From contig JAUCGL010000011.1 in the NCBI GenBank assembly GCA_030378105.1, positions 1 to 56,044 of the forward strand: 56,044 nt of DNA. The letters are read 5' to 3'. The stretch comes from Candidatus Halobeggiatoa sp. HSG11. GTDB lineage: Bacteria; Pseudomonadota; Gammaproteobacteria; Beggiatoales; Beggiatoaceae. How positions within the stretch are numbered: position 1 is the stretch's first letter; every line of letters begins with the position of its first letter. The position numbers and the translations under genes were made by a program. Below, piece by piece: positions 1 to 56,044 of the stretch. Under the pieces are notes generated by a model. That model was not told the origin of the DNA, did not search any database, and worked only from the letters and a program-made list of their open reading frames with translations.

Positions 1-954
1 ACGGCAAACTTGCCATTTTTTTGCAGGATGATTTGTTTGAGAACTGTACAAGTCGGACACCCTACATTTCAGGTTTGTGACCATCCATAACTTCTTCAAT
101 AACTTTTCGACCACGACTTGGACGAATAATATGAAAACAAACGTCTTTATTTTGAAATACCCATTCCCATTCGTTTTTTCCATTAATTCTTGCTGAAGTC
201 TCATCACAACCAACGATACGACTTGCACAAAGACAACTAACGGATTTTTTCAACTTCTGGGTCCAAACGATTTTTCACTCGTTTGAATAAGTTGGCAAGT
301 CCACCTTCACTTATATCAAGATGGTTACATTTCCGTTAAACATACTTGATAATCTGTTATAACTTATGGAATGAGCATAACGTTGATACGTTGCTGTTGC
401 TTCCACAGCAGCTACCAAAAGGAGTTCCCGGCTCCTACATCAGCAGGAACTGGACTCACAATTATGTTTTCATGACAATGAGGACAATGCCCACCATATT
501 GTTCAACTCTGGTTATGTATCGGTTGTACTGGTGGAATTTCTATTTTGTCGTATGTTGCATGCAAACGTTGTGGATTCACCGTCTCTCCGCAATGAGGAC
601 AAGTTTTGGCACGAGCAACTACTGTTTGACTTGGATTTGGGTCCAAACTGCGACCATTATTTCCTTGTGTACGTGGTTTTCTTGTTTTCTTTTCGCTTGG
701 CTTTTTATTGGCTTTTTGGTCTTTTGACGGAAGATTACTTGAGTTTTTGCTTGTTTTTTTTGGAGTTTCATCACACGATGCCTGACCTTTCAAGGCTTTA
801 TTTTCTACCTGCAAGTCTTTGGTTCTCTTCCCACAATTCCATGATTAACTCATTTTTTTTGAGGTGGGATAGAGCATTTAACATCGGTTACTTTTTCCAT
901 GTTTTATATTGGAAATCATTTTTGCATCGTTGTCAAGAGGGAGTGAGTAATTAC
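1..954 (-). pseudogene. IS66-family transposase relic (5' part, continues off the window)
   Basis: Decayed IS66-type transposase read on the minus strand. Positions 503-814 encode a lysine-rich N-terminal stretch ending in the zinc-finger motif CPHCGE, typical of the IS66 zf domain. Positions 62-253 encode part of the DDE domain (VGCDET, NGKNEWEW, RPSRGRKVI). Stops and frameshifts separate the pieces, and the likely start near 820-900 is also out of frame, so the gene is dead. The right end carries GTAATTACTCACTCCC on the minus strand (about 939-954), matching in inverted form the outer end of the second IS66 relic at 18949; this looks like the element's terminal repeat. The first ~60 bases match 18396-18456 almost base for base in reverse complement. 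Confidence 0.85.
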
Positions 955-970
955 CAGATAAGTAACTTCA

Positions 971-1010
971 TTTAAAAACCTCCGATGTTTTGAAAACCTC
1001 GGAGGTTTGA
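971..1010 (-). terminator. Palindrome, possible terminator of the channel-fusion gene
   Basis: AAACCTCCGA at 976-985 pairs with TCGGAGGTTT at 999-1008. On the minus strand the stem is followed by TTTTTAAA, so it could end transcription of the gene at 1087-3345. It also belongs to the AAACCT/AGGTTT palindrome family that recurs at 13.8, 26.6, 28.2, 41.3, 50.5 and 52.5 kb, so it may simply be a REP-like repeat. Confidence 0.5.
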
Positions 1011-1086
1011 GTCCAACTATTTTTCTGGAAGTCTTATAGTACGTCCTGACTGAATTCCCACTCAGGCGAGTGAGAACTATAAAAAA

Positions 1087-3345
1087 TCAAAAATAATGAT
1101 ATATAAACCACATTGTACTTATTATAATGGTAGTTGGATAAAGTGTTTTAGCTAATATTTTGAACTGTTTTTCTCGTTTGATATTCTTTTTTTTATGTGC
1201 ACTATGAAGTGCTGTAGTAATGATAATTCCAAATATAATAAGTATGTATATTATATAAAAAACATAATCAAGAGCAACTAGATAACCAACTCCGGGCAAA
1301 TCATTAGATAATTTTAAATGAAAAAAAGCTGCGGTTAATAAAGAACCTCTAACAATAGCATTAGTTACGGAAAGCTGATCAGAAGGAATAAAGAAAGCAA
1401 AATAGGATAATAAAACAATTACAAATAGAGGGAATAAATTTTTTATGCTAAAATTCAACACATCTCGGTGAATCTGAATTACTGTGTTGAAACGTGAATA
1501 TTCTATGTTACCATCGGAATCAAAAAGCAGTGGATTTCCCAAAGTTGATTCACTTTTAGTTATATCCTGAAAAATACGAACATTTCCAACTTTCCAATTA
1601 CCTATAGAATCTAAAGCTTTAGTTCTATTAAACTTATCTAAAATAGCTTCACTGCTAGTTTGACGTAAACCGACAATATCAACAACATAAATTAATTTTT
1701 CTCTTGTCATATGAACATGACGGAATTTAATTGCTAATTTTTGCTGATCGAAAGGATAATCTTGAAATAAAAAATCACCTTTGAAATTTGCTTTTATACG
1801 ATAAACTTCATGATGTGTATCATTTATTAAAGTTTTATCAATTGGTTCACCTAACTTAATGGGTTTAACTGAATTGATAAATTCAATATTATGGCTATCA
1901 AATTCTCCACGATAACGAAACCAAAGATAGAAATCTACAGTGTAAGAAGAATTCTTAATATCCAAGTTACTAACAGCATTAATATCTATACCAGTGTAAA
2001 CAATTTTAGTTTGGTAAACTAAATTATTATCAACAGTAAGTATTTTGTTATCATTGATGTTTAAACTTGATTTTTGTTCTAATACAATTTGAATATTTAT
2101 TGGCTCAAACTGTGTTAAAGCGGAAATAAAATGCCTACGATTAAAAACACCAACAGCAACTGGTTTAATAATATTGCCATACTTATCAAAATAAATCTTA
2201 CCATTCATGCCGGAAACACTGTTTTCAATGCTATTTATTGTAGTTAAATAATCTCTGATTTGTTGGCGTTCTTTTGCTATTCTTGTACCTTGTACTTTTG
2301 ACATTTTAATAGCTTGAACTGCAACTGCTGCTGCATCATAATAAGTTGCAGTGTACCAATTAGGTTCTTCATTATGTTGCTTGATAAACTCATTTCTTAG
2401 AAGATTAGTTTTTTCATTGGCAACATCAAAAATTATAGGAGAAGGTGCATAAATATTTTTAGAAAAGTAACCCGGTTCTGACTGTTCTTCATGGTATATT
2501 TTGAATGATTTAGCAAAGTTTTTTTCGCTGATAGCTTCTGAACCAACTATTAGGTTGGACACACCTAAACGTCTTAACTTAACAATAATTTTTGCAGCTT
2601 CTTGACTATGAGTTGCTAGAAATATTATCTCGGATTTTTTTGGTTTATCTTGCTGATCTTTTGCGAATGTTATAGCTATTTTATTGAGAAATTTCTCTAC
2701 ATTTTTGACATTAAAACGTAATTTATGGTTAATTTTACCGCCAACGTTTTTAAATGATTTCTCAAAAGAAGTTGCTAAAGAACTACCATATTCATCTTGA
2801 TCAAAAATAATATTGGCTACTTTTCGTTGTATAACTTTCTTGACATAATTAGCTAAATAGGCTGCTTGAGAATGGTTACTAAATACGGTTCTGAAATACC
2901 AATCATTTTCTTTAGTGACAGCATTTGTAGTTGCAGAACCAGAAATTGCTGGAATTTTAAATTTTTTATAAACTGCTCCGGCACTGATGGAAGTTGAACT
3001 GAAAGCATGTCCGATAACAATGAGTGCCTTATTTTGCTCAACAACTTCTAATGCTCGTCTGCGAGCTAAAATTTTGTCATTTTGATCGTCAAGTATTATT
3101 AGTTTAACTGGTTTACCATTAATGCCACCAGTTTTATTAATGTCATTTAGGTAAAGATTGACTCCTTTAACCATTGATTGCCCGAGATTTTGATAAGTTC
3201 CACTCATAGGTCCAATCAAAACAATATAAAAGGCATCTTTTTCGGTTGATAAAATACCTAATTTTGTTATAATAAAAATTATTATAGTGATAATTGCCAG
3301 CAATAAAGAAAGTGGGAATAAAAAATTAAAGGTAAGCAATTTCAT
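1087..3345 (-). CDS. Periplasmic-binding-protein / pentameric ligand-gated ion channel fusion
   Basis: A 752-residue membrane protein. A hydrophobic segment (about 7-30) is followed by a type I periplasmic binding domain of the branched-chain amino acid/receptor kind (about 37-415; IGPMSGTYQNLGQS, DDQND, YYDAAAVAV). The second half reads as a whole Cys-loop-superfamily channel of the bacterial pro-loop type: beta-rich extracellular domain (about 440-632) with the loop DYPFDQQKL (529-537), then M1 with LFPLFVIVLLSYFAF (637-651), M2 (about 657-678), an LP-containing M2-M3 loop (683-684), M3 (687-712) and M4 (730-752). Bacterial pLGICs with extra N-terminal domains are known; the ligand here is unknown. 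Such genes tend to be labelled ABC substrate-binding proteins, but no permease or ATPase gene lies nearby. Monocistronic; no clear Shine-Dalgarno sequence. Confidence 0.85.
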   Translation of the reverse strand: MKLLTFNFLFPLSLLLAIITIIIFIITKLGILSTEKDAFYIVLIGPMSGTYQNLGQSMVKGVNLYLNDINKTGGINGKPVKLIILDDQNDKILARRRALEVVEQNKALIVIGHAFSSTSISAGAVYKKFKIPAISGSATTNAVTKENDWYFRTVFSNHSQAAYLANYVKKVIQRKVANIIFDQDEYGSSLATSFEKSFKNVGGKINHKLRFNVKNVEKFLNKIAITFAKDQQDKPKKSEIIFLATHSQEAAKIIVKLRRLGVSNLIVGSEAISEKNFAKSFKIYHEEQSEPGYFSKNIYAPSPIIFDVANEKTNLLRNEFIKQHNEEPNWYTATYYDAAAVAVQAIKMSKVQGTRIAKERQQIRDYLTTINSIENSVSGMNGKIYFDKYGNIIKPVAVGVFNRRHFISALTQFEPINIQIVLEQKSSLNINDNKILTVDNNLVYQTKIVYTGIDINAVSNLDIKNSSYTVDFYLWFRYRGEFDSHNIEFINSVKPIKLGEPIDKTLINDTHHEVYRIKANFKGDFLFQDYPFDQQKLAIKFRHVHMTREKLIYVVDIVGLRQTSSEAILDKFNRTKALDSIGNWKVGNVRIFQDITKSESTLGNPLLFDSDGNIEYSRFNTVIQIHRDVLNFSIKNLFPLFVIVLLSYFAFFIPSDQLSVTNAIVRGSLLTAAFFHLKLSNDLPGVGYLVALDYVFYIIYILIIFGIIITTALHSAHKKKNIKREKQFKILAKTLYPTTIIISTMWFIYHYF

Positions 3346-3421
3346 TTTATGGTATCAAGGCAATAGAGAATGGAGCAATTCTTGCGTATTAATTATTCTC
3401 CTTTTAATTGGTATTTAATTT

Positions 3422-3569
3422 GTAATCGTTCACCTCCCCCTGCCCTCCTCACATCAGGAGGGGAGATACGTTCTTACTTGAATTATTTTAATAATCATCA
3501 TATTTGATGAAGCTATTGATTTTGTTCCCCTCTTTGACAAGGAGGGGTCAGGGGGGAGTGAGCGATTAC
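3422..3569. repeat. MITE-like element sharing the ends of the local IS66 relics
   Basis: A 148-bp segment bounded by imperfect inverted repeats of about 27 bp: GTAATCGTTCACCTCCCCC at the left and GGGGGGAGTGAGCGATTAC at the right, with a CCTCCT/AGGAGG inner part. The outer ~18 bp match the termini of the IS66 relics at 939-954 and 18932-18949, so it may be a non-autonomous derivative. It sits 23 bp upstream of gcvPA and could alter its transcription. Confidence 0.7.
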
Positions 3570-3592
3570 GTTAATTTTTTTAGGAACTTTGT

Positions 3593-4954
3593 ATGTATGG
3601 TTACAATACTTTAAATAACAATGATAAAAAATTAATGTTAAAAGAAATTGGTTTGGAAACTATCAATTCACTTTTTCAAGATATTCCTGAACCAATCCGA
3701 ATGATTCGTCAATTGAATTTACCTCAACCCTATTCAGAATGGGCTTTAGAAAAAAAATTGGTAAATTTAGCTAAAAATAATATACACACTGATGAATATT
3801 TTTGCTTTTTGGGGGGAGGATATTACAATCACTTTGTTCCGGCAGTAGTGGACGCAATTGTTAATCGAAGTGAGTTTTTAACGTCCTATACTCCTTACCA
3901 ACCTGAAATGAGCCAAGGGCTATTACAAGCACTTTATGAATATCAGCTATTAATGGCCAAAATAACTGGATTACCGATAGTCAGTAGTTCTTCTTATGAT
4001 GGAGCAACTGCATTAGCTGATGCAGCTTTGATGTGTGATTCAATTCAAAAAGAAAATAAGAATCAAAAACTGTTAGTCGCTAAATCTATTTGGCCACAAT
4101 ATCTTGAAGTACTGAAAACATATATGAGTGGGCGAAAAATTGAAATAGAGATGATTGACTATGATATTAAAACAGGTATGCTCAATTTTGACGAATTAAG
4201 AAACCAAATTCAACAAGAAAATCCTGTGGGGTTCCTATTTCAATCCCCCAATGCTTTTGGAATTATTGAAGATATAGCAAAGGTTACAAATATTTGCAAT
4301 AATGCTAAAGTAATATCAGTTTTGTCATTCAATCCTTTAACCATAGGATTGCTGAAAACACCTGGTGAACTTGGTGTAGATATTGTTACAGGAGAAGGAC
4401 AACCATTAGGAATACATTTGAATGCAGGTGGTTCAAGTTTAGGTATTTTGTCAACTCACTCAAAATATCGCCAATATATCCCCGGAAGGTTAATTGGAAA
4501 AGTAAAAGACATCAAAGGTAATCCTGCCTATTCTCTTGTTTTTGAAAACCGAGAACAACATGTAGCACGAGAAAAGGCCAACACAAATATTTGTTCAAAT
4601 CAGGCACTTAACTCTATAAAATCAGCTATTTTTCTTTCTTATGTAGGAGAGACTGGGTTTCGTAAATTGGCTATGCTTAACTATGAAAAAACTCAGTACT
4701 TGATGAATAATTTGTTAAAGCTTAAAGATGTTGAGCTTGTTTTCAATGGTATGGTTTTTAATGAATTTGTTATTAAATTCCCAATATCAGTAAAAATAAT
4801 CATAGAAAAAATGTTATCCAAAAAAATTTTTGCGGGAATTGAATATAAGAATATATCTGAAATAGAAAATACTTTGCTTATTTCGGTAACAGAAAAATTG
4901 GATAAAGGAGATTTAGATTATTACATTTCATCTTTAAAGGAAATTTTAGCATGA
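3593..4954 (+). CDS. gcvPA: Glycine dehydrogenase (decarboxylating) subunit 1, N-terminal half of P-protein
   Basis: 453 residues, usual length for the split P-protein subunit. With GcvPB it decarboxylates glycine and passes the aminomethyl group to lipoyl-H-protein in the cytosolic glycine cleavage system. Family features: YNTLNNNDKKLMLKEIG at the start, then FLGGGYYNHFVPAVVDAI, SEFLTSYTPYQPEMSQG and SSSYDGATALADAALM. The start at 3593 has AGGA at 3582-3585 and gives the normal family N-terminus. The stop overlaps the gcvPB start by 4 bp (ATGA), implying coupled translation. gcvT, gcvH and the lpd gene are not nearby. No glycine riboswitch was recognised upstream; that space is taken by a MITE. 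Confidence 0.95.
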   Translation: MYGYNTLNNNDKKLMLKEIGLETINSLFQDIPEPIRMIRQLNLPQPYSEWALEKKLVNLAKNNIHTDEYFCFLGGGYYNHFVPAVVDAIVNRSEFLTSYTPYQPEMSQGLLQALYEYQLLMAKITGLPIVSSSSYDGATALADAALMCDSIQKENKNQKLLVAKSIWPQYLEVLKTYMSGRKIEIEMIDYDIKTGMLNFDELRNQIQQENPVGFLFQSPNAFGIIEDIAKVTNICNNAKVISVLSFNPLTIGLLKTPGELGVDIVTGEGQPLGIHLNAGGSSLGILSTHSKYRQYIPGRLIGKVKDIKGNPAYSLVFENREQHVAREKANTNICSNQALNSIKSAIFLSYVGETGFRKLAMLNYEKTQYLMNNLLKLKDVELVFNGMVFNEFVIKFPISVKIIIEKMLSKKIFAGIEYKNISEIENTLLISVTEKLDKGDLDYYISSLKEILA

Positions 4955-6381
4955 CGCCAACTATCCTTGACCGCAGTAGAAATAACGTTAGTGGTCATCA
5001 AATTTTTGATTCATATTTTAGCAACTCACAATTGCCCATAATTAAAGGAATTCGAGATAAAGATATGAAATTAGGACTTCCTGAAGTTACGGAAGTTGAA
5101 ATTATCAGACATTACACTAATTTAACCAATGATGCTTTTGGTGTTGATAATGGAACCTACCCATTAGGTTCTTGTACCATGAAATATAATCCTAAGAGAA
5201 ACGACAAATTATCTCAATTAGCCGGTTTTCAAAAATCTCATCCTTTACAACCAAAGAAAACACTAAATGGCTTATGGCAATTCATGTATGAGATGCAAAT
5301 TTATTTAGCTGAATTACTTGGAATGGATGCTTTTAGTTTACAGCCCGCTGCTGGTGCTCATGGTGAATTAGCCGGTATTTATATTATTCAAAAATATTTT
5401 GAAGCTGAAAGAAAAGAACAGAGAAACACTATTTTGGTAGCTGATTCTGCTCATGGAACTAATCCAGCATCTGCTTCGATGGCTGGGTTTGAATGTAAAA
5501 TTATTCAGACGGATAAACAAGGGTTAATGGATATTGAAATGTTAAAAAAAATGCTTGATACTAATGTCGCAGCATTGATGTTGACTAATCCATCGACTTT
5601 GGGTTTATTTGAAAAAAATATTATTGAAATTGCCAAACTTATTCATAAAAATGGTTCACTGCTATATTATGATGGTGCTAACCTCAATGCAATTATGGGA
5701 ATTACACGTCCAGGAGATATGGGATTTGATATCGCTCACATTAACACTCACAAAACACTTTCTACTCCACATGGTGGCGGAGGTCCAGGTGCTGGCCCAG
5801 TGGGTGTAAAACAATTCTTACGTTCTTATCTTCCAATTCCTATAGCAGATAAAAATGGAGAAATCTATTTCCCAAATTATAAATTGCCTAACACAATTGG
5901 TAGAATAAAAGCTAATTATGGACATATTGATGTACTTTTGAAAGCCTATTGTTACATTCTCACTAATGGACCACAAGGTTTGAAAGAAACTACTGAAAAT
6001 GCCGTTTTAAATGCTAATTATCTACAAATTAAATTGAAAGAGATTCTTCCACCTGTTTTTAATAAATTATGTATGCATGAATGTTTGTTAAATGGAGACA
6101 TTCTGAAAGTTTCAGCTTATACTTTTGTTAAGCGGTTAATTGATTATGGAATACATCCACCAACTCTTGTTGGAGCTGGTTGTGTTTATTTTTCTGATGA
6201 TTTGGGTTCAGCTATACTTATGGAACCAACTGAAACAGAAACTAAAGAAACGTTGGATGAAATGGTTATGATTTTCAGACAAATTTTGGATGAAGTTAAA
6301 GAAAATGAGGATTTTATCAAAAATGCACCGCATTCAAAGAATGTTTCTCAAATTCCATTTATGGCCCAAGAAATTATTTGA
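4951..6381 (+). CDS. gcvPB: Glycine dehydrogenase (decarboxylating) subunit 2, PLP-binding half of P-protein
   Basis: 476 residues, carrying the pyridoxal-phosphate site: NTHKTLSTPHGGGGPGAGP with Lys268 as the expected Schiff-base lysine. Other family blocks are YPLGSCTMKYNPK, QPAAGAHGELAGIYIIQ and DSAHGTNPASASMAGF. It pairs with GcvPA as an alpha2beta2 enzyme in the glycine cleavage system. Start chosen from the 4-bp overlap with gcvPA. The split two-gene form is the usual bacterial/archaeal alternative to the single long gcvP of enterobacteria. Nothing suggests damage. A lipA relic lies in this window at 21415, so the lipoate needed by H-protein must be made from a gene elsewhere. Confidence 0.96.
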   Translation: MTPTILDRSRNNVSGHQIFDSYFSNSQLPIIKGIRDKDMKLGLPEVTEVEIIRHYTNLTNDAFGVDNGTYPLGSCTMKYNPKRNDKLSQLAGFQKSHPLQPKKTLNGLWQFMYEMQIYLAELLGMDAFSLQPAAGAHGELAGIYIIQKYFEAERKEQRNTILVADSAHGTNPASASMAGFECKIIQTDKQGLMDIEMLKKMLDTNVAALMLTNPSTLGLFEKNIIEIAKLIHKNGSLLYYDGANLNAIMGITRPGDMGFDIAHINTHKTLSTPHGGGGPGAGPVGVKQFLRSYLPIPIADKNGEIYFPNYKLPNTIGRIKANYGHIDVLLKAYCYILTNGPQGLKETTENAVLNANYLQIKLKEILPPVFNKLCMHECLLNGDILKVSAYTFVKRLIDYGIHPPTLVGAGCVYFSDDLGSAILMEPTETETKETLDEMVMIFRQILDEVKENEDFIKNAPHSKNVSQIPFMAQEII

Positions 6382-6734
6382 ACTCGTATTTATCGCAATA
6401 TTTTTTGGTAGCCATATATAACAATAGTTAGAAACATACATAAAATAACTTGGTCAACTTAAGGATGACCACAAGAGATTACTCCCTATAAATCATTACC
6501 TTACCATAGGGATAATCCTTTTATGATTACCCTAAAATTTCTTGTTGACATAATTTTGTAACCAACATTCGGAAATAGCTAATATTTGCATCGGCTAATG
6601 GAATTTTTTCTTGCCAATAATTTATGTTTCAGGACTTAAATCGACTATTGCTGATTTAACTAAATTATTCATTTTTGTATATTAATCATAGAATATCAAA
6701 TTTCAATAAAATCTATTATAATCAGGAAATATTC
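6382..6734. other. Intergenic region with a degenerate palindrome
   Basis: AT-rich spacer between gcvPB and the chemoreceptor gene. It holds a degenerate palindrome near 6503-6538 (ATAGGGATAATCC, then GATTACCC). A comparable GGGTAATCCCTTGTGGTTACCC palindrome occurs at 49807-49828, so this is probably a decayed repeat. No gene or clear promoter is seen. Confidence 0.4.
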
Positions 6735-8711
6735 ATGTTACAAAATCTAAAAATCGATACCAAATTAATTATTTCTATGTTATCGCTAGCATCTATTATA
6801 CTTACAATAATAGCTACTATTACAGTTCATGAAGTCAATAAAATAGCAGAAAAAAATGCCAAAAAGATAGCAAAAGAAACAGCTTATCGTTATTCTAACT
6901 TCATCGAAACCAAGCTTGGTGAAGCTTTAGAAGCAGCTAAAAATGTTGCCACTATTTTTGAGTCTGCAACTAGCGGTTTAAAAATAAAAAGACATGATGC
7001 AAACGCAATACTCGAACATTTTATTGAGGAAAATTCCCAATTTTTAGCTGTTTATTTACTTTTTGAACCAAATGCTTTTGATAACGATGATAAAAAATTT
7101 GTTGATGCTAAAGGACATGATAAAACTGGTAGGTTTTTACCTTATTGGACACGAGATGTAGATGAAAAAGGTTTTTTAGACCCATTGGTAGAGTATGAAT
7201 TGCCTAACAGTTACTATCAAATACCAAAACAAAGGCAAAAGGAATCTATTACAGAACCATATATTTATCCAGTACAAGGTAGAGATGTACTAATAACGTC
7301 TCTTGTTACTCCTATTTTTAACCATCAACAACAAGAGCGACAATTTATTGGAATTGCTGGAATTGATATAGAATTAAAACAGTTGCAAAAATTTATAAAA
7401 AGTATAGAAATTTCTGGTTTTAAACAAGCTTATGTTACATTTTATTCATCTAAAGGTATTGTTATTGGTAGTAAACATCCTGAGTATTTAGGGAAAAATA
7501 TAAAAAAACTTGATTATAGTGATGAATTTGTTGAATCAGTGTTACAAAATGGTCCCTTTTCTATCGAACATGAATCAAAAACAATAGACCAAACGGTTAT
7601 AACTTATGGAGCTCCAGTAGAAATTGGCAATACAGATATACATTGGATGGTAACAGTCAGCATATCTAAAGAAGAGTTACTTGAAGAATCAAAAGAGTTA
7701 GTTCTATTAATAGCTATGATAAGTATTTTAGCTGGAATTATAGTTCTATTTGTCGTATATTTTATTGCCAGAAGTATTACCAAGCCATTAAAACAAACAG
7801 TTGAAATTGCAGACTCTATCTCTCACGGTGAACTTAATATTGAAATTGAAAATAGTGGCAAAGATGAAATAGCCCAGTTAAAATTTGCAATGCAAGAAAT
7901 GGTTATAAAACTTACCCAAGTTATAACTAAAATAAAAGATATTTCTGCAACTATATATGAACAAAGTGTTACTTTCAATACTGCTGCTCAACAAGTTTCT
8001 ACCGGTGCTACTCAACAAGCAGATTCAGCTCAAAATATTGCTGCTGCTATGGAGGAAATAAGTGCTACTATTAATCAAAATTCTGATAATGCAGAAAATA
8101 CGAATAAATTAGCTGAAAAGGCATCCAAAGAAGCTGAAGAAAGTAGCAAAGCTACTGAAGAAGCTTTGTTAGCTATTGAAAGTATTGTGAAGAAAATTTC
8201 TATTATTGAAGACATTGCCGGTCGTATTAATTTACTTTCTTTAAATGCTTCCATTGAAGCTTCACGTGGTGGTAAAAAAAATGGTAAAGCATTTGAAGTA
8301 ATTGCAAATGCTATTAGAGATTTAGCTGACCATAGTAAAAAAGCTGCTGAAGAAATAAATGATTTGTCTGCTACTACTGTTGAAGCTGCGAAAAAGACCA
8401 ATACTATGTTACAAAACTTATTCCCAAGAGTACAAAAAACTGCTATATTGGTGCAAGAAATTTGTCATACAAGTAAGGAACAAGGTATTACTGCCGAACA
8501 AGTCAATCGTTCTATTTTGAAACTTGACCAAATAACTCATCAAACTGCAACAACTTCACAAGAATTAACGTCAATGTCTGAAGAATTATCAGTCCAAGCT
8601 AGTGAACTTGAAGATTCTGTTTCTTACTTTAAAATTAGCAATGAGACAGATATATCAAGTTCAAAAAAATTACAAAAAATTCCACTGTTACCTTCAAATT
8701 CACATACATAA
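6735..8711 (+). CDS. Methyl-accepting chemotaxis protein with dCache sensor
   Basis: 658 residues from the ATG at 6735, which has AGGAAA a few bases upstream; an in-frame upstream start at 6675 adds 20 residues without a ribosome site. Order: membrane segment (about 12-35), double-Cache periplasmic domain (about 40-310; VYLLFEPNAFDND, YWTRDVDEKGFLDP, YYQIPKQRQKESITEPYIYP, IGIAGIDIELKQL), second membrane segment (about 325-350), HAMP, and the MCP signalling coiled coil. The hairpin tip reads DIAGRINLLSLNASIEASRGG, a variant of the usual tip (SL for AL, ASRGG for AARAG). dCache domains often bind amino acids or organic acids. It should signal to CheA/CheW; no che genes are nearby. Confidence 0.95.
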   Translation: MLQNLKIDTKLIISMLSLASIILTIIATITVHEVNKIAEKNAKKIAKETAYRYSNFIETKLGEALEAAKNVATIFESATSGLKIKRHDANAILEHFIEENSQFLAVYLLFEPNAFDNDDKKFVDAKGHDKTGRFLPYWTRDVDEKGFLDPLVEYELPNSYYQIPKQRQKESITEPYIYPVQGRDVLITSLVTPIFNHQQQERQFIGIAGIDIELKQLQKFIKSIEISGFKQAYVTFYSSKGIVIGSKHPEYLGKNIKKLDYSDEFVESVLQNGPFSIEHESKTIDQTVITYGAPVEIGNTDIHWMVTVSISKEELLEESKELVLLIAMISILAGIIVLFVVYFIARSITKPLKQTVEIADSISHGELNIEIENSGKDEIAQLKFAMQEMVIKLTQVITKIKDISATIYEQSVTFNTAAQQVSTGATQQADSAQNIAAAMEEISATINQNSDNAENTNKLAEKASKEAEESSKATEEALLAIESIVKKISIIEDIAGRINLLSLNASIEASRGGKKNGKAFEVIANAIRDLADHSKKAAEEINDLSATTVEAAKKTNTMLQNLFPRVQKTAILVQEICHTSKEQGITAEQVNRSILKLDQITHQTATTSQELTSMSEELSVQASELEDSVSYFKISNETDISSSKKLQKIPLLPSNSHT

Positions 8712-8796
8712 AGTTCTTTTTCAGAAGGAGTTTAAAGGAATTTAGCAACGTCCATATTTCGTGAACTAATCAATTTTTCAGTGAAACCGGTTATAA

Positions 8797-8998
8797 TTGT
8801 CCCGATACGTTCGGTCTCATCGGGCGACTCCGCACTGAAGCAGCTCCGTCCCACCGACTTCCCCATGACTTAACGGTGAGCTTGTTCAAAATTTCAAGAA
8901 ATACCGCTCCGCTTAACCATTTCTTCAAATTTAAGAACTCTCACCTAGTCGCGGACTACTCGACTTCGGCTTCGCCTCTCCATGTCTCGCAGCGGTTG
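8797..8998. other. GC-richer, structured non-coding island
   Basis: About 200 bases clearly richer in G+C than the surroundings, with no supported reading frame. It contains a long imperfect inverted repeat: 8875-8902 (starting GGTGAGCTTGTTCAAA) with 8919-8945 (ending AAGAACTCTCACC), 16-base loop. It abuts the 5' break of the IS630 relic, so it could be a mobile-element end, a MITE or a structured RNA. Function unknown. Confidence 0.45.
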
Positions 8999-8999
8999 A

Positions 9000-9484
9000 G
9001 AAATATGATTATGAATACGAACGCAATGGTGTGAGCAATCTATTTATGCTGTCTGCACCACTGGAAGGGTGGCGACATGTTGAGGTAACAGACAGGCACA
9101 CCAAGATAGATTGGGCACATTTGATGAAGAATGTAGGTTGTCCAGATAAAAAGGTCATATTGGTCATGGACAATCTTAATACACATAACACTTGGTTCAC
9201 TGTATAGCACATTTGAACCAGAAGAAGCAAGACGAATTGCAGAACGTTTGGAGATACATTATACGCCAAAACATGGTAGTTGGCTTAACATGGCAGAAAT
9301 AGAAATCGGCATTTTAAGTCGTCAATGTTTGAATCGACGAATCCCAGAGCAAGAAATTTTGCGATCAGAAATAGAGCTATGGGAAAAGAAACGGAACCAA
9401 GATATTGTTTGTGTTAACTGGCGTTTTTCCACTGAAGATGCTCGGATAAAACTTAAATCACTTTATCCATTAATACAAGATTGA
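9000..9484 (+). pseudogene. IS630-family transposase relic (C-terminal part)
   Basis: Two frames encode adjoining pieces of an IS630/Tc1-like DDE transposase: about 9003-9206 (YDYEYERNG, then VILVMDNLNTHNT with the second catalytic Asp) and 9210-9484 (EPEEARRIAERLEIHYTPKHGSWLNMAE, with the catalytic Glu in AEIEIG). A small deletion and frameshift near 9196-9212 joins them, and the N-terminal helix-turn-helix and first Asp are missing. The element is therefore dead. Its 5' break coincides with the GC-rich island ending near 8998. Confidence 0.88.
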
Positions 9485-9533
9485 TGGAGTACTAGTTATG
9501 TATGTTGCTAACAGCTACATTTATTAGACAAGG

Positions 9534-9624
9534 TATAGCATTTCCCAATTAAATAGACTACAGTTATATTAAGCAAGAATTTGATATTTTTATAGATTTT
9601 AATTAATAATTAAGAATTGCTATA
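9534..9624. repeat. MITE family A, copy 1
   Basis: A 91-bp element starting TATAGCATTTCCCAATTAAA and ending AATTGCTATA. Two longer copies (105 bp) lie at 49444-49548 (same orientation) and 52920-53024 (inverted). The ends TATAGCA..TGCTATA are inverted repeats. No coding capacity, so presumably mobilised by a transposase encoded elsewhere. Confidence 0.8.
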
Positions 9625-9711
9625 TAATCAAACCTACCAACTGCTAATAATGCAAAATATCCTAAATTTATGACTATGATTAAACTATTAAATAACTGAT
9701 ATTAATGAATT

Positions 9712-12700
9712 TTAAGCCACAACACATTCAGTATCAATTAAATTATGCGTTTCAATGCTAAGAAACTTCTCTAAAGATTCAACAGTTTGAGGTTTTGAAA
9801 ATAAATAACCTTGCACATGATTACATTTGGCCGTTTTTAACATAGAAGCCTGCAATTCATTTTCAACTCCTTCAGCAACAATTCTTAAATCAAAAGCTTT
9901 ACCTAAAGCAATAACAGCATAAATAATCTGGGCAGATTTAGAGGATATATCAATTTCTTGAATAAAACTTTTATCAATTTTAAGTGCATCTATAGGAAAT
10001 TTTTGTAAATAACTTAATGATGAATAACCGGTACCAAAATCATCAATATATAAAAGTATTTCTAAACTTTTTAAATCATTCAATAATTTTAACGCTTTTT
10101 CAGGGTCTTGCATCATAGCAGTTTCAGTTATTTCAACTCGACAAGTTGGCCCTTTAATACCACTGTTTTCAATAATATCTTGAATTTGACGTACTAAACG
10201 TGGTTGTTTAAATTGAATTGGTGACACATTAATATTCATACCTAAATTGGTATGGTGTTGAAATTGAGTTTGCCAACGCTTTAACTGAGTACAGGCAGTT
10301 TCAAAAACCCACAAACCTAATTCTTCAATTAAACCAGATTCTTCCGCTAAAGGAATAAAATTATCTGGAGGAATCAAACCTTTTTCTGGATGTATCCAAC
10401 GGATTAAAGCTTCTAAACCAACAGTATTACAATTTTCCAATGAAATAATTGGCTGATAATAAAGACGAAATTCCTCCCGATCTAAAGCCTTACGCAAGTC
10501 TGCTTCCATTCTTAACATATTAACAACTTTATCTCGCATACCAGATTGAAAAATCAAAAATTTACCACGTCCTTGTTTTTTAGCCTCATACATTGCAGTA
10601 TCAGCATCTCGCAACATATCATCAGCATTATTATATTTTAAATCACTTAATGAAATGCCAATGCTGGCGGTAGTACTGAAATTTTCATTTTTTAAAGTAT
10701 AAGGTTTACATAGTTGAGCCTGAAGAATATTAACACGTTGTTTCAAAGATTGATGATTTGCTATATCTTTCAATAAAATAGAAAACTCATCACCACCAAA
10801 ACGAGCCACAATATCATTTTTATCAATTGTTTTTTGTAAACGTTGAGCCAATTCAGTCAGTAATTGATCTCCAACAAAATGCCCCAAACTATCATTGACT
10901 ATTTTAAAACGGTCTAAATCAACAAATAATACTGCAAAAGAAGTCTTTTTAGTTGCTGTTAAATTAACTAATTCTTTAGTTAATAAGTTAGTAAATGCAG
11001 CTCTATTTAATAAACCAGTTAATTGATCATGAGTAGCATCATGACGCAATTTTTCTTCATTTAATTTACGCTCTGTTATATCTTCAACTATACCTTCATA
11101 ATAACGAATTTTACCTTCATCACGTACAACTCGTATAGTTTCGTTCACCCAAATAACTCTGCCGTTTTTACAGCAAGCTTGATATTCAAAGTCTGATAAA
11201 TTGGAACGAGTTTCTAATAAATCTAAAAATTCAAGATACCGTTTTGAATCAACATATATATGCTTTCTGCTATCATCAGTTTCAGTATAAACTTGTTCTG
11301 CTGATTCATAGCCAAATATTCGTACAAAAGCTGGATTAACACTTAAATAATGACCTTTTGGATTACACTGAAAAATACCTTCAATAGCATTTTCAAAAAT
11401 ATCCCGATATTTCTTTTCTGCTTCCCGTCTTGCTTCTTCGGCATATTTACGTTCTGTTATATCTTCTATCATGTTGATAATAAAAGATTGATTAGCATCA
11501 CGAGCGATTGAACTACTTTGATTAGCCCATATGATAGTGCCATTTTTGCAGATATAACGTTTGCTGATCTGATAACTGTCATATTTACCAGCCAACATTT
11601 TTTCTAACATAAATTGATCTTTACTTGCATCATCAGGATGGATTAAGTCTTTTAAACATTTATGATTTAATTCCTGTTCACGATATCTAAATAAAACTCG
11701 TGATGCTCTGTTACTATCTAAAATATCTCCGGTTAAACTGGTTTGTAAGATACCAATTGCAGCCTCATCAAAAATGGCCTGAAAACGTTGTCGAGAAACA
11801 TATAAGTCCTTGGTCATCTGTTCTCGAACTTTAATTTCTTTATTTAAAGCCTGATTAGCAGAATAGAGACTTTGGGTACGTTTAGCAACTAATTTATCAG
11901 CCCATTGAAACTGAACTAAAATCACATAGATATAACGCAATAAGCCGGATGTAAATAATAATCCCATTCCTAAAACTATCCATGCATACCAAGTCTGGTG
12001 AAAGGGAGCGTCAGATATTTTAGAAAACGTGATCTGCCATAGTCGTCCTCCAATATCTAAATAATCTTGCCATAATTCTTTAGTCGGATCATAAGGTTGG
12101 GTTTTATACCAAGTTGGGGAATATAATGTTTGAACTTTAGCATCTGGAGTTTTATCGAAAATTTGTAAAACAACATTAGCTCTTTGTTTACGAATTCGCA
12201 ATATTTCTTCTGCTAAATTGTTGAGTGAAAGCACCCCTATGGTAAATCCAATTATGTTATGTCTTCGTTCTTCAATTGAAAAATTGGAGGGATTGTTATC
12301 TTTGTAAACTGGCATAAAGACATTTAATCCCAGCGTTTTACCAGTATCAGTTAATATTTCAATAACTCCACTAGCAGTAAATTGGCCTGAATCACGAGCA
12401 GTTTCTAAAGCTCGTTTTAAAATAGCATTGGAGCCAATATCATAACCTAAACGGCTGATATAATTATTTTTAGATTCATTAAATTGGACTGGATAATATA
12501 CATTCCGCTGACCTACTGATTGTCTTTTATTTAATGGAGACAATTCCCAAAATAGATTCTCAGAAGTTGGAGTAACAGATACCCATTCTAGGGCTTGAAT
12601 ACCAGAGTGGTTAAGTAAATCACTCTTAGCAAATTTGGTGAAATTTTCTTGATTAATATAACTATGTACATGATATAACCCAGTAATTGAATTTAAAATA

Positions 12701-12888
12701 TTTTCTAGAGTTATAAAGGTTTGCTGTAACACTCGCACATAATCATGTTGTTTTTTATGTATTTCGATTGCTTGCTTGGCTTCCCATTGCTTAACATAAA
12801 AAAACGCTGTCACAGATAATCCTAATCCAATAACTGTAACTAAAAGTAATGAAAAGTAGGTGTTTTTAATAGATATTTTATGCAACAT
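9712..12888 (-). CDS. CHASE-PAS-PAS-GGDEF-EAL cyclic-di-GMP signalling protein
   Basis: About 1058 residues from ATG 12888 (a TTG at 12900 would add four). Order: membrane segment (about 10-30), periplasmic CHASE domain (about 60-290; IQALEWVSVTP), membrane segment (about 305-325), two PAS domains with C-terminal ITERK motifs (about 375-490, 495-620), GGDEF (about 625-790) and EAL (about 805-1045). The cyclase motif RFGGDEF and the phosphodiesterase motif GLEALIRW with DDFGTGYSSLSYL are both intact. The product-inhibition I-site position reads DKND, without the Arg of RxxD. Both making and breaking c-di-GMP look possible. The HD-domain gene ends 38 bp upstream on the same strand, so the two are probably co-transcribed. 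Confidence 0.93.
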   Translation of the reverse strand: MLHKISIKNTYFSLLLVTVIGLGLSVTAFFYVKQWEAKQAIEIHKKQHDYVRVLQQTFITLENILNSITGLYHVHSYINQENFTKFAKSDLLNHSGIQALEWVSVTPTSENLFWELSPLNKRQSVGQRNVYYPVQFNESKNNYISRLGYDIGSNAILKRALETARDSGQFTASGVIEILTDTGKTLGLNVFMPVYKDNNPSNFSIEERRHNIIGFTIGVLSLNNLAEEILRIRKQRANVVLQIFDKTPDAKVQTLYSPTWYKTQPYDPTKELWQDYLDIGGRLWQITFSKISDAPFHQTWYAWIVLGMGLLFTSGLLRYIYVILVQFQWADKLVAKRTQSLYSANQALNKEIKVREQMTKDLYVSRQRFQAIFDEAAIGILQTSLTGDILDSNRASRVLFRYREQELNHKCLKDLIHPDDASKDQFMLEKMLAGKYDSYQISKRYICKNGTIIWANQSSSIARDANQSFIINMIEDITERKYAEEARREAEKKYRDIFENAIEGIFQCNPKGHYLSVNPAFVRIFGYESAEQVYTETDDSRKHIYVDSKRYLEFLDLLETRSNLSDFEYQACCKNGRVIWVNETIRVVRDEGKIRYYEGIVEDITERKLNEEKLRHDATHDQLTGLLNRAAFTNLLTKELVNLTATKKTSFAVLFVDLDRFKIVNDSLGHFVGDQLLTELAQRLQKTIDKNDIVARFGGDEFSILLKDIANHQSLKQRVNILQAQLCKPYTLKNENFSTTASIGISLSDLKYNNADDMLRDADTAMYEAKKQGRGKFLIFQSGMRDKVVNMLRMEADLRKALDREEFRLYYQPIISLENCNTVGLEALIRWIHPEKGLIPPDNFIPLAEESGLIEELGLWVFETACTQLKRWQTQFQHHTNLGMNINVSPIQFKQPRLVRQIQDIIENSGIKGPTCRVEITETAMMQDPEKALKLLNDLKSLEILLYIDDFGTGYSSLSYLQKFPIDALKIDKSFIQEIDISSKSAQIIYAVIALGKAFDLRIVAEGVENELQASMLKTAKCNHVQGYLFSKPQTVESLEKFLSIETHNLIDTECVVA

Positions 12889-12926
12889 GTGTTGTGACAA
12901 TATTAACCATATTTTATCAGATAGAT

Positions 12927-13766
12927 TTAAACATTATGAAATTCTTTATGTTCTGAAGAAAATACATGTGAATATAAATTAGCAATCCATTGTTTACCTT
13001 CCTGAGTAACACGTAAATAATGTAATGCACTCTGAATATAACTGCTTACAATCCCCCAGTAAAATGAAGGGTACTTAACTCGTAGATCATAAGGAGAATA
13101 ATAACCTAATTGTTCATTTAGTCCAATCTCTTGAAATTCATAAAATAATGCTGGAAGTTTACGCAGATAATGTGGGTCCGCTAATTGACCAATTAAATCA
13201 GCAGATCGAACCAAACCCGGATAAGAAGAAGGACTTTGATGATCTGTGTCATCTGGTACTGGAAATCGAGTTAATTCTATATTAGCAGCGATAACTTCAG
13301 CATCAATAATTGGGTTGCCTCCAAATCGTTCCCTAATAAATAACTTACCTCTGTCAACATGATAAGGTGACATTGAAGCATCAGTTGCTCCTTGTGGTAA
13401 GGTGACTAACTCACTTTTAACTCCGGTAGTGTAACGACCAATAGTATCATCACGGCATATTCCACGTACATGGCCTATATCGTGACATAATAAAGAAATT
13501 ATAAAATTTAACCAATCACGATGTGAAACACCACCCTCACGGATATGCTTACCTCGTAAAATTTCTTGACCAACTAATGTCACCATAATAGTATGTTCCA
13601 TATTATGATACAGTGCATCACTATTAGCAAAATGTTCCAGAGCCATGCGTCCAGCCCAAGAAATGATTTCACTATTACTTGCTTCCAATTCGCCATAATT
13701 GCGTCGATAAGCTGTATCAAGCTGTTCAACAAAACCATCAATAACTAATTCTGTAGGATTAAACAT
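12927..13766 (-). CDS. HD-domain metal-dependent phosphohydrolase (class I PDE-like motifs)
   Basis: 279 residues, soluble. Metal-binding signature: YHNMEHTIMV followed by CHDIGHVRGIC, then a later Asp in RSADLIGQLAD. The HNxxH...HDxxHxG spacing is reminiscent of class I cyclic-nucleotide phosphodiesterases as well as of general HD hydrolases. The true substrate (cyclic nucleotide or other phosphate ester) cannot be told from sequence. Good ribosome site (GGAG about 10 bp before the ATG). It is the first gene of a likely two-gene unit with the c-di-GMP protein, so a link to second-messenger turnover is a reasonable inference. A class III cyclase-like protein is encoded elsewhere in this window (41412-43679). 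Confidence 0.82.
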   Translation of the reverse strand: MFNPTELVIDGFVEQLDTAYRRNYGELEASNSEIISWAGRMALEHFANSDALYHNMEHTIMVTLVGQEILRGKHIREGGVSHRDWLNFIISLLCHDIGHVRGICRDDTIGRYTTGVKSELVTLPQGATDASMSPYHVDRGKLFIRERFGGNPIIDAEVIAANIELTRFPVPDDTDHQSPSSYPGLVRSADLIGQLADPHYLRKLPALFYEFQEIGLNEQLGYYSPYDLRVKYPSFYWGIVSSYIQSALHYLRVTQEGKQWIANLYSHVFSSEHKEFHNV

Positions 13767-14409
13767 TATTATAATACTCCAAATATCCTATTTAAAAATA
13801 TATATAGATTTTCAGATAAATAGAAGTCTTCAGACCTGATAGGTTTCCAAAACCAAGTCTTTTGGCCAAAATATTTTTCTGAAAAACTATAGCATTGTAA
13901 CCAAATTATTAATTACTTACAAAATTGATACAGCATTTTGCTATCAAATAAATATTTAACTCATTGATAACCAAAATATAATATTTTAATTAAATTAACA
14001 GTCTGTTTAAGTAATACATAGATGTTAAAATTACAGTATAACCTAAAATTAAGAGTTTAAATGAATTAAAACGTAAAATCTTTAAACTTTGAAAGTATTA
14101 ATAGATGCGATATTCAGTTTTAGGTTAATTTGTAATCAATTAAATTAATATTGGATATGCAAGAATCTTACTATTTAAGTTATTTTTCATAAAATAATTT
14201 ATATAATCAATCTTTTAATAAAAAATATTATAATTTATATTAAAAATATTGCTATTTTCCATTGACTTTAACTGAGGTTTAATATAATTTAAACACCATT
14301 CCATATCATTCTTTCATTCTATATTTTTTTTGTCCCAAAATGATAAACTTCTCGACAATTTTGTTAAACCAACAATAATATCTTAATGTGTAATTAATGG
14401 AGATAAATA
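13767..14409. other. Divergent intergenic region, very AT-rich
   Basis: 643 bp between the divergent HD-protein and trxA genes, so it must hold promoters for both. Near 13826-13905 are remnants of the AGACCTG..AGGTTT palindrome and of the CAGATAA/TTTTTCTGAAAAACTATA repeat seen elsewhere. Otherwise only long A/T runs. No reading frame or structured RNA recognised. Confidence 0.5.
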
Positions 14410-14739
14410 ATGAGTGAACATGTCATCTCGGTAACAGATGATAATTTTACTAACGAAGTGCTTGAATCTGATATTCCGGTATTGGTTGACTATTGGGACG
14501 AATGGTGTATGCCTTGTAAGCCTATTGCAGAAATGTTAGATGAAATAGCCGAAGATTATCTTGACAAAATTAAGATAGTTAAATTAAATAGTGGAAAGAA
14601 TCCTAACATAACTTCTAAGTATGGTGTTCGTGGTTTCCCTACTCTTATGTTATTTGTTAATGAAGAAGCTATTGCAAGCAGAGTTGGTGCAATATCTAAA
14701 CCACAATTAACAGCATGGTTGGCTAGTTTAATCGCCTAA
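14410..14739 (+). CDS. trxA: Thioredoxin with CMPC active site
   Basis: 109 residues, the normal thioredoxin length and fold: VLVDYWDEWCMPCKPIAEML at 24-43, then KYGVRGFPTLMLF with the cis-proline. It is a cytosolic dithiol reductant. The redox motif is Cys33-Met-Pro-Cys36 in place of the canonical CGPC, and the preceding residues are WDEWC rather than WAEWC; both cysteines needed for catalysis are kept. The middle residues of CxxC tune redox potential, so the specificity may differ from standard TrxA. Clear ribosome site GGAG at 14399-14402. The trxA-rho order also occurs in Escherichia coli, which supports orthology. Confidence 0.92.
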   Translation: MSEHVISVTDDNFTNEVLESDIPVLVDYWDEWCMPCKPIAEMLDEIAEDYLDKIKIVKLNSGKNPNITSKYGVRGFPTLMLFVNEEAIASRVGAISKPQLTAWLASLIA

Positions 14740-15040
14740 CGAATAAATAAATCTTTAAAATCATTATAAAATTATATTCTGATCCCTACCATAATAAAAA
14801 AATTATTAATATGAGACTTGAAATTAGGTAGAAATGATAATACAATCTTTACTTAAGTAAGGTTTATATTACAAATTATTGAAGTGGTAATATATTAGGT
14901 TTTTGTAATTAATCTTAAAAATCATAAATGAGTTTTTAATTCTTCTTCCCTCCCTTTTACAAAACTATTTTCACATGTCACCATTTCTATGGATAGCCGT
15001 CACTTTTTAACATACTGCCATTAAAGGCAATACAGTATTA

Positions 15041-15108
15041 CGTGGATGTGCATGAGACCCGATTCGCATTCCTGAATATTCATATTTCAAGAGTTCTGGT
15101 CACATCCA
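15041..15108 (+). promoter_or_regulatory. Probable structured rho leader RNA
   Basis: Just before the rho start, TGGATGTG (15043-15050) pairs perfectly with CACATCCA (15101-15108), with a possible inner ACC/GGT pairing (15057-15059 with 15098-15100) and a GAATATTC palindrome (15074-15081) in the loop. This stretch is richer in GC than the rest of the 386-bp leader. Rho is known to autoregulate through its leader in E. coli, and a 'Pseudomon-Rho' leader motif has been described in Pseudomonas. Equivalence to that motif is not shown here. Confidence 0.5.
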
Positions 15109-15125
15109 AAATTACTATTTTACTT

Positions 15126-16382
15126 ATGAATTTAACCGAACTAAAAAAACAAACAGCTACAGATTTAATCAAACTTGCCCAAGAACTTAATTTAGAAGGA
15201 ACCGCACGCTCACGTAAACAAGATGTCATTTTTGCTCTATTAAAAGCTCATGCTAAAAAAGGCGAGGATATTTATGGTGATGGTGTCTTAGAAATTTTAC
15301 AAGATGGGTTTGGTTTTTTGCGTTCTGCAGATAGTTCTTATTTAGCTGGTCCTGATGATATTTATGTCTCACCTAGCCAAATTCGTAGATTTAACTTACG
15401 TACCGGTGATACTGTTGCTGGTAAAATCCGTCCTCCTAAGGAAGGGGAACGTTATTTTGCACTGCTTAAAGTCAATAAAATTAACTATGAATCTCCTGAG
15501 TTAGCCAAAAATAAAGTATTGTTTGAAAACTTAACTCCTTTATTTGCTAATGACCATTTATCATTGGAAATGGGAAATGGTAGTACTGAAGATTTAACTC
15601 CTCGCATAATTGATATAGTTGCCCCAGTTGGTAAAGGCCAACGTAGTTTAATAGTTTCTCCACCTAAATCAGGAAAAACTATGATGCTGCAAAATATCGC
15701 CCAATCTGTTGCGGTTAATCATCCAGAATGTTGTTTAATCGTATTATTAATTGATGAGCGACCAGAAGAAGTCACTGAGATGATACGATCAGTGCGTGGA
15801 GAAGTAGTGTCGAGTACATTTGATGAGCCAGCTAGTCGCCACGTTCAAGTCACTGAAATGGTGATTGAAAAAGCCAAACGCTTAGTTGAGCATAAACAAG
15901 ATGTAGTTATTTTACTTGATTCAATCACACGATTGGCTCGAGCTTATAATATGGTGGTTCCAACATCTGGTAAAGTTTTGACTGGTGGTGTTGATGCTAA
16001 TGCTCTACATCGTCCTAAACGTTTTTTTGGAGCAGCTCGTAATATTGAAGAGGGTGGTAGTCTAACTATTATAGCTACAGCTTTGATTGATACTGGTTCT
16101 CGTATGGATGATGTGATTTATGAAGAGTTTAAAGGGACTGGTAATAATGAAATCCATTTAGATCGTAGAGTTGCTGAAAAACGTATCTACCCTGCTATTA
16201 ATATTAATCGTTCAGGGACTCGTCGTGAAGAGCTATTGATTGATCCAGAAGAGCTACAAAAAATTTGGATTTTACGTAAATTACTCCATCCTATGGATGA
16301 AATTTCTGCAATGGAATTTATGTTAGAACGACTGAAAGTTACTAAAACTAACAGTAAATTTTTTGATTCTATGAAACGTTAA
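15126..16382 (+). CDS. rho: Transcription termination factor Rho
   Basis: 418 residues from the ATG at 15126 ([19 protein letters not shown]), matching the E. coli length of 419; an in-frame GTG at 15042 lies inside the leader hairpin and is rejected. Domains: N-terminal SAP-like helices, RNA-binding cold-shock/OB fold (about 48-120; [36 protein letters not shown]), and the RecA-like ATPase with Walker A PPKSGKT, Walker [17 protein letters not shown] and the Q/R-loop region. Rho is the hexameric 5'-3' RNA helicase that ends transcription. No strong Shine-Dalgarno sequence precedes the start, in keeping with a regulated leader. Confidence 0.98.
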
Positions 16383-16417
16383 TTAATCCTTAAATTTTTA
16401 ACCTCAATTTAAACATC

Positions 16418-17284
16418 ATGTATGGAAGTGTTTCCGTTGTTATTGTCAACTTTAATGCTGGTCAGTTGTTGACTGACTGTGTACAAGCAGTTTTAGCATC
16501 TATATTCCCAGTAACCGTATATGTCGTTGATAATGCATCTCATGACAATAGTTTGCATATTTTGCAACAAAATGTAGATGATAAACGGGTTCATATAACT
16601 AAAAATACTGATAATATAGGTTTTGCACCAGCAATTAATTCAGTATTACCAGATATAACTAGTGATTATCTGTTATTATTAAATCCAGATTGTTTAATCC
16701 GGCCGAATACTATTGATTTATTCGTGGAAACAATGAGCAAATATCCTCAAGCTGGTATAGCTGGTTGTCTGGTACGGAATCTTGATGGTTCTGAACAAGC
16801 TGGATGTAGACGTAGTGTTCCGACTCCTTGGCGTGCAATAGTTCGAGTATTTTTACTTGATAAGCTATTTCCACAATATTGCAAAAGTTTCGTCTTAACT
16901 TGTTCTCCATTACCAACTAAACCTATTGAAATAGAAGGTATTTCAGGAGCTTGTATGTTTGTGCGTAATTCTGCTTTAAAAATTGTAGGGCCTATGGATG
17001 AGGAATATTTTTTACATTGTGAGGATTTAGATTGGTTTATGCGATTTAGGGCTGAAAAATTTCATATACTTTTTATCCCTTCTATAGAAGTTACTCATGT
17101 GAAAGGATTTTGTAGTCGTAATCAACCAATAAAAGTATTGTGGTACAAACACCGAGGCATGATACGTTTTTATCGCAAATTTTTTCGGACTCAATACCCA
17201 CGTCTATTATTTGGATTTGTTATTTTAGCTGTATGGATAAGATTTGCTTTATTGGTAGTGAAAACTAAAATTTTTAATTCATAA
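16418..17284 (+). CDS. Family 2 glycosyltransferase (rhamnosyltransferase-like)
   Basis: 288 residues, 35 bp downstream of rho. GT-A fold signs: VVIVNFNAGQLL at the N-terminus, VVDNASHDNS (nucleotide-binding Asp), LLLLNPDCLIRP at the DxD position, and EGISGACMFVRNSAL followed by EEYFLHCEDLDWFMRF with the acidic catalytic motif. One hydrophobic helix near the C-terminus (about 264-282) may hold it at the membrane. Close to the WbbL-type rhamnosyltransferases of O-antigen or exopolysaccharide synthesis, but the sugar donor and acceptor cannot be inferred. No other polysaccharide genes adjoin it. Confidence 0.88.
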   Translation: MYGSVSVVIVNFNAGQLLTDCVQAVLASIFPVTVYVVDNASHDNSLHILQQNVDDKRVHITKNTDNIGFAPAINSVLPDITSDYLLLLNPDCLIRPNTIDLFVETMSKYPQAGIAGCLVRNLDGSEQAGCRRSVPTPWRAIVRVFLLDKLFPQYCKSFVLTCSPLPTKPIEIEGISGACMFVRNSALKIVGPMDEEYFLHCEDLDWFMRFRAEKFHILFIPSIEVTHVKGFCSRNQPIKVLWYKHRGMIRFYRKFFRTQYPRLLFGFVILAVWIRFALLVVKTKIFNS

Positions 17285-17316
17285 TTACGAATTATAGGAT
17301 TTATAATCCGTAATTA
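17282..17316. terminator. Bidirectional hairpin between convergent genes
   Basis: TAATTACG (17282-17289) pairs with CGTAATTA (17309-17316), and ATTATA (17291-17296) with TATAAT (17302-17307). It sits exactly between the convergent GT2 and BrnA-like genes. There is no strong U-tract, so intrinsic termination is uncertain. Confidence 0.4.
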
Positions 17317-17321
17317 CATAA

Positions 17322-17549
17322 TCAAAAACTCCTTGCCAATTGTTTTTTTATATTATTTAAATCTGCTAATTTAAGTTTTTGATTATTTTTTGTTTCCATA
17401 TGTCTTCGTAAAGCATTATTGATTTGGTTTCTTCCATTTTTATGTCGCATAAACCATTTCAATACTTCTGCATCAAGTTGTAATGTTACAGATACTTTTT
17501 TACGAGACAGTTTTAATCCAGCTTTGGTCAGGCTTTTTTCATCACTCAT
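17322..17549 (-). CDS. BrnA-like antitoxin, orphan
   Basis: 75 residues. The core VSVTLQLDAEVLKWFMRHKNGRNQINNALRRHM is the ribbon-helix-helix pattern of the BrnA antitoxin family, which represses its own operon and neutralises the BrnT ribonuclease. In ordinary brnTB operons the toxin lies directly upstream; here 17550-17821 has no toxin frame. The protein has a basic N-terminus and a lysine-rich tail beyond the usual C-terminal helix. It may be a solitary antitoxin or repressor left after toxin loss. Confidence 0.75.
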   Translation of the reverse strand: MSDEKSLTKAGLKLSRKKVSVTLQLDAEVLKWFMRHKNGRNQINNALRRHMETKNNQKLKLADLNNIKKQLARSF

Positions 17550-17821
17550 TTTTTAGATTCCTATTTATCGCTACCTTTAAGTCAGTGATAAATCATGCTG
17601 GTACACAATTCTTTACTTTTAAAAATTCTACCTTAAACTGTCATTATACACAGTATAATTAGTATTTTAAATTATTTTTTAAGATATTTTTATTTGATAG
17701 TTCTGCACAAAGTAGCATTATCTTTTTAATAACTTGATTTGATTATATATTTATAATATATAGCAATTAATAAATTTGTGTAAATTAAAATAATTAATAC
17801 ACTCATATTTATGAGGTTTTT

Positions 17822-18241
17822 ATGCTTGAAGAACGTGGAACTGTAACTTCTGTTGATGAACAGTTTATCACTGTGCGAACGAGGCGTAGTAATAGTTGTG
17901 GTGGATGCACTGCCAGTTGTGGGACCGGCAGTTTAGCAAATGTGTTAGGAAAAAAATATACTGAAATCAAATTTGCTAAATATAAAAATGTTAAGGTCGG
18001 TGACACAGTTATTATCAGTTTAAATGAACAATCTTTACTCAAAAATGCTCTAGTCTTATACCTATTTCCGTTGTTATTTATGTTTACAATGGCTATTGGC
18101 TGTAAAATGTGGCAGCAATCAGAATTATTTACCACATTAGCTGGGTTAGTTGGACTATTACTCGGATTATTTATAGCAAAATTAATAACCGTTAAAATGT
18201 CCAAAAATGTTCATCATCAGCCAACAATACGCAATATTTAA
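17822..18241 (+). CDS. rseC: SoxR-reducing system / sigma-E regulator RseC family protein
   Basis: 139 residues. An N-terminal cytoplasmic domain with the cysteine cluster RRSNSCGGCTASCGTG (about 21-36), a short beta region (VGDTVIISLNEQSLLKNA), then two membrane helices (about 72-96 and 99-122). This matches RseC/MucC, linked in other gammaproteobacteria to sigma-E control and to reduction of SoxR. It usually follows rseAB/mucAB; here it stands alone and is followed immediately by an IS66 relic. GAGG precedes the start by about 7 bp. Confidence 0.9.
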   Translation: MLEERGTVTSVDEQFITVRTRRSNSCGGCTASCGTGSLANVLGKKYTEIKFAKYKNVKVGDTVIISLNEQSLLKNALVLYLFPLLFMFTMAIGCKMWQQSELFTTLAGLVGLLLGLFIAKLITVKMSKNVHHQPTIRNI

Positions 18242-18245
18242 AAAA

Positions 18246-18949
18246 TTGGTTGTGATGAGACTTCAGCAAGAGTTAATGGAAAGAATGAATGGGAATGGGT
18301 ATTTCAAAATAAAAATGTTTGTTTTCATGTCATTCGTCCAAGTCGTGGTCGAAAAGTTATTGAAGAAGTTATGAATGGTCACAAACCTGAAATTTGGGTG
18401 TCCGACTTGTACAGTTCTCAAACAAATCATCCTGCAAAAAAATGGCAAGTTTGCCTTGCACACCAATTACGAGATTGCAAATATGCAATTGATGCTGGTG
18501 ATAAATTATTTGCCCAAGAAATGAAAAAACTTTTCATAACGAACTTTCGCAATACACAAGCGACGAACAAGCCATTCGTATGAGTACTCATAGGTGTTCG
18601 GGATTTACCAGAAATGTACTATTTAATTGTGAATTGGTGAATGAAAAATGGTTAATTATTAATGATTTTGACTTTCATTAACAATTAATTATTCACAGTT
18701 AACCATTCACAATTAAATATACATATCAATTAGTTATAATTTATCCCGAACACCTATGCGTATGAGTACTATTTTTCGAAAAGCGACTAACGATTTTCGT
18801 TCTGATTGGGGCAAGGATTTGTTTGCTTCGGTTTGTTCTGTTGTCAATACTGGTTAGAGTCAAGGTTTCTCCGCTTTTCAATCCATTAAAATTGCACTCT
18901 CTCCTTTGAAATCTTTTTTTTTCTTAATTTCGGGGGAGTGAGCAATTAC
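18246..18949 (+). pseudogene. IS66-family transposase relic (C-terminal part)
   Basis: Encodes IGCDETSARVNGKNEWEW onward, then WVSDLYSSQTNH, CLAHQLRDCKYAIDAGD and, after a break near 18550, NEQAIRMST and FRSDWGKDLFASVCSVVNTG. These are DDE and C-terminal blocks of IS66 transposases. The N-terminal half is absent and the gene is frameshifted, so it is inactive. The right end is GGGGGAGTGAGCAATTAC (18932-18949), the inverted counterpart of the terminus at 939-954. A palindromic element splits it at 18588/18759. A third scrap of the same C-terminal region lies at 50464-50525. Confidence 0.88.
18589..18758. mobile_element. Palindromic MITE inserted in the IS66 relic, with 12-bp target duplication
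   Basis: 170 bp bounded by perfect 16-bp inverted repeats CATAGGTGTTCGGGAT and ATCCCGAACACCTATG. CGTATGAGTACT is directly repeated at 18577-18588 and 18759-18770. The related IS66 scrap at 50471-50500 shows the same site uninterrupted (TGTATGAGTACT once), confirming insertion. The inside is itself largely palindromic (TAATTGTGAAT..ATTCACAATTA). No coding capacity. Confidence 0.85.
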
Positions 18950-19089
18950 CATATTATATACAATGCTTTTTTTAAAATATCAACGGAGTAAAACCGATCA
19001 TCAAGATAAGCTTAATGGCCGCAAACGCTATACTATGTTGTAGAACTACCCTTAATTTAAACCAATAATTTAACAAAAACTTTTAAACC

Positions 19090-20130
19090 ATGACCCATCA
19101 ATACGATACCGTCCGTCCAATTAATTGGCATAATGAACAATTACATTTGTTAGACCAACGAAAACTACCTCATGAACAAATAACAATGATATTGGAACAA
19201 ATTTCCGATGTTACTGAAGCCATTAAAAATATGGTAGTGCGTGGAGCTCCAGCAATTGGTATCACTGCTGCTTATGGAGTTGTACTAGCAGCTAAAAATG
19301 CCTATGCGAAACATTCTACTAATTGGCAGGCATTTATTAAAAATGATATTCAAGAACTGTCTCAAGCTCGTCCAACTGCAATTAATTTAATTTGGGCTTT
19401 AGAACGAATGCAGTCTAAGTTTACAGAAATCAATGGTGATCCCGTGTCAATTTTACTGAAAGAAGCCAAACTTATTCATCAAGAAGATATTGACGCAAAT
19501 TATAAAATGGGAGAATTAGGAACAGAATTATTACCAAAAAATTGTCGAGTATTAACTCATTGTAATGCTGGAGCTTTAGCAACTGGCGGTTATGGAACAG
19601 CTTTGGGAGTTATTCGTAGTGGTTATGCTGCCGGTAAGATCACTGAAGTATATGCGGATGAAACTCGGCCTTGGTTGCAAGGAGCTCGTTTAACGGCTTG
19701 GGAACTATTACAAGATAAAATTCCAGTTACTTTATCAGTAGAAGGAGCTGCGGCTTCACTGATGCGAAATAAAATGATAGATTGGGTAATTGTTGGTTCG
19801 GATCGAATAACTGCCAATGGTGATGTTGCGAATAAAATTGGTACTTATGGTTTAGCGGTTTTAGCTCGCCAACATGGAGTTAAATTTATGGTAGTTGCTC
19901 CAACTTCAACTGTGGATATGAATTTAGCCGATGGCAATCAAGTTGAAATAGAAACACGTTCAATGGAAGAAGTTTTGACTTTAGATGGACAAAATGTTGC
20001 TGCAATAGGTGCAAAAGCTTGGAATCCTTCTTTTGATATAACCCCTGCTGAATTTGTGGATTTTATCGTAACAGAAAAAGGCGTTGTGGAACCCAAGTCT
20101 TCAGAAATGAATATTCTTGGGCTTACTTAA
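19090..20130 (+). CDS. mtnA: Methylthioribose-1-phosphate isomerase
   Basis: 346 residues, standard length. MtnA converts 5-methylthioribose-1-phosphate to methylthioribulose-1-phosphate in methionine salvage. Diagnostic blocks: VVRGAPAIGITAAYG, LTHCNAGALATGGYGTALG with the catalytic Cys, and VGSDRITANGDVANKIGTY with the catalytic Asp. No other salvage genes (mtnP, mtnB, mtnC, mtnD) lie nearby. The related eIF2B-like regulatory proteins lack this combination of active-site residues, so the enzyme call is firm. It ends in a convergent arrangement with the ATPase K-F genes. Confidence 0.96.
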   Translation: MTHQYDTVRPINWHNEQLHLLDQRKLPHEQITMILEQISDVTEAIKNMVVRGAPAIGITAAYGVVLAAKNAYAKHSTNWQAFIKNDIQELSQARPTAINLIWALERMQSKFTEINGDPVSILLKEAKLIHQEDIDANYKMGELGTELLPKNCRVLTHCNAGALATGGYGTALGVIRSGYAAGKITEVYADETRPWLQGARLTAWELLQDKIPVTLSVEGAAASLMRNKMIDWVIVGSDRITANGDVANKIGTYGLAVLARQHGVKFMVVAPTSTVDMNLADGNQVEIETRSMEEVLTLDGQNVAAIGAKAWNPSFDITPAEFVDFIVTEKGVVEPKSSEMNILGLT

Positions 20131-20287
20131 AAATACTGATAAAAAAAGTTACCAAAATATGAACTGATATAGTTAAAGCAGCTAATATAATAAGACATCC
20201 TATTGCAAAAGTATTAGTATGTGGTTTTTTCCGTATTTTTTTCATATTAAAATATAGTTTTTGTTTAAGTGATGGAGTTAAATCCAT
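20123..20287 (-). CDS. Possible 54-residue single-span membrane protein after the ATPase F gene
   Basis: A short frame downstream of the ATPase F-subunit gene and on its strand: a basic N-terminal part (KKIRKKPHTN) followed by one hydrophobic helix (GCLIILAALTISVHILVTFF). The frame could start at 20287 or at the ATG at 20245 (40 residues). It overlaps the mtnA 3' end by 8 bp, and its first start lies within a terminator-like hairpin, both of which count against it. AT-rich DNA yields chance hydrophobic frames, so this is tentative. Confidence 0.3.
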   Translation of the reverse strand: MDLTPSLKQKLYFNMKKIRKKPHTNTFAIGCLIILAALTISVHILVTFFISIFK

Positions 20288-20301
20288 CACCAATTATTTT
20301 T
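20269..20301 (+). terminator. Probable intrinsic terminator of mtnA
   Basis: GTGATGGA (20269-20276) and TCCATCAC (20283-20290) form a perfect 8-bp stem with a 6-base loop, followed by CAATTATTTTTT on the plus strand. It lies 140 bp after the mtnA stop, between convergent genes. Confidence 0.65.
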
Positions 20302-20307
20302 TAACTT

Positions 20308-20628
20308 TCAAAAATCATCTAATACAGAAGGCCCTAACACTCTTTTAACAAGTTCTTCTACTGAAGGTTGATAATTATTTGGGGCATTAAGAGCCGGAAT
20401 TTCTGTAATAATAATTTCAGCCGATTCAGAGCGAGCTTGTAAAAAAGCTGGGCCAACCTGTTTGGTTAAATTATCTTCAAGGAATACCAATGCTTTAGTT
20501 TTTTTCTTTAACAATTCTGCTAGGATATTTTCTACCATATCCAAACTTGCATTAGGAAAAGTTTCAAAACCAAGCAATGCAAATCCTTCTGCCAGAGCAA
20601 TATCACCCATAAAAATGAGCCTCATCAC
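20308..20628 (-). CDS. A/V-type ATP synthase subunit F
   Basis: 106 residues. The protein has the small Rossmann-like pattern of A/V-ATPase F subunits: RLIFMGDIALAEGFALLGFETFP at the N-terminus (GD...GFxLxGF), ALVFLEDNLTKQV, IIITEIPA and a C-terminal helix with VEELVKRVLG. Subunit F sits in the central stalk of the rotary ATPase. The start overlaps the stop of the K-subunit gene by 4 bp, so the two are translated together. The catalytic A and B subunits and the D, E, C and I subunits are absent from this window, leaving a two-gene remnant or a dispersed gene set. Confidence 0.88.
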   Translation of the reverse strand: MMRLIFMGDIALAEGFALLGFETFPNASLDMVENILAELLKKKTKALVFLEDNLTKQVGPAFLQARSESAEIIITEIPALNAPNNYQPSVEELVKRVLGPSVLDDF

Positions 20629-21071
20629 AACTTTCCTAACATCAAAATTGTCACTACTAAGCCATAAATAGCAATTCCTTCTGCCAATCCAAGATAAACT
20701 AAAGTTCGACCAAACATTTCTGGTTTTTCTGCTATAACAGCTAATGAAGCAGCTCCAACTGGTCCTACTGCAATTCCTGCACCTATAGTAGCAAGAGCAG
20801 TTGGAATTCCTGCTCCAATCATAGCTAATCCTGTGCCTATTGACATTTCTCGTACTACTTCAGTAGTGATTGGTTCCGCCATAACCTCTTGAATACCCAG
20901 AAATAATAGTCCAATTTGTGCCAATACAAACGTAAATATATTAATTGCAACAGTATTTTTAAGCCAACTTGGAGAATTAGCCCCTTTAGATAATGGACGA
21001 ACTTCAAAATATAATCCTATAGCAATAATACCTAATAAACTAAAAGTCATTAAGGCAAGTAGCCAGTACAT
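20625..21071 (-). CDS. A/V-type ATP synthase subunit K (membrane rotor proteolipid)
   Basis: 148 residues with about four hydrophobic segments. Two hairpin-like glycine-rich helices (SIGTGLAMIGAGIPTALATIGAGIAVGPVG, in pieces) precede GLAEGIAIYGLVV, where the Glu is the expected ion-binding carboxylate of the c/K ring. It forms the proton- or sodium-translocating rotor of an A/V-type ATPase. Only one of the two hairpins carries the carboxylate. Upstream, the 3' end of an epimerase gene abuts it (21086-21156), showing that a junction has replaced any original upstream ATPase genes. A role in vacuole energisation is possible if the host is a large sulfur bacterium, but this is speculation. Confidence 0.88.
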   Translation of the reverse strand: MYWLLALMTFSLLGIIAIGLYFEVRPLSKGANSPSWLKNTVAINIFTFVLAQIGLLFLGIQEVMAEPITTEVVREMSIGTGLAMIGAGIPTALATIGAGIAVGPVGAASLAVIAEKPEMFGRTLVYLGLAEGIAIYGLVVTILMLGKL

Positions 21072-21085
21072 AAGTTAAACTCCTA

Positions 21086-21156
21086 TAATAGTTTTTATAC
21101 CAATCAACAAAATAAGCAAGACCTTCTTCAACAGAAATTTGTGGTTGCCAATTAAA
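21086..21156 (-). pseudogene. 3' scrap of an NAD-dependent sugar epimerase gene
   Basis: Read on the minus strand, this encodes FNWQPQISVEEGLAYFVDWY followed by KNYY. That is the characteristic C-terminus of UDP-sugar epimerases/dehydratases (xGWxPxxxxEEGLxxFvxWYxxyy). The frame runs on into the K-subunit start, and upstream it is lost within 45 bp of the MITE at 21198. It is therefore the tail of a gene destroyed by rearrangement. Confidence 0.7.
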
Positions 21157-21197
21157 TTTTTAAATCATCTATATTAGCATAAGTCATTTTAACATCA

Positions 21198-21413
21198 TAG
21201 GACTTACGCATTGACAAAAGCTAAAAAATATTAATTTTTATAAATTATATAGTTATAACTTATTATTGTTCCCAAACTCCTGTTTGGGAACACAATGCCG
21301 TTTATAGCTCTGCTTTGAATTGGGATAAAATATATCATTGTTAACGCACGAAGCGGAGCTTCTTAAGCAGTGCGTTCCCAAACAAGAGTTTGGGAACGAT
21401 ATTTAAATAGTTT
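21198..21413. repeat. MITE family B, copy 1 (right end missing)
   Basis: Begins TAGGACTTACGCATTGACAA and continues nearly identical to the full copy at 50102-50359, including TTCCCAAACTCCTGTTTGGGAA and its inverse near the other side. It breaks off near 21413, before the second terminal repeat, exactly where the lipA fragment begins. Confidence 0.85.
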
Positions 21414-21414
21414 C

Positions 21415-21804
21415 AGCATACCACCTTATGGAGGAGCCAAGCATTTTGTAGAATGTATTGATGCAGTACGAAAATTATCGCCACATACTCAAATTGAAAT
21501 ACTTGTACCGGACTTTCGGGGTCGAATGGATGTAGCGTTAAGTACTTTTCAGCAAAGCTTGCCCGATGTGTTTAATCATAATGTGGAAACTGTGCCACGT
21601 TTATATAAATCAGTTCATCCCGGAGCTGATTATAACTGGTCATTACAGCTATTAAAACGTTTTAAAAGTATTTATCCACACATAACTACTAAGTATGGAA
21701 AATTAACAAATTATAATTTGTTTCAATCGCTGCAAGTTTATGTTTACGCACCAGTTGGTAAACGTTGTTTTGGTATACAAGATTGGTATGCCATGAGAGA
21801 TTGA
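21415..21804 (+). pseudogene. lipA: Lipoyl synthase gene fragment
   Basis: Encodes the middle part of Lip[30 protein letters not shown], then [34 protein letters not shown] and TKYGKL. LipA inserts sulfur into octanoyl groups on lipoate-dependent proteins. The radical-SAM cysteine cluster upstream is missing, replaced by the MITE, and after TKYGK the lipA reading is lost to an unrelated tail and stop at 21804. It cannot be active. A working copy must exist elsewhere if the glycine cleavage enzyme here is used. Confidence 0.88.
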
Positions 21805-21909
21805 GGGAGATTAATTATCCCTTTGCATAACATTAGTTAATATATTTTATCTAATAGAAAAGAAGTCATATTGTTGACATAATTCAATATTTTTCTTCAA
21901 CATTATTAT

Positions 21910-22161
21910 ATTGTTCCCAAACTCCTGTTCTCATCGTTATACACAAGTATTTAAGCACTTGAAATGAAAATATATTATGTAGGGTGGGTAGGAACAAAGT
22001 GGAAACCCACCAAACCCTTCAAAATGGTAGATTTCATTTCATTCTATCCATTCGACCATTTGTTGCTTAGAACTTATAACGATGAGAACTCCTGTTTGGG
22101 AACGATATTTCGATATTTAAACGGTTTCATTAAATATTTGTTTTGTCAATGCGTTAAGTCC
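21910..22161. repeat. MITE family B, partial copy interrupted by another element
   Basis: ATTGTTCCCAAACTCCTG at the left and CTCCTGTTTGGGAACGATAT onward at the right are halves of the family B repeat. The right terminus is GTCAATGCGTTAAGTCC (22145-22161), with one extra T against the consensus. The left terminus is not recognisable. The halves are separated by the nested element at 21928-22088. Confidence 0.78.
21928..22088. mobile_element. Nested 161-bp MITE with 6-bp target duplication
   Basis: Bounded by perfect 14-bp inverted repeats TTCTCATCGTTATA and TATAACGATGAGAA, with CTCCTG directly repeated on both sides (21922-21927, 22089-22094). It splits the B repeat at a position intact in the other copies. 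The interior contains GGTGGGTAGGAACAAAGTGG and a partly inverted counterpart. No coding capacity. Confidence 0.82.
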
Positions 22162-22284
22162 TAGTGATAATGAAATTCAAATTTGTGAAAAATAAGACAA
22201 TCTATTAAAAATACTGCTTTTTTTGCTTAACTAATGGATTTGATATTTTTTAGCGAGAATTGCTAAATTACCAAAACAGTAGAA

Positions 22285-23727
22285 TTAATCATCCTGTTCC
22301 ATCTTATTAGTCATTTTTTTAACATCCACAATCATATCACGTACTTGATTTGTTAATTGATCAACAGCAGTTTTAGAATCTTGTACTTCTTGACAGCCTT
22401 TAGTTGCTTGTAAAGTAGCAGTATATGCTAATAATTTAGTTTGTTCTGCCAACATAATCTTACTTAACTCCTGAGCGATTTTAACGGGGTCCTCAGAAGA
22501 TGATGGTTGTTCTGGTGATACTGATGTTTTTTCTTTAACTTCTTCCCAAAATTTATTTGATTCAGTTGCAGAAAAATATTTGCCAATAGCATAATACAAC
22601 AAAATAAAAATGCAAAGAGTAACTACAGAAATGATTGAAATATTAAATATTAATTGCCAAATTTGTTTATTTAAATATTTTTTTTCTCTGGCAATAAACT
22701 TATCTACATCATCCATATAAATTCCAGTACCTATCACCCAACCTAATGGCTCATATAACTTCACATAGGATAATTTGGACACATCTTTAATTGAACCTTT
22801 TAAAGTTGGCTTATCCCAAGTAAATTCAACATAACCACTACCTTTTCTTTTACAAATTTTGATAAATTTTTTAATAACTTTCCCAAGCTTATTGAGCCGC
22901 CCACCTTCTAATACAACATTTTCAATTGAACCAATAGGATACATATAAAATTGAGGAGTAGATTCATCCATATTATTTATCCAAAAAAAACCAATACCAT
23001 TATCGTATCTCATTTGCCGAAGCTCTGTTTTACTCTTATTCATACCATCTGAAATTGCATCATCAATATAAAAGTCAGTACCAATAATCCAGTTCCAATC
23101 TTGAAATAACCTAACATAAGATAATTTGGGTACATCAATAATTGATTCATCTGTAATCACTTTAGGCCATAAATAATCTACAAAGCCACTTCCTTGTTTC
23201 TGCACTAATTCCGCAAAAGCTACGAACAAATTTTGTTCCTTACCCATTGCACAGTTATATTTTGGATCATCCATAATTTGACCATTTAACGATGGCATAA
23301 TTGGGTGCATGATCATTTTTGGATAAGGCAAAGTAGTATCACTTATCCAAATGTAACTATTGCCATTGTTATATCTTATATTTTTAATTTCCTTAATAGC
23401 TTCTAATTGAGCTTCAGCAAGAGTTAGTCTGCCAGCTTTAACTTCTTCAGTTTTTGATTTAAAAATTGTTTCTGCAACATCAATAATATTTTTTAACTGA
23501 TGACCATAGTGCTTTTCTAAATATTCCTTATCCATTGAGTTTTTATAATTAGAATCCACTGTTGAATAAGCAACATCAACAAAGTTTTTAAGGTTTTGTT
23601 TTATTTGGTAAATTTCTTCAGCTTTGTACCTTTCAAGCATATCATTACTTCTTCGCATGGCTCCGTAAGTTGTGAATACCAATACTAAAACAATTGATAA
23701 AACAACGTAAAATATATTTTGTTTCAT
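22285..23727 (-). CDS. Membrane sensor with two Cache domains and no recognisable output domain
   Basis: 480 residues from ATG 23727 (MKQNIFYVVLS), chosen because a membrane helix follows at once; an upstream in-frame start adds 38 residues of doubtful sequence. After helix 1 (about 4-22) come two single-Cache-like domains in tandem: one with NNGNSYIWISD, MIMHPIMPSLNG and LFQDWNWIIGTDFYIDD, the other with DNGIGFFWINNMD, FYMYPIG and LYEPLGWVIGTGIYMDD. A second membrane helix follows (about 362-385) and then a roughly 95-residue cytoplasmic helical tail. The Cache pair resembles chemoreceptor and kinase sensors, but there is no HAMP, MCP, kinase or GGDEF domain. It may act through a partner via the tail. 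Confidence 0.85.
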   Translation of the reverse strand: MKQNIFYVVLSIVLVLVFTTYGAMRRSNDMLERYKAEEIYQIKQNLKNFVDVAYSTVDSNYKNSMDKEYLEKHYGHQLKNIIDVAETIFKSKTEEVKAGRLTLAEAQLEAIKEIKNIRYNNGNSYIWISDTTLPYPKMIMHPIMPSLNGQIMDDPKYNCAMGKEQNLFVAFAELVQKQGSGFVDYLWPKVITDESIIDVPKLSYVRLFQDWNWIIGTDFYIDDAISDGMNKSKTELRQMRYDNGIGFFWINNMDESTPQFYMYPIGSIENVVLEGGRLNKLGKVIKKFIKICKRKGSGYVEFTWDKPTLKGSIKDVSKLSYVKLYEPLGWVIGTGIYMDDVDKFIAREKKYLNKQIWQLIFNISIISVVTLCIFILLYYAIGKYFSATESNKFWEEVKEKTSVSPEQPSSSEDPVKIAQELSKIMLAEQTKLLAYTATLQATKGCQEVQDSKTAVDQLTNQVRDMIVDVKKMTNKMEQDD

Positions 23728-23897
23728 AGTTTTTATGTTAGCAATTTTCCGGGTATAAAATGAGTGAGTTATTTTACGGTAAATGTATTTTAAGCGAAGA
23801 TGGCCAATATATAATGATGAAGCGAAGATATTAAGAAACAAATAGACTGTTATAACTACAAACCAACCTTAAGGAATGAGTATGAAATAACTTCGAT

Positions 23898-23976
23898 AAC
23901 TTTCCCCCTATCTCCTTCCTTGGAAAAGTTGGAGAACTCCCATCCTTAAATTAAGGAGGGCTGGGGGTGATTACAA
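23898..23976. repeat. Short palindromic element
   Basis: CTTTCCCCCTATCTCCTTCC on the left and AAGGAGGGCTGGGGGTGATTAC on the right form an imperfect inverted repeat, akin in its outer bases to the element at 3422-3569. It lies in the 324-bp spacer between the Cache protein and HIT genes, which otherwise holds nothing recognisable. Confidence 0.5.
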
Positions 23977-24051
23977 CTACCGATAAAACTGGTGAAATAT
24001 AATTTTTTTGCGTAACTTCCATTAACAATAAACGGTGCAATTGGTACATAT

Positions 24052-24396
24052 TTACATAGCGAATCCAGCTCCACCTAAATTTCCGCCACCCAACAGATGA
24101 ATATGAAAATGAAAAACTATTTGGCCACCAGCTGGACCAGTATTAATAACAGTACGAAATCCGCCATTTAAACCTTGGTCTTTAGCAAGCTTAGGTAGTA
24201 ACTGCATCATATGTACTGTTAAATCATCATCATCAAGTTCATTAAGACTGATAATGTGAGTACGTGGTACAATCAATAAATGAATTGGAGCTTTAGGATT
24301 GATGTCCTTAAATACAACTACCTTTTCATCACTATAAACTTGTTCAGAAGGCAACTTTCCTGCAATAATTTTACAAAATAAACAATCGGTATTCAT
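24052..24396 (-). CDS. HIT-family purine nucleoside phosphoramidase (HinT type)
   Basis: 114 residues, full length for Hin[21 protein letters not shown] at the start and [13 protein letters not shown] near the end, the histidine triad HxHxH with the catalytic middle-to-last His. Members hydrolyse AMP-lysine-type phosphoramidates in the cytosol. The start overlaps the hisE stop by 4 bp, making it the last gene of a three-gene overlapping cluster. The pairing of hisE with a HIT gene is common in proteobacteria, usually at the end of the his operon; here the rest of that operon is absent. Confidence 0.94.
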
Positions 24397-24710
24397 TTTT
24401 CCCTCCTCGCTTTCTCTTCCAATCCAGATAAACCAAAACGCCGTTCTAATTCATCTAAAATTGCTTTAGGTTCTATATTTTGATGGCTTAATAATATTAA
24501 AGAATGGAACCATAAATCGGCCATTTCATAAATCAGCTCTTCATTACTACCATTTTTGGCAGCAATAACTGTTTCAGTGGCTTCTTCACCAAGTTTTTTT
24601 AAAATTTTATCAAGCCCATCAGAATATAAGCTGGCAACATAAGATTCATTTGGATCTGCTGTCTTACGTTGTTCTAATACTTGGGTTAATTGCTGTAATA
24701 CATGACTCAT
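24393..24710 (-). CDS. hisE: Phosphoribosyl-ATP pyrophosphatase
   Basis: 105 residues. Four-helix MazG-like fold with the family pattern: [31 protein letters not shown], then [14 protein letters not shown]. The EEATE and MADLWFH residues are the metal/substrate ligands. It performs the second step of histidine biosynthesis, PR-ATP to PR-AMP plus pyrophosphate. It overlaps its upstream neighbour (SYLF protein) and downstream neighbour (HIT protein) by 4 bp each. No hisI fusion is present and no other his genes are within view, so this gene has been separated from its pathway partners. Confidence 0.95.
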
Positions 24711-25408
24711 TTGGGTGCTTTTTCTTGTAACATTTCTTTCAATTTAGCAACTGCATTGGCAGTAGTGTTAGTTCTGCCATTAAAAATATCATCTACAGTA
24801 ACTTTTTTGCTATACAAACCTTCATTAGCAAGATCATCAGGTGCCATTGATGACCCTTTTAAAGATACACCAGCAAATATGCCAACACCATCGGAATAAT
24901 AATAAATTTCTTTATCAAATACTTCTTTAGTTCCAACATCTGTAGCTAAAGGACCTACTGCCAAATCTAATCCTGCACCCAGTTTTAAGTTAGCATTTAA
25001 CATGTCTTCAGCCAATTTATTACGAGTAAATACTAAGACGACATTTTTTGACTCTAAGCCAGCCTGTATACCTAAACTAGCACTAGAAACTGTTATAACA
25101 GATGGGTTGCCCCAATCATAGCCTTTGCGTAAAACCATCAAACCTTTTCCGGCTTGAATAGCAACTACAAATCCACCTTTTTTAACTTTGGCGACTACTA
25201 TTCCCTCAGCTTTTCGTAACAAAGCTTTAGGTATTTTACTATTAATAATTCCTTCTAAAATTTGTTTATAATTAGCAACTTTCTTATTAACTTCATCAAC
25301 AGATGGAGCTTCTTCAACAAAAAGTTCATCCATATTATCAGCATAAGCTATTGGATATGCTAATCCAAATCCCAATAGTAATATGGCCAAATATCTGGTT
25401 CTTATCAT
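24707..25408 (-). CDS. Exported SYLF/Ysc84-domain lipid-binding protein
   Basis: 233 residues. The N-terminus [20 protein letters not shown] followed by AYAD looks like a cleavable signal peptide. The rest is a SYLF (Ysc84, formerly DUF500) domain: [79 protein letters not shown] and a final [18 protein letters not shown]. Bacterial members are secreted or periplasmic and presumed to bind lipids; function is poorly known. First gene of the overlapping SYLF-hisE-HIT cluster, an unexpected partner for a biosynthetic enzyme. Confidence 0.9.
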
Positions 25409-25554
25409 TTAGTTTTCCTCATAATTAATCTTTCATAATTCCTAATATTTTTAGTGAAAATCAGTATATAAATTATCGACTATTTAGATTAAATAACTGA
25501 TATCTATACTGAAGTTAATATTAAGAACTAACTATAATAAAATATAAACCCAAG

Positions 25555-26307
25555 TTAAGTCAAATTAGAAGTTAATTTGGCGGATAAAAATTCTCGATTA
25601 AGACGAGCAATATGACTTATCGGAATACTTTTAGGACATTCGAATGCACAAGCTCCAGTATTTGAACAAGCCCCAAATTTTTCAACATCCATTTGAGCCA
25701 CCATTTTTTCTACTCTACTTTTTCTTTCTTGTTGCCCTTGTGGTAATAAAATTAAATGTGACACTTTGGCTGCTACAAATAACATAGCTGAAGCATTTTT
25801 ACAAGCTGCTACACAAGAACCACAACCTATACAATCTGCCGCTTCAAAAGCTTCCCTTACTTTACCATCTGGAATTGGGATCGAGTTAGCATCAGGAGCA
25901 GACCCAGTGTCAACCGATATATAACCTCCTGATTGAATTATTCGGTCAAAAGATGAACGATCAACTACTAAATCTCGAATAACTGGGAATGGTTTGGCTC
26001 GCCAAGGTTCTATATAAATAGTATCGCCGTCTTTAAAAGAACGCATGTGTAGTTGACAAGCAGTTATTCCTTGTTCTGGGCCTTGCGGTCTACCATTAAT
26101 ATAAAGGCTACAAGAACCACAGATTCCTTCTCTACAGTCATGATCAAAAGCAACCGGGTCCTCATCTTTTTTTAATAAATTTTCATTCAAAATATCTAAC
26201 ATATCTAAAAAAGACATTTCCTGAATGATGTCGTCAACAGTATATTCTACTATTTTACCTTCTTCATCACTATTTTTTTGTCGCCAAACTCTTAATTTAA
26301 TTTGCAT
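25555..26307 (-). CDS. Succinate dehydrogenase/fumarate reductase iron-sulfur subunit
   Basis: 250 residues. N-terminal 2Fe-2S domain with CREGICGSC (Cys58, 63, 66) and a further Cys84, then [11 protein letters not shown] for a 4Fe-4S cluster and [15 protein letters not shown] for the 3Fe-4S cluster. It carries electrons between the flavoprotein and the membrane anchor of complex II. The protein resembles the B subunits of soluble-tailed or cytochrome b558-type enzymes more than E. coli SdhB; that is an impression without alignment. The A and C subunit genes are not adjacent: 341 bp without a gene on one side and the SYLF gene on the other. Named sdhB or frdB equally plausibly. Confidence 0.9.
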
Positions 26308-26607
26308 ATTTAATAATAAACCATTTTATTTTTTAATTTTATATATATTTTAAATAACTTTTTCTTGTTCCAATGCCTTCGTCAATAAGATATAGTTTTT
26401 CAGAAAAATTAAAGGTTCTCAGCTCAGTCTATTGGCGAAAATATTTATATGAAAAACTATAGTTATTTCGGGAATGGAACGAAGTGGATTTCCCGAAACT
26501 ATTCTGTTCACAATATTTTTAATTTGGTTGTCGGGTTACGTTATTTTGCTACGTTCAATAAACTAACCCGACCTACATAACTTTAATTTTTAAATATTAT
26601 GCCCAAA
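26308..26607. repeat. Intergenic repeats between the Fe-S subunit gene and murC
   Basis: Contains a palindrome TATAGTTTTTCAGAAAAA..TGAAAAACTATA (26391-26460), a CGGGAATGGAACGAAGTGGA / TTCCCGAAAC repeat (26468-26502, another copy at 49588-49620) and a GTCGGGTTACG..CTAACCCGACCTAC palindrome (about 26527-26575). No gene seen. Confidence 0.6.
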
Positions 26608-26640
26608 AGACCTGCTAGGTTTCGCAAACCTAGCAGGTCT
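26608..26640 (-). terminator. Strong hairpin after murC
   Basis: AGACCTGCTAGGTTT (26608-26622) and AAACCTAGCAGGTCT (26626-26640) form a perfect 15-bp stem with a 3-base loop. On the minus strand it begins 8 bp past the murC stop and is followed by TTTTGGG, so it is a credible terminator. It is also the best-preserved member of a palindrome family recurring in the window. Confidence 0.65.
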
Positions 26641-26648
26641 GAGAACTT

Positions 26649-28067
26649 TTATTTTTCTGAAAAACTCATAGAATATTTATCTGCCAAATTAGCTGCAATA
26701 GTTCCGATATTACCAGCTCCCAAAGTAAGCAAAATATCTTGATCTTGTAACATTGGGACCACAGTTTCTAGTAAATCTGTTGGGCTAGGTACTAATTGTA
26801 CATTACCGTCAATTTTTTTACTCAAAATTTCACCAGTTATTCCAGCAATTGGAGCTTCACCAGCTGGATAAATTTCCATTAACAACAAATTTTCAATTGA
26901 AGATAAAACTTGTACAAATTCGGCAAATAAATCTTGAGTACGAGTATATCTATGCGGTTGAAAAGCTACAATTAAACGTCTCTTTGGCCAACCATTTTCT
27001 ATAGCATTAAGTACTGCTGCAATTTCCTCTGGATGATGACCATAGTCATCAATATGCAAAACTTCACCTTGCGGCATTTTGAGAGTTTGCATTTGAAACC
27101 GTCGATCAATACCACTGAATGCACTTAAAGCATTACTTATTGCCGTATCAGAAACACCCACCTCTCTAGCTATAGCAATTGCTGCTAATGCGTTGTGTAC
27201 ATTATATTTACCGGGTAAGTTTAAAGTTATATCTAACCAATTACTTTGACCTCGTTGTACCTTAAAAAAAGTACGGCCTTGTTGATGTTTAATTTCGGTT
27301 GCTCGGATATCAGCTTGTTCCGATAAACCATAAGTTATCATTGGTTTAGTCAAACGAGGCAATATGTTAGCAATAACTGGATTATCAATACACAATACTG
27401 CCAATCCATAAAAAGGTAATTGGCTTAAAAAATCAATAAAAGTCTGCTGTAACTTGGCAAAATCACTGTCATAAGTACGAATATGATCGGCATCAATATT
27501 AGTTACCACTGCTATCACTGGTTTTAAATATAAAAAAGAGGCATCACTTTCGTCAGCTTCGGCAACTAAATATTCGCCATAACCTAAACCAGCATGAGTT
27601 CCGGCACTACTTAATCGTCCTCCGATGACAAATGTTGGGTCTAAATTGTCTTCCGCCAAAATACTTGCGATTAAACTAGTAGTTGTAGTTTTACCATGAG
27701 TTCCAGCAATTGCGATCCCTTGTCTGAAACGCATTAATTCACCTAACATTTCTGCTCGTGGTACTACTGGAATTCTTTTAGCCCGAGCTGCTTGTACTTC
27801 TGGATTATCTTCTTTCACAGCACTGGAAATAACTACCACATCACAACCATGCACATGTTCAGCGGCATGACCAATTTGAATTTTTATGCCTAAGTCAGCT
27901 AAATGCTGGGTCATTTTACCACTATGCAAATCTGAACCAGAAACTGCATAACCAATACGGTGCATAACTTCAGCAATGCCACACATACCAACTCCACCGA
28001 TACCTATAAAATGAATTCTGCGACCGCGTTTTGGAAGTGATGAATTATTGTATTCGTTAATTTTCAT
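26649..28067 (-). CDS. murC: UDP-N-acetylmuramate--L-alanine ligase
   Basis: 472 residues, standard length. MurC adds L-alanine to UDP-MurNAc in peptidoglycan synthesis, using ATP, in the cytosol. N-terminal Rossmann motif HFIGIGGVGMCGIAEV, SGSDLHSG; ATP-binding GTHGKTTT (122-129); EADESDASFL, NIDADH and DDYGHHPEEI of the central and C-terminal Mur ligase domains; HRYTRTQ. Normally in the dcw cluster between murG and ddl/ftsQ; here no cell-division gene adjoins it. Followed by a strong hairpin. Confidence 0.97.
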   Translation of the reverse strand: MKINEYNNSSLPKRGRRIHFIGIGGVGMCGIAEVMHRIGYAVSGSDLHSGKMTQHLADLGIKIQIGHAAEHVHGCDVVVISSAVKEDNPEVQAARAKRIPVVPRAEMLGELMRFRQGIAIAGTHGKTTTTSLIASILAEDNLDPTFVIGGRLSSAGTHAGLGYGEYLVAEADESDASFLYLKPVIAVVTNIDADHIRTYDSDFAKLQQTFIDFLSQLPFYGLAVLCIDNPVIANILPRLTKPMITYGLSEQADIRATEIKHQQGRTFFKVQRGQSNWLDITLNLPGKYNVHNALAAIAIAREVGVSDTAISNALSAFSGIDRRFQMQTLKMPQGEVLHIDDYGHHPEEIAAVLNAIENGWPKRRLIVAFQPHRYTRTQDLFAEFVQVLSSIENLLLMEIYPAGEAPIAGITGEILSKKIDGNVQLVPSPTDLLETVVPMLQDQDILLTLGAGNIGTIAANLADKYSMSFSEK

Positions 28068-28777
28068 TGTACAGAACTCACTTAACTCGTAGTATAATTT
28101 ATTGATTTGTATTTAGTATCAGATTTAATTTTAATTTATGATAAATCAGAAAAATAAAAGTTCTTAATATCTTAATAGGTTTTCAAAACCTGTCAGGTCT
28201 GTGATATTCTCTTTAAGCTTGAAAACAAAACTTTTATTTAAAATTAATGATTTATAAAAAACTTGATAGGCAAACATTATAGCAAAATTTATTATATTAC
28301 GCAAAGCTTAAAACTTAACAACACTATTACAGACAATCAATAACTTAACTATAGTACAATCTTATTATAAAAAAATATCTGTAACGAAAATTATATTTTT
28401 TAGCAGGAACTGCTGGTGACGCAGAGCGTATTTGCATGAATTCTTAACGAAGACATTGGGAACTAGTAAGATTTGTTTTTAATTCTGTTGATTCTTAAAT
28501 ATTTGAACAAGATTACACGGATTTAAAGGATAAAACATGATTAAATCAAAAGCACACAAGTTTTTAATCCTGTCCATCTTTTAATCCGTTAAATCCTGTT
28601 CAAAAACTATCTGAATCAGAATTAACGGAATTATAGAATTTACAGAATAATATCAATGATTTTCTGGTTTCCACGCACCGACATCACTGCCATTAAGTTA
28701 AGAAAATAATGATTATTAATCAATACGTTATAATATTGACTATTTAGCATAGTAAAATGACGTAGCTCAATAATTAA
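28068..28777. other. Long non-coding stretch with repeats
   Basis: 710 bp. Near 28170-28200 is AGGTTTTCAAAACCT followed by GTCAGGTCTG, a degenerate member of the palindrome family. At 28485-28619 is a 135-bp element with imperfect inverted arms: CTGTTGATTC..TTGAACAAGATTACACGGATT against TTAATCCG..AAATCCTGTTCAAAAAC..CTGAATCAG. TGCCATTAAGTTAAGA at 28691-28706 resembles 49742-49757. No gene is supported. Confidence 0.6.
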
Positions 28778-28981
28778 CTAAAAATTATAACTATAAAAAG
28801 GGATGGGAATCAAGGGTATAATTGAATTATTAATAATAAGTATGAAATTTATCCATTGATGTCCAACAACAAATCCATGACCATGATTGAATTTTTGTAC
28901 ATTATCTGATTTGATACTTGAACGACCTTGAAGTGTTGTATCAATTATTAATTCGTGTAGTTCTGCTAAAAGTTCAGCCAT
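28778..28981 (-). pseudogene. DDE transposase fragment
   Basis: 67 residues: ELIIDTTLQGRSSIKSDNVQ, then KFNHGHGFVVGHQWINF and IIPLIPIPFYS. The phrase GHxxVN/IN...IPLxPIPFYS is familiar from an IS transposase family; I cannot name the family with certainty. Both ends are missing. Its 5' boundary lies within 50 bp of the truncated DUF104 antitoxin, which suggests the element inserted into that gene. Confidence 0.55.
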
Positions 28982-29027
28982 TGTCGGCTTAGATATATTC
29001 GATGTGGATAGTTCTTTTTCAAGTGGT

Positions 29028-29123
29028 TTAGCTTATATGTACTTGAATATGTTCTGGTAAATTGAGATGGGCAAGAGGACGTAAAACACCATTTTCATAG
29101 ATTGCTGTTATTGGTTTATTCAT
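29028..29123 (-). pseudogene. Truncated DUF104-type antitoxin gene
   Basis: 31 codons, MNKPITAIYENGVLRPL onward, nearly identical to the first 30 residues of the full antitoxin at 31020-31262. Upstream DNA is also shared (TCAATTAAAACAATGGTATT). After HIS the frame stops where the homology to the transposase fragment side begins. It is a second copy of the antitoxin, cut off by rearrangement, with no toxin attached. Confidence 0.8.
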
Positions 29124-29234
29124 GATAATTGTTCCATTTTGTTGTTTTATAATATAATTTTCAATTAAAACAATGGTATTTATATGTTGTTGTGAAATGA
29201 TGGGCAAGACGAGGATTTGCATACTTCACCTGAT

Positions 29235-29516
29235 TTAATAAACTTCATCATGTGTACCAACTGCTTCTAATAAAATTGCCTCATTATCAAGATAATCAAC
29301 AAACTCAAAAACAATCCTTACACTATATGTAACACTACATGCCCATGAATTTTCAAGGTTTCCTTTTAATTTATGTGTTTTTAACGATGGATGAAAAGCA
29401 TCTTCTGACAATAATTCAAGTGTTGTTTGTATACTATTTAATAAATCGGGATTTTTCTTTATAATTCGTTTGGCAGTTCGCCCAAATGAACTAGATTTTA
29501 AAAGTTGTCTTTTCAT
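29235..29516 (-). CDS. RelE/YafQ-type toxin
   Basis: 93 residues. The pattern SSFGRTAKRIIKKNPDLLNSI, then LKTHKLKGNLENSWACSVTY, SVRIVFEFVD and a final EAVGTHDEVY fits the RelE/ParE toxin superfamily, closest to the YafQ/RelE mRNA interferases (KLKG...WxxxVtxxxRivfe...GtHdevY). These cut ribosome-bound mRNA. The start overlaps the stop of the antitoxin gene upstream by 4 bp (ATGA), the usual antitoxin-first arrangement. It looks intact. Confidence 0.88.
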   Translation of the reverse strand: MKRQLLKSSSFGRTAKRIIKKNPDLLNSIQTTLELLSEDAFHPSLKTHKLKGNLENSWACSVTYSVRIVFEFVDYLDNEAILLEAVGTHDEVY

Positions 29517-29722
29517 GACAGTATACTTTTTATTATATCTTGTGGTGTTTCTGGTTTTAATTTACCTTCTTTATATTCTTTTCTTGCTGATGATATAAGT
29601 TTGGTTATTTCTTGACGGCGATGTTCAGCAATACGGTGACGGAGTAGGTCAATTAAAGATTCTTGTTCATCAAGAGATAAATATTCTACATTTTCTAATA
29701 CATCATTGAATAAATTATTCAT
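29513..29722 (-). CDS. Cognate antitoxin of the RelE-type toxin
   Basis: 69 residues, acidic and basic patches, no cysteine. The N-terminal part (NVEYLSLDEQESLIDLLRHR) is helical and resembles the dimerising part of small antitoxins seen beside RelE-type toxins; the C-terminal tail (EYKEGKLKPETPQDIIKSIL) would wrap the toxin. Identified mainly by its 4-bp overlap with the toxin gene. A ribosome site (AAGG) precedes the ATG. Confidence 0.78.
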   Translation of the reverse strand: MNNLFNDVLENVEYLSLDEQESLIDLLRHRIAEHRRQEITKLISSARKEYKEGKLKPETPQDIIKSILS

Positions 29723-29808
29723 AATAATAACCTTCTTTTTAATTTATGATATAAAATGGTGGGCAAGATGAGAGTTTGCACGGCCTACCTGACTTAAAAC
29801 CCGGCTCG

Positions 29809-30582
29809 CTATATCTCAGATATTACTTTCTGAACTTCTTCAACTGTTAGCTCAGTGATAGCAGCAATTACTGCTAATTCTAAATCCTGTTGCAAGCAAT
29901 TCTTTATTATGGCTAATTTTTCTGTTTGAATTCCTTTTTCCATTCCAATTTCATAGGATGGTAAATCTTCGTATCTGAGTGTACTTAACATTTCTTGCTC
30001 CTTAACTATATTTTTTAAATCACGATTGGTTGATAATTCTTCCAACATAAGCATGTATTTTCTGAATGCCTTTATGTCATTTTTGGTGTATTCTTGCAGT
30101 TTTTCTATTATATATCCAACTATTTCATGTGGGTTTTTGCCTTTGAAGTCACAGAGGATTGCTAGAACTAACGCATCTGGTTTATCTTGTCGTAGGAAAT
30201 ATTCACAGTCAATTGTTTTCATGTCTATTATAGTATAATTATAGTCAAGATTGATATTTTTGACATAATTTCGCATACATAGTTTTTCTTTGCCGATGTA
30301 TATAATATATTGTTTTATATTGTATTTTGGAGCGATTAAATTAATGTCTAATAGATATCTTAACATCCGGTATGGCATTTGATAATCGTTGTTATTTTGG
30401 ATTTCCAAATGTAGGATGTATTCATTATCAATTTTTGCCACTATATCAGCACGTCGGCTTTCTATTCTTTCAAATTCTGTGTCTAGTAGTTCTATTTGGG
30501 TTATTTCAAAATGCAGGATATATTTGGATATGTCTTTGATGATGCTTTTAAGTATGTCTTTGGATGTGGTGTCTTTTTTCAA
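29809..30582 (-). CDS. Rpn-family PD-(D/E)xK nuclease / transposase-like protein
   Basis: 257 residues, beginning with TTG at 30582 (AGAGAA upstream). The segment RRADIVAKIDNEYILHLEIQ carries Asp46 and Glu60-x-Gln62, the PD-(D/E)xK core of the Rpn (recombination-promoting nuclease) family. It continues with QMPYRMLRYLLDI, IYIGKE and a long helical C-terminus (YEIGMEKGIQTEK), typical of this family, which is greatly expanded in cyanobacteria and filamentous bacteria. It may be a solitary DNA endonuclease. Not clearly paired with its TA neighbours. Confidence 0.82.
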   Translation of the reverse strand: MKKDTTSKDILKSIIKDISKYILHFEITQIELLDTEFERIESRRADIVAKIDNEYILHLEIQNNNDYQMPYRMLRYLLDINLIAPKYNIKQYIIYIGKEKLCMRNYVKNINLDYNYTIIDMKTIDCEYFLRQDKPDALVLAILCDFKGKNPHEIVGYIIEKLQEYTKNDIKAFRKYMLMLEELSTNRDLKNIVKEQEMLSTLRYEDLPSYEIGMEKGIQTEKLAIIKNCLQQDLELAVIAAITELTVEEVQKVISEI

Positions 30583-30600
30583 TATTTTTCTCTAATGAAA

Positions 30601-30628
30601 TGGTTGGCAAGATGAGGATTTGCACACC
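30601..30628. repeat. TA-island boundary repeat (also at 29203 and 29758)
   Basis: GGCAAGATGAGGATTTGCAC recurs with small changes at about 29204-29223 and 29760-29780, each time just past the stop codon of a minus-strand gene (PIN toxin, Rpn, RelE). The flanking bases resemble ACCTGATTTAA. Unit size about 30-40 bp. Confidence 0.65.
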
Positions 30629-31036
30629 TTATTTGATTGGTTCATCAAATGGATTAAATAATTGAATTTCACATTCTTCAAAATCTTTTGTATTACGTGT
30701 TACCAATGTCATTTCATGTAATAAAGCAGTTGCTCCAATTAATAAATCGGCTTGTGAGCGAGTTATTCCTTGTTGTCGAAACCGTCCTCGCCAAATGCCG
30801 CATTGTTTAGCAATTTCTGTTGTTATTGGTAAAACTTCACAGCGAGATTGGACAAAATTATTAAACCATATCTTTTTCTTATTGGCATCTTTGTAATTTA
30901 AACCATAGTGAATTTCTTCAATGCTAATTGCACTGATAAAAACCGGGGTTTGTTTATCAATAAATTGTCTTATTTCAAGATTTGGCTTACGTTTCATGGC
31001 TTCACTAATAATATTGCTATCAAATAAAAAATTCAT
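30629..31036 (-). CDS. PIN-domain ribonuclease toxin (VapC family)
   Basis: 135 residues from ATG 31036; a longer frame upstream is rejected since MNFLFDSNIISEAM is the normal VapC N-terminus. Acidic active site: Asp6, Glu40/41 in SISIEEIHYG, Asp97 in RSQADLLIGATAL, and the ND-type region near 115-118. It would cut tRNA or other RNA when free of antitoxin. The start lies 17 bp inside the DUF104 antitoxin gene, showing translational coupling. Confidence 0.92.
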   Translation of the reverse strand: MNFLFDSNIISEAMKRKPNLEIRQFIDKQTPVFISAISIEEIHYGLNYKDANKKKIWFNNFVQSRCEVLPITTEIAKQCGIWRGRFRQQGITRSQADLLIGATALLHEMTLVTRNTKDFEECEIQLFNPFDEPIK

Positions 31037-31262
31037 CAGACATTTCCAAGATTGGGTTAGGACGGTCTTTCCGTGGTGGAAGGTCAATTTCTTGTGGTTC
31101 TATTTTGTTAATTGCGTCTAATTCTTCCCATAAATTAGTTGATGGCATTGAAGTATCAGAAGATTGTATAGTTATTCGTACTTGAATATGTTCAGGTAGA
31201 TTAAGTGGTGTTAGTGGACGTAAAACACCATTTTCATAGATTGCTGTTACTGGTTTATTCAT
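31020..31262 (-). CDS. DUF104-type antitoxin paired with the PIN toxin
   Basis: 80 residues from ATG 31262 with GGAG just upstream. The N-terminus MNKPVTAIYENGVLRPL and ...LPEHIQVRITIQ is the beta-rich pattern of DUF104 (AF2212-like) antitoxins, and the C-terminal half (LWEELDAINKIEPQEIDLPP onward) would bind the toxin. It overlaps the VapC-type gene by 17 bp. A truncated copy lies at 29028-29123, so the module or its front was duplicated. Confidence 0.88.
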   Translation of the reverse strand: MNKPVTAIYENGVLRPLTPLNLPEHIQVRITIQSSDTSMPSTNLWEELDAINKIEPQEIDLPPRKDRPNPILEMSDEFFI

Positions 31263-31446
31263 GGTAATTGCTCCGTTTTGTAATGTAATTTTCAATTAAA
31301 ACAATGGTATTTATATATTATAGTCAAGTCGGGTTGGGTCGGTGAAGCAAAGTGTTTGTGACCATATATAATGTAACAAACACATAAATTATGAGTTAAA
31401 TTTTGATCGGTTTCATTGCATAACACCGCCCCTACCTGACTACGAG

Positions 31447-34400
31447 CTACCTAATTTTAAAGTTGAAGTATATCCATCCCAAAATCAACATCCCAATAGT
31501 CAAAATAACTAACATTATACAAGGAGTTTGAAGATTTATCATTGGTCTGAAAAATTGCAATGAAGAAGAAATTTTAATTTGCTCACTCCATATATTTCTT
31601 TCTTGCCATGATAAGTCTGCTTGAGCTATTGGATATAAGGTAATTCGTCGAAAAAGTTTCAAGTTTGGATCTGCACGAACCATATCTTGCCAAATACTAT
31701 ATTCAGTTAAAATTTTACCCTCATCAACTTTTGAAATTAAAGTTTCAAGAAAGTGTGAGTATTTGTAGTGAAATTGCTTTTTAGCATCTTCTAATAAACG
31801 AGGCGGGATAGTTAATTCAGCTAATTTTTCTATATCCCATTGTACTGCTCCTAATTTATTTATATATTGGTTTTCCACCTCAGAAATATCTTCAGATAAA
31901 TATTTCAATTTTTCGGAAGCTTCTTGTAAAGAATCACGCCAAATTTTAGCAGTTTCCGGGTTGTTATTTAATATTTTTACATTTTTTACAGCTACTTGAG
32001 CAACATAGCCTCTGGTATCTAGCTTCCTAAGCCCATAATTAAAACTAAATGGGGCAAAATTAGTATCATCATTAGCATAACGTGGCATTAAAATATTCAA
32101 ATCACGTTCAAATAATAATAACGCTGCCTCAAATCCCCAGCGACTAACTGTTAAATTAGCAACGGTTTGGATAGTTGGAGTCATATAAATAACAGGACTA
32201 ATAATACTACCAGCAAATAATATTTGCACAATTAAAATATAAGGCAAAATAGTATTAGCAGCCGACCGTGAAGGCATGAACATTGATACAAACATCGCAA
32301 CTGCAATTGCTGCAATTGCTGTAAGCCATAGTAATAACATAAACTGGATGAATAATTTAGGCATAAATGCAGTCAATAAAGTCACAGACTCAAATTTATA
32401 TACTTCAGTTAACAGTCCAGTATCATAAGGTTGAAACCATGCTGGTAAGAATATAAATAACGAATGAAATGTTATGGCAAATAATAAGACTTGAATAAAA
32501 ACGATTATTGATAATGAAATAAAAATTGATAGTAAATAATTAAAATTATTCAAAAAACTTAGATATTCTTGTTGGTGTAAAATTTTATCAGCCTGAATTT
32601 CTACAATAGCTTTTGACGAACCAAACCACACCGAAGTTAAAACAGCTAAAAAAATAATAATGCTTGCTGTATTAGGGGTAAGATATTCCCGTAATGGTGG
32701 GAAAAAAGATACTTCTCCAATGGTAACAATATATTGAAATAAAAAGAAAAATGCTATCCCTAATAAAGGAGCTTGTCCAAATGTAATTGCTAAATCCATT
32801 TTATTCCGATAAAAAGTCTGCAAACGTTGATAAATCAATTTGTGAACTTGATTAGGATAAGTAGCGTTCATATTTTTAATTTTTGTATCACCTCTAAATT
32901 TACCGAATACGCTTCGTGATGTCTTTGGTATTTTAACCGCCAACCTATCACCCACAAATGATAAAAACACATAATCCCGCAAAGAACCATCTTTAACCCA
33001 TTTGGATAATAATTGCTTTCCCGATTTAGATAAATTTTCTTTCTGTTCTTGAGTAACTTCCAAACAAAAATCAGATATTGGTTCTTCAGAAACTTTAGCC
33101 CAGAGAATATTCAATGCAGTGCGTACAGCTTTTTCCTGCTCCAAAGACAAATCACTAACAAGCCGTTCACGCAACCAATTAGGCATATATCCATACCGAA
33201 ACCAAGGCAAACGAACTAGTTTAGCAAAACGTTCCTCATTCAATAACTTATTCTCATTACTATCTTCAAGATTATGTCCCAAATAAAGCGTCAATTGCCA
33301 ACGCAATTCTGGATAAACCGCACACGCACCTAACCAATAACAACCATCCTCCCCCAAAAAATCACGCACCTGTGCCAACAACTCATTAATTTCAGAATTA
33401 TCAGGAGCATGACGCTCCAACCACCATTGCGAAAAATCATTAAAACAAACCGGAAATTTACTAAAATCTGTTGAATCAGAACTACGCCATTTCCCCGCAT
33501 TAATCAGCTCCGCCAATACAGCCAAACCATGCTCATTCGCTGGCATAACCAAAAAATCAGCCTCAGTCAACAACTGCTCTCGATAACCATGCTCTAAAGT
33601 AAAAAATACCCTCTGCGTCCACACCGAAAACTGCTCAATCCAAGACACAATATCACCAGAAATCGGATCAATAAACTCCTTACCATCCGAAAAAATCAGC
33701 AACCGATGATCAGAATAACGATCCGCAAGTTCTGTCAACAACAACGGTGGCAAATCATCATTTACCGGATAACAATGACGTGGATCACCATCAAAATAAT
33801 AACGAGTAACAAATACACCCTGAGCAACCAATTGCTTTACTAGAGCATCAACTAAATGACTTTGATGATCCTTAAAAGTAGTTCTATCTATCAAAACCAA
33901 ATACTCAGGAACCGCCTGAGCAATACCAGTCACCGGCGTTAACCAACCACCAGCCCGAATAGTCCGTTTAACTGTTGCTTTCAAATCAAGTAAATCAGTC
34001 GCAATAGGTTTGTGTTTACGCAACTGTTGAGCTGTCCGTGCCAAACCAGCCGATTGAAAAATACCCTCATTTATATTCTTAGCAAAAAAATGTTTAATAT
34101 TCTTCGGTGGTTGAGAAGTTGCCTTTCTGGTTAAATAAAATTGAGCCTTATATCGCTGCCATAAATACCATAAGCCAAACGGTAGCAAAAGCAAAACAAG
34201 CCATTGCCAACTATATTGATTTGAATCTTTTATATCTGTTGGTTCTATCGGTAAATTTCCAAAATCTGTTGAATCATTTGTTACCTGTTCCGATGGTGTT
34301 TCTGTTGTTTGCTCAGGACTTTCAATTGGTTCTTCAACAACAAATATTAAAACAAATACCAGCAATGCAAAAACAAGAAACCATTTCAAATTTTTAACAG

Positions 34401-34710
34401 CCGATTTAATATCTAGCCAAACGGAGTTAGTTGCCTGTATTTCCTCTGGTTCAACCTTTGCAACTCTATCCACCCAATCATCAAAATACCGCCCAAAATC
34501 CTCCTGCTCCTTTGGTGAATGACACAAAATAGGCATCAACAATGTCCGCATAGCACTTAATTCAGCCGGAAGCTTACCCTGTTTTGCCAATGCCATCAAC
34601 AAATCCTGCACCGCAAAAAACTCTGTCGTGCCAATATCATAGCCAGCTAAACGGAGACTATCAATAAATAGCAACAGTTCATCGTTATCTAAAATGTCGA
34701 TGGTATTCAT
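31447..34710 (-). CDS. Large vWA-like, multi-spanning membrane protein of a MoxR-linked conflict operon
   Basis: 1087 residues. N-terminal helical domain (1-90: DELLLFIDSLRLAGYDIGT, SPKEQEDFGRYFDDWV) resembles the front of CoxE/vWA proteins that partner MoxR ATPases. Two membrane helices (about 110-126, 169-185) flank an acidic linker. A vWA-like domain spans about 268-405: YLVLIDRTTFKDHQ at the metal site (degenerate DxTxx) and LLIFSDGKEF (337-346). Then a helical region, some six to eight hydrophobic segments (about 650-880), a soluble part and a final helix (about 1060-1082). The start is 2 bp past the PIN-toxin stop. It is probably the membrane partner or effector of the MoxR ATPase encoded upstream. 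I know no named function; the C-terminal half is unrecognised. Confidence 0.8.
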   Translation of the reverse strand: MNTIDILDNDELLLFIDSLRLAGYDIGTTEFFAVQDLLMALAKQGKLPAELSAMRTLLMPILCHSPKEQEDFGRYFDDWVDRVAKVEPEEIQATNSVWLDIKSAVKNLKWFLVFALLVFVLIFVVEEPIESPEQTTETPSEQVTNDSTDFGNLPIEPTDIKDSNQYSWQWLVLLLLPFGLWYLWQRYKAQFYLTRKATSQPPKNIKHFFAKNINEGIFQSAGLARTAQQLRKHKPIATDLLDLKATVKRTIRAGGWLTPVTGIAQAVPEYLVLIDRTTFKDHQSHLVDALVKQLVAQGVFVTRYYFDGDPRHCYPVNDDLPPLLLTELADRYSDHRLLIFSDGKEFIDPISGDIVSWIEQFSVWTQRVFFTLEHGYREQLLTEADFLVMPANEHGLAVLAELINAGKWRSSDSTDFSKFPVCFNDFSQWWLERHAPDNSEINELLAQVRDFLGEDGCYWLGACAVYPELRWQLTLYLGHNLEDSNENKLLNEERFAKLVRLPWFRYGYMPNWLRERLVSDLSLEQEKAVRTALNILWAKVSEEPISDFCLEVTQEQKENLSKSGKQLLSKWVKDGSLRDYVFLSFVGDRLAVKIPKTSRSVFGKFRGDTKIKNMNATYPNQVHKLIYQRLQTFYRNKMDLAITFGQAPLLGIAFFFLFQYIVTIGEVSFFPPLREYLTPNTASIIIFLAVLTSVWFGSSKAIVEIQADKILHQQEYLSFLNNFNYLLSIFISLSIIVFIQVLLFAITFHSLFIFLPAWFQPYDTGLLTEVYKFESVTLLTAFMPKLFIQFMLLLWLTAIAAIAVAMFVSMFMPSRSAANTILPYILIVQILFAGSIISPVIYMTPTIQTVANLTVSRWGFEAALLLFERDLNILMPRYANDDTNFAPFSFNYGLRKLDTRGYVAQVAVKNVKILNNNPETAKIWRDSLQEASEKLKYLSEDISEVENQYINKLGAVQWDIEKLAELTIPPRLLEDAKKQFHYKYSHFLETLISKVDEGKILTEYSIWQDMVRADPNLKLFRRITLYPIAQADLSWQERNIWSEQIKISSSLQFFRPMINLQTPCIMLVILTIGMLILGWIYFNFKIR

Positions 34711-34712
34711 AA

Positions 34713-35102
34713 TTAAAGAACTTTTATCTGAGTCGATTTACTTAGGTGTTCATCTACTGTGATTAGAGTCATATCATGTTCCCAAGCTGTTGCTGCAATA
34801 AAACGGTCAGCCGGGTCTTGATGAGGCAAAACAATAAGTCGACTTTTAAGTGCAATAGCATTTGATAATGGAACTTCTTGTACTTGACTTTTTCTTAATG
34901 CTTCTTGTACCCATTCTTGAGCTGATGGATTGTCTAGTTTGATTCTTTGTTTTTCAGCTAAAATTAAGGTCTCCCAAATACTTATTGAAGAAATAAACAA
35001 TTCATTTTGAGAATTTTGCAAAACTTCAATCATCTTTGGTTTAAGTTTAGCTGGTTCTAACAAACTCCATATCCAGATATGTGTGTCTAACAAAAATTTC
35101 AT
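34713..35102 (-). CDS. PIN-domain toxin embedded in the MoxR/vWA operon
   Basis: 129 residues from ATG 35102. MKFLLDTHIWIWSL with Asp6, SSISIWETLILAEK with Glu44, and DPADRFIAATAWE with Asp96/99, followed by LITVDEHLS; this is the PIN_Sll0205-like VapC subgroup. The chosen start gives a 4-bp overlap with the antitoxin stop; a frame six codons longer is less likely. Its stop is only 2 bp from the vWA gene, so it is firmly inside the operon. Confidence 0.92.
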   Translation of the reverse strand: MKFLLDTHIWIWSLLEPAKLKPKMIEVLQNSQNELFISSISIWETLILAEKQRIKLDNPSAQEWVQEALRKSQVQEVPLSNAIALKSRLIVLPHQDPADRFIAATAWEHDMTLITVDEHLSKSTQIKVL

Positions 35103-35338
35103 TTTGCTAAAACCTCCCAATAATCTAGATTATCACCGATTGGAGAAACAATATCACCAATGATTTCTCCAGTATCGGACATACAACCCAACCAAGCATC
35201 TGGTTCAGTTGATAAAATATTTGGTGGTTCTTGCTCCAATAAAATAATCTTGACCGATTTTTCAAACCAATCCTCATGATTTTTTGGAACATGTATTATT
35301 CCATCTTGTATTTTAGTTGTAAATTCAATTATTTGCAT
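35099..35338 (-). CDS. Antitoxin partner of the embedded PIN toxin
   Basis: 79 residues. MQIIEFTTKIQDGIIHVPKN at the front suggests an AbrB/MazE-like or DUF-type antitoxin strand, then VKIILLEQEP, and an acidic C-terminus ending DNLDYWEVLAK. Paired by position with the PIN toxin (4-bp overlap) and overlapping the MoxR gene stop by 14 bp. That double overlap ties the TA pair to the ATPase gene in translation. Confidence 0.8.
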   Translation of the reverse strand: MQIIEFTTKIQDGIIHVPKNHEDWFEKSVKIILLEQEPPNILSTEPDAWLGCMSDTGEIIGDIVSPIGDNLDYWEVLAK

Positions 35339-36326
35339 TTTTATTTCCTAATTTTTTAATCCAATCTTCAACAATACTCAAAGCAACTTCCTGATCATCA
35401 GTATTAGTAACCAAAGTACTCAATGTCCGTGCTAAATCATCTGGATAGCGATATTGGCTGCTTTCCGTAAACAGCATCAACCAGTTTAACAATTTTGCCG
35501 TAGCTGGCTTTTCTTGCAACTGATTACGCAATTCAATAAATAATTTAACCGCATCAGCAGCAAACTCATTTTTAATAATATTAGTCAAACGTTTTTGAAT
35601 AATTTCTGATAAAATATTCTCATTCGGAAACGGAATATTATAATAAATACAACGGCGTAAAAAAGCTGCAGGTAAATGTTTCTCTGAATTACTGGTGAGT
35701 ATAATGATTGGCTTAAAATTTTCGTCAGCTACTTCAATTTTTTCATCAGTTCCCAATTCAGGCACTCGAAAATGATTATGCTCAATTTCATTCAAAATAT
35801 CATTAGGAAAATCCCTTGGAGCCTTATCAATTTCATCAATCAATACCACAGAACGTTTTTGACCCGGATGTTTAAAAACAGTTGGCAGAAATTGCTTAAC
35901 CTTTTCCTCTTTATTTGCTAATATAATTGCCTCACCAAAAGCAGTATATTTCAAATAATCTCTTGCATTCGGAGCAGGTTGGTCATTATTTGCTTCTTTT
36001 GCCACCTGAATTGCGTGAAAATGTCGCAACGCATCGTAAATATAAAACAAATCCGACGATTTATGATCAGATTTTGTTTCAAATTTAAGTACTCTTAAAC
36101 CAAATTGCCACGCAACATGATAAGCAAGATGCGTCTTACCAGTTCCCGGTTCCCCAGTCAATAATAACGGTTGCCCAAGTAACAAAGCAACATTGACTGC
36201 ATCCACTAACGCATCATCTGGTATGTAAGTTTCTGGACGTACTTCGCTTGTTGGGCGTGATGGTGGTAATTCAATTGACTGCTCAGGTGGTTCAAGCAAT
36301 GTTTTTTTATAAAATGGAAAGTCCAT
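35325..36326 (-). CDS. MoxR-family AAA+ ATPase
   Basis: 333 residues. Walker A GEPGTGKT (58-65), Walker B VVLIDEIDKAP (160-170), sensor 1 in ILTSNSEK (209-216), and an arginine-finger segment FLRRC (223-227), preceded by PDDALVDAVNVALLLGQPLLL. MoxR ATPases work with vWA proteins as chaperone-like remodellers of protein complexes. Here the partner is presumably the 1087-residue vWA protein encoded downstream. The gene begins 13 bp past the stop of the phosphorylase-domain gene and overlaps the antitoxin by 14 bp. Looks intact. Confidence 0.94.
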   Translation of the reverse strand: MDFPFYKKTLLEPPEQSIELPPSRPTSEVRPETYIPDDALVDAVNVALLLGQPLLLTGEPGTGKTHLAYHVAWQFGLRVLKFETKSDHKSSDLFYIYDALRHFHAIQVAKEANNDQPAPNARDYLKYTAFGEAIILANKEEKVKQFLPTVFKHPGQKRSVVLIDEIDKAPRDFPNDILNEIEHNHFRVPELGTDEKIEVADENFKPIIILTSNSEKHLPAAFLRRCIYYNIPFPNENILSEIIQKRLTNIIKNEFAADAVKLFIELRNQLQEKPATAKLLNWLMLFTESSQYRYPDDLARTLSTLVTNTDDQEVALSIVEDWIKKLGNKNANN

Positions 36327-36339
36327 GTTTTGTGTACCT

Positions 36340-37989
36340 TTAACCGTTTGGGTTGGTTAGCAATTTCTTTAATTCAATGACCAAATCATCCATTGGAATA
36401 GCATTTTTATCATTATAAAGTGCGTCTATTTTTTTCTCCAAAATGTAAGTATCACTATGTAATTTTTGTAAATCTTTACAATCTGTTGCCCAATTACAAG
36501 CCGAACTTCTAATCACACTATCAAGCTTTGAAAATACTTTGGCATGAACATTTTTCTTCTTAAAAAAATCTATTATTGTTGGATAATCATTACTCAAAAC
36601 TTCAAATTGATTAAGTAATAATTTATTCGTATTTTTTCGAGAAAATAATTTATGTAAAATTGGTACAGATTTATTGTTTTCGTAACTAATAGATAAAAAG
36701 ACTAAAAATAATTGTTGTTGTGCATATATTTTTTCTGGCCAATCCGCCCAAAAATCAATAAAACCATCAACAATCGTTTTTTCATCTTGCCAATTAAAAT
36801 CTTCAATTGATAAACGTGCATAAATAACAATTGGGCGACGTTCTCTGGCAAGCCTCTTGGCAATAATTTCTTTTTCATCTGTATTTATGACATCTTTAAA
36901 ACAAGCTAATATTTCTTTATGTAATTTACCAATTGTATGAAATTTTTCTTTATAAAACTCTTCTTGAAATGATATTTGTATATCACATATCCCACTGCTA
37001 AAATATCTTGAAAAATTATTATCTTTAGGTAAATAATAGTCTAATAAATATTTAAAAAAATTACCATATTCGTTTTTATTACCATGTACCAAACAAAGTA
37101 TTGGACGTTGTTTTTTATCAGAATATTGTTTTTGATAAGTTGTTATAACTTGTTTTAATTCTTTTTTTTGACAGGTTCTATTTGCAGAATAAAATAAAAT
37201 TTCAGGAAAAAGTTTAGTTTGTTTTGTTGGTTCATGAGGTTTAATATCAATAGGCTTACTCCGCAAAAAACTAACCACAAACCCAGCCGCAACATCAGCC
37301 GCATATTCCTGCCAGTCATCATTTTTTTCCGAATTAGCCCAATCACAAATACTTTTGACCATCAGAAATCTAGGACGTGATTTAGCTTTATAGGCAGCCA
37401 AAGCAACACCATAACCTTCCATCTCCACACCAATAACTCTTGACCAACTATCTTGCAATGCTGGAATCGTCTTACTATCTGCAATTACCTTTTCACCCGA
37501 CGCAACTAAACCCCAATGAACCTTTGGCGTTGCATTTTGACCATCAGGACGAGCAATTATTGGTGACATTGTTACCGAAAAATTTCTGGTTGCCTCCAAA
37601 AGTTCATTATCAGGACGTTGCACTTCATATCGCCGTTCTGTACCAGTATCAGTTATTTTCCCTTGCTCATAACCAACAATTTGGTCAGCTACAATCAAAT
37701 CTCCCAAATGGCGATTATCTCCTTTCACACCACCCATGATACCGACAAGAATAACAATACTTGGATTAAAACCAGCAATCGCTGTGGTGGTTGCTATACC
37801 AGCCGCAACACTCCCCATTTTTCCCACACCCACTAAAGCCACCCGATAATAACTTTCCGCATTATCGTGTTGCAAATCAAAAACATCTTGCTGAATTTGT
37901 TGGGATTTGTCCAAATAACACCGAACTGTATCTCGTTCTTTATCAAGGGCTGTGATTATAACTATATCTGCTTGTTGATTTTCGTTCAT
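36340..37989 (-). CDS. Nucleosidase/phosphorylase-superfamily protein with inactive-STAND-like C-terminus
   Basis: 549 residues from ATG 37989; a GTG 14 codons earlier is less likely. N-terminal purine/MTA nucleosidase domain (about 7-245): VIITALDKERDTV, VALVGVGKMGSVAAG, LVGIMGGV, LGDLIVADQIVGYE, the VEMEG motif (188-192) and an Asp216 in SICDWANS. The C-terminal half (about 290-549) starts PILCLVHGNKNEYGNFFKYL, where a P-loop would be expected but no GKT/S is present; this fits an inactive STAND module. In known conflict systems phosphorylase-like domains are sensor or effector parts. First gene of the five-gene operon, 118 bp past the korB stop; a GGGGAA hairpin lies between. Confidence 0.82.
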   Translation of the reverse strand: MNENQQADIVIITALDKERDTVRCYLDKSQQIQQDVFDLQHDNAESYYRVALVGVGKMGSVAAGIATTTAIAGFNPSIVILVGIMGGVKGDNRHLGDLIVADQIVGYEQGKITDTGTERRYEVQRPDNELLEATRNFSVTMSPIIARPDGQNATPKVHWGLVASGEKVIADSKTIPALQDSWSRVIGVEMEGYGVALAAYKAKSRPRFLMVKSICDWANSEKNDDWQEYAADVAAGFVVSFLRSKPIDIKPHEPTKQTKLFPEILFYSANRTCQKKELKQVITTYQKQYSDKKQRPILCLVHGNKNEYGNFFKYLLDYYLPKDNNFSRYFSSGICDIQISFQEEFYKEKFHTIGKLHKEILACFKDVINTDEKEIIAKRLARERRPIVIYARLSIEDFNWQDEKTIVDGFIDFWADWPEKIYAQQQLFLVFLSISYENNKSVPILHKLFSRKNTNKLLLNQFEVLSNDYPTIIDFFKKKNVHAKVFSKLDSVIRSSACNWATDCKDLQKLHSDTYILEKKIDALYNDKNAIPMDDLVIELKKLLTNPNG

Positions 37990-38107
37990 ATAATTTTTAA
38001 GGTTGGCAAAAGGATGGAAATTCCCCCTCACCTTTCAAGGAGGGGAAATAAGAGGAAAGGTTGAAGTTGTCTTACTTTATTTCTTAAAAGAAGCTAAAAT
38101 ATGAACC

Positions 38108-39061
38108 TTAAATCGCAAACTGATCATAAGCCTTTTCAATTCCAGCCAATTTTTCTTCCATACCCATATCCTTACCTACACTTGACAACTCCTCATAACA
38201 AGGTACTTCAGTGTTACGGTATAATAAACCAATAGGTAAAGGCTCCCTTTTTGAAGCAATATCATAAGCATCTACCATATTAATTGGGTCATGTTCCTGT
38301 TGAGTTGGAAACAACTTAGTAAATTTCTCTTCCAATGGAATTCCATTTTCATGAGTAAGTAACAATATTCGACCCGGATCATCTTGATGACCTTGAAAGA
38401 AATTTGGGAGAAAAACTGGACAGCGTTGAATGATATTAACTAAGCTGAATCCTTTATGATCATGGGCAGCTTTGATAGTTGCATAGAGATGATTAGGATT
38501 CCAATCAACTGTTTGAGCAACAAAAGAAACATTGGCAATCCCAAGCGTTGTTGTCAAAGGATTGTGAGCTTCTAATACAGCCCCTTCAGGATGAGTATTA
38601 GTCTTATAACCTATTGGAGTTGTTGGAGAAGTTTGTTTTTTAGTCAGACCATACACACTATTATCAAACACCAACACGGTCATATTCATATTGTAACGCA
38701 CCGCATGGATCCAATGTCCAGCACCAATAGAATAACAATCCCCATCCCCAGTAGCTACCCAAATATCTAACTCAGGTCGTCGAGATTTGATTCCACATGC
38801 TATTGGCAATGCCCTGCCATGCAAACCATGAAAACCATAAGTTCCCATATAATGCGGTAAACGGCTTGAACAACCGATGCCGGATACAGCCACCGTTTTT
38901 TCTGGTGGAACCTGTTTATCTCGACAAATTCTCTGCACAACTGTTAATACACCATGATCGCCACAGCCGGGACACCAACGAGCTTCACCACCTGCATAAT
39001 CACCCAAAGCAAAATAACGAGTTTTAATGTCAAGCGACCAATCTGATTTTAAACCAAACAT
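38108..39061 (-). CDS. korB: 2-oxoacid:ferredoxin oxidoreductase, beta subunit
   Basis: 317 residues. Thiamine-diphosphate-binding subunit: WCPGCGDHGVLTVVQ at the N-terminus, SGIGCSSRLPHYMG, HGLHGRALPIACGIK, and the TPP motif GDGDCYSIGAGHWIHAVRYNM with DNSVYGLTKKQTSPTTP. With KorA it oxidatively decarboxylates a 2-oxoacid (2-oxoglutarate most likely) to the acyl-CoA with ferredoxin reduction, or runs in reverse. It starts directly next to the korA stop (no gap). Subunit symbol follows the two-subunit form; substrate is not proven by sequence. Confidence 0.93.
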   Translation of the reverse strand: MFGLKSDWSLDIKTRYFALGDYAGGEARWCPGCGDHGVLTVVQRICRDKQVPPEKTVAVSGIGCSSRLPHYMGTYGFHGLHGRALPIACGIKSRRPELDIWVATGDGDCYSIGAGHWIHAVRYNMNMTVLVFDNSVYGLTKKQTSPTTPIGYKTNTHPEGAVLEAHNPLTTTLGIANVSFVAQTVDWNPNHLYATIKAAHDHKGFSLVNIIQRCPVFLPNFFQGHQDDPGRILLLTHENGIPLEEKFTKLFPTQQEHDPINMVDAYDIASKREPLPIGLLYRNTEVPCYEELSSVGKDMGMEEKLAGIEKAYDQFAI

Positions 39062-40933
39062 TTATGCTTCTCCTTGGTTGAGGCGACTTTGTAATTCTTC
39101 ATAAATTAAACCGGGTTGCATTGGCTGACCATACACATTTGACCAACAATCAATATCCACCAAAGTTTGGGCTCTCAATATAGTTGCTAACTGACTATAA
39201 CGGCGATTTTCTGGAGTTATGAAAGGAGCATCTGCCTTATCACTATAATTTATTTCTATCGTTAACACATTGGTAAATTTAGCAAATATATCTTTCAAAC
39301 CCGGTTCCAATGGTGATAAAAAACGTAAATGAATGGAAGATACTTTATAATCCTTCGCTTGCAATTTACCAACTGCTTCTTCAATAGCTCCCAAAGTTGA
39401 TCCCCAACCAATAACCAATAAATCACCTTCCGCTTCACCATTTATTTTAGGTGGTTTTAAAGTACTGGAAAGAGTAGCTAATTTACGACTTCGCATATCA
39501 CAACCACGTTGATTAGACTCACGATCATAAGCAACTTTACTCTTTTGAGTATGAGCTAATCCAGTAAGCACATATTGACCATCAACTTGACCAACGATAG
39601 GACGAGTTGATAAACCAGTTTTTTCATCCCAATCAAAAGCTGGCATTCCTTTAGTCCATTCCGATTGATCAATAGGAGAGGCTAACCATTCGGCTTTTGC
39701 TTCAGGACGTGGATAAGGCTGTACACCAGTTGCTAAGTTGGCATCAGTTAGTAAAATAACTGGGGTGCGAAAAGCTTCGGCTAATTTACGAGCCATTATC
39801 ACAAAATGTAAACATTCTTCAATAGTTGCGGCTGCAATAACAATTTTTGGAGCATCACCGGGTTCACCGTATAAAGAAGCTAGTAAATCCCCTTGCTCAA
39901 CTTTGGTTGGTAAACCAGTTGATGGGCCACCACGTTGCACAACACAGACAACCAGTGGAACTTCGGCCATAACTGCCAAGGCTAACAATTCAGTCTTTAA
40001 AGCTAAACCGGGACCTGATGTTATTGTGCAAGCTGTTTTGCCGGCGAAAGAAGAACCGATTGCAAAACCGGCTGCTGCAATTTCATCTTCAGCTTGATGG
40101 ATAAAACCACCAACCATATGATAAACTTCAGCTAAATAATGAGAAGCAGATGTGGCTGGAGTTATTGGATACATGGCAACCATATCCATGCCAGAAGCCA
40201 TGACTCCCAATCCCACTGCTTGATTACCACTGGTAACAATCATTTTTTCTTCAGAGTCTTCGGTTCGCCAAGGCGGAACATTATAATGAAACTCTAAATT
40301 ATTTTCCGCAAAGTCATAACCAGCTTGAAATAATTGCTGATTTAACTCAATAACTTTTGTACCTTTATGAATAAAAGTATTTTTAATTTCATGATATGCT
40401 TTTTCAACATCACGATCATAGATATGGCACAGCATACCTAGCACAAACATGTTCTTGCCCAAACGGGGTTTTGGAGTCAGTTTTAAACATTCTTCTTCCA
40501 TTTGGACTTCATGCACAATCAAACCATTATCACGAAATTCTTGTAAGGCAGTCTTATACTGCTCCACGATTTCGGGATTTGGATCGGTAAGCCATTTACT
40601 TTCCAATAAAATGACCGTACCTTTTTTATAGGCATAAGTTGCGATGCGGGAATACAATACTTGTTCGTTCAGTGCCACCACAACATCAGCAGCATCGCCC
40701 ATATTGGTCATATATTGCGAACCAAGGCGAATTCTTATTCCACTAGCTCCGGCTGGGGAACGAGCTGGTGGCTTTATTTCGGCGGGAATTATTTCAACAG
40801 TCCAAACTCCATTCCCCATTTTAGCACTTATAGTACCGAAAGTTTGGCCAGCTTTCTGAGCTCCTTCTCCAGAATCACTAACAATTTCTACAATGTGTTC
40901 ATTAATTTCTTGTCTAGAAATCGGATTTCCCAT
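39062..40933 (-). CDS. korA: 2-oxoacid:ferredoxin oxidoreductase, fused gamma-alpha subunit
   Basis: 623 residues. Fusion of the gamma domain (about 20-185; VSDSGEGAQKAGQTFGT, NMGDAADVVVALNEQ) with the alpha/pyrimidine-binding domain (about 225-480; MVTSGNQAVGLGVMASGMDM, YPITPATSASHYLAE, HQAEDEIAAAGFAIGSSFAG, TITSGPGLALKTELLALA, VQRGGPSTGLPTKVEQGDL) and a C-terminal domain. This gamma-alpha plus beta form is common in aerobic and facultative bacteria. Clear ribosome site (GAGG). It is the first gene of korAB; no ferredoxin gene adjoins it. Confidence 0.94.
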   Translation of the reverse strand: MGNPISRQEINEHIVEIVSDSGEGAQKAGQTFGTISAKMGNGVWTVEIIPAEIKPPARSPAGASGIRIRLGSQYMTNMGDAADVVVALNEQVLYSRIATYAYKKGTVILLESKWLTDPNPEIVEQYKTALQEFRDNGLIVHEVQMEEECLKLTPKPRLGKNMFVLGMLCHIYDRDVEKAYHEIKNTFIHKGTKVIELNQQLFQAGYDFAENNLEFHYNVPPWRTEDSEEKMIVTSGNQAVGLGVMASGMDMVAMYPITPATSASHYLAEVYHMVGGFIHQAEDEIAAAGFAIGSSFAGKTACTITSGPGLALKTELLALAVMAEVPLVVCVVQRGGPSTGLPTKVEQGDLLASLYGEPGDAPKIVIAAATIEECLHFVIMARKLAEAFRTPVILLTDANLATGVQPYPRPEAKAEWLASPIDQSEWTKGMPAFDWDEKTGLSTRPIVGQVDGQYVLTGLAHTQKSKVAYDRESNQRGCDMRSRKLATLSSTLKPPKINGEAEGDLLVIGWGSTLGAIEEAVGKLQAKDYKVSSIHLRFLSPLEPGLKDIFAKFTNVLTIEINYSDKADAPFITPENRRYSQLATILRAQTLVDIDCWSNVYGQPMQPGLIYEELQSRLNQGEA

Positions 40934-41411
40934 ATTTTTTCCTCAATATTCAAACTTACTACTATAAATTGAGTTAAAATACTAGTTTTTCAATTGAAGC
41001 TAAAATTCACAATATATATGTAACTATCGTAGGTTTTTTAAATTTGTATCTTGCAAAGTCAATCATAATGTTATATATTTTATATAAAAATAAAATTGGT
41101 AATACCATAATATTTTTTTTGTATTTTTGATCATCCTTAATATTTCGCAGATTGGATTCCCTCTTTTTCATTCACTTGTTAAAAATTATCCGATGTTTAA
41201 GATTAAAATATTATGAAATAAATTATATGAATGAAATTATTTTGTTATAAACTAGTTAATATTATTGGAATGAAAAATGATTTAAAATTTATAGGTAGAA
41301 TAAAATTCATTCCTATAGTTTTTCAGATAAATAATTTCACTAAAAACCTCGCAGGTTTAACACGAATGTATTTTTATGAATGTCTATATGTAAATCCCCG
41401 ACTATTAAATT
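40934..41411. other. Intergenic region with one decayed repeat
   Basis: 478 bp between the divergent korA and cyclase-like genes, so promoters for both are expected here. A repeat at about 41313-41387 (ATAGTTTTTCAGATAAATAA, AACCTCGCAGGTTT, ACGAATGTATTTTTATGAAT) matches copies near 52443-52538 and 50532-50577. It ends 24 bp before the downstream start codon. Nothing else seen. Confidence 0.6.
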
Positions 41412-43679
41412 ATGTTAAATATTTTTAAAACTAAACCTTTAATTCAGCAACCATTAGTTACCAATAAATTGGCAGTTAAGCAATTATGCCATCCAGATAT
41501 TGATTTTGATGAATTGTCAACAGGAATTGATAACGTACACATAGATGTCCATATAAGCCCACATTTTATCAAATTAACAGACGATCTAATAACTGATTTA
41601 CTAACGGAACGTAGCAGTAGTAAAAGGCGTTTTAATGATAAGCCTTCTAAAATGGTATGTGGTAAATTAGATGATTTTAATAGCAGTTATTCTCAAATAT
41701 TAAAAGCTACAATCCATAACGCTAAGGAAAATAAACAAGTAAATCATATCCAACTGTTTCAAGTTACTGTGATTAAATTTATATTGGAAACTGTCCAATC
41801 TAATTTAGTAATATTATTGCAAAATTTAAGAGCAAAAGCATCTAAAAATAATAGTATTAAGTTAGAACTTTCAGAGCGTATCACTTGGATTAATCAAAAT
41901 AAAAACAGTTTATTATGTCAAGTTACCAGTGAAGTTTTTGCCCAATTACTTTGGGTTGAAATGAGTCCAATTAACAAGCTGCGAGAATCTCTATTAGGAC
42001 TGGGTTGGACTATCCCAAAAGAAGTTTTGGTTAATCCTTTGTTACAAAGTCCAAGTACTCATGATCATGAAATGATGATGAATAACTACATATTAATACC
42101 ACAAACATCTGATGATAATTATAATTTTAAAAAACTTGATATTTTAATTGATGGATTATTAGAACATATTGCTACTACACATCAAATAAAAATTAATATT
42201 GCAGAAACAAATCAATTCACCAATGACACAATATGTTTCTCTTGGCAAGATGTTCCAGCTAATATGGAAGAATTATTTGCTACAGAAATAACTCAACAAG
42301 CTCAAGAATTAGAAGATGAATCATCTGAAAAATATACTAATATTGCACTTAAACTACAATCACAACAACAAGCAACAAAACTGTTAGAACAAGGATTACA
42401 ACAGTCCAAAATAATTTTAAATATTCTAGCTGCTTATGAAACTCCAAATTTGTATAAATTTTACTTTAAGTTAATTAAACCTGATTTGATTTATCAAGCT
42501 CTATGTGGAGAAATAGATGATGAAATTGTGGCCAAAAAATTACAAAATCAGTTAAGAATCAGAACATTACGTTACTCAGATAATAAGCCAATATCTATCA
42601 ATAAACTTAAACAGACTAAAAAACATTTACAACAAATAGTACGTAAACCAGATCAACAAGTATTAAGACGTTTTATCATTGATTTTATTGCTTATAGAAG
42701 AGATTTAAAATATCGTTATCTTATTAATGATGTTACAGAAAAAATAAATTTATTAACAAATGAAGCTGATGTACAATTATCTCGTAGTAACAATATGTTA
42801 TACGAATATTTTGAGCCGGGAGAGCATAAAAATAGTATTGAATCTATTCGATGCCACGTTATTTTGAAAGCTGATTTACGTGGCTCAACTACCATGACGG
42901 ATGAATTGTTTCGGCGTGGTTTAAATCCAGCAACCCATTTTAGCAGAAATTTTTTTAATCCAATCAGTGAATTAGTTGAAATATTTGGGGCAGAGAAAGT
43001 TTTTATTGAAGGTGATGCAGTTATTCTTAGTATATTTGAATACCATAAATTACCAGATCAATGGTCAGCAGTTGCAAGGGCTTGTGGTTTAGCTGCTCAT
43101 ATGCTACAAGTAGTTAATAAGCAAAATGAAGTGAGCCGAAAATATGATTTGCCAGAATTAGAACTAGGAATTGGTATTTGTTATTTGTCAGAATCTCCCA
43201 AATTTTTGTATGATGGTAAACAACGTATTATGATCTCACCAGCTATTGGCACAGCAGATCGGTTATCTTCTTGTTCATGGAAATTGCGGAAAAAATATGC
43301 TAATCAACCAGATTTATTAACTAATGTTATGGTCTTTCAACAAGCACCGGATGATGCTTTCAAAGGAGAAAAAGGCATGACGACCTTTCGTTACAATCTC
43401 AATGGAGTAGAACTAGGACCGGAGGCTTTTAAAAAGTTGCAAAATGAGATGGCTTTAAGACAAATTAAAATTCGTTTGCCTGATGATGATTATAAAACTT
43501 CATTTCATGCTGGTTATTATCCAGATGTTAGAGGTAATTCACATGAAGTTATAATTCGTGAGGGGCAAGTTAAAATTTGGCAAGAAGAACATGAAAATTA
43601 TCCTATGACAGATATAAAATACTATGAGGTAGTTACCAACAAGAAAATTATTAATACTATTAAAAAGTTAGGATTTTAA
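41412..43679 (+). CDS. Protein with C-terminal class III nucleotidyl-cyclase-like domain
   Basis: 755 residues. The C-terminal part (about 480-690) has the class III cyclase layout: VILKADLRGSTTMTDEL with metal Asp488, IFGAEKVFIEGDAVILSIFE with Asp535, LELGIGICYL and AIGTADRLSS. Both metal-binding aspartates are present, but the position of the transition-state Asn (NxxxR) reads GTADR, so activity is uncertain; Arg617 is kept. The first ~475 residues are soluble, mainly helical, and match nothing I know; they include LQSQQQATKLLEQGLQQSK, which may be a coiled coil. Followed by a 60-residue tail ending VVTNKKIINTIKKLGF. No Shine-Dalgarno sequence precedes the start, and no partner adjoins it. 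Confidence 0.75.
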   Translation: MLNIFKTKPLIQQPLVTNKLAVKQLCHPDIDFDELSTGIDNVHIDVHISPHFIKLTDDLITDLLTERSSSKRRFNDKPSKMVCGKLDDFNSSYSQILKATIHNAKENKQVNHIQLFQVTVIKFILETVQSNLVILLQNLRAKASKNNSIKLELSERITWINQNKNSLLCQVTSEVFAQLLWVEMSPINKLRESLLGLGWTIPKEVLVNPLLQSPSTHDHEMMMNNYILIPQTSDDNYNFKKLDILIDGLLEHIATTHQIKINIAETNQFTNDTICFSWQDVPANMEELFATEITQQAQELEDESSEKYTNIALKLQSQQQATKLLEQGLQQSKIILNILAAYETPNLYKFYFKLIKPDLIYQALCGEIDDEIVAKKLQNQLRIRTLRYSDNKPISINKLKQTKKHLQQIVRKPDQQVLRRFIIDFIAYRRDLKYRYLINDVTEKINLLTNEADVQLSRSNNMLYEYFEPGEHKNSIESIRCHVILKADLRGSTTMTDELFRRGLNPATHFSRNFFNPISELVEIFGAEKVFIEGDAVILSIFEYHKLPDQWSAVARACGLAAHMLQVVNKQNEVSRKYDLPELELGIGICYLSESPKFLYDGKQRIMISPAIGTADRLSSCSWKLRKKYANQPDLLTNVMVFQQAPDDAFKGEKGMTTFRYNLNGVELGPEAFKKLQNEMALRQIKIRLPDDDYKTSFHAGYYPDVRGNSHEVIIREGQVKIWQEEHENYPMTDIKYYEVVTNKKIINTIKKLGF

Positions 43680-43730
43680 TTTTATTAACTTGATGTTACA
43701 CTCGACTATCAAGTTTTCAAAAAATATATT

Positions 43731-43788
43731 CCACCGATTTCATCGGTGGCTATTCACATTTAACCTTTTCAGGGTTTATGAATCAATT
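43731..43788. repeat. Palindromic repeat (CCACCGATTTCATCGGTGG type)
   Basis: CCACCGATTTCATCGGTGG followed by CTATTCACATTTAACCTTTT and a stretch shared with 52315-52361, where the same block occurs with small changes. Downstream at 43875-43890 is GGGGGAGCAATTAC, an IS66/MITE terminus remnant. Confidence 0.7.
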
Positions 43789-43907
43789 ACTAGAACAGGT
43801 GTTCGTTACTGGAAAGAAATTCAGTGGAGAAACATATTATATAACTAGTTTAAAAACCAGTACTTACCATTTATTGAGGGGGAGCAATTACTTATTTTAT
43901 ACTTAAA

Positions 43908-45038
43908 TTAATCTTCAATTATGGACAATATTGCTGTAGCTGCTTGTTGACTGGCATTACAACGTAAAATCTGATGTAGTTCAAGAAATTTCTGTTGTAA
44001 AATCTTAACTTGGTCTGGATTATCCAACCAATGCAATACTGCAATACCTAAATTTTCTGGAGTAACTTGATCTTGTAAGAATTCTGGAATTAACTTTTCT
44101 TGGGCAAGAAGATTGGGCAAAGAAAAATAATTGACTCGGACTAATAGCTTGGCTAACCAATAAGTTATCCTTGCTAACCGATACGATACTACCATAGGTC
44201 GTTTCAACAACATAGCCTCTAAACTAGCCGTTCCAGAAGCCATAAGCACAACATCAGCAGCAGCCATAGCATCATGTGCTTGTCCGTCTAATAATGTTAA
44301 TGGCAAATTAGATGCAATATCAATATGTTGTAAAAATAATTTGCGTATATTAGTATTAGCTAGTGGCACTATAAAATGTAAATCAGGTCGTTGTTTCCAT
44401 AACCAACGAGCAGTGGATAAAAAAGGTTTAACTAATTTACTTACCTCATTATAACGACTACCGGGCAATAATGCTATCTTAATTCCAGTAGTTGGTAATC
44501 CCAGTTTAATTCGAGCCATATTCTGGTCAATTTGCAAAGGAATTTCATCTGCCAAAGAATGTCCCACAAATTTAACTGGAATGTCATGTTTTTTATAGTA
44601 ATTTTCTTCAAAAGGAAACAAAGTCAGCATTAAATCACAAGCTTGAGCTATTTTAGGCAATCTGTATTCACGCCATGCCCAAACCGAAGGGCTAACATAA
44701 TGTACAGTAGGAATGCCGGCTTGTTTCAATTTCTGCTCTAAACCAAGATTAAAATCGGGAGCATCTATACCAATAAACACTTCGGGAGGATTGTTTATAA
44801 AATGATTTTTTAAATTATCCCTGCATTTTTTTAAGCTAGAATAATGTTTAATTACTTCTATTAATCCCATTACTGACAAGGTTTCTAAAGGATATAGACT
44901 ATCAAAACCAGCAGCAATCATTTGTGGACCGCCTATACCTTCAATTTTAGCATGAGGATAATGAAGACGAAGCTGATGAATGAGTCCGGCTCCCAATATA
45001 TCACCAGACATTTCACCGGCAATTATGCCAATACGCAT
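43908..45038 (-). CDS. lpxB: Lipid-A-disaccharide synthase
   Basis: 376 residues, normal length. LpxB condenses UDP-2,3-diacylglucosamine and lipid X in lipid A synthesis, at the inner membrane. Blocks: IGIIAGEMSGDILGAGLI, IEGIGGPQMIAAGF, MGLIEVIKHY, IDAPDFNLGLEQKLK, IPTVHYVSPSVWAWR, FPFEENYYKKH, GSRYNEV, AADVVLMASGTASLEAML, RPMVVSYR. It normally sits with lpxA/fabZ; here it stands alone and 70 bp separates it from the transglutaminase gene. Confidence 0.97.
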   Translation of the reverse strand: MRIGIIAGEMSGDILGAGLIHQLRLHYPHAKIEGIGGPQMIAAGFDSLYPLETLSVMGLIEVIKHYSSLKKCRDNLKNHFINNPPEVFIGIDAPDFNLGLEQKLKQAGIPTVHYVSPSVWAWREYRLPKIAQACDLMLTLFPFEENYYKKHDIPVKFVGHSLADEIPLQIDQNMARIKLGLPTTGIKIALLPGSRYNEVSKLVKPFLSTARWLWKQRPDLHFIVPLANTNIRKLFLQHIDIASNLPLTLLDGQAHDAMAAADVVLMASGTASLEAMLLKRPMVVSYRLARITYWLAKLLVRVNYFSLPNLLAQEKLIPEFLQDQVTPENLGIAVLHWLDNPDQVKILQQKFLELHQILRCNASQQAATAILSIIED

Positions 45039-45139
45039 AGTTTTCTCTTTTTAATTCTTAATTATGAATGCTTAATTCTTAATGAAAATCAATATCAAAT
45101 ATGTATAAATATAACTAATTTAGTTGAAGAATGCTATAT

Positions 45140-47071
45140 TTAAAATTTATGATTTTTTAACCATATTGCAACTTTCTTTTTTAACTGCAACCGTTCTTCT
45201 GCATTTAAACCATTTGGATCAAATCTATGCTGCTGATGTAAACTTAACATTAATTGTATATCTGTGGTTCGAGTTATAGAAATGCGTTGTAACCACTGGG
45301 TCAAATTTTCACCCGATTGTCTAACGTAATTTTTTTCATCAAGATATTGTATTATTTGGTTAAATTCAGAATCATCTCCAACCATTGCTATTGATTCTTG
45401 TTTGTGTACATGAGAAATCCTTTCTCTTAAATATAATCGCCATACTAAAGCTAAAATTAGAGGTAAAATAAGCCATAATAACCAACTGTTGTTACCATCT
45501 TCATCATCAGTCCATCGCCAATACGAAAATTTATAATGTAACCAAGAAAAAACATCATAGATTGGTTCCCACCAAGCTGCTTTATCTTCTTCAAAATCTA
45601 CCCAAATGGCTGGAGTATTGTCAATTTCCTGCCAACGTCCATCAACATAAGCAATTGTCCAAGCATGAGCATGTCGCCTACGTACTATATAAACATCTTC
45701 CAAACCACTATATTCTGTGACAGCATAACCAGAAGTATAACGAGATGGAATGCCAACTGTACGCAATAATAATGTGGTAGCAGTAGCAAAATATTCACAA
45801 TGCCCAGCTTTAGTGTGTTGTAAAAAAGATTGGAGTGGAGTAGCTGATTTAGATGTAGTTAAATTCAGAGTATAACTAAAATTTTGTTCAAAATATTGAG
45901 CTATAGTAGCTAAGGCTTGAGATGGTTGTTGATTGGACAAATTTAATTGTTTTGACAATGCTAGTAAATAGTTTTGTTCTTTCTCCGGCAATTGTAAATC
46001 ATACTTGGTTGGTGTGGCATCTAATGGAGTGCTTTGACCGAAATGAGCGGTGTAAATAGCTAATTCTGGCCCCTGTTCTACCTTAATCGCTCCAAAATTA
46101 TTGGTTTTCAAAATTGGCACAACAAAATTAGAAATTTGCTGACTTCCATTAGGGATTGGTAAAATACCTTTACCTCTATTTAAATAACCAGAAATTCTGA
46201 CTTTATCGTTTATTTTTGGATAAGGAGTAAATTGCCAAATTGTACCATTTCCAGTTGGAGAAATTGTTTTAAAAACAGGTTGTTTAGCATACCAAGTTGT
46301 ACCAAAGTATAAATTATAACTTGAACTGCGTAAATTTAATGGAGTTGTTGTTTCAACTCGCAGTAAGATTTTATCTGACTGTTTAAGACGGCCAATATCT
46401 CCAATTGCAGTATTTTGTTTATATGGGTCTTTTTTATTAAGAAAAAAATCTTCCAACCAATCCAGTATTAAAATTTCTACTTCAGTTTGTAAATTATGTA
46501 ATCCCAATTGAGTATTATAAGCTGAAATTGTAGCTACCATAACTAATAACAGCCAATGTAAACTTGTATAACGTTTAGGACGAATTGTCCATAATCCCCA
46601 AGCAATTAATAATATCATACCAGCAAAAAACCAAGTTCCACGTCCAACACTAGCAGCTAATAAACATACCATAATATAAGGATAACTTAAATTAATTGCG
46701 GCATTATTAATAGCGACACCTTTGGCTTCTTGGCGGCGTAATGAATAAAATAGGCTGGTTAATTTAACAGAATTTTGGATACTATAAATTTGGATGGTTA
46801 ACAATAAAAATAATATTATGGGTAACCAACTCAGCAAAGTCATAAGTCCATGCAGAGATTTTTGATCAAATAGGTAAATTGCAACTATAACTAAGGCTAA
46901 AGAACTCCAATCAGTTACTCGGTTAAAATCTTTGTCAGATAAGTTCCACCGCCAATTAACCCAACGTGCTGTTTCTAAAATTATTGCCATTGGTATAGCA
47001 ACAATTAATAAGTGGATTTGCCAACCCCAAAATATAACTGTGCAACCCAACAAAAATGGTGGAGGGGTCAT
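45140..47071 (-). CDS. TgpA-type membrane transglutaminase-like protein
   Basis: 643 residues. Five or six membrane helices in the first ~190 residues (a DUF3488-like region), a periplasmic domain with the transglutaminase core (about 400-500), another membrane helix (about 548-566) and a cytoplasmic DUF4129-like tail. Catalytic triad visible: Cys in AGHCEYFATATTLLLRT, His in VRRRHAHAWTIAYVDG, Asp in QEIDNTPAIW. TgpA of Pseudomonas is essential and has transglutaminase activity. It starts inside the histidine-kinase stop (4-bp overlap), so the two are co-translated. The usual neighbours (MoxR ATPase and DUF58 protein) are missing. Confidence 0.93.
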   Translation of the reverse strand: MTPPPFLLGCTVIFWGWQIHLLIVAIPMAIILETARWVNWRWNLSDKDFNRVTDWSSLALVIVAIYLFDQKSLHGLMTLLSWLPIILFLLLTIQIYSIQNSVKLTSLFYSLRRQEAKGVAINNAAINLSYPYIMVCLLAASVGRGTWFFAGMILLIAWGLWTIRPKRYTSLHWLLLVMVATISAYNTQLGLHNLQTEVEILILDWLEDFFLNKKDPYKQNTAIGDIGRLKQSDKILLRVETTTPLNLRSSSYNLYFGTTWYAKQPVFKTISPTGNGTIWQFTPYPKINDKVRISGYLNRGKGILPIPNGSQQISNFVVPILKTNNFGAIKVEQGPELAIYTAHFGQSTPLDATPTKYDLQLPEKEQNYLLALSKQLNLSNQQPSQALATIAQYFEQNFSYTLNLTTSKSATPLQSFLQHTKAGHCEYFATATTLLLRTVGIPSRYTSGYAVTEYSGLEDVYIVRRRHAHAWTIAYVDGRWQEIDNTPAIWVDFEEDKAAWWEPIYDVFSWLHYKFSYWRWTDDEDGNNSWLLWLILPLILALVWRLYLRERISHVHKQESIAMVGDDSEFNQIIQYLDEKNYVRQSGENLTQWLQRISITRTTDIQLMLSLHQQHRFDPNGLNAEERLQLKKKVAIWLKNHKF

Positions 47072-48561
47072 AATAACTTGGTTATTGTAATTTCTAATTC
47101 TGAAAAATTAACTGGTTTTTTAAAATAGGCATTAGCCCCAATTTCTAAACATTGTTCTTCACTACCAGTTACTACTAAAGCGGTTATCGCAATTATTGGT
47201 ATTTCAAAACCTTTGGCTCTTATTGTTGTGATTGCTTCAATACCATCCATTTCTGGCATTTGGATATCCATTATAATAAGATCAATATTTACTTCTAAAA
47301 CTTTTTTAATCGCTTGTAAACCGTCAAAGGCAACTATTACTTGATAACCTTTACTAGTCAATAATTCAGACAAAGAATCTGTAACTGTGAAATTATCATC
47401 TATCAATAAAATAGTTACGTTTTGTTGAGATATTGCAGTTAAATTATTTTGTACCGGATGTTCTGGCTGCCAAGGTAATGAAACTGTGAAACTACTACCT
47501 TTCCCCACTTCACTTTCAAGGGTTATACTACCACCGTGCATTTCTACAAAACGATATACTAAAGATAAGCCCAACCCGGTACCGCCTTGAATCCTATCTA
47601 AACCTCCATTTAATTGTACAAAAGGTTGAAATAATAGTTCCATATCTTTATCAGCAATACCAATTCCAGTATCAGATATAATTAAATCAACAGCTTCATG
47701 CTCTGGATAACCACAGACTGTTAAATTGACTGAACCACCATCAGGAGTAAATTTAATTGCATTAGTTATTAAATTAAGTAAAATTTCTTTTAAACAACGT
47801 TCATCGGCTTGAATAACGGTTATTTCACTATAAGAAGTGTTGAATACAGAAATATTTTTTTCGTTAGATAGTTTGCTGGTTATGCGTTGACAGACATTAG
47901 CAATAGTTTCAATCATAACTGAAGTTATATCTAAAGTAACTTTACCAGCATCAATTTTAGCAAGAGACAAAATACCGTTAATAATTGCTAATAATTTATT
48001 ACCATTATCTGTAATTGTTTGTAAAAATTTAATTTGTTGTTCATTTAAAGTTTCATAAGCTTCTTCTTGTAAAGCATCAGTTATTCCTAAAATACCATTC
48101 AATGGAGTTCTCAATTCATGACTTATATTTGCTAATAATTCATCTTTAAGACGAGAAGCCTGAGATAATTGTGCATCAACAATCGTTAATTCAGTTGTAC
48201 AGTCTGCAAGTTGTTTTTTTAATAATTCTGATTGATTTATTTCATTTATAATTCCAATTATTTCATTTTCTTGTTGAATATAAAAATGTTCAGCCATAAA
48301 AAGCTCACCATTTTTACGCTGCATTTGAAATTCAAACTTAACTCCTAAAGAAGTATTTAATTTTTTAAGAAATTGTTGAAAAGTGTCATTATTAATATGT
48401 AATATACTAACATTCTGTTTGATAAGCTCTTGTTCTTTATAACCAAATATATTTTCAACTGCATAATTACAAGCTTCAATTTCATTAGTTTGTAAATTAA
48501 TAGTTAAAATAACTTCACTTAGGTTAGATAATATTTCTTGGGGTATTGTATTGGTCATCAT
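47068..48561 (-). CDS. PAS-containing hybrid histidine kinase with receiver domain
   Basis: 497 residues, no membrane helix. PAS domain (about 8-115; NYAVENIFGYKEQELI), HisKA (about 140-205; ANISHELRTPLNGILG with the phospho-His), HATPase (about 245-365; LNLITNAIKFTPDGG, ISDTGIGI, GTGLGLSLVYRFV), and a C-terminal receiver (about 378-497; ILLIDDNFTV, IDLIIMDIQMPEMDG with the phospho-Asp, IAITALVV). A soluble hybrid sensor with both modules. Upstream of and overlapping the TgpA gene by 4 bp; whether they act together is unknown. Confidence 0.94.
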   Translation of the reverse strand: MMTNTIPQEILSNLSEVILTINLQTNEIEACNYAVENIFGYKEQELIKQNVSILHINNDTFQQFLKKLNTSLGVKFEFQMQRKNGELFMAEHFYIQQENEIIGIINEINQSELLKKQLADCTTELTIVDAQLSQASRLKDELLANISHELRTPLNGILGITDALQEEAYETLNEQQIKFLQTITDNGNKLLAIINGILSLAKIDAGKVTLDITSVMIETIANVCQRITSKLSNEKNISVFNTSYSEITVIQADERCLKEILLNLITNAIKFTPDGGSVNLTVCGYPEHEAVDLIISDTGIGIADKDMELLFQPFVQLNGGLDRIQGGTGLGLSLVYRFVEMHGGSITLESEVGKGSSFTVSLPWQPEHPVQNNLTAISQQNVTILLIDDNFTVTDSLSELLTSKGYQVIVAFDGLQAIKKVLEVNIDLIIMDIQMPEMDGIEAITTIRAKGFEIPIIAITALVVTGSEEQCLEIGANAYFKKPVNFSELEITITKLL

Positions 48562-48990
48562 AGTTATTTACTTTAAGGAATTAAGTTATATAAACTATTT
48601 TAAATGTATTTTTTTATATATGATATATTTTTATTTGATGGTCGGTTTCATTACACCGACCCTACAAGCATTTGTTAAATATTGATTTTATTGTTATCAA
48701 CAGAATTCGTTATAATCAGGATATTTTTGTTACATATCAAAAAGCAACTTAAGGAATGAGTATAACAAATAAAATTAATAGATGGAATAAAATGATAATA
48801 CTACGTTTCTTTTTTGGGTAGTTTTTGCACAAACTTAGCGAATGTCCTAAAAATCTATTTTAAGTATCAAAAAAATAATAGATTTATAACTTAAATAATA
48901 TTAGGTTTTCTTAAGAATTTGGGAGTACAAGGTCCCCTTGTTTTAACTTAGTAAAAAGACCTTGCTACTCCAAAAATCTGAAAAACTATA
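48562..48990. other. Intergenic region with hairpins
   Basis: 429 bp. GGTCGGTTTCATTACACCGACC is a hairpin at about 48641-48662. A longer imperfect palindrome (TTTGGGAGTACAAGGTCC, then GACCTTGCTACTCCAAA) lies at about 48918-48975, 16 bp past the lipoprotein stop, and could terminate it. CAACTTAAGGAATGAGTAT near 48747 also occurs at 23868. No gene seen. Confidence 0.55.
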
Positions 48991-49296
48991 TTAAAACTGA
49001 TTGGTATAACTTTTTGTTTTAACTTTACCTTTAAGAAATAGAATATTAGCTTTGATTTTCTCAGTTGTCCAAGTCATAGTAGTGCCGGACAAATTATCTA
49101 AACCAAGCAAAGTCCCAATAGTACCAGTATCAACACTTCCACCAGTCACCTTAGTTGGTTCTCCTAATATCTTAATAACTTCTTGCTCTGTCATACCTTT
49201 TTCAACTTCAGCAAAACTAGTATAGTTAAGTTGTGGAGTAGCACAACCACTTAATAATACTAACAATATAAATATATATCTTAAATATGCTAACAT
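48991..49296 (-). CDS. Small BamE/SmpA-like lipoprotein
   Basis: 101 residues. Signal peptide with the lipobox LLSGC (Cys at about residue 18), so a lipoprotein. The mature part begins with Q/N-rich residues and has EVEKGMTEQEVIKILGEPTKV, the helix-turn pattern of SmpA/OmlA (BamE) folds, followed by TTMTWTTEKIKANILFLKGKV. It is shorter than BamE at the C-terminus and need not be part of the Bam complex. Located between repeats; monocistronic. Confidence 0.8.
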   Translation of the reverse strand: MLAYLRYIFILLVLLSGCATPQLNYTSFAEVEKGMTEQEVIKILGEPTKVTGGSVDTGTIGTLLGLDNLSGTTMTWTTEKIKANILFLKGKVKTKSYTNQF

Positions 49297-49443
49297 AATT
49301 GCTCCTTAATTAAATAATTTCTTTGTACGAAATAAAAAAAAGATTTTTAATAGTTTATCAAATATCAAGAGAAATCCAAAAATGAAGACCACCTATTCAC
49401 TCAAATAGGGAATTATCTCATTTAAATTGGCATCCTTCAAGAA

Positions 49444-49548
49444 TATAGCATTTCCCGATTAAATAGATTACAGTAATACAAAATAAATAATTGATATTTT
49501 TATAGAATTTAATTAATAATTAACCATTCATAATTAATAATTGCTATA
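49444..49548. repeat. MITE family A, copy 2
   Basis: 105 bp, TATAGCATTTCCCGATTAAA ... AATTGCTATA; same family as 9534-9624 and 52920-53024. The following 49549-49860 hold a CGGGAATGG/TTCCCGAAAC repeat pair and CTACCATTAAGTTAAGAGC, but no gene. Confidence 0.8.
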
Positions 49549-50101
49549 ATGTTAGTTTAACAGCAATTCTCGTTGACAGTTATTTCAGGAATGGAACGAA
49601 GTGGATTTCCCGAAACGATTGCTAGATATGGGCTTCTGGAAATCATTTTCACTCCATTCCCGAAACAACTATTCACTACTTTTGCGTTAATATTAAGGAA
49701 ACCATTTTTTTATAACATAATTATCAACCGTTTCAATCACTACCATTAAGTTAAGAGCAAACATAAAGGACTGTCAACTTAAGTTATGTGATGATTTGTA
49801 GGGGTAGGGTAATCCCTTGTGGTTACCCAAAATTAAATCCTTATTTAGTAATTACTCACTGAGTGTAGTTGTAATTTAATGTATTATATCCTATTGTGCT
49901 GATATAGTTGGCATAGCTGACGGAGCAAAGGATAACTGGAAGTTTTTTTGAGCAATTCACTAAAAAATTTGTGTAAGATTTTTATCATGTTAGTGAATAT
50001 ATCAGTGATAGTGCAGATGCTATCTGTTACAAAGTATCGAACGACGTTAAGAATGGTTAGAAAAAAATTTGGTAAAAATAAACTACATAAACTTAATAAA
50101 G

Positions 50102-50359
50102 TAGGACTTACGCATTGACAAAAGCTAAAAAATATTAATTTTTTGTAAATTATATAGTTATAACTTATTATTGTTCCCAAACTCCTGTTTGGGAACACAA
50201 TGCCGTTTATAGCTCTGCTTTGAATTGAGGTAAGATATATCATTATTAACGACGAAGCGGAGCTTCTTGGCAGTGCGTTCCCAAACAAGAGTTTGGGAAC
50301 GATATTTAGATATTTAAACGGTTTCATTAAATGTTTGTCTTGTCAATGCGTAAGTCCTA
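50102..50359. mobile_element. MITE family B, complete copy
   Basis: 258 bp with perfect 20-bp inverted ends TAGGACTTACGCATTGACAA and TTGTCAATGCGTAAGTCCTA, and an internal inverted pair around TTCCCAAAC/GTTTGGGAA. Other copies or parts: 21198-21413, 21910-22161 and 55918-56044. No complete coding region. The termini resemble those of transposons common in cyanobacteria and sulfur bacteria; family not assigned. Confidence 0.88.
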
Positions 50360-50463
50360 TAAAGCCATAACATATATAGAAAATCATAAATCAATATGGT
50401 ATTAAATAACCAATAGTTTAACATTAAATTACAACTACACCTTCTGTACCACCTATCAATAAT

Positions 50464-50525
50464 AGCAGTGAACAAGCCATTTGTATGAGTACTATTTTTT
50501 GAAAAAGTGACTAAATGGTTTTCGT
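50464..50525 (+). pseudogene. IS66 transposase C-terminal scrap
   Basis: AACAAGCCATTTGTATGAGT onward matches 18567-18588 and 18771-18800 of the IS66 relic after removing the inserted MITE. It is only about 60 bp and serves as an empty-site control for that insertion. Confidence 0.7.
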
Positions 50526-50579
50526 TCTGTCCAAAACCTAGCAGGTTTCACACGAATGTATTTTTATGAATGTCTATTA

Positions 50580-51353
50580 CTACAAAATAAATCGCCATTC
50601 ACTGTCAAAAGCACGCTGATAAACAAAATAAACACTTATCATAGCTCCCAATGCAGTGGCTGCTGAAATCATTAACATAACAACAATTTGATATTTAGCT
50701 GCTTGCACTGGATCAGCACCAGCTAATAATTGTCCAGTCATCATACCGGGAATAGATACCAATCCGACTGCACTCATAGAATTGATAGTTGGAGTGAGTC
50801 CAGCCATTAACGCAACACGGATACTTGGAAGTGAAACCTCCCAAGGATTACCACCAAATGCAAGAGCTTGGTTAACTTCGGTATTTCGTTTTCGTAAATC
50901 ATCAAATAATCGTTCTAATGAAAGTGCAATTCCATTCATAGAATTACCAAGTATCATACCGCCCATAGTAAGAAAATAACGTGGATCATACCAAGGATCA
51001 ACCTGAACAATTAATCCTGTTACCGAAAACGCAACTGTTACACCAGAAATAAATACTGCACTAACTGTAGGTAAATAAAGATTGGATGGTTTATGCCTAA
51101 CACGCTTGAGCAGTATTTGTGCCGTCATTAATATCATAAACAAAAATACTCCCAATACTATCCAAACAGAATTAGTGGTGAATATCCAAGTAAGAGCTAA
51201 ACCCAAAGCGATAAGTTGAAGATAGGTGCGTAATGTAGCAATAACCAAAGAACGTAACAATCCCAGTGACATAAAAACTGAAATAACACCGGCTATTATT
51301 ATAAAAGAGGTAGCAAGTAATAATTCAAGCCAACCAATAGTTTCTGCATTCAT
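50580..51353 (-). CDS. fetB: FetB-type iron-efflux ABC transporter permease (UPF0014)
   Basis: 257 residues, about seven hydrophobic segments. Family signature: VISVFMSLGLLRSLVIATLRTYLQLI at the front, GMILGNSMNGIALSLERL in the middle, then VALMAGLTPTINSMSAVGLVSIPGMMTGQLLAGADP. E. coli FetAB exports iron and protects against peroxide stress. The ATPase gene fetA, normally next to it, is not present. Good ribosome site (AAGGTG). If the protein works it needs a partner encoded elsewhere. Next gene upstream is apaH, 61 bp away on the same strand. Confidence 0.92.
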   Translation of the reverse strand: MNAETIGWLELLLATSFIIIAGVISVFMSLGLLRSLVIATLRTYLQLIALGLALTWIFTTNSVWIVLGVFLFMILMTAQILLKRVRHKPSNLYLPTVSAVFISGVTVAFSVTGLIVQVDPWYDPRYFLTMGGMILGNSMNGIALSLERLFDDLRKRNTEVNQALAFGGNPWEVSLPSIRVALMAGLTPTINSMSAVGLVSIPGMMTGQLLAGADPVQAAKYQIVVMLMISAATALGAMISVYFVYQRAFDSEWRFIL

Positions 51354-51414
51354 ATTTCACCTTGACAGCCTGATTTTGTTAATTAAATATTAACTTTGGT
51401 GCAGTCTTTTATGA

Positions 51415-52248
51415 TTATAACCAATCATTTGGATTGCATATAGATTTACATGGCATACTAAAAGTTTGCTTATCTTCTATCCGTAAAGCAGTCAAGGCTC
51501 CACCCCATACACAACCTGTATCAAGTGCATAAACATTATTATCCGCATGATAACCTAATGAAGCCCAATGCCCAAAAATAATTTGAATATTATGCTTGTT
51601 AGGCCATGTAAACCAAGGTTGTTGTTCATTATTTTGCTCAACAAAAATAGGTGAATCTTTTTTCTTCAAATTAAGTTTTCCATCAACATTGCAATAACGT
51701 AATCGAGTTAAGCAGTTACTAATAAAACGTAACCTTTCCCAACCCTGAAGTTTTTTTGACCATCGGTTGGGATTGTTGCCATACATATTGGCTAAAAACT
51801 GTTGATATTTTTTGCCCTGTATAACTGTTTCAAGTTCACTAGCATATTGAGAAATTTGAGCTAAGTTCCATTGTGGCAATACACCTGCATGGACAAGAGC
51901 TATTTTTAAATCAGAATCATAATGCCAAAATGGACGGTGTCGCAACCATTGCAATAATTCTTCTCGATCTGGAGCCGATAAAATATTTTCAAGTGTATCT
52001 TTATCCTTAAGTTTTGAATTTCCATGTGCAATTGCAAGCAAATGTAAATCGTGATTTCCCATAACTGTAACAGCTTGTTTTCCCAAATTTTTAACAAACC
52101 GTAACACCTCTAGAGAGTTTGGACCTCGATTAACTAAGTCACCAACAAACCATAGAATATCTTGTTTTGGATCAAAGTTAATTAATTTCAGCAAATGTTG
52201 CAAATTTTCGTAGCAACCTTGTATATCACCAATGGCATAAGTTGACAT
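51415..52248 (-). CDS. apaH: Bis(5'-nucleosyl)-tetraphosphatase (symmetrical)
   Basis: 277 residues. A calcineurin-like metallophosphatase with GDIQGCYENLQ, WFVGDLVNRGP, VMGNHDLHLLAI, and LVHAGVLPQW motifs; ends with FGHWASLGYH and ALDTGCVWGGALTALR. ApaH cleaves Ap4A to two ADP and removes Np4 caps. E. coli apaH follows rsmA (ksgA) and apaG; neither is here. Confidence 0.96.
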   Translation of the reverse strand: MSTYAIGDIQGCYENLQHLLKLINFDPKQDILWFVGDLVNRGPNSLEVLRFVKNLGKQAVTVMGNHDLHLLAIAHGNSKLKDKDTLENILSAPDREELLQWLRHRPFWHYDSDLKIALVHAGVLPQWNLAQISQYASELETVIQGKKYQQFLANMYGNNPNRWSKKLQGWERLRFISNCLTRLRYCNVDGKLNLKKKDSPIFVEQNNEQQPWFTWPNKHNIQIIFGHWASLGYHADNNVYALDTGCVWGGALTALRIEDKQTFSMPCKSICNPNDWL

Positions 52249-52314
52249 ATTAATTTAGTTATGAATTATATGAAGTTGGACGTGTCTGGATAATGTAATA
52301 TATTCCACCGATTT

Positions 52315-52361
52315 CATCGGTAGCTATTCACATTCAATCTTTTCAAGGTTAATAAATCAAT
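52315..52361. repeat. Palindromic repeat, second copy
   Basis: CCACCGATTTCATCGGTAGC with the same following block as 43731-43788. It continues with TCCCGAAGGGATGAAACATG and ATAGCCATAGCTGAAACC to about 52412. The rest of 52249-53037 holds the CAGATAAATAA/AACCTCGCAGGTTT repeat (52443-52538), the small gene at 52507-52677 and a MITE (52920-53024). Confidence 0.7.
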
Positions 52362-52506
52362 TGTTAATCCCGAAGGGATGAAACATGAATAGCCATAGCT
52401 GAAACCTATGGTACTTTAAAAAAATCAAAAGGAGTTTGAGGACTATAAGTTTTTCAGATAAATAATTTCACTTAAAACCTACGAAGTTTCCAAAACCTCG
52501 CAGGTT

Positions 52507-52677
52507 TCACACGAATGTATCTTTATGAATGTCTATAGATTCTCTATTTTGAATAAGTTCAGATATATTTGACAAAGTAACATATTGACCATTTTGGTTT
52601 GCATTACGAATAAAATGACGAACTATTTCTTCATGTGAACCATCAATGGCATATGGTTTACCTAGTATGTATTTCAT
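52507..52677 (-). CDS. Short unknown protein, probably cut off by a repeat
   Basis: 56 residues from ATG 52677: MKYILGKPYAIDGSHEEIVR then HFIRNANQNGQYVTLSNISE and LIQNRES. Composition and pattern look like a real soluble protein, not random AT-rich translation. The last ~9 codons (IDIHKDTFV) fall inside the ACGAATGTAT..ATGAATGTCTAT repeat, so the original gene was probably longer. I do not recognise the family; a small TA-type or regulatory protein is possible. Confidence 0.5.
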   Translation of the reverse strand: MKYILGKPYAIDGSHEEIVRHFIRNANQNGQYVTLSNISELIQNRESIDIHKDTFV

Positions 52678-52919
52678 GCTATTCTATGAGTTGTGTTAGG
52701 TAAAAAGGTGATATAGTTTTTCAGATAAACATTTCGGCCAAAAGACCTTATTATAACACATATTTTTTATAAATGTACCTTTTCATTTGTAACTGCCATC
52801 CCTATTCAAGAAACAATATCATTAAGTTATAGTAATACCTTCGCCAATGTCAGAATTCATTGTTTCGGGAAATCTGCTTCGCTCCATTGGCTACGGTATT
52901 GTTATAGATAACCAAACAT

Positions 52920-53024
52920 TATAGCAATTCTTAATTATGAATGCTTAATTATTAATTAAAATCTATAAAAATATCAGATTCTTACTTAATATAACTGTAG
53001 TCTATTTAATTGGGAAATGCTATA
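52920..53024. repeat. MITE family A, copy 3 (inverted), 13 bp before the GST gene
   Basis: TATAGCAATTCTTAATTATG to GGGAAATGCTATA. Reverse complement of the copy at 49444-49548. Its end is 13 bp before the ATG at 53038, so it replaces the promoter-proximal region of that gene. Confidence 0.82.
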
Positions 53025-53037
53025 AACTTAAAATAAT

Positions 53038-54021
53038 ATGAAAATTGACAACAATAAAACCATTTTAAAAAACAATTACTTTGCCCATCTTTCAAATATA
53101 ACACTAGAAAAAGCTATACAACGTACTTTTACCTTACATAAAGGAGAAGAGGTAAGTATTGGCGGTGACTCGGAAGAACTGTTGTGTTTAGTTAAAGGAA
53201 AAATCAAAGTTGCCAATACAGTTATTGACACCAATGACGCTCAACCTCTACCATTTCCAAATCTACCTGAAACGTTAACAATACATGCTATTGATGATGC
53301 TGTTGTTTGCCAAGTTAATGGTGAAGAATTGAATGCGAATGCCGTTAAAACTGAATTGGAATTAATTACTTTTGCTGCTTGCCCTTACGGACAGCGTACT
53401 TTAATCACTCTGTTATACACTAATAGCCCTCATAAACTGACCGTTATTGAACCTGGCAATCTACCAACATGGTTTAAACAAGTATCACCACTTGGAAAAG
53501 TACCAATACTGCGAGTTGGAGATGAGAAAGCTATATTTGAATCTTCCGTAATAAATGATTATTTAAACCAAGTAACAGACAATTATTTACTGCCTAATGA
53601 CTCTTTACACAGAGCTTTATGTTGTAGTTGGATTGAATTTTGTTCCACTTGCTTATCTGATTTTATGAATATCATTGTAGCTCCATCAAAGACAGCATTT
53701 AATGAGGCCAATGACAATTTTTTGAAAAACCTGCAAATTTTAGAGCAACAAGTTGATGAAAATGGGCCTTATTTTGTTGGTGAGCAGTTTACTTTGGTAG
53801 ATTCAACGTATGCTCCACTTTTTCTCCGCATGGAACATTTATCTGAAATAGTTGATTTTTATACAGCAACAGAATTTCCTAGGATTAAAAACTGGAGTAA
53901 AAACTTGTTAGCTCAAGAAGCAGTGCAAAAATCTGTTATAGGAGGAGATTTTTCTAAAATATTCCGTATGTTTGTCCAAAAAATGGGAAAAGATGGTTAC
54001 GTAAATAGCTTATGCAAATAG
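53038..54021 (+). CDS. GST-family protein with N-terminal beta-rich domain
   Basis: 327 residues. Residues ~1-105 form a beta-rich, cyclic-nucleotide-binding- or cupin-like stretch (RTFTLHKGEEVSIGGDSEEL then LCLVKGKIKV). From ~108 is a thioredoxin-fold GST N-domain: ITFAACPYGQRTLITLLY, WFKQVSPLGKVPILRVG and FESSVINDYL, followed by the helical C-domain (ENGPYFVGEQFTLVDSTYAP). The CPYGQR motif resembles omega/SspA-like GSTs with a Cys active site. The stop lies 10 bp inside dusB, so it is translationally linked with that gene. The two-domain fusion is unusual to me; no ligand can be inferred. Confidence 0.75.
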   Translation: MKIDNNKTILKNNYFAHLSNITLEKAIQRTFTLHKGEEVSIGGDSEELLCLVKGKIKVANTVIDTNDAQPLPFPNLPETLTIHAIDDAVVCQVNGEELNANAVKTELELITFAACPYGQRTLITLLYTNSPHKLTVIEPGNLPTWFKQVSPLGKVPILRVGDEKAIFESSVINDYLNQVTDNYLLPNDSLHRALCCSWIEFCSTCLSDFMNIIVAPSKTAFNEANDNFLKNLQILEQQVDENGPYFVGEQFTLVDSTYAPLFLRMEHLSEIVDFYTATEFPRIKNWSKNLLAQEAVQKSVIGGDFSKIFRMFVQKMGKDGYVNSLCK

Positions 54022-55001
54022 GTAATTATACTTTAAAAAACAATGTTATATTAGCTCCGATGGCTGGTATAACGGACAGCCCATTTCGGCGTTTATGTAA
54101 GGAAATGGGTGCTGGAATGACAGTCTCAGAGATGGTTTCATCGAATTCTTTGCTGTGGGGTAGCACTAAAACTTTACGTCGTGCTTGTCATGATGGTACA
54201 GACTCAGCTCATTGGGTACAAATTTTAGGAGCCGATCCCAAATTGTTGGCTAAAGCTGCCCAGCATAATGTTGATAATGGAGCTGAAATTATTGATATTA
54301 ATATGGGCTGTCCAGCTAAAAAAGTTTGTAATACAATGGCTGGTTCTGCCTTGCTTAAAGATGAAAATTTGGTTGCTGATATATTGGAAACAGTGGTGAA
54401 TTCTGTTGAAGTCCCGGTTACTTTAAAAATTCGTACTGGTTGGGATAAAGAGCATCGTAATGGGTTGCGGATTGCGAAGATAGCAGAGCAGGCTGGAATA
54501 CAAGCTTTATCTGTACACGGGCGTACTCGGGCTTGTAAATTCACTGGTGAGGCGGAATATGATACTATCGCAAATATTAAAGCAAATAGTAGTATTCCTA
54601 TAATTGCTAATGGTGATATTGACAGTCCAGAAAAGGCTAAATATGTGTTAGATTATACTGATGCAGATGGAATTATGATAGGGAGAGCTGCCTTTGGGCG
54701 GCCATGGTTATTTCAAGAAATAGTTCATTATTTACAAACTGGAACCAAATTACCTAGTCCAACTGTACAAGAAATTCGTGATATATTATTGAAACATTTG
54801 GAAAGTTTATATCAATTTTATGGAGAATATACTGGAATAAGGATGGCACGTAAGCATTTATCTTGGTATAGTAAAAGACAACGGAATGGGGCTGCATTTC
54901 GTAATGTTATCAACCGAGTAGATACAAGTACCGAACAAATAAGTTTAACTAAAGAGTTTTTTGCTCGTTCTGCAGCAGCTTCAGAAGTAGTCGGAAATTA
55001 A
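54012..55001 (+). CDS. dusB: tRNA-dihydrouridine synthase B
   Basis: 329 residues, normal length. FMN-dependent enzyme reducing uridine in the tRNA D-loop. LAPMAGITDSPFRRLCKEMG, VSEMVSSNSLLW, INMGCPAKKVCNTMAGSAL with catalytic Cys, LKIRTGWD, LSVHGRTRACKFTGEA, PIIANGDI and DGIMIGRAAFGRPW are all typical of DusB. It overlaps the GST gene by 10 bp. In enterobacteria and pseudomonads dusB is followed by fis; here only non-coding DNA (55002-55226) and an unrelated DUF262 gene follow. Confidence 0.97.
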   Translation: MQIGNYTLKNNVILAPMAGITDSPFRRLCKEMGAGMTVSEMVSSNSLLWGSTKTLRRACHDGTDSAHWVQILGADPKLLAKAAQHNVDNGAEIIDINMGCPAKKVCNTMAGSALLKDENLVADILETVVNSVEVPVTLKIRTGWDKEHRNGLRIAKIAEQAGIQALSVHGRTRACKFTGEAEYDTIANIKANSSIPIIANGDIDSPEKAKYVLDYTDADGIMIGRAAFGRPWLFQEIVHYLQTGTKLPSPTVQEIRDILLKHLESLYQFYGEYTGIRMARKHLSWYSKRQRNGAAFRNVINRVDTSTEQISLTKEFFARSAAASEVVGN

Positions 55002-55226
55002 ATGCTATTCAGCTAAAAACTTAAATTGATTTAATTAAGCTTAAGTTAAAGCCTCATTTCATAACTTTAAAAACTGTCTGAACCATTGAATTATAGCAAA
55101 TTATATTGGTTGACATAATAAAACCTCGTGTGTAATAATTAATCTATTGCTGGATTACACTTTGCTAATCCAGCTTAAATATGCAAAAAAATATTATGGA
55201 TAAACTTAAATAAGGTATTGTTTTTA

Positions 55227-55934
55227 ATGGAAGAAAATGAATTAGAAGGTGAAGATAGTTCTGAAAGTATTTATCCAAATGCAACGGTTAAAATATCTAA
55301 AGAGCAGCTTAGTATTTTTGAACTAAAAAGAGAATATGAAACATACAAAACCATTATTATAGCACCTGATTTTCAAAGAGAGGACATATGGATTCATAAA
55401 CAACAATATGAATTAATTGAGTCTATTTTAATGGGTATTCCTATTCCAATAATGTACTTTTTTGAGGATAAAGAAGGCAAGAGACAAGTTGTTGACGGAA
55501 GACAAAGATTAACAACTGTGTTTGAATTTATGAATAATGAATTTGCCCTCAAGAATCTGAAAATACTGCAAGAACAAAATGGTAAAAAATTTGATGATTT
55601 AGAACCTATTTTACAAGGTACAGTGGAAAGATACCAATTTTTAATCTATGTTATTCAACCCCCAACACCTGAAAATGTAAAATTCGATATTTTTGATAGA
55701 GTTAATCGTAGTGGTACAAAATTAAATCATCAAGAAATGCGTAATGCTTTGTATCAAGGTAATACCACGGATTTATTAAATAAATTAGTTGAATTAGAAT
55801 GTTTTAAACAAGCTACTGGTAATGGTATAAGTAACACTAGAATGAAAGATAAATATATAGTTTTAAGATTTTTATCTTTTTATATATTATACAATGAATT
55901 TTGGATGAGTAATAATATAGGACTTACGCATTGA
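55227..55934 (+). pseudogene. DUF262 (GmrSD/ParB-like nuclease) gene truncated by a MITE
   Basis: About 230 residues from ATG 55227 (a TTG at 55218 also possible). DUF262 signs: FELKREYETYKTIIIAPDFQ, LIESILMGIPIPIMYFFED, the DGxxR catalytic motif as VVDGRQRLTTVFEF, and IFDRVNRSGTKLNHQEMRNA. DUF262 proteins are ParB-like NTPases, as in the GmrS half of type IV restriction systems. From 55918 the frame enters family B repeat sequence and stops six codons later at 55934. The C-terminal part is lost or lies beyond the element. Confidence 0.85.
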
Positions 55935-56044
55935 CAAGACAAACATTTAATGAAACCGTTTAAATATCGTTCCCAAACTCTTGTTTGGGAACGCACTGCT
56001 TAAGAAGCTCCGCTTCGTGCGTTAACAATGATATATTTTATCCC
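55918..56044. repeat. MITE family B, truncated by the window end
   Basis: Starts TAGGACTTACGCATTGACAA and runs as the reverse complement of the right half of 50102-50359, then off the window. It interrupts the DUF262 reading frame. Confidence 0.85.

Follow-up and report, generated by a model that had tools for sequence, protein, structure and literature searches.

The window analysed here, a 56,044-nucleotide stretch of DNA from Candidatus Halobeggiatoa sp. HSG11 (contig JAUCGL010000011.1), carries a gene whose product unites a type-I periplasmic binding domain (PBP-I), the extracellular domain (ECD) of a pentameric ligand-gated ion channel (pLGIC) and a pLGIC pore in one complete chain. The pLGIC family includes the nicotinic, GABA and glycine receptors. 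Taken alone, the window protein is a further example of an architecture published in 2004; its interest lies in its family, since 158 sampled proteins with this ECD comprise 58 with a pLGIC pore, 99 with an MscS-type (mechanosensitive-channel) pore and one that is cut. The window protein is likely to be a subunit of a ligand-gated channel, with a flytrap sensing an amino-acid-like ligand, that belongs to this receptor family of at least two pore versions.

Domain organization of the window protein

The PBP-I - pLGIC fusion gene (1087..3345, minus strand, like all features below) starts with ATG and codes for 752 amino acids followed by a stop codon, without internal stops. An amino-terminal hydrophobic segment (approximately residues 8-30; 3256..3324), read off the translation, is a putative signal peptide or signal anchor; it is covered by a helix of residues 2-35 in the low-confidence structure model.

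The PBP-I domain that follows is LIV-binding / ANF-receptor-like (residues 39-420; 2086..3231) and is recognized by Pfam, PDB search, a local HMM and Foldseek. Its Pfam matches are Peripla_BP_6 at residues 41-398 (E 1.3e-39) and ANF_receptor at residues 63-395 (E 9.8e-23), while Pfam finds no PBP-II match in the window protein. The LivJ-type binding protein 4gnr matches the amino terminus in PDB searches (E 9.9e-22 with the whole protein, 2.5e-22 in a second search) and is also retrieved by Foldseek with the low-confidence model (E 1.9e-17). The solved structures nearest to the domain in the PDB searches are amino-acid binding proteins, branched-chain ones on top. Residues H113, S116, A138 and T139, which presumably line the pocket by analogy with related structures, are conserved in 81-100% of 48 pLGIC-pore proteins, a pattern that is suggestive, and only suggestive, of amino-acid binding. 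The ligand is probably a small, amino-acid-like molecule, a class read from these relatives.

The pLGIC-type ECD (residues 432-632; 1450..2052), delimited by profile matches and a local HMM, precedes the four-helix pore M1-M4 (residues 634-752; 1090..1446), on which Pfam, PDB search, local HMM and GLIC profile match concur; the limits of the transmembrane helices come from the alignment and the low-confidence model only. Alignment places the Pro-loop Y-P-F-D at residues 530-533 (1747..1758), with D533 at the position of D122 in GLIC, the proton-gated pLGIC of Gloeobacter, and the pre-M1 arginine R627 (1465..1467) at the position of GLIC R192. P531, D533, R627 and the M2-M3 LP loop are intact.

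With the single window sequence, Pfam detects Neur_chan_memb at residues 638-725 (E 2e-6, 28.7 bits for a cut-off of 28.1) and, below threshold with residues 430-752 as query, Neur_chan_LBD (E 0.017). When the whole genome is searched in six frames with the pore model Neur_chan_memb, 4 places are found, all under the cut-off. PDB searches with the single protein give 6fl9, a Cys-loop ligand-gated ion channel, over residues 617-750 (E 5.5e-7) and a pore match to 6v4a (E 1.8e-6), which we take to be DeCLIC. A profile of ECD and pore built from the window protein and six paralogues of its own genome matches GLIC along its whole length (chain residues 18-314; 3lsv_A with E 7.6e-24, 3eam_A with E 3.6e-23), and a profile of the ECD only reaches GLIC with E 1.3e-7. 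Neither of the MscS domains MS_channel_2nd and MscS pore helix is detected by Pfam in the window protein. The original prediction that a binding domain and a channel are both complete in one chain is borne out by the agreement of Pfam, PDB, local HMM and GLIC profile searches; its pore region, residues 630-752, matches pLGIC M1-M4 with Neur_chan_memb, 6fl9 and the GLIC profile alike.

Two predicted models (AlphaFold), made with four-row alignments, are poor (mean pLDDT 55.2 and 57.3) and give no reliable interdomain packing. Foldseek supported PBP-I with one model and MscS with the other, and no pLGIC stood among the 50 matches listed for each.

The M2 pore helix (residues 659-682, -2' to 21' in the numbering from the GLIC alignment; 1300..1371) has S at -2', V at -1', T at 0', R at 5' and L at 9'. 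Leucine is the commonest 9' residue in pLGIC-pore proteins (35/58), and 0' is occupied by Arg or Lys in 38/58, where the window protein has T. Ion selectivity is not claimed from this helix, which differs from the majority at 0' and has no acid at -2'/-1', the residue aligned with E222 (-2') of GLIC being S; the -2'/-1' feature is not required of all pLGICs.

One extracellular domain on two types of pore

The PBP-I + pLGIC-ECD family recurs across several lineages. Its counts are those of sampled loci, because regions were selected and not taken exhaustively. In a family-level search, 30 of 42 genomes gave matches, 141 in all, some of which are fragments of a single gene; an order-level search returned the same 42 genomes. 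All 15 own-genome matches were used, together with 80 regions carrying 97 ECD proteins set against the 126 other matches; most short, stop-containing or contig-end matches were omitted, as were some intact ones (e.g. G027:C84, G030:C52, G007:C155, G007:C242). From the 18 genomes matching in a class-level search and the 43 in a phylum-level search, 20 regions were chosen by hand, short frames being omitted, and a further search with 41 matching genomes supplied another 20.

The own genome codes for seven pLGIC-pore proteins, window protein included, and seven MscS-pore proteins, plus one protein cut by a contig end. PBP-I, ECD and pore are found in this order in 58/58 pLGIC-pore proteins, a count that excludes shorter frames (~210-430 aa) which are probably plain pLGICs; two of the 58 (L185) come from a single-contig genome of 8.0 Mb. 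In none of these 58 is the fusion broken into two proteins. A PBP-I match is present in 98/99 MscS-pore proteins and the remaining one begins at a contig end. Pfam identifies MS_channel_2nd and the MscS pore helix in 7/7 own-genome MscS-type paralogues and in five further MscS-type proteins (two of L051 and those of L052, L159 and L181). The protein C222b, probably an N-terminal chimera, is counted as MscS type and its ECD and MscS parts are included in the local HMMs. Extra domains at the carboxyl terminus follow topology: a cyclic-nucleotide-binding (cNMP) domain occurs in 50/99 MscS-pore and 0/58 pLGIC-pore proteins, and SBP_bac_1 is fused after M4 in 8/58 pLGIC-pore and 0/99 MscS-pore proteins.

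By profile comparison the ECDs of both pore types are homologous. Profiles made from 39/86 MscS-pore and 39/48 pLGIC-pore proteins align in hhalign with a probability of 100%, E 2e-62 and 36% identity, and the ECD of the window protein aligns with that of an MscS-pore paralogue at 38% over 194 residues (E 5e-49), both E values being those of a single comparison. Profiles of the MscS-type ECD alone found no solved pLGIC in the PDB, and in Pfam Neur_chan_LBD matches 0/39 members, the other hits being scattered single-member matches to unrelated families. The pLGIC fold of the MscS-type ECDs therefore rests on their homology to the pLGIC-pore ECDs, and standard Pfam annotation would miss the MscS versions for want of a match in their middle domain.

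The residues coupling the ECD to the pore track pore type. Pro-loop P and D are found together in 56/58 pLGIC-pore proteins, including that of the window, versus 1/99 MscS-pore proteins; the exceptions are two pLGIC-pore proteins with P-x-G and the MscS-pore protein L170, which has both P and D. The pre-M1 Arg is present in 58/58 pLGIC-pore proteins, again including the window protein, versus 1/99 MscS-pore proteins, in a column that depends on the alignment, Arg lying within 3 columns of it in 20/99 MscS-pore rows. The salt bridge between D122 and R192 of GLIC is part of a triad for signal transduction from the ECD to the transmembrane domain (TMD), as stated in a passage of PMC5760087. The full D32-R192-D122 triad is not claimed as a conserved feature: the GLIC motif LDDK aligns with LDIK, and D at 463 occurs in 31/48 pLGIC-pore and 62/86 MscS-pore proteins. 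Only the D-R pair was used because the loop-2 acid is not assignable in the alignment.

An ECD tree computed without the coupling columns has a single change of pore type (SH-aLRT 99). The association of coupling residues with pore type gives 2 independent pairs on well-supported branches and 5 on all branches (p 0.5), a test made powerless by the presence of 2 independent pairs only. Of 134 proteins whose pore type is known, 130 are in the PBP-I tree, the others having too little PBP-I. Both trees come from quick searches that warned of long branches meeting, which makes an exchange of PBP-I domains less certain than the one change of pore.

Relation to described channels

MscS-superfamily members with a cyclic-nucleotide-binding domain are named 'bCNG', and known MscS channels are heptameric. 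The 'bCNG' combination of MscS pore and cNMP-binding domain is that of the 50 MscS-pore relatives mentioned above, but the MscS-pore relatives add PBP-I and a pLGIC-type ECD to it; the window protein has no MscS part. To our knowledge, the MscS members would be the first known case of a pLGIC ligand-binding domain (LBD) placed naturally on another pore. The likeness of the window protein to GLIC extends over ECD and TMD, whereas the GLIC chains matched consist of ECD and pore only (~317 residues) and the window protein adds PBP-I.

PBP-I domains fused to the amino terminus of pLGICs were reported in Magnetospirillum magnetotacticum and Bradyrhizobium japonicum by Tasneem et al. (2004, PMC549065), in passages that compare the fusion with NMDA receptors, mention PBP-II genes nearby in some bacteria and describe the bacterial forms as preserving the core module of LBD and four transmembrane (4-TM) helices. 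The novelty that had been attributed to the PBP-I and pLGIC pairing as a receptor-like combination is rejected in view of this prior description. According to the description in those passages, the 2004 fusions have the domain order of the window protein, PBP-I, LBD and 4-TM; different here are the presence of the LBD also on MscS pores and an SBP after M4 in 8 relatives. The terms "MscS" and "mechanosensitive" are absent from the text of PMC549065, and no MscS channel with a PBP or a pLGIC ligand-binding domain was found among the titles and abstract starts listed by searches of open PubMed Central.

DeCLIC, a bacterial pLGIC, resembles the window protein in having an accessory domain at its amino terminus, but this domain is built of two jelly-roll lobes in the account excerpted from PMC9897478, where the window protein has a PBP-I domain. 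Ionotropic glutamate receptors also combine PBP-type domains and a ligand-gated channel in one chain, but their pore is of another family and is inserted into a PBP-II domain (same passages of PMC549065), unlike the pLGIC pore of the window protein.

Proposed gating and alternative roles

In the inner membrane, the window protein would assemble into a pentameric ligand-gated channel, either homomeric or heteromeric. Its periplasmic Venus-flytrap PBP-I domain would bind a small ligand, closure of the flytrap would be passed to the pLGIC beta-sandwich underneath, and the signal would reach the M2 pore by way of D533, R627 and the LP loop between M2 and M3, leading to gating and ion flux. The module of PBP-I and pLGIC-ECD would have moved once onto an MscS-type pore, after which the pLGIC coupling residues would have been lost and a cytoplasmic cNMP-binding domain often added. 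It is quite likely that these proteins compose an apparently undescribed family in which a periplasmic PBP-I + pLGIC-ECD double sensor sits on two unrelated pores. The MscS members would then form a new class of bacterial channels, responding to a small molecule on the outer side and to a cyclic nucleotide on the inner side; tandem pairs of members without and with the cNMP domain might form heteromers.

Such a family is a natural pore-swap experiment, with one sensor module and two pore folds. The residues lost on MscS pores (Pro-loop P/D and pre-M1 Arg) are thought to couple sensor and pore in pLGICs, and the swap makes ECD contacts serving fold or ligand separable from those serving gating by comparison of the two sets. 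It points, moreover, to ligand gating, and not tension gating alone, in some MscS-family channels.

Sensing of the gating ligand by PBP-I is preferred to a role in which this domain concentrates ligand or docks a loaded soluble binding protein, gating taking place via the pLGIC intersubunit site; such a role appears rather unlikely, and gating through the pLGIC site was proposed for PBP fusions in a passage of Tasneem et al. (PMC549065). It finds support in the SBP_bac_5 gene located upstream of 28/40 examined pLGIC-pore genes without SBP_bac_1 and in the 8 other proteins with SBP_bac_1 fused after M4, which suggest a binding protein as physical partner. None of these 8 fusions has an upstream SBP_bac_5 gene, 2/8 lacking room for one; SBP neighbours were counted for 135 proteins only. 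The window gene, however, has no SBP_bac_5 gene upstream, no adjoining SBP gene and no SBP_bac_1 fusion, and its binding domain retains the positions conserved in the family.

Somewhat less likely still is that the window protein serves as an auxiliary or non-conducting subunit together with pLGIC-type paralogues of its own genome. The numerous paralogues in one genome, the unusual M2 with T at 0' and R at 5', and the statement in a passage of PMC549065 that animal pLGICs may be heteropentamers are in line with this role, but the intact P531, D533, R627 and LP loop and the common L at 9' argue against it. The gene lies near a contig end, the window starting at contig base 1, but an assembly artefact or pseudogene is extremely improbable because the same domain order is common to all pLGIC-pore proteins sampled, and the frame of 752 codons is open in a genome that is 99.99% complete and 0.4% contaminated.

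The window gene and its product

The window gene (1087..3345, minus strand) is a single ORF of 752 residues. Pfam detects in its product a type-I periplasmic binding domain (PBP-I; Peripla_BP_6 at residues 41-398, E 1.3e-39, and ANF_receptor at 63-395) and the pore of pentameric ligand-gated ion channels (pLGIC; Neur_chan_memb at 638-725, E 2e-6, barely above the cut-off). The intervening extracellular domain (ECD) is sub-threshold for Neur_chan_LBD (E 0.017). The nearest solved relatives by sequence are a branched-chain amino-acid binding protein for the binding part (4gnr, E 9.9e-22) and a Cys-loop ligand-gated ion channel for residues 617-750 (6fl9, E 5.5e-7). A channel-part profile of the window protein and six own-genome paralogues covers GLIC chain residues 18-314 (E 7.6e-24), aligning D533 and R627 with GLIC D122 and R192, a residue pair with a described role (PMC5760087). 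The original prediction of a one-chain PBP-pLGIC fusion with two complete halves is thus borne out by the Pfam matches to PBP-I and pore and by the GLIC match over ECD and pore. On its sequence the window protein is predicted to be a genuine receptor-channel subunit, a new member of a kind already known. The proposal that the combination is new does not hold, because Tasneem et al. 2004 (PMC549065) reported PBP-I domains fused N-terminally to bacterial pLGICs, likened these fusions to NMDA receptors and mentioned PBP-II genes in their vicinity. The family opened by the window protein holds a pore-swapped variant based on MscS and a C-terminal binding-protein fusion; no publication of the MscS-based variant was found among the titles and abstract starts listed in searches of the open-access literature.

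Paralogues with two pore types

The own assembly (5.2 Mb, 326 contigs, 99.99% complete) yielded four matches to the Pfam pore model, none above cut-off, and 16 to the channel profile. Fifteen of the fetched proteins carry the PBP-I and ECD module. The pore is of pLGIC type in seven (window protein, C93a, C93b, C67, C319, C283 and C148, named by contig) and of MscS type in seven others (C136, C222a, C222b, C266, C108, C133 and C80), while C66 is cut by a contig end. MS_channel_2nd is found in all seven MscS types (E 3.4e-14 to 2.7e-17) and a cNMP-binding domain in three. C93a (L005:6306-9863, contig C93, 1186 aa) and C148 (L010:2016-5567, 1183 aa) are triple fusions with SBP_bac_1 after M4 of the pLGIC pore (E 7.8e-32 and 9.3e-32, respectively). 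In the sixteenth match, C271 (L047:2939-4915, 658 aa), Cache-domain matches precede an ECD and a pore of pLGIC-like character, an arrangement similar to the other fusion type of Tasneem et al. 2004.

In one MscS-type gene of C222 (L042:6653-9739) a match to the S-adenosylmethionine synthetase N-terminal domain replaces the signal segment. Its closest PBP-I relatives, in two other genomes (L063 and L055 in G003 and G004), have normal starts, and this amino terminus is either an assembly chimera or the result of recombination. Large WD40-type proteins are coded near both pLGIC-type genes of C93: L005:10048-13662 has Pfam WD40 and caspase matches (Peptidase_C14, E 3.3e-20), and L006:141-5279 resembles it by eye only.

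With local HMMs made from the own-genome paralogues, 158 ECD proteins of 69 genomes fell into three groups: 58 with a pLGIC pore, 99 with an MscS pore and one cut. Of the 158, only the MscS type L056, which begins at a contig end, lacks a PBP-I match. SBP_bac_1 occurs in 8/58 pLGIC-pore proteins versus 0/99 with the MscS pore, and the cNMP-binding domain in 50/99 MscS-pore proteins versus 0/58. A chain with four transmembrane helices ends up in the periplasm again; in MscS the vestibule and all downstream parts are cytoplasmic. The exclusive distribution of the two domains fits this topology. By sampled loci rather than whole genomes, 18 genomes have both pores, 16 only pLGIC and 35 only MscS. 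Two MscS-type genes, L094 and L110, are split into two ORFs (705+263 and 834+159 aa) and are apparently broken copies.

Common extracellular domain and a proposed pore exchange

The ECDs of the window protein and C136 share 38% identity over 194 residues (E 5e-49), and profiles of 39 pLGIC-pore and 39 MscS-pore ECDs match with probability 100 and 36% identity (E 2e-62), both E-values being those of single comparisons. With an E limit of 1, Neur_chan_LBD matched 27 of the 39 pLGIC-pore ECDs (best E 5.5e-7) and none of the 39 MscS-pore ECDs; two MscS-type ECD profiles (A10 and A5) found no solved pLGIC. MscS-type ECDs thus appear recognisable only via their pLGIC-pore relatives, which would explain their absence from annotation. 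Other ECD positions, among them W475, F476, R477, N491, Y515, F521, H543, D556, G559, W584, G603 and S617, are conserved at 75% or more in both pore sets (134 proteins). Structure prediction covered the window protein and two named loci; the models had mean pLDDT of 55.2 and 57.3, and at this low pLDDT their top Foldseek matches were PBP-I (4gnr, E 1.9e-17) and MscS/YnaI (9h2s, E 1.7e-12), with no pLGIC among the best 50 matches listed for each.

The Pro-loop proline and aspartate are present in 48/48 and 8/10 pLGIC-pore proteins (the other two have P-x-G) versus 0/86 and 1/13 (L170) with the MscS pore. The pre-M1 arginine, whose column is alignment-dependent, is found in 48/48 and 10/10 versus 1/86 and 0/13; an arginine lies within three columns of this position in 20/99 MscS-pore rows. 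With the coupling columns removed, the ECD tree divides the two pore types by one change (SH-aLRT 99), while the PBP-I tree needs at least five pore changes, two forced by well-supported branches; both were quick searches with long-branch warnings. We read these sequence trees as pointing to a single pore exchange, followed by PBP-I domain exchange between proteins. With so rare a pore change, the link between coupling residues and pore type is beyond statistical testing (two independent pairs on the tree, p 0.5) and derives its weight from agreement with known pLGIC mechanics. The MscS pore is probably the derived state, the LBD and four-helix core being the known form, preserved in bacterial proteins (Tasneem et al. 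2004, PMC549065).

The binding domains of 48 pLGIC-pore proteins conserve H113, S116, A138 and T139 at 81-100%. At position 270 the window protein has E and 81% of these 48 have D; among 82 MscS types S is the most frequent residue there (40%). This pattern is consistent with an amino-acid-like ligand, which may differ between the two branches. M2 of the window protein has L at 9', no acidic residue at -2'/-1' and T at 0', where 38/58 pLGIC-pore proteins have R or K.

Distribution and neighbouring genes

The ECD profile matched 30/42 genomes and 18/25 genera of the window's family (141 matches), 18/369 sampled genomes of its class (E <= 1e-5) and 43/398 of its phylum (E <= 1e-8). Ten of the class-level matches lie in short frames (about 210-375 aa) and probably represent plain pLGICs. 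In the order of Desulfobacterales bacterium HSG16 (phylum Thermodesulfobacteriota) 41/291 sampled genomes matched at E <= 1e-8. HSG16 itself (L051) has an SBP_bac_5 gene between two PBP-I-ECD-MscS-cNMP genes, and a Magnetococcales MAG (L052) codes PBP-I-ECD-MscS. The window's family and the 20 regions taken from the Desulfobacterales order each include both pore architectures, and the genome of L052 seems to be G434 of the window's phylum, as contig number, coordinates and E-value agree; the presence of both architectures in two phyla is thus very probable. Some of the proteins lie on single-contig genomes (L098, G039:C1, 4.8 Mb; L185, G900:C1, 8.0 Mb).

Among the 135 proteins used for partner counts, an SBP_bac_5 gene lies upstream of 28/40 pLGIC-pore genes without SBP_bac_1, at -58 to 1421 bp (less than 130 bp in 22/28). 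None was found upstream of the eight pLGIC-pore genes with SBP_bac_1 (two without room), and one upstream of 86 MscS-pore genes (nine without room). The pLGIC-type L163 has such a gene directly downstream, and SBP_bac_5-type neighbours occur at 5/20 further loci. Tandem MscS-type pairs have the gene without cNMP domain first and the cNMP gene second in 14/16 cases (e.g. L091, L098, L107, and L110 with a broken first gene), an arrangement suggestive of heteromeric channels. The window gene has neither SBP_bac_5 nor tandem partner of such kind; two divergent genes adjoin it, resembling by eye glycine dehydrogenase subunits. Downstream, a 103-aa ORF (503..814, minus strand) with a weak, below cut-off match to an IS66-transposase zinc finger (E 0.0061) is possibly a remnant.
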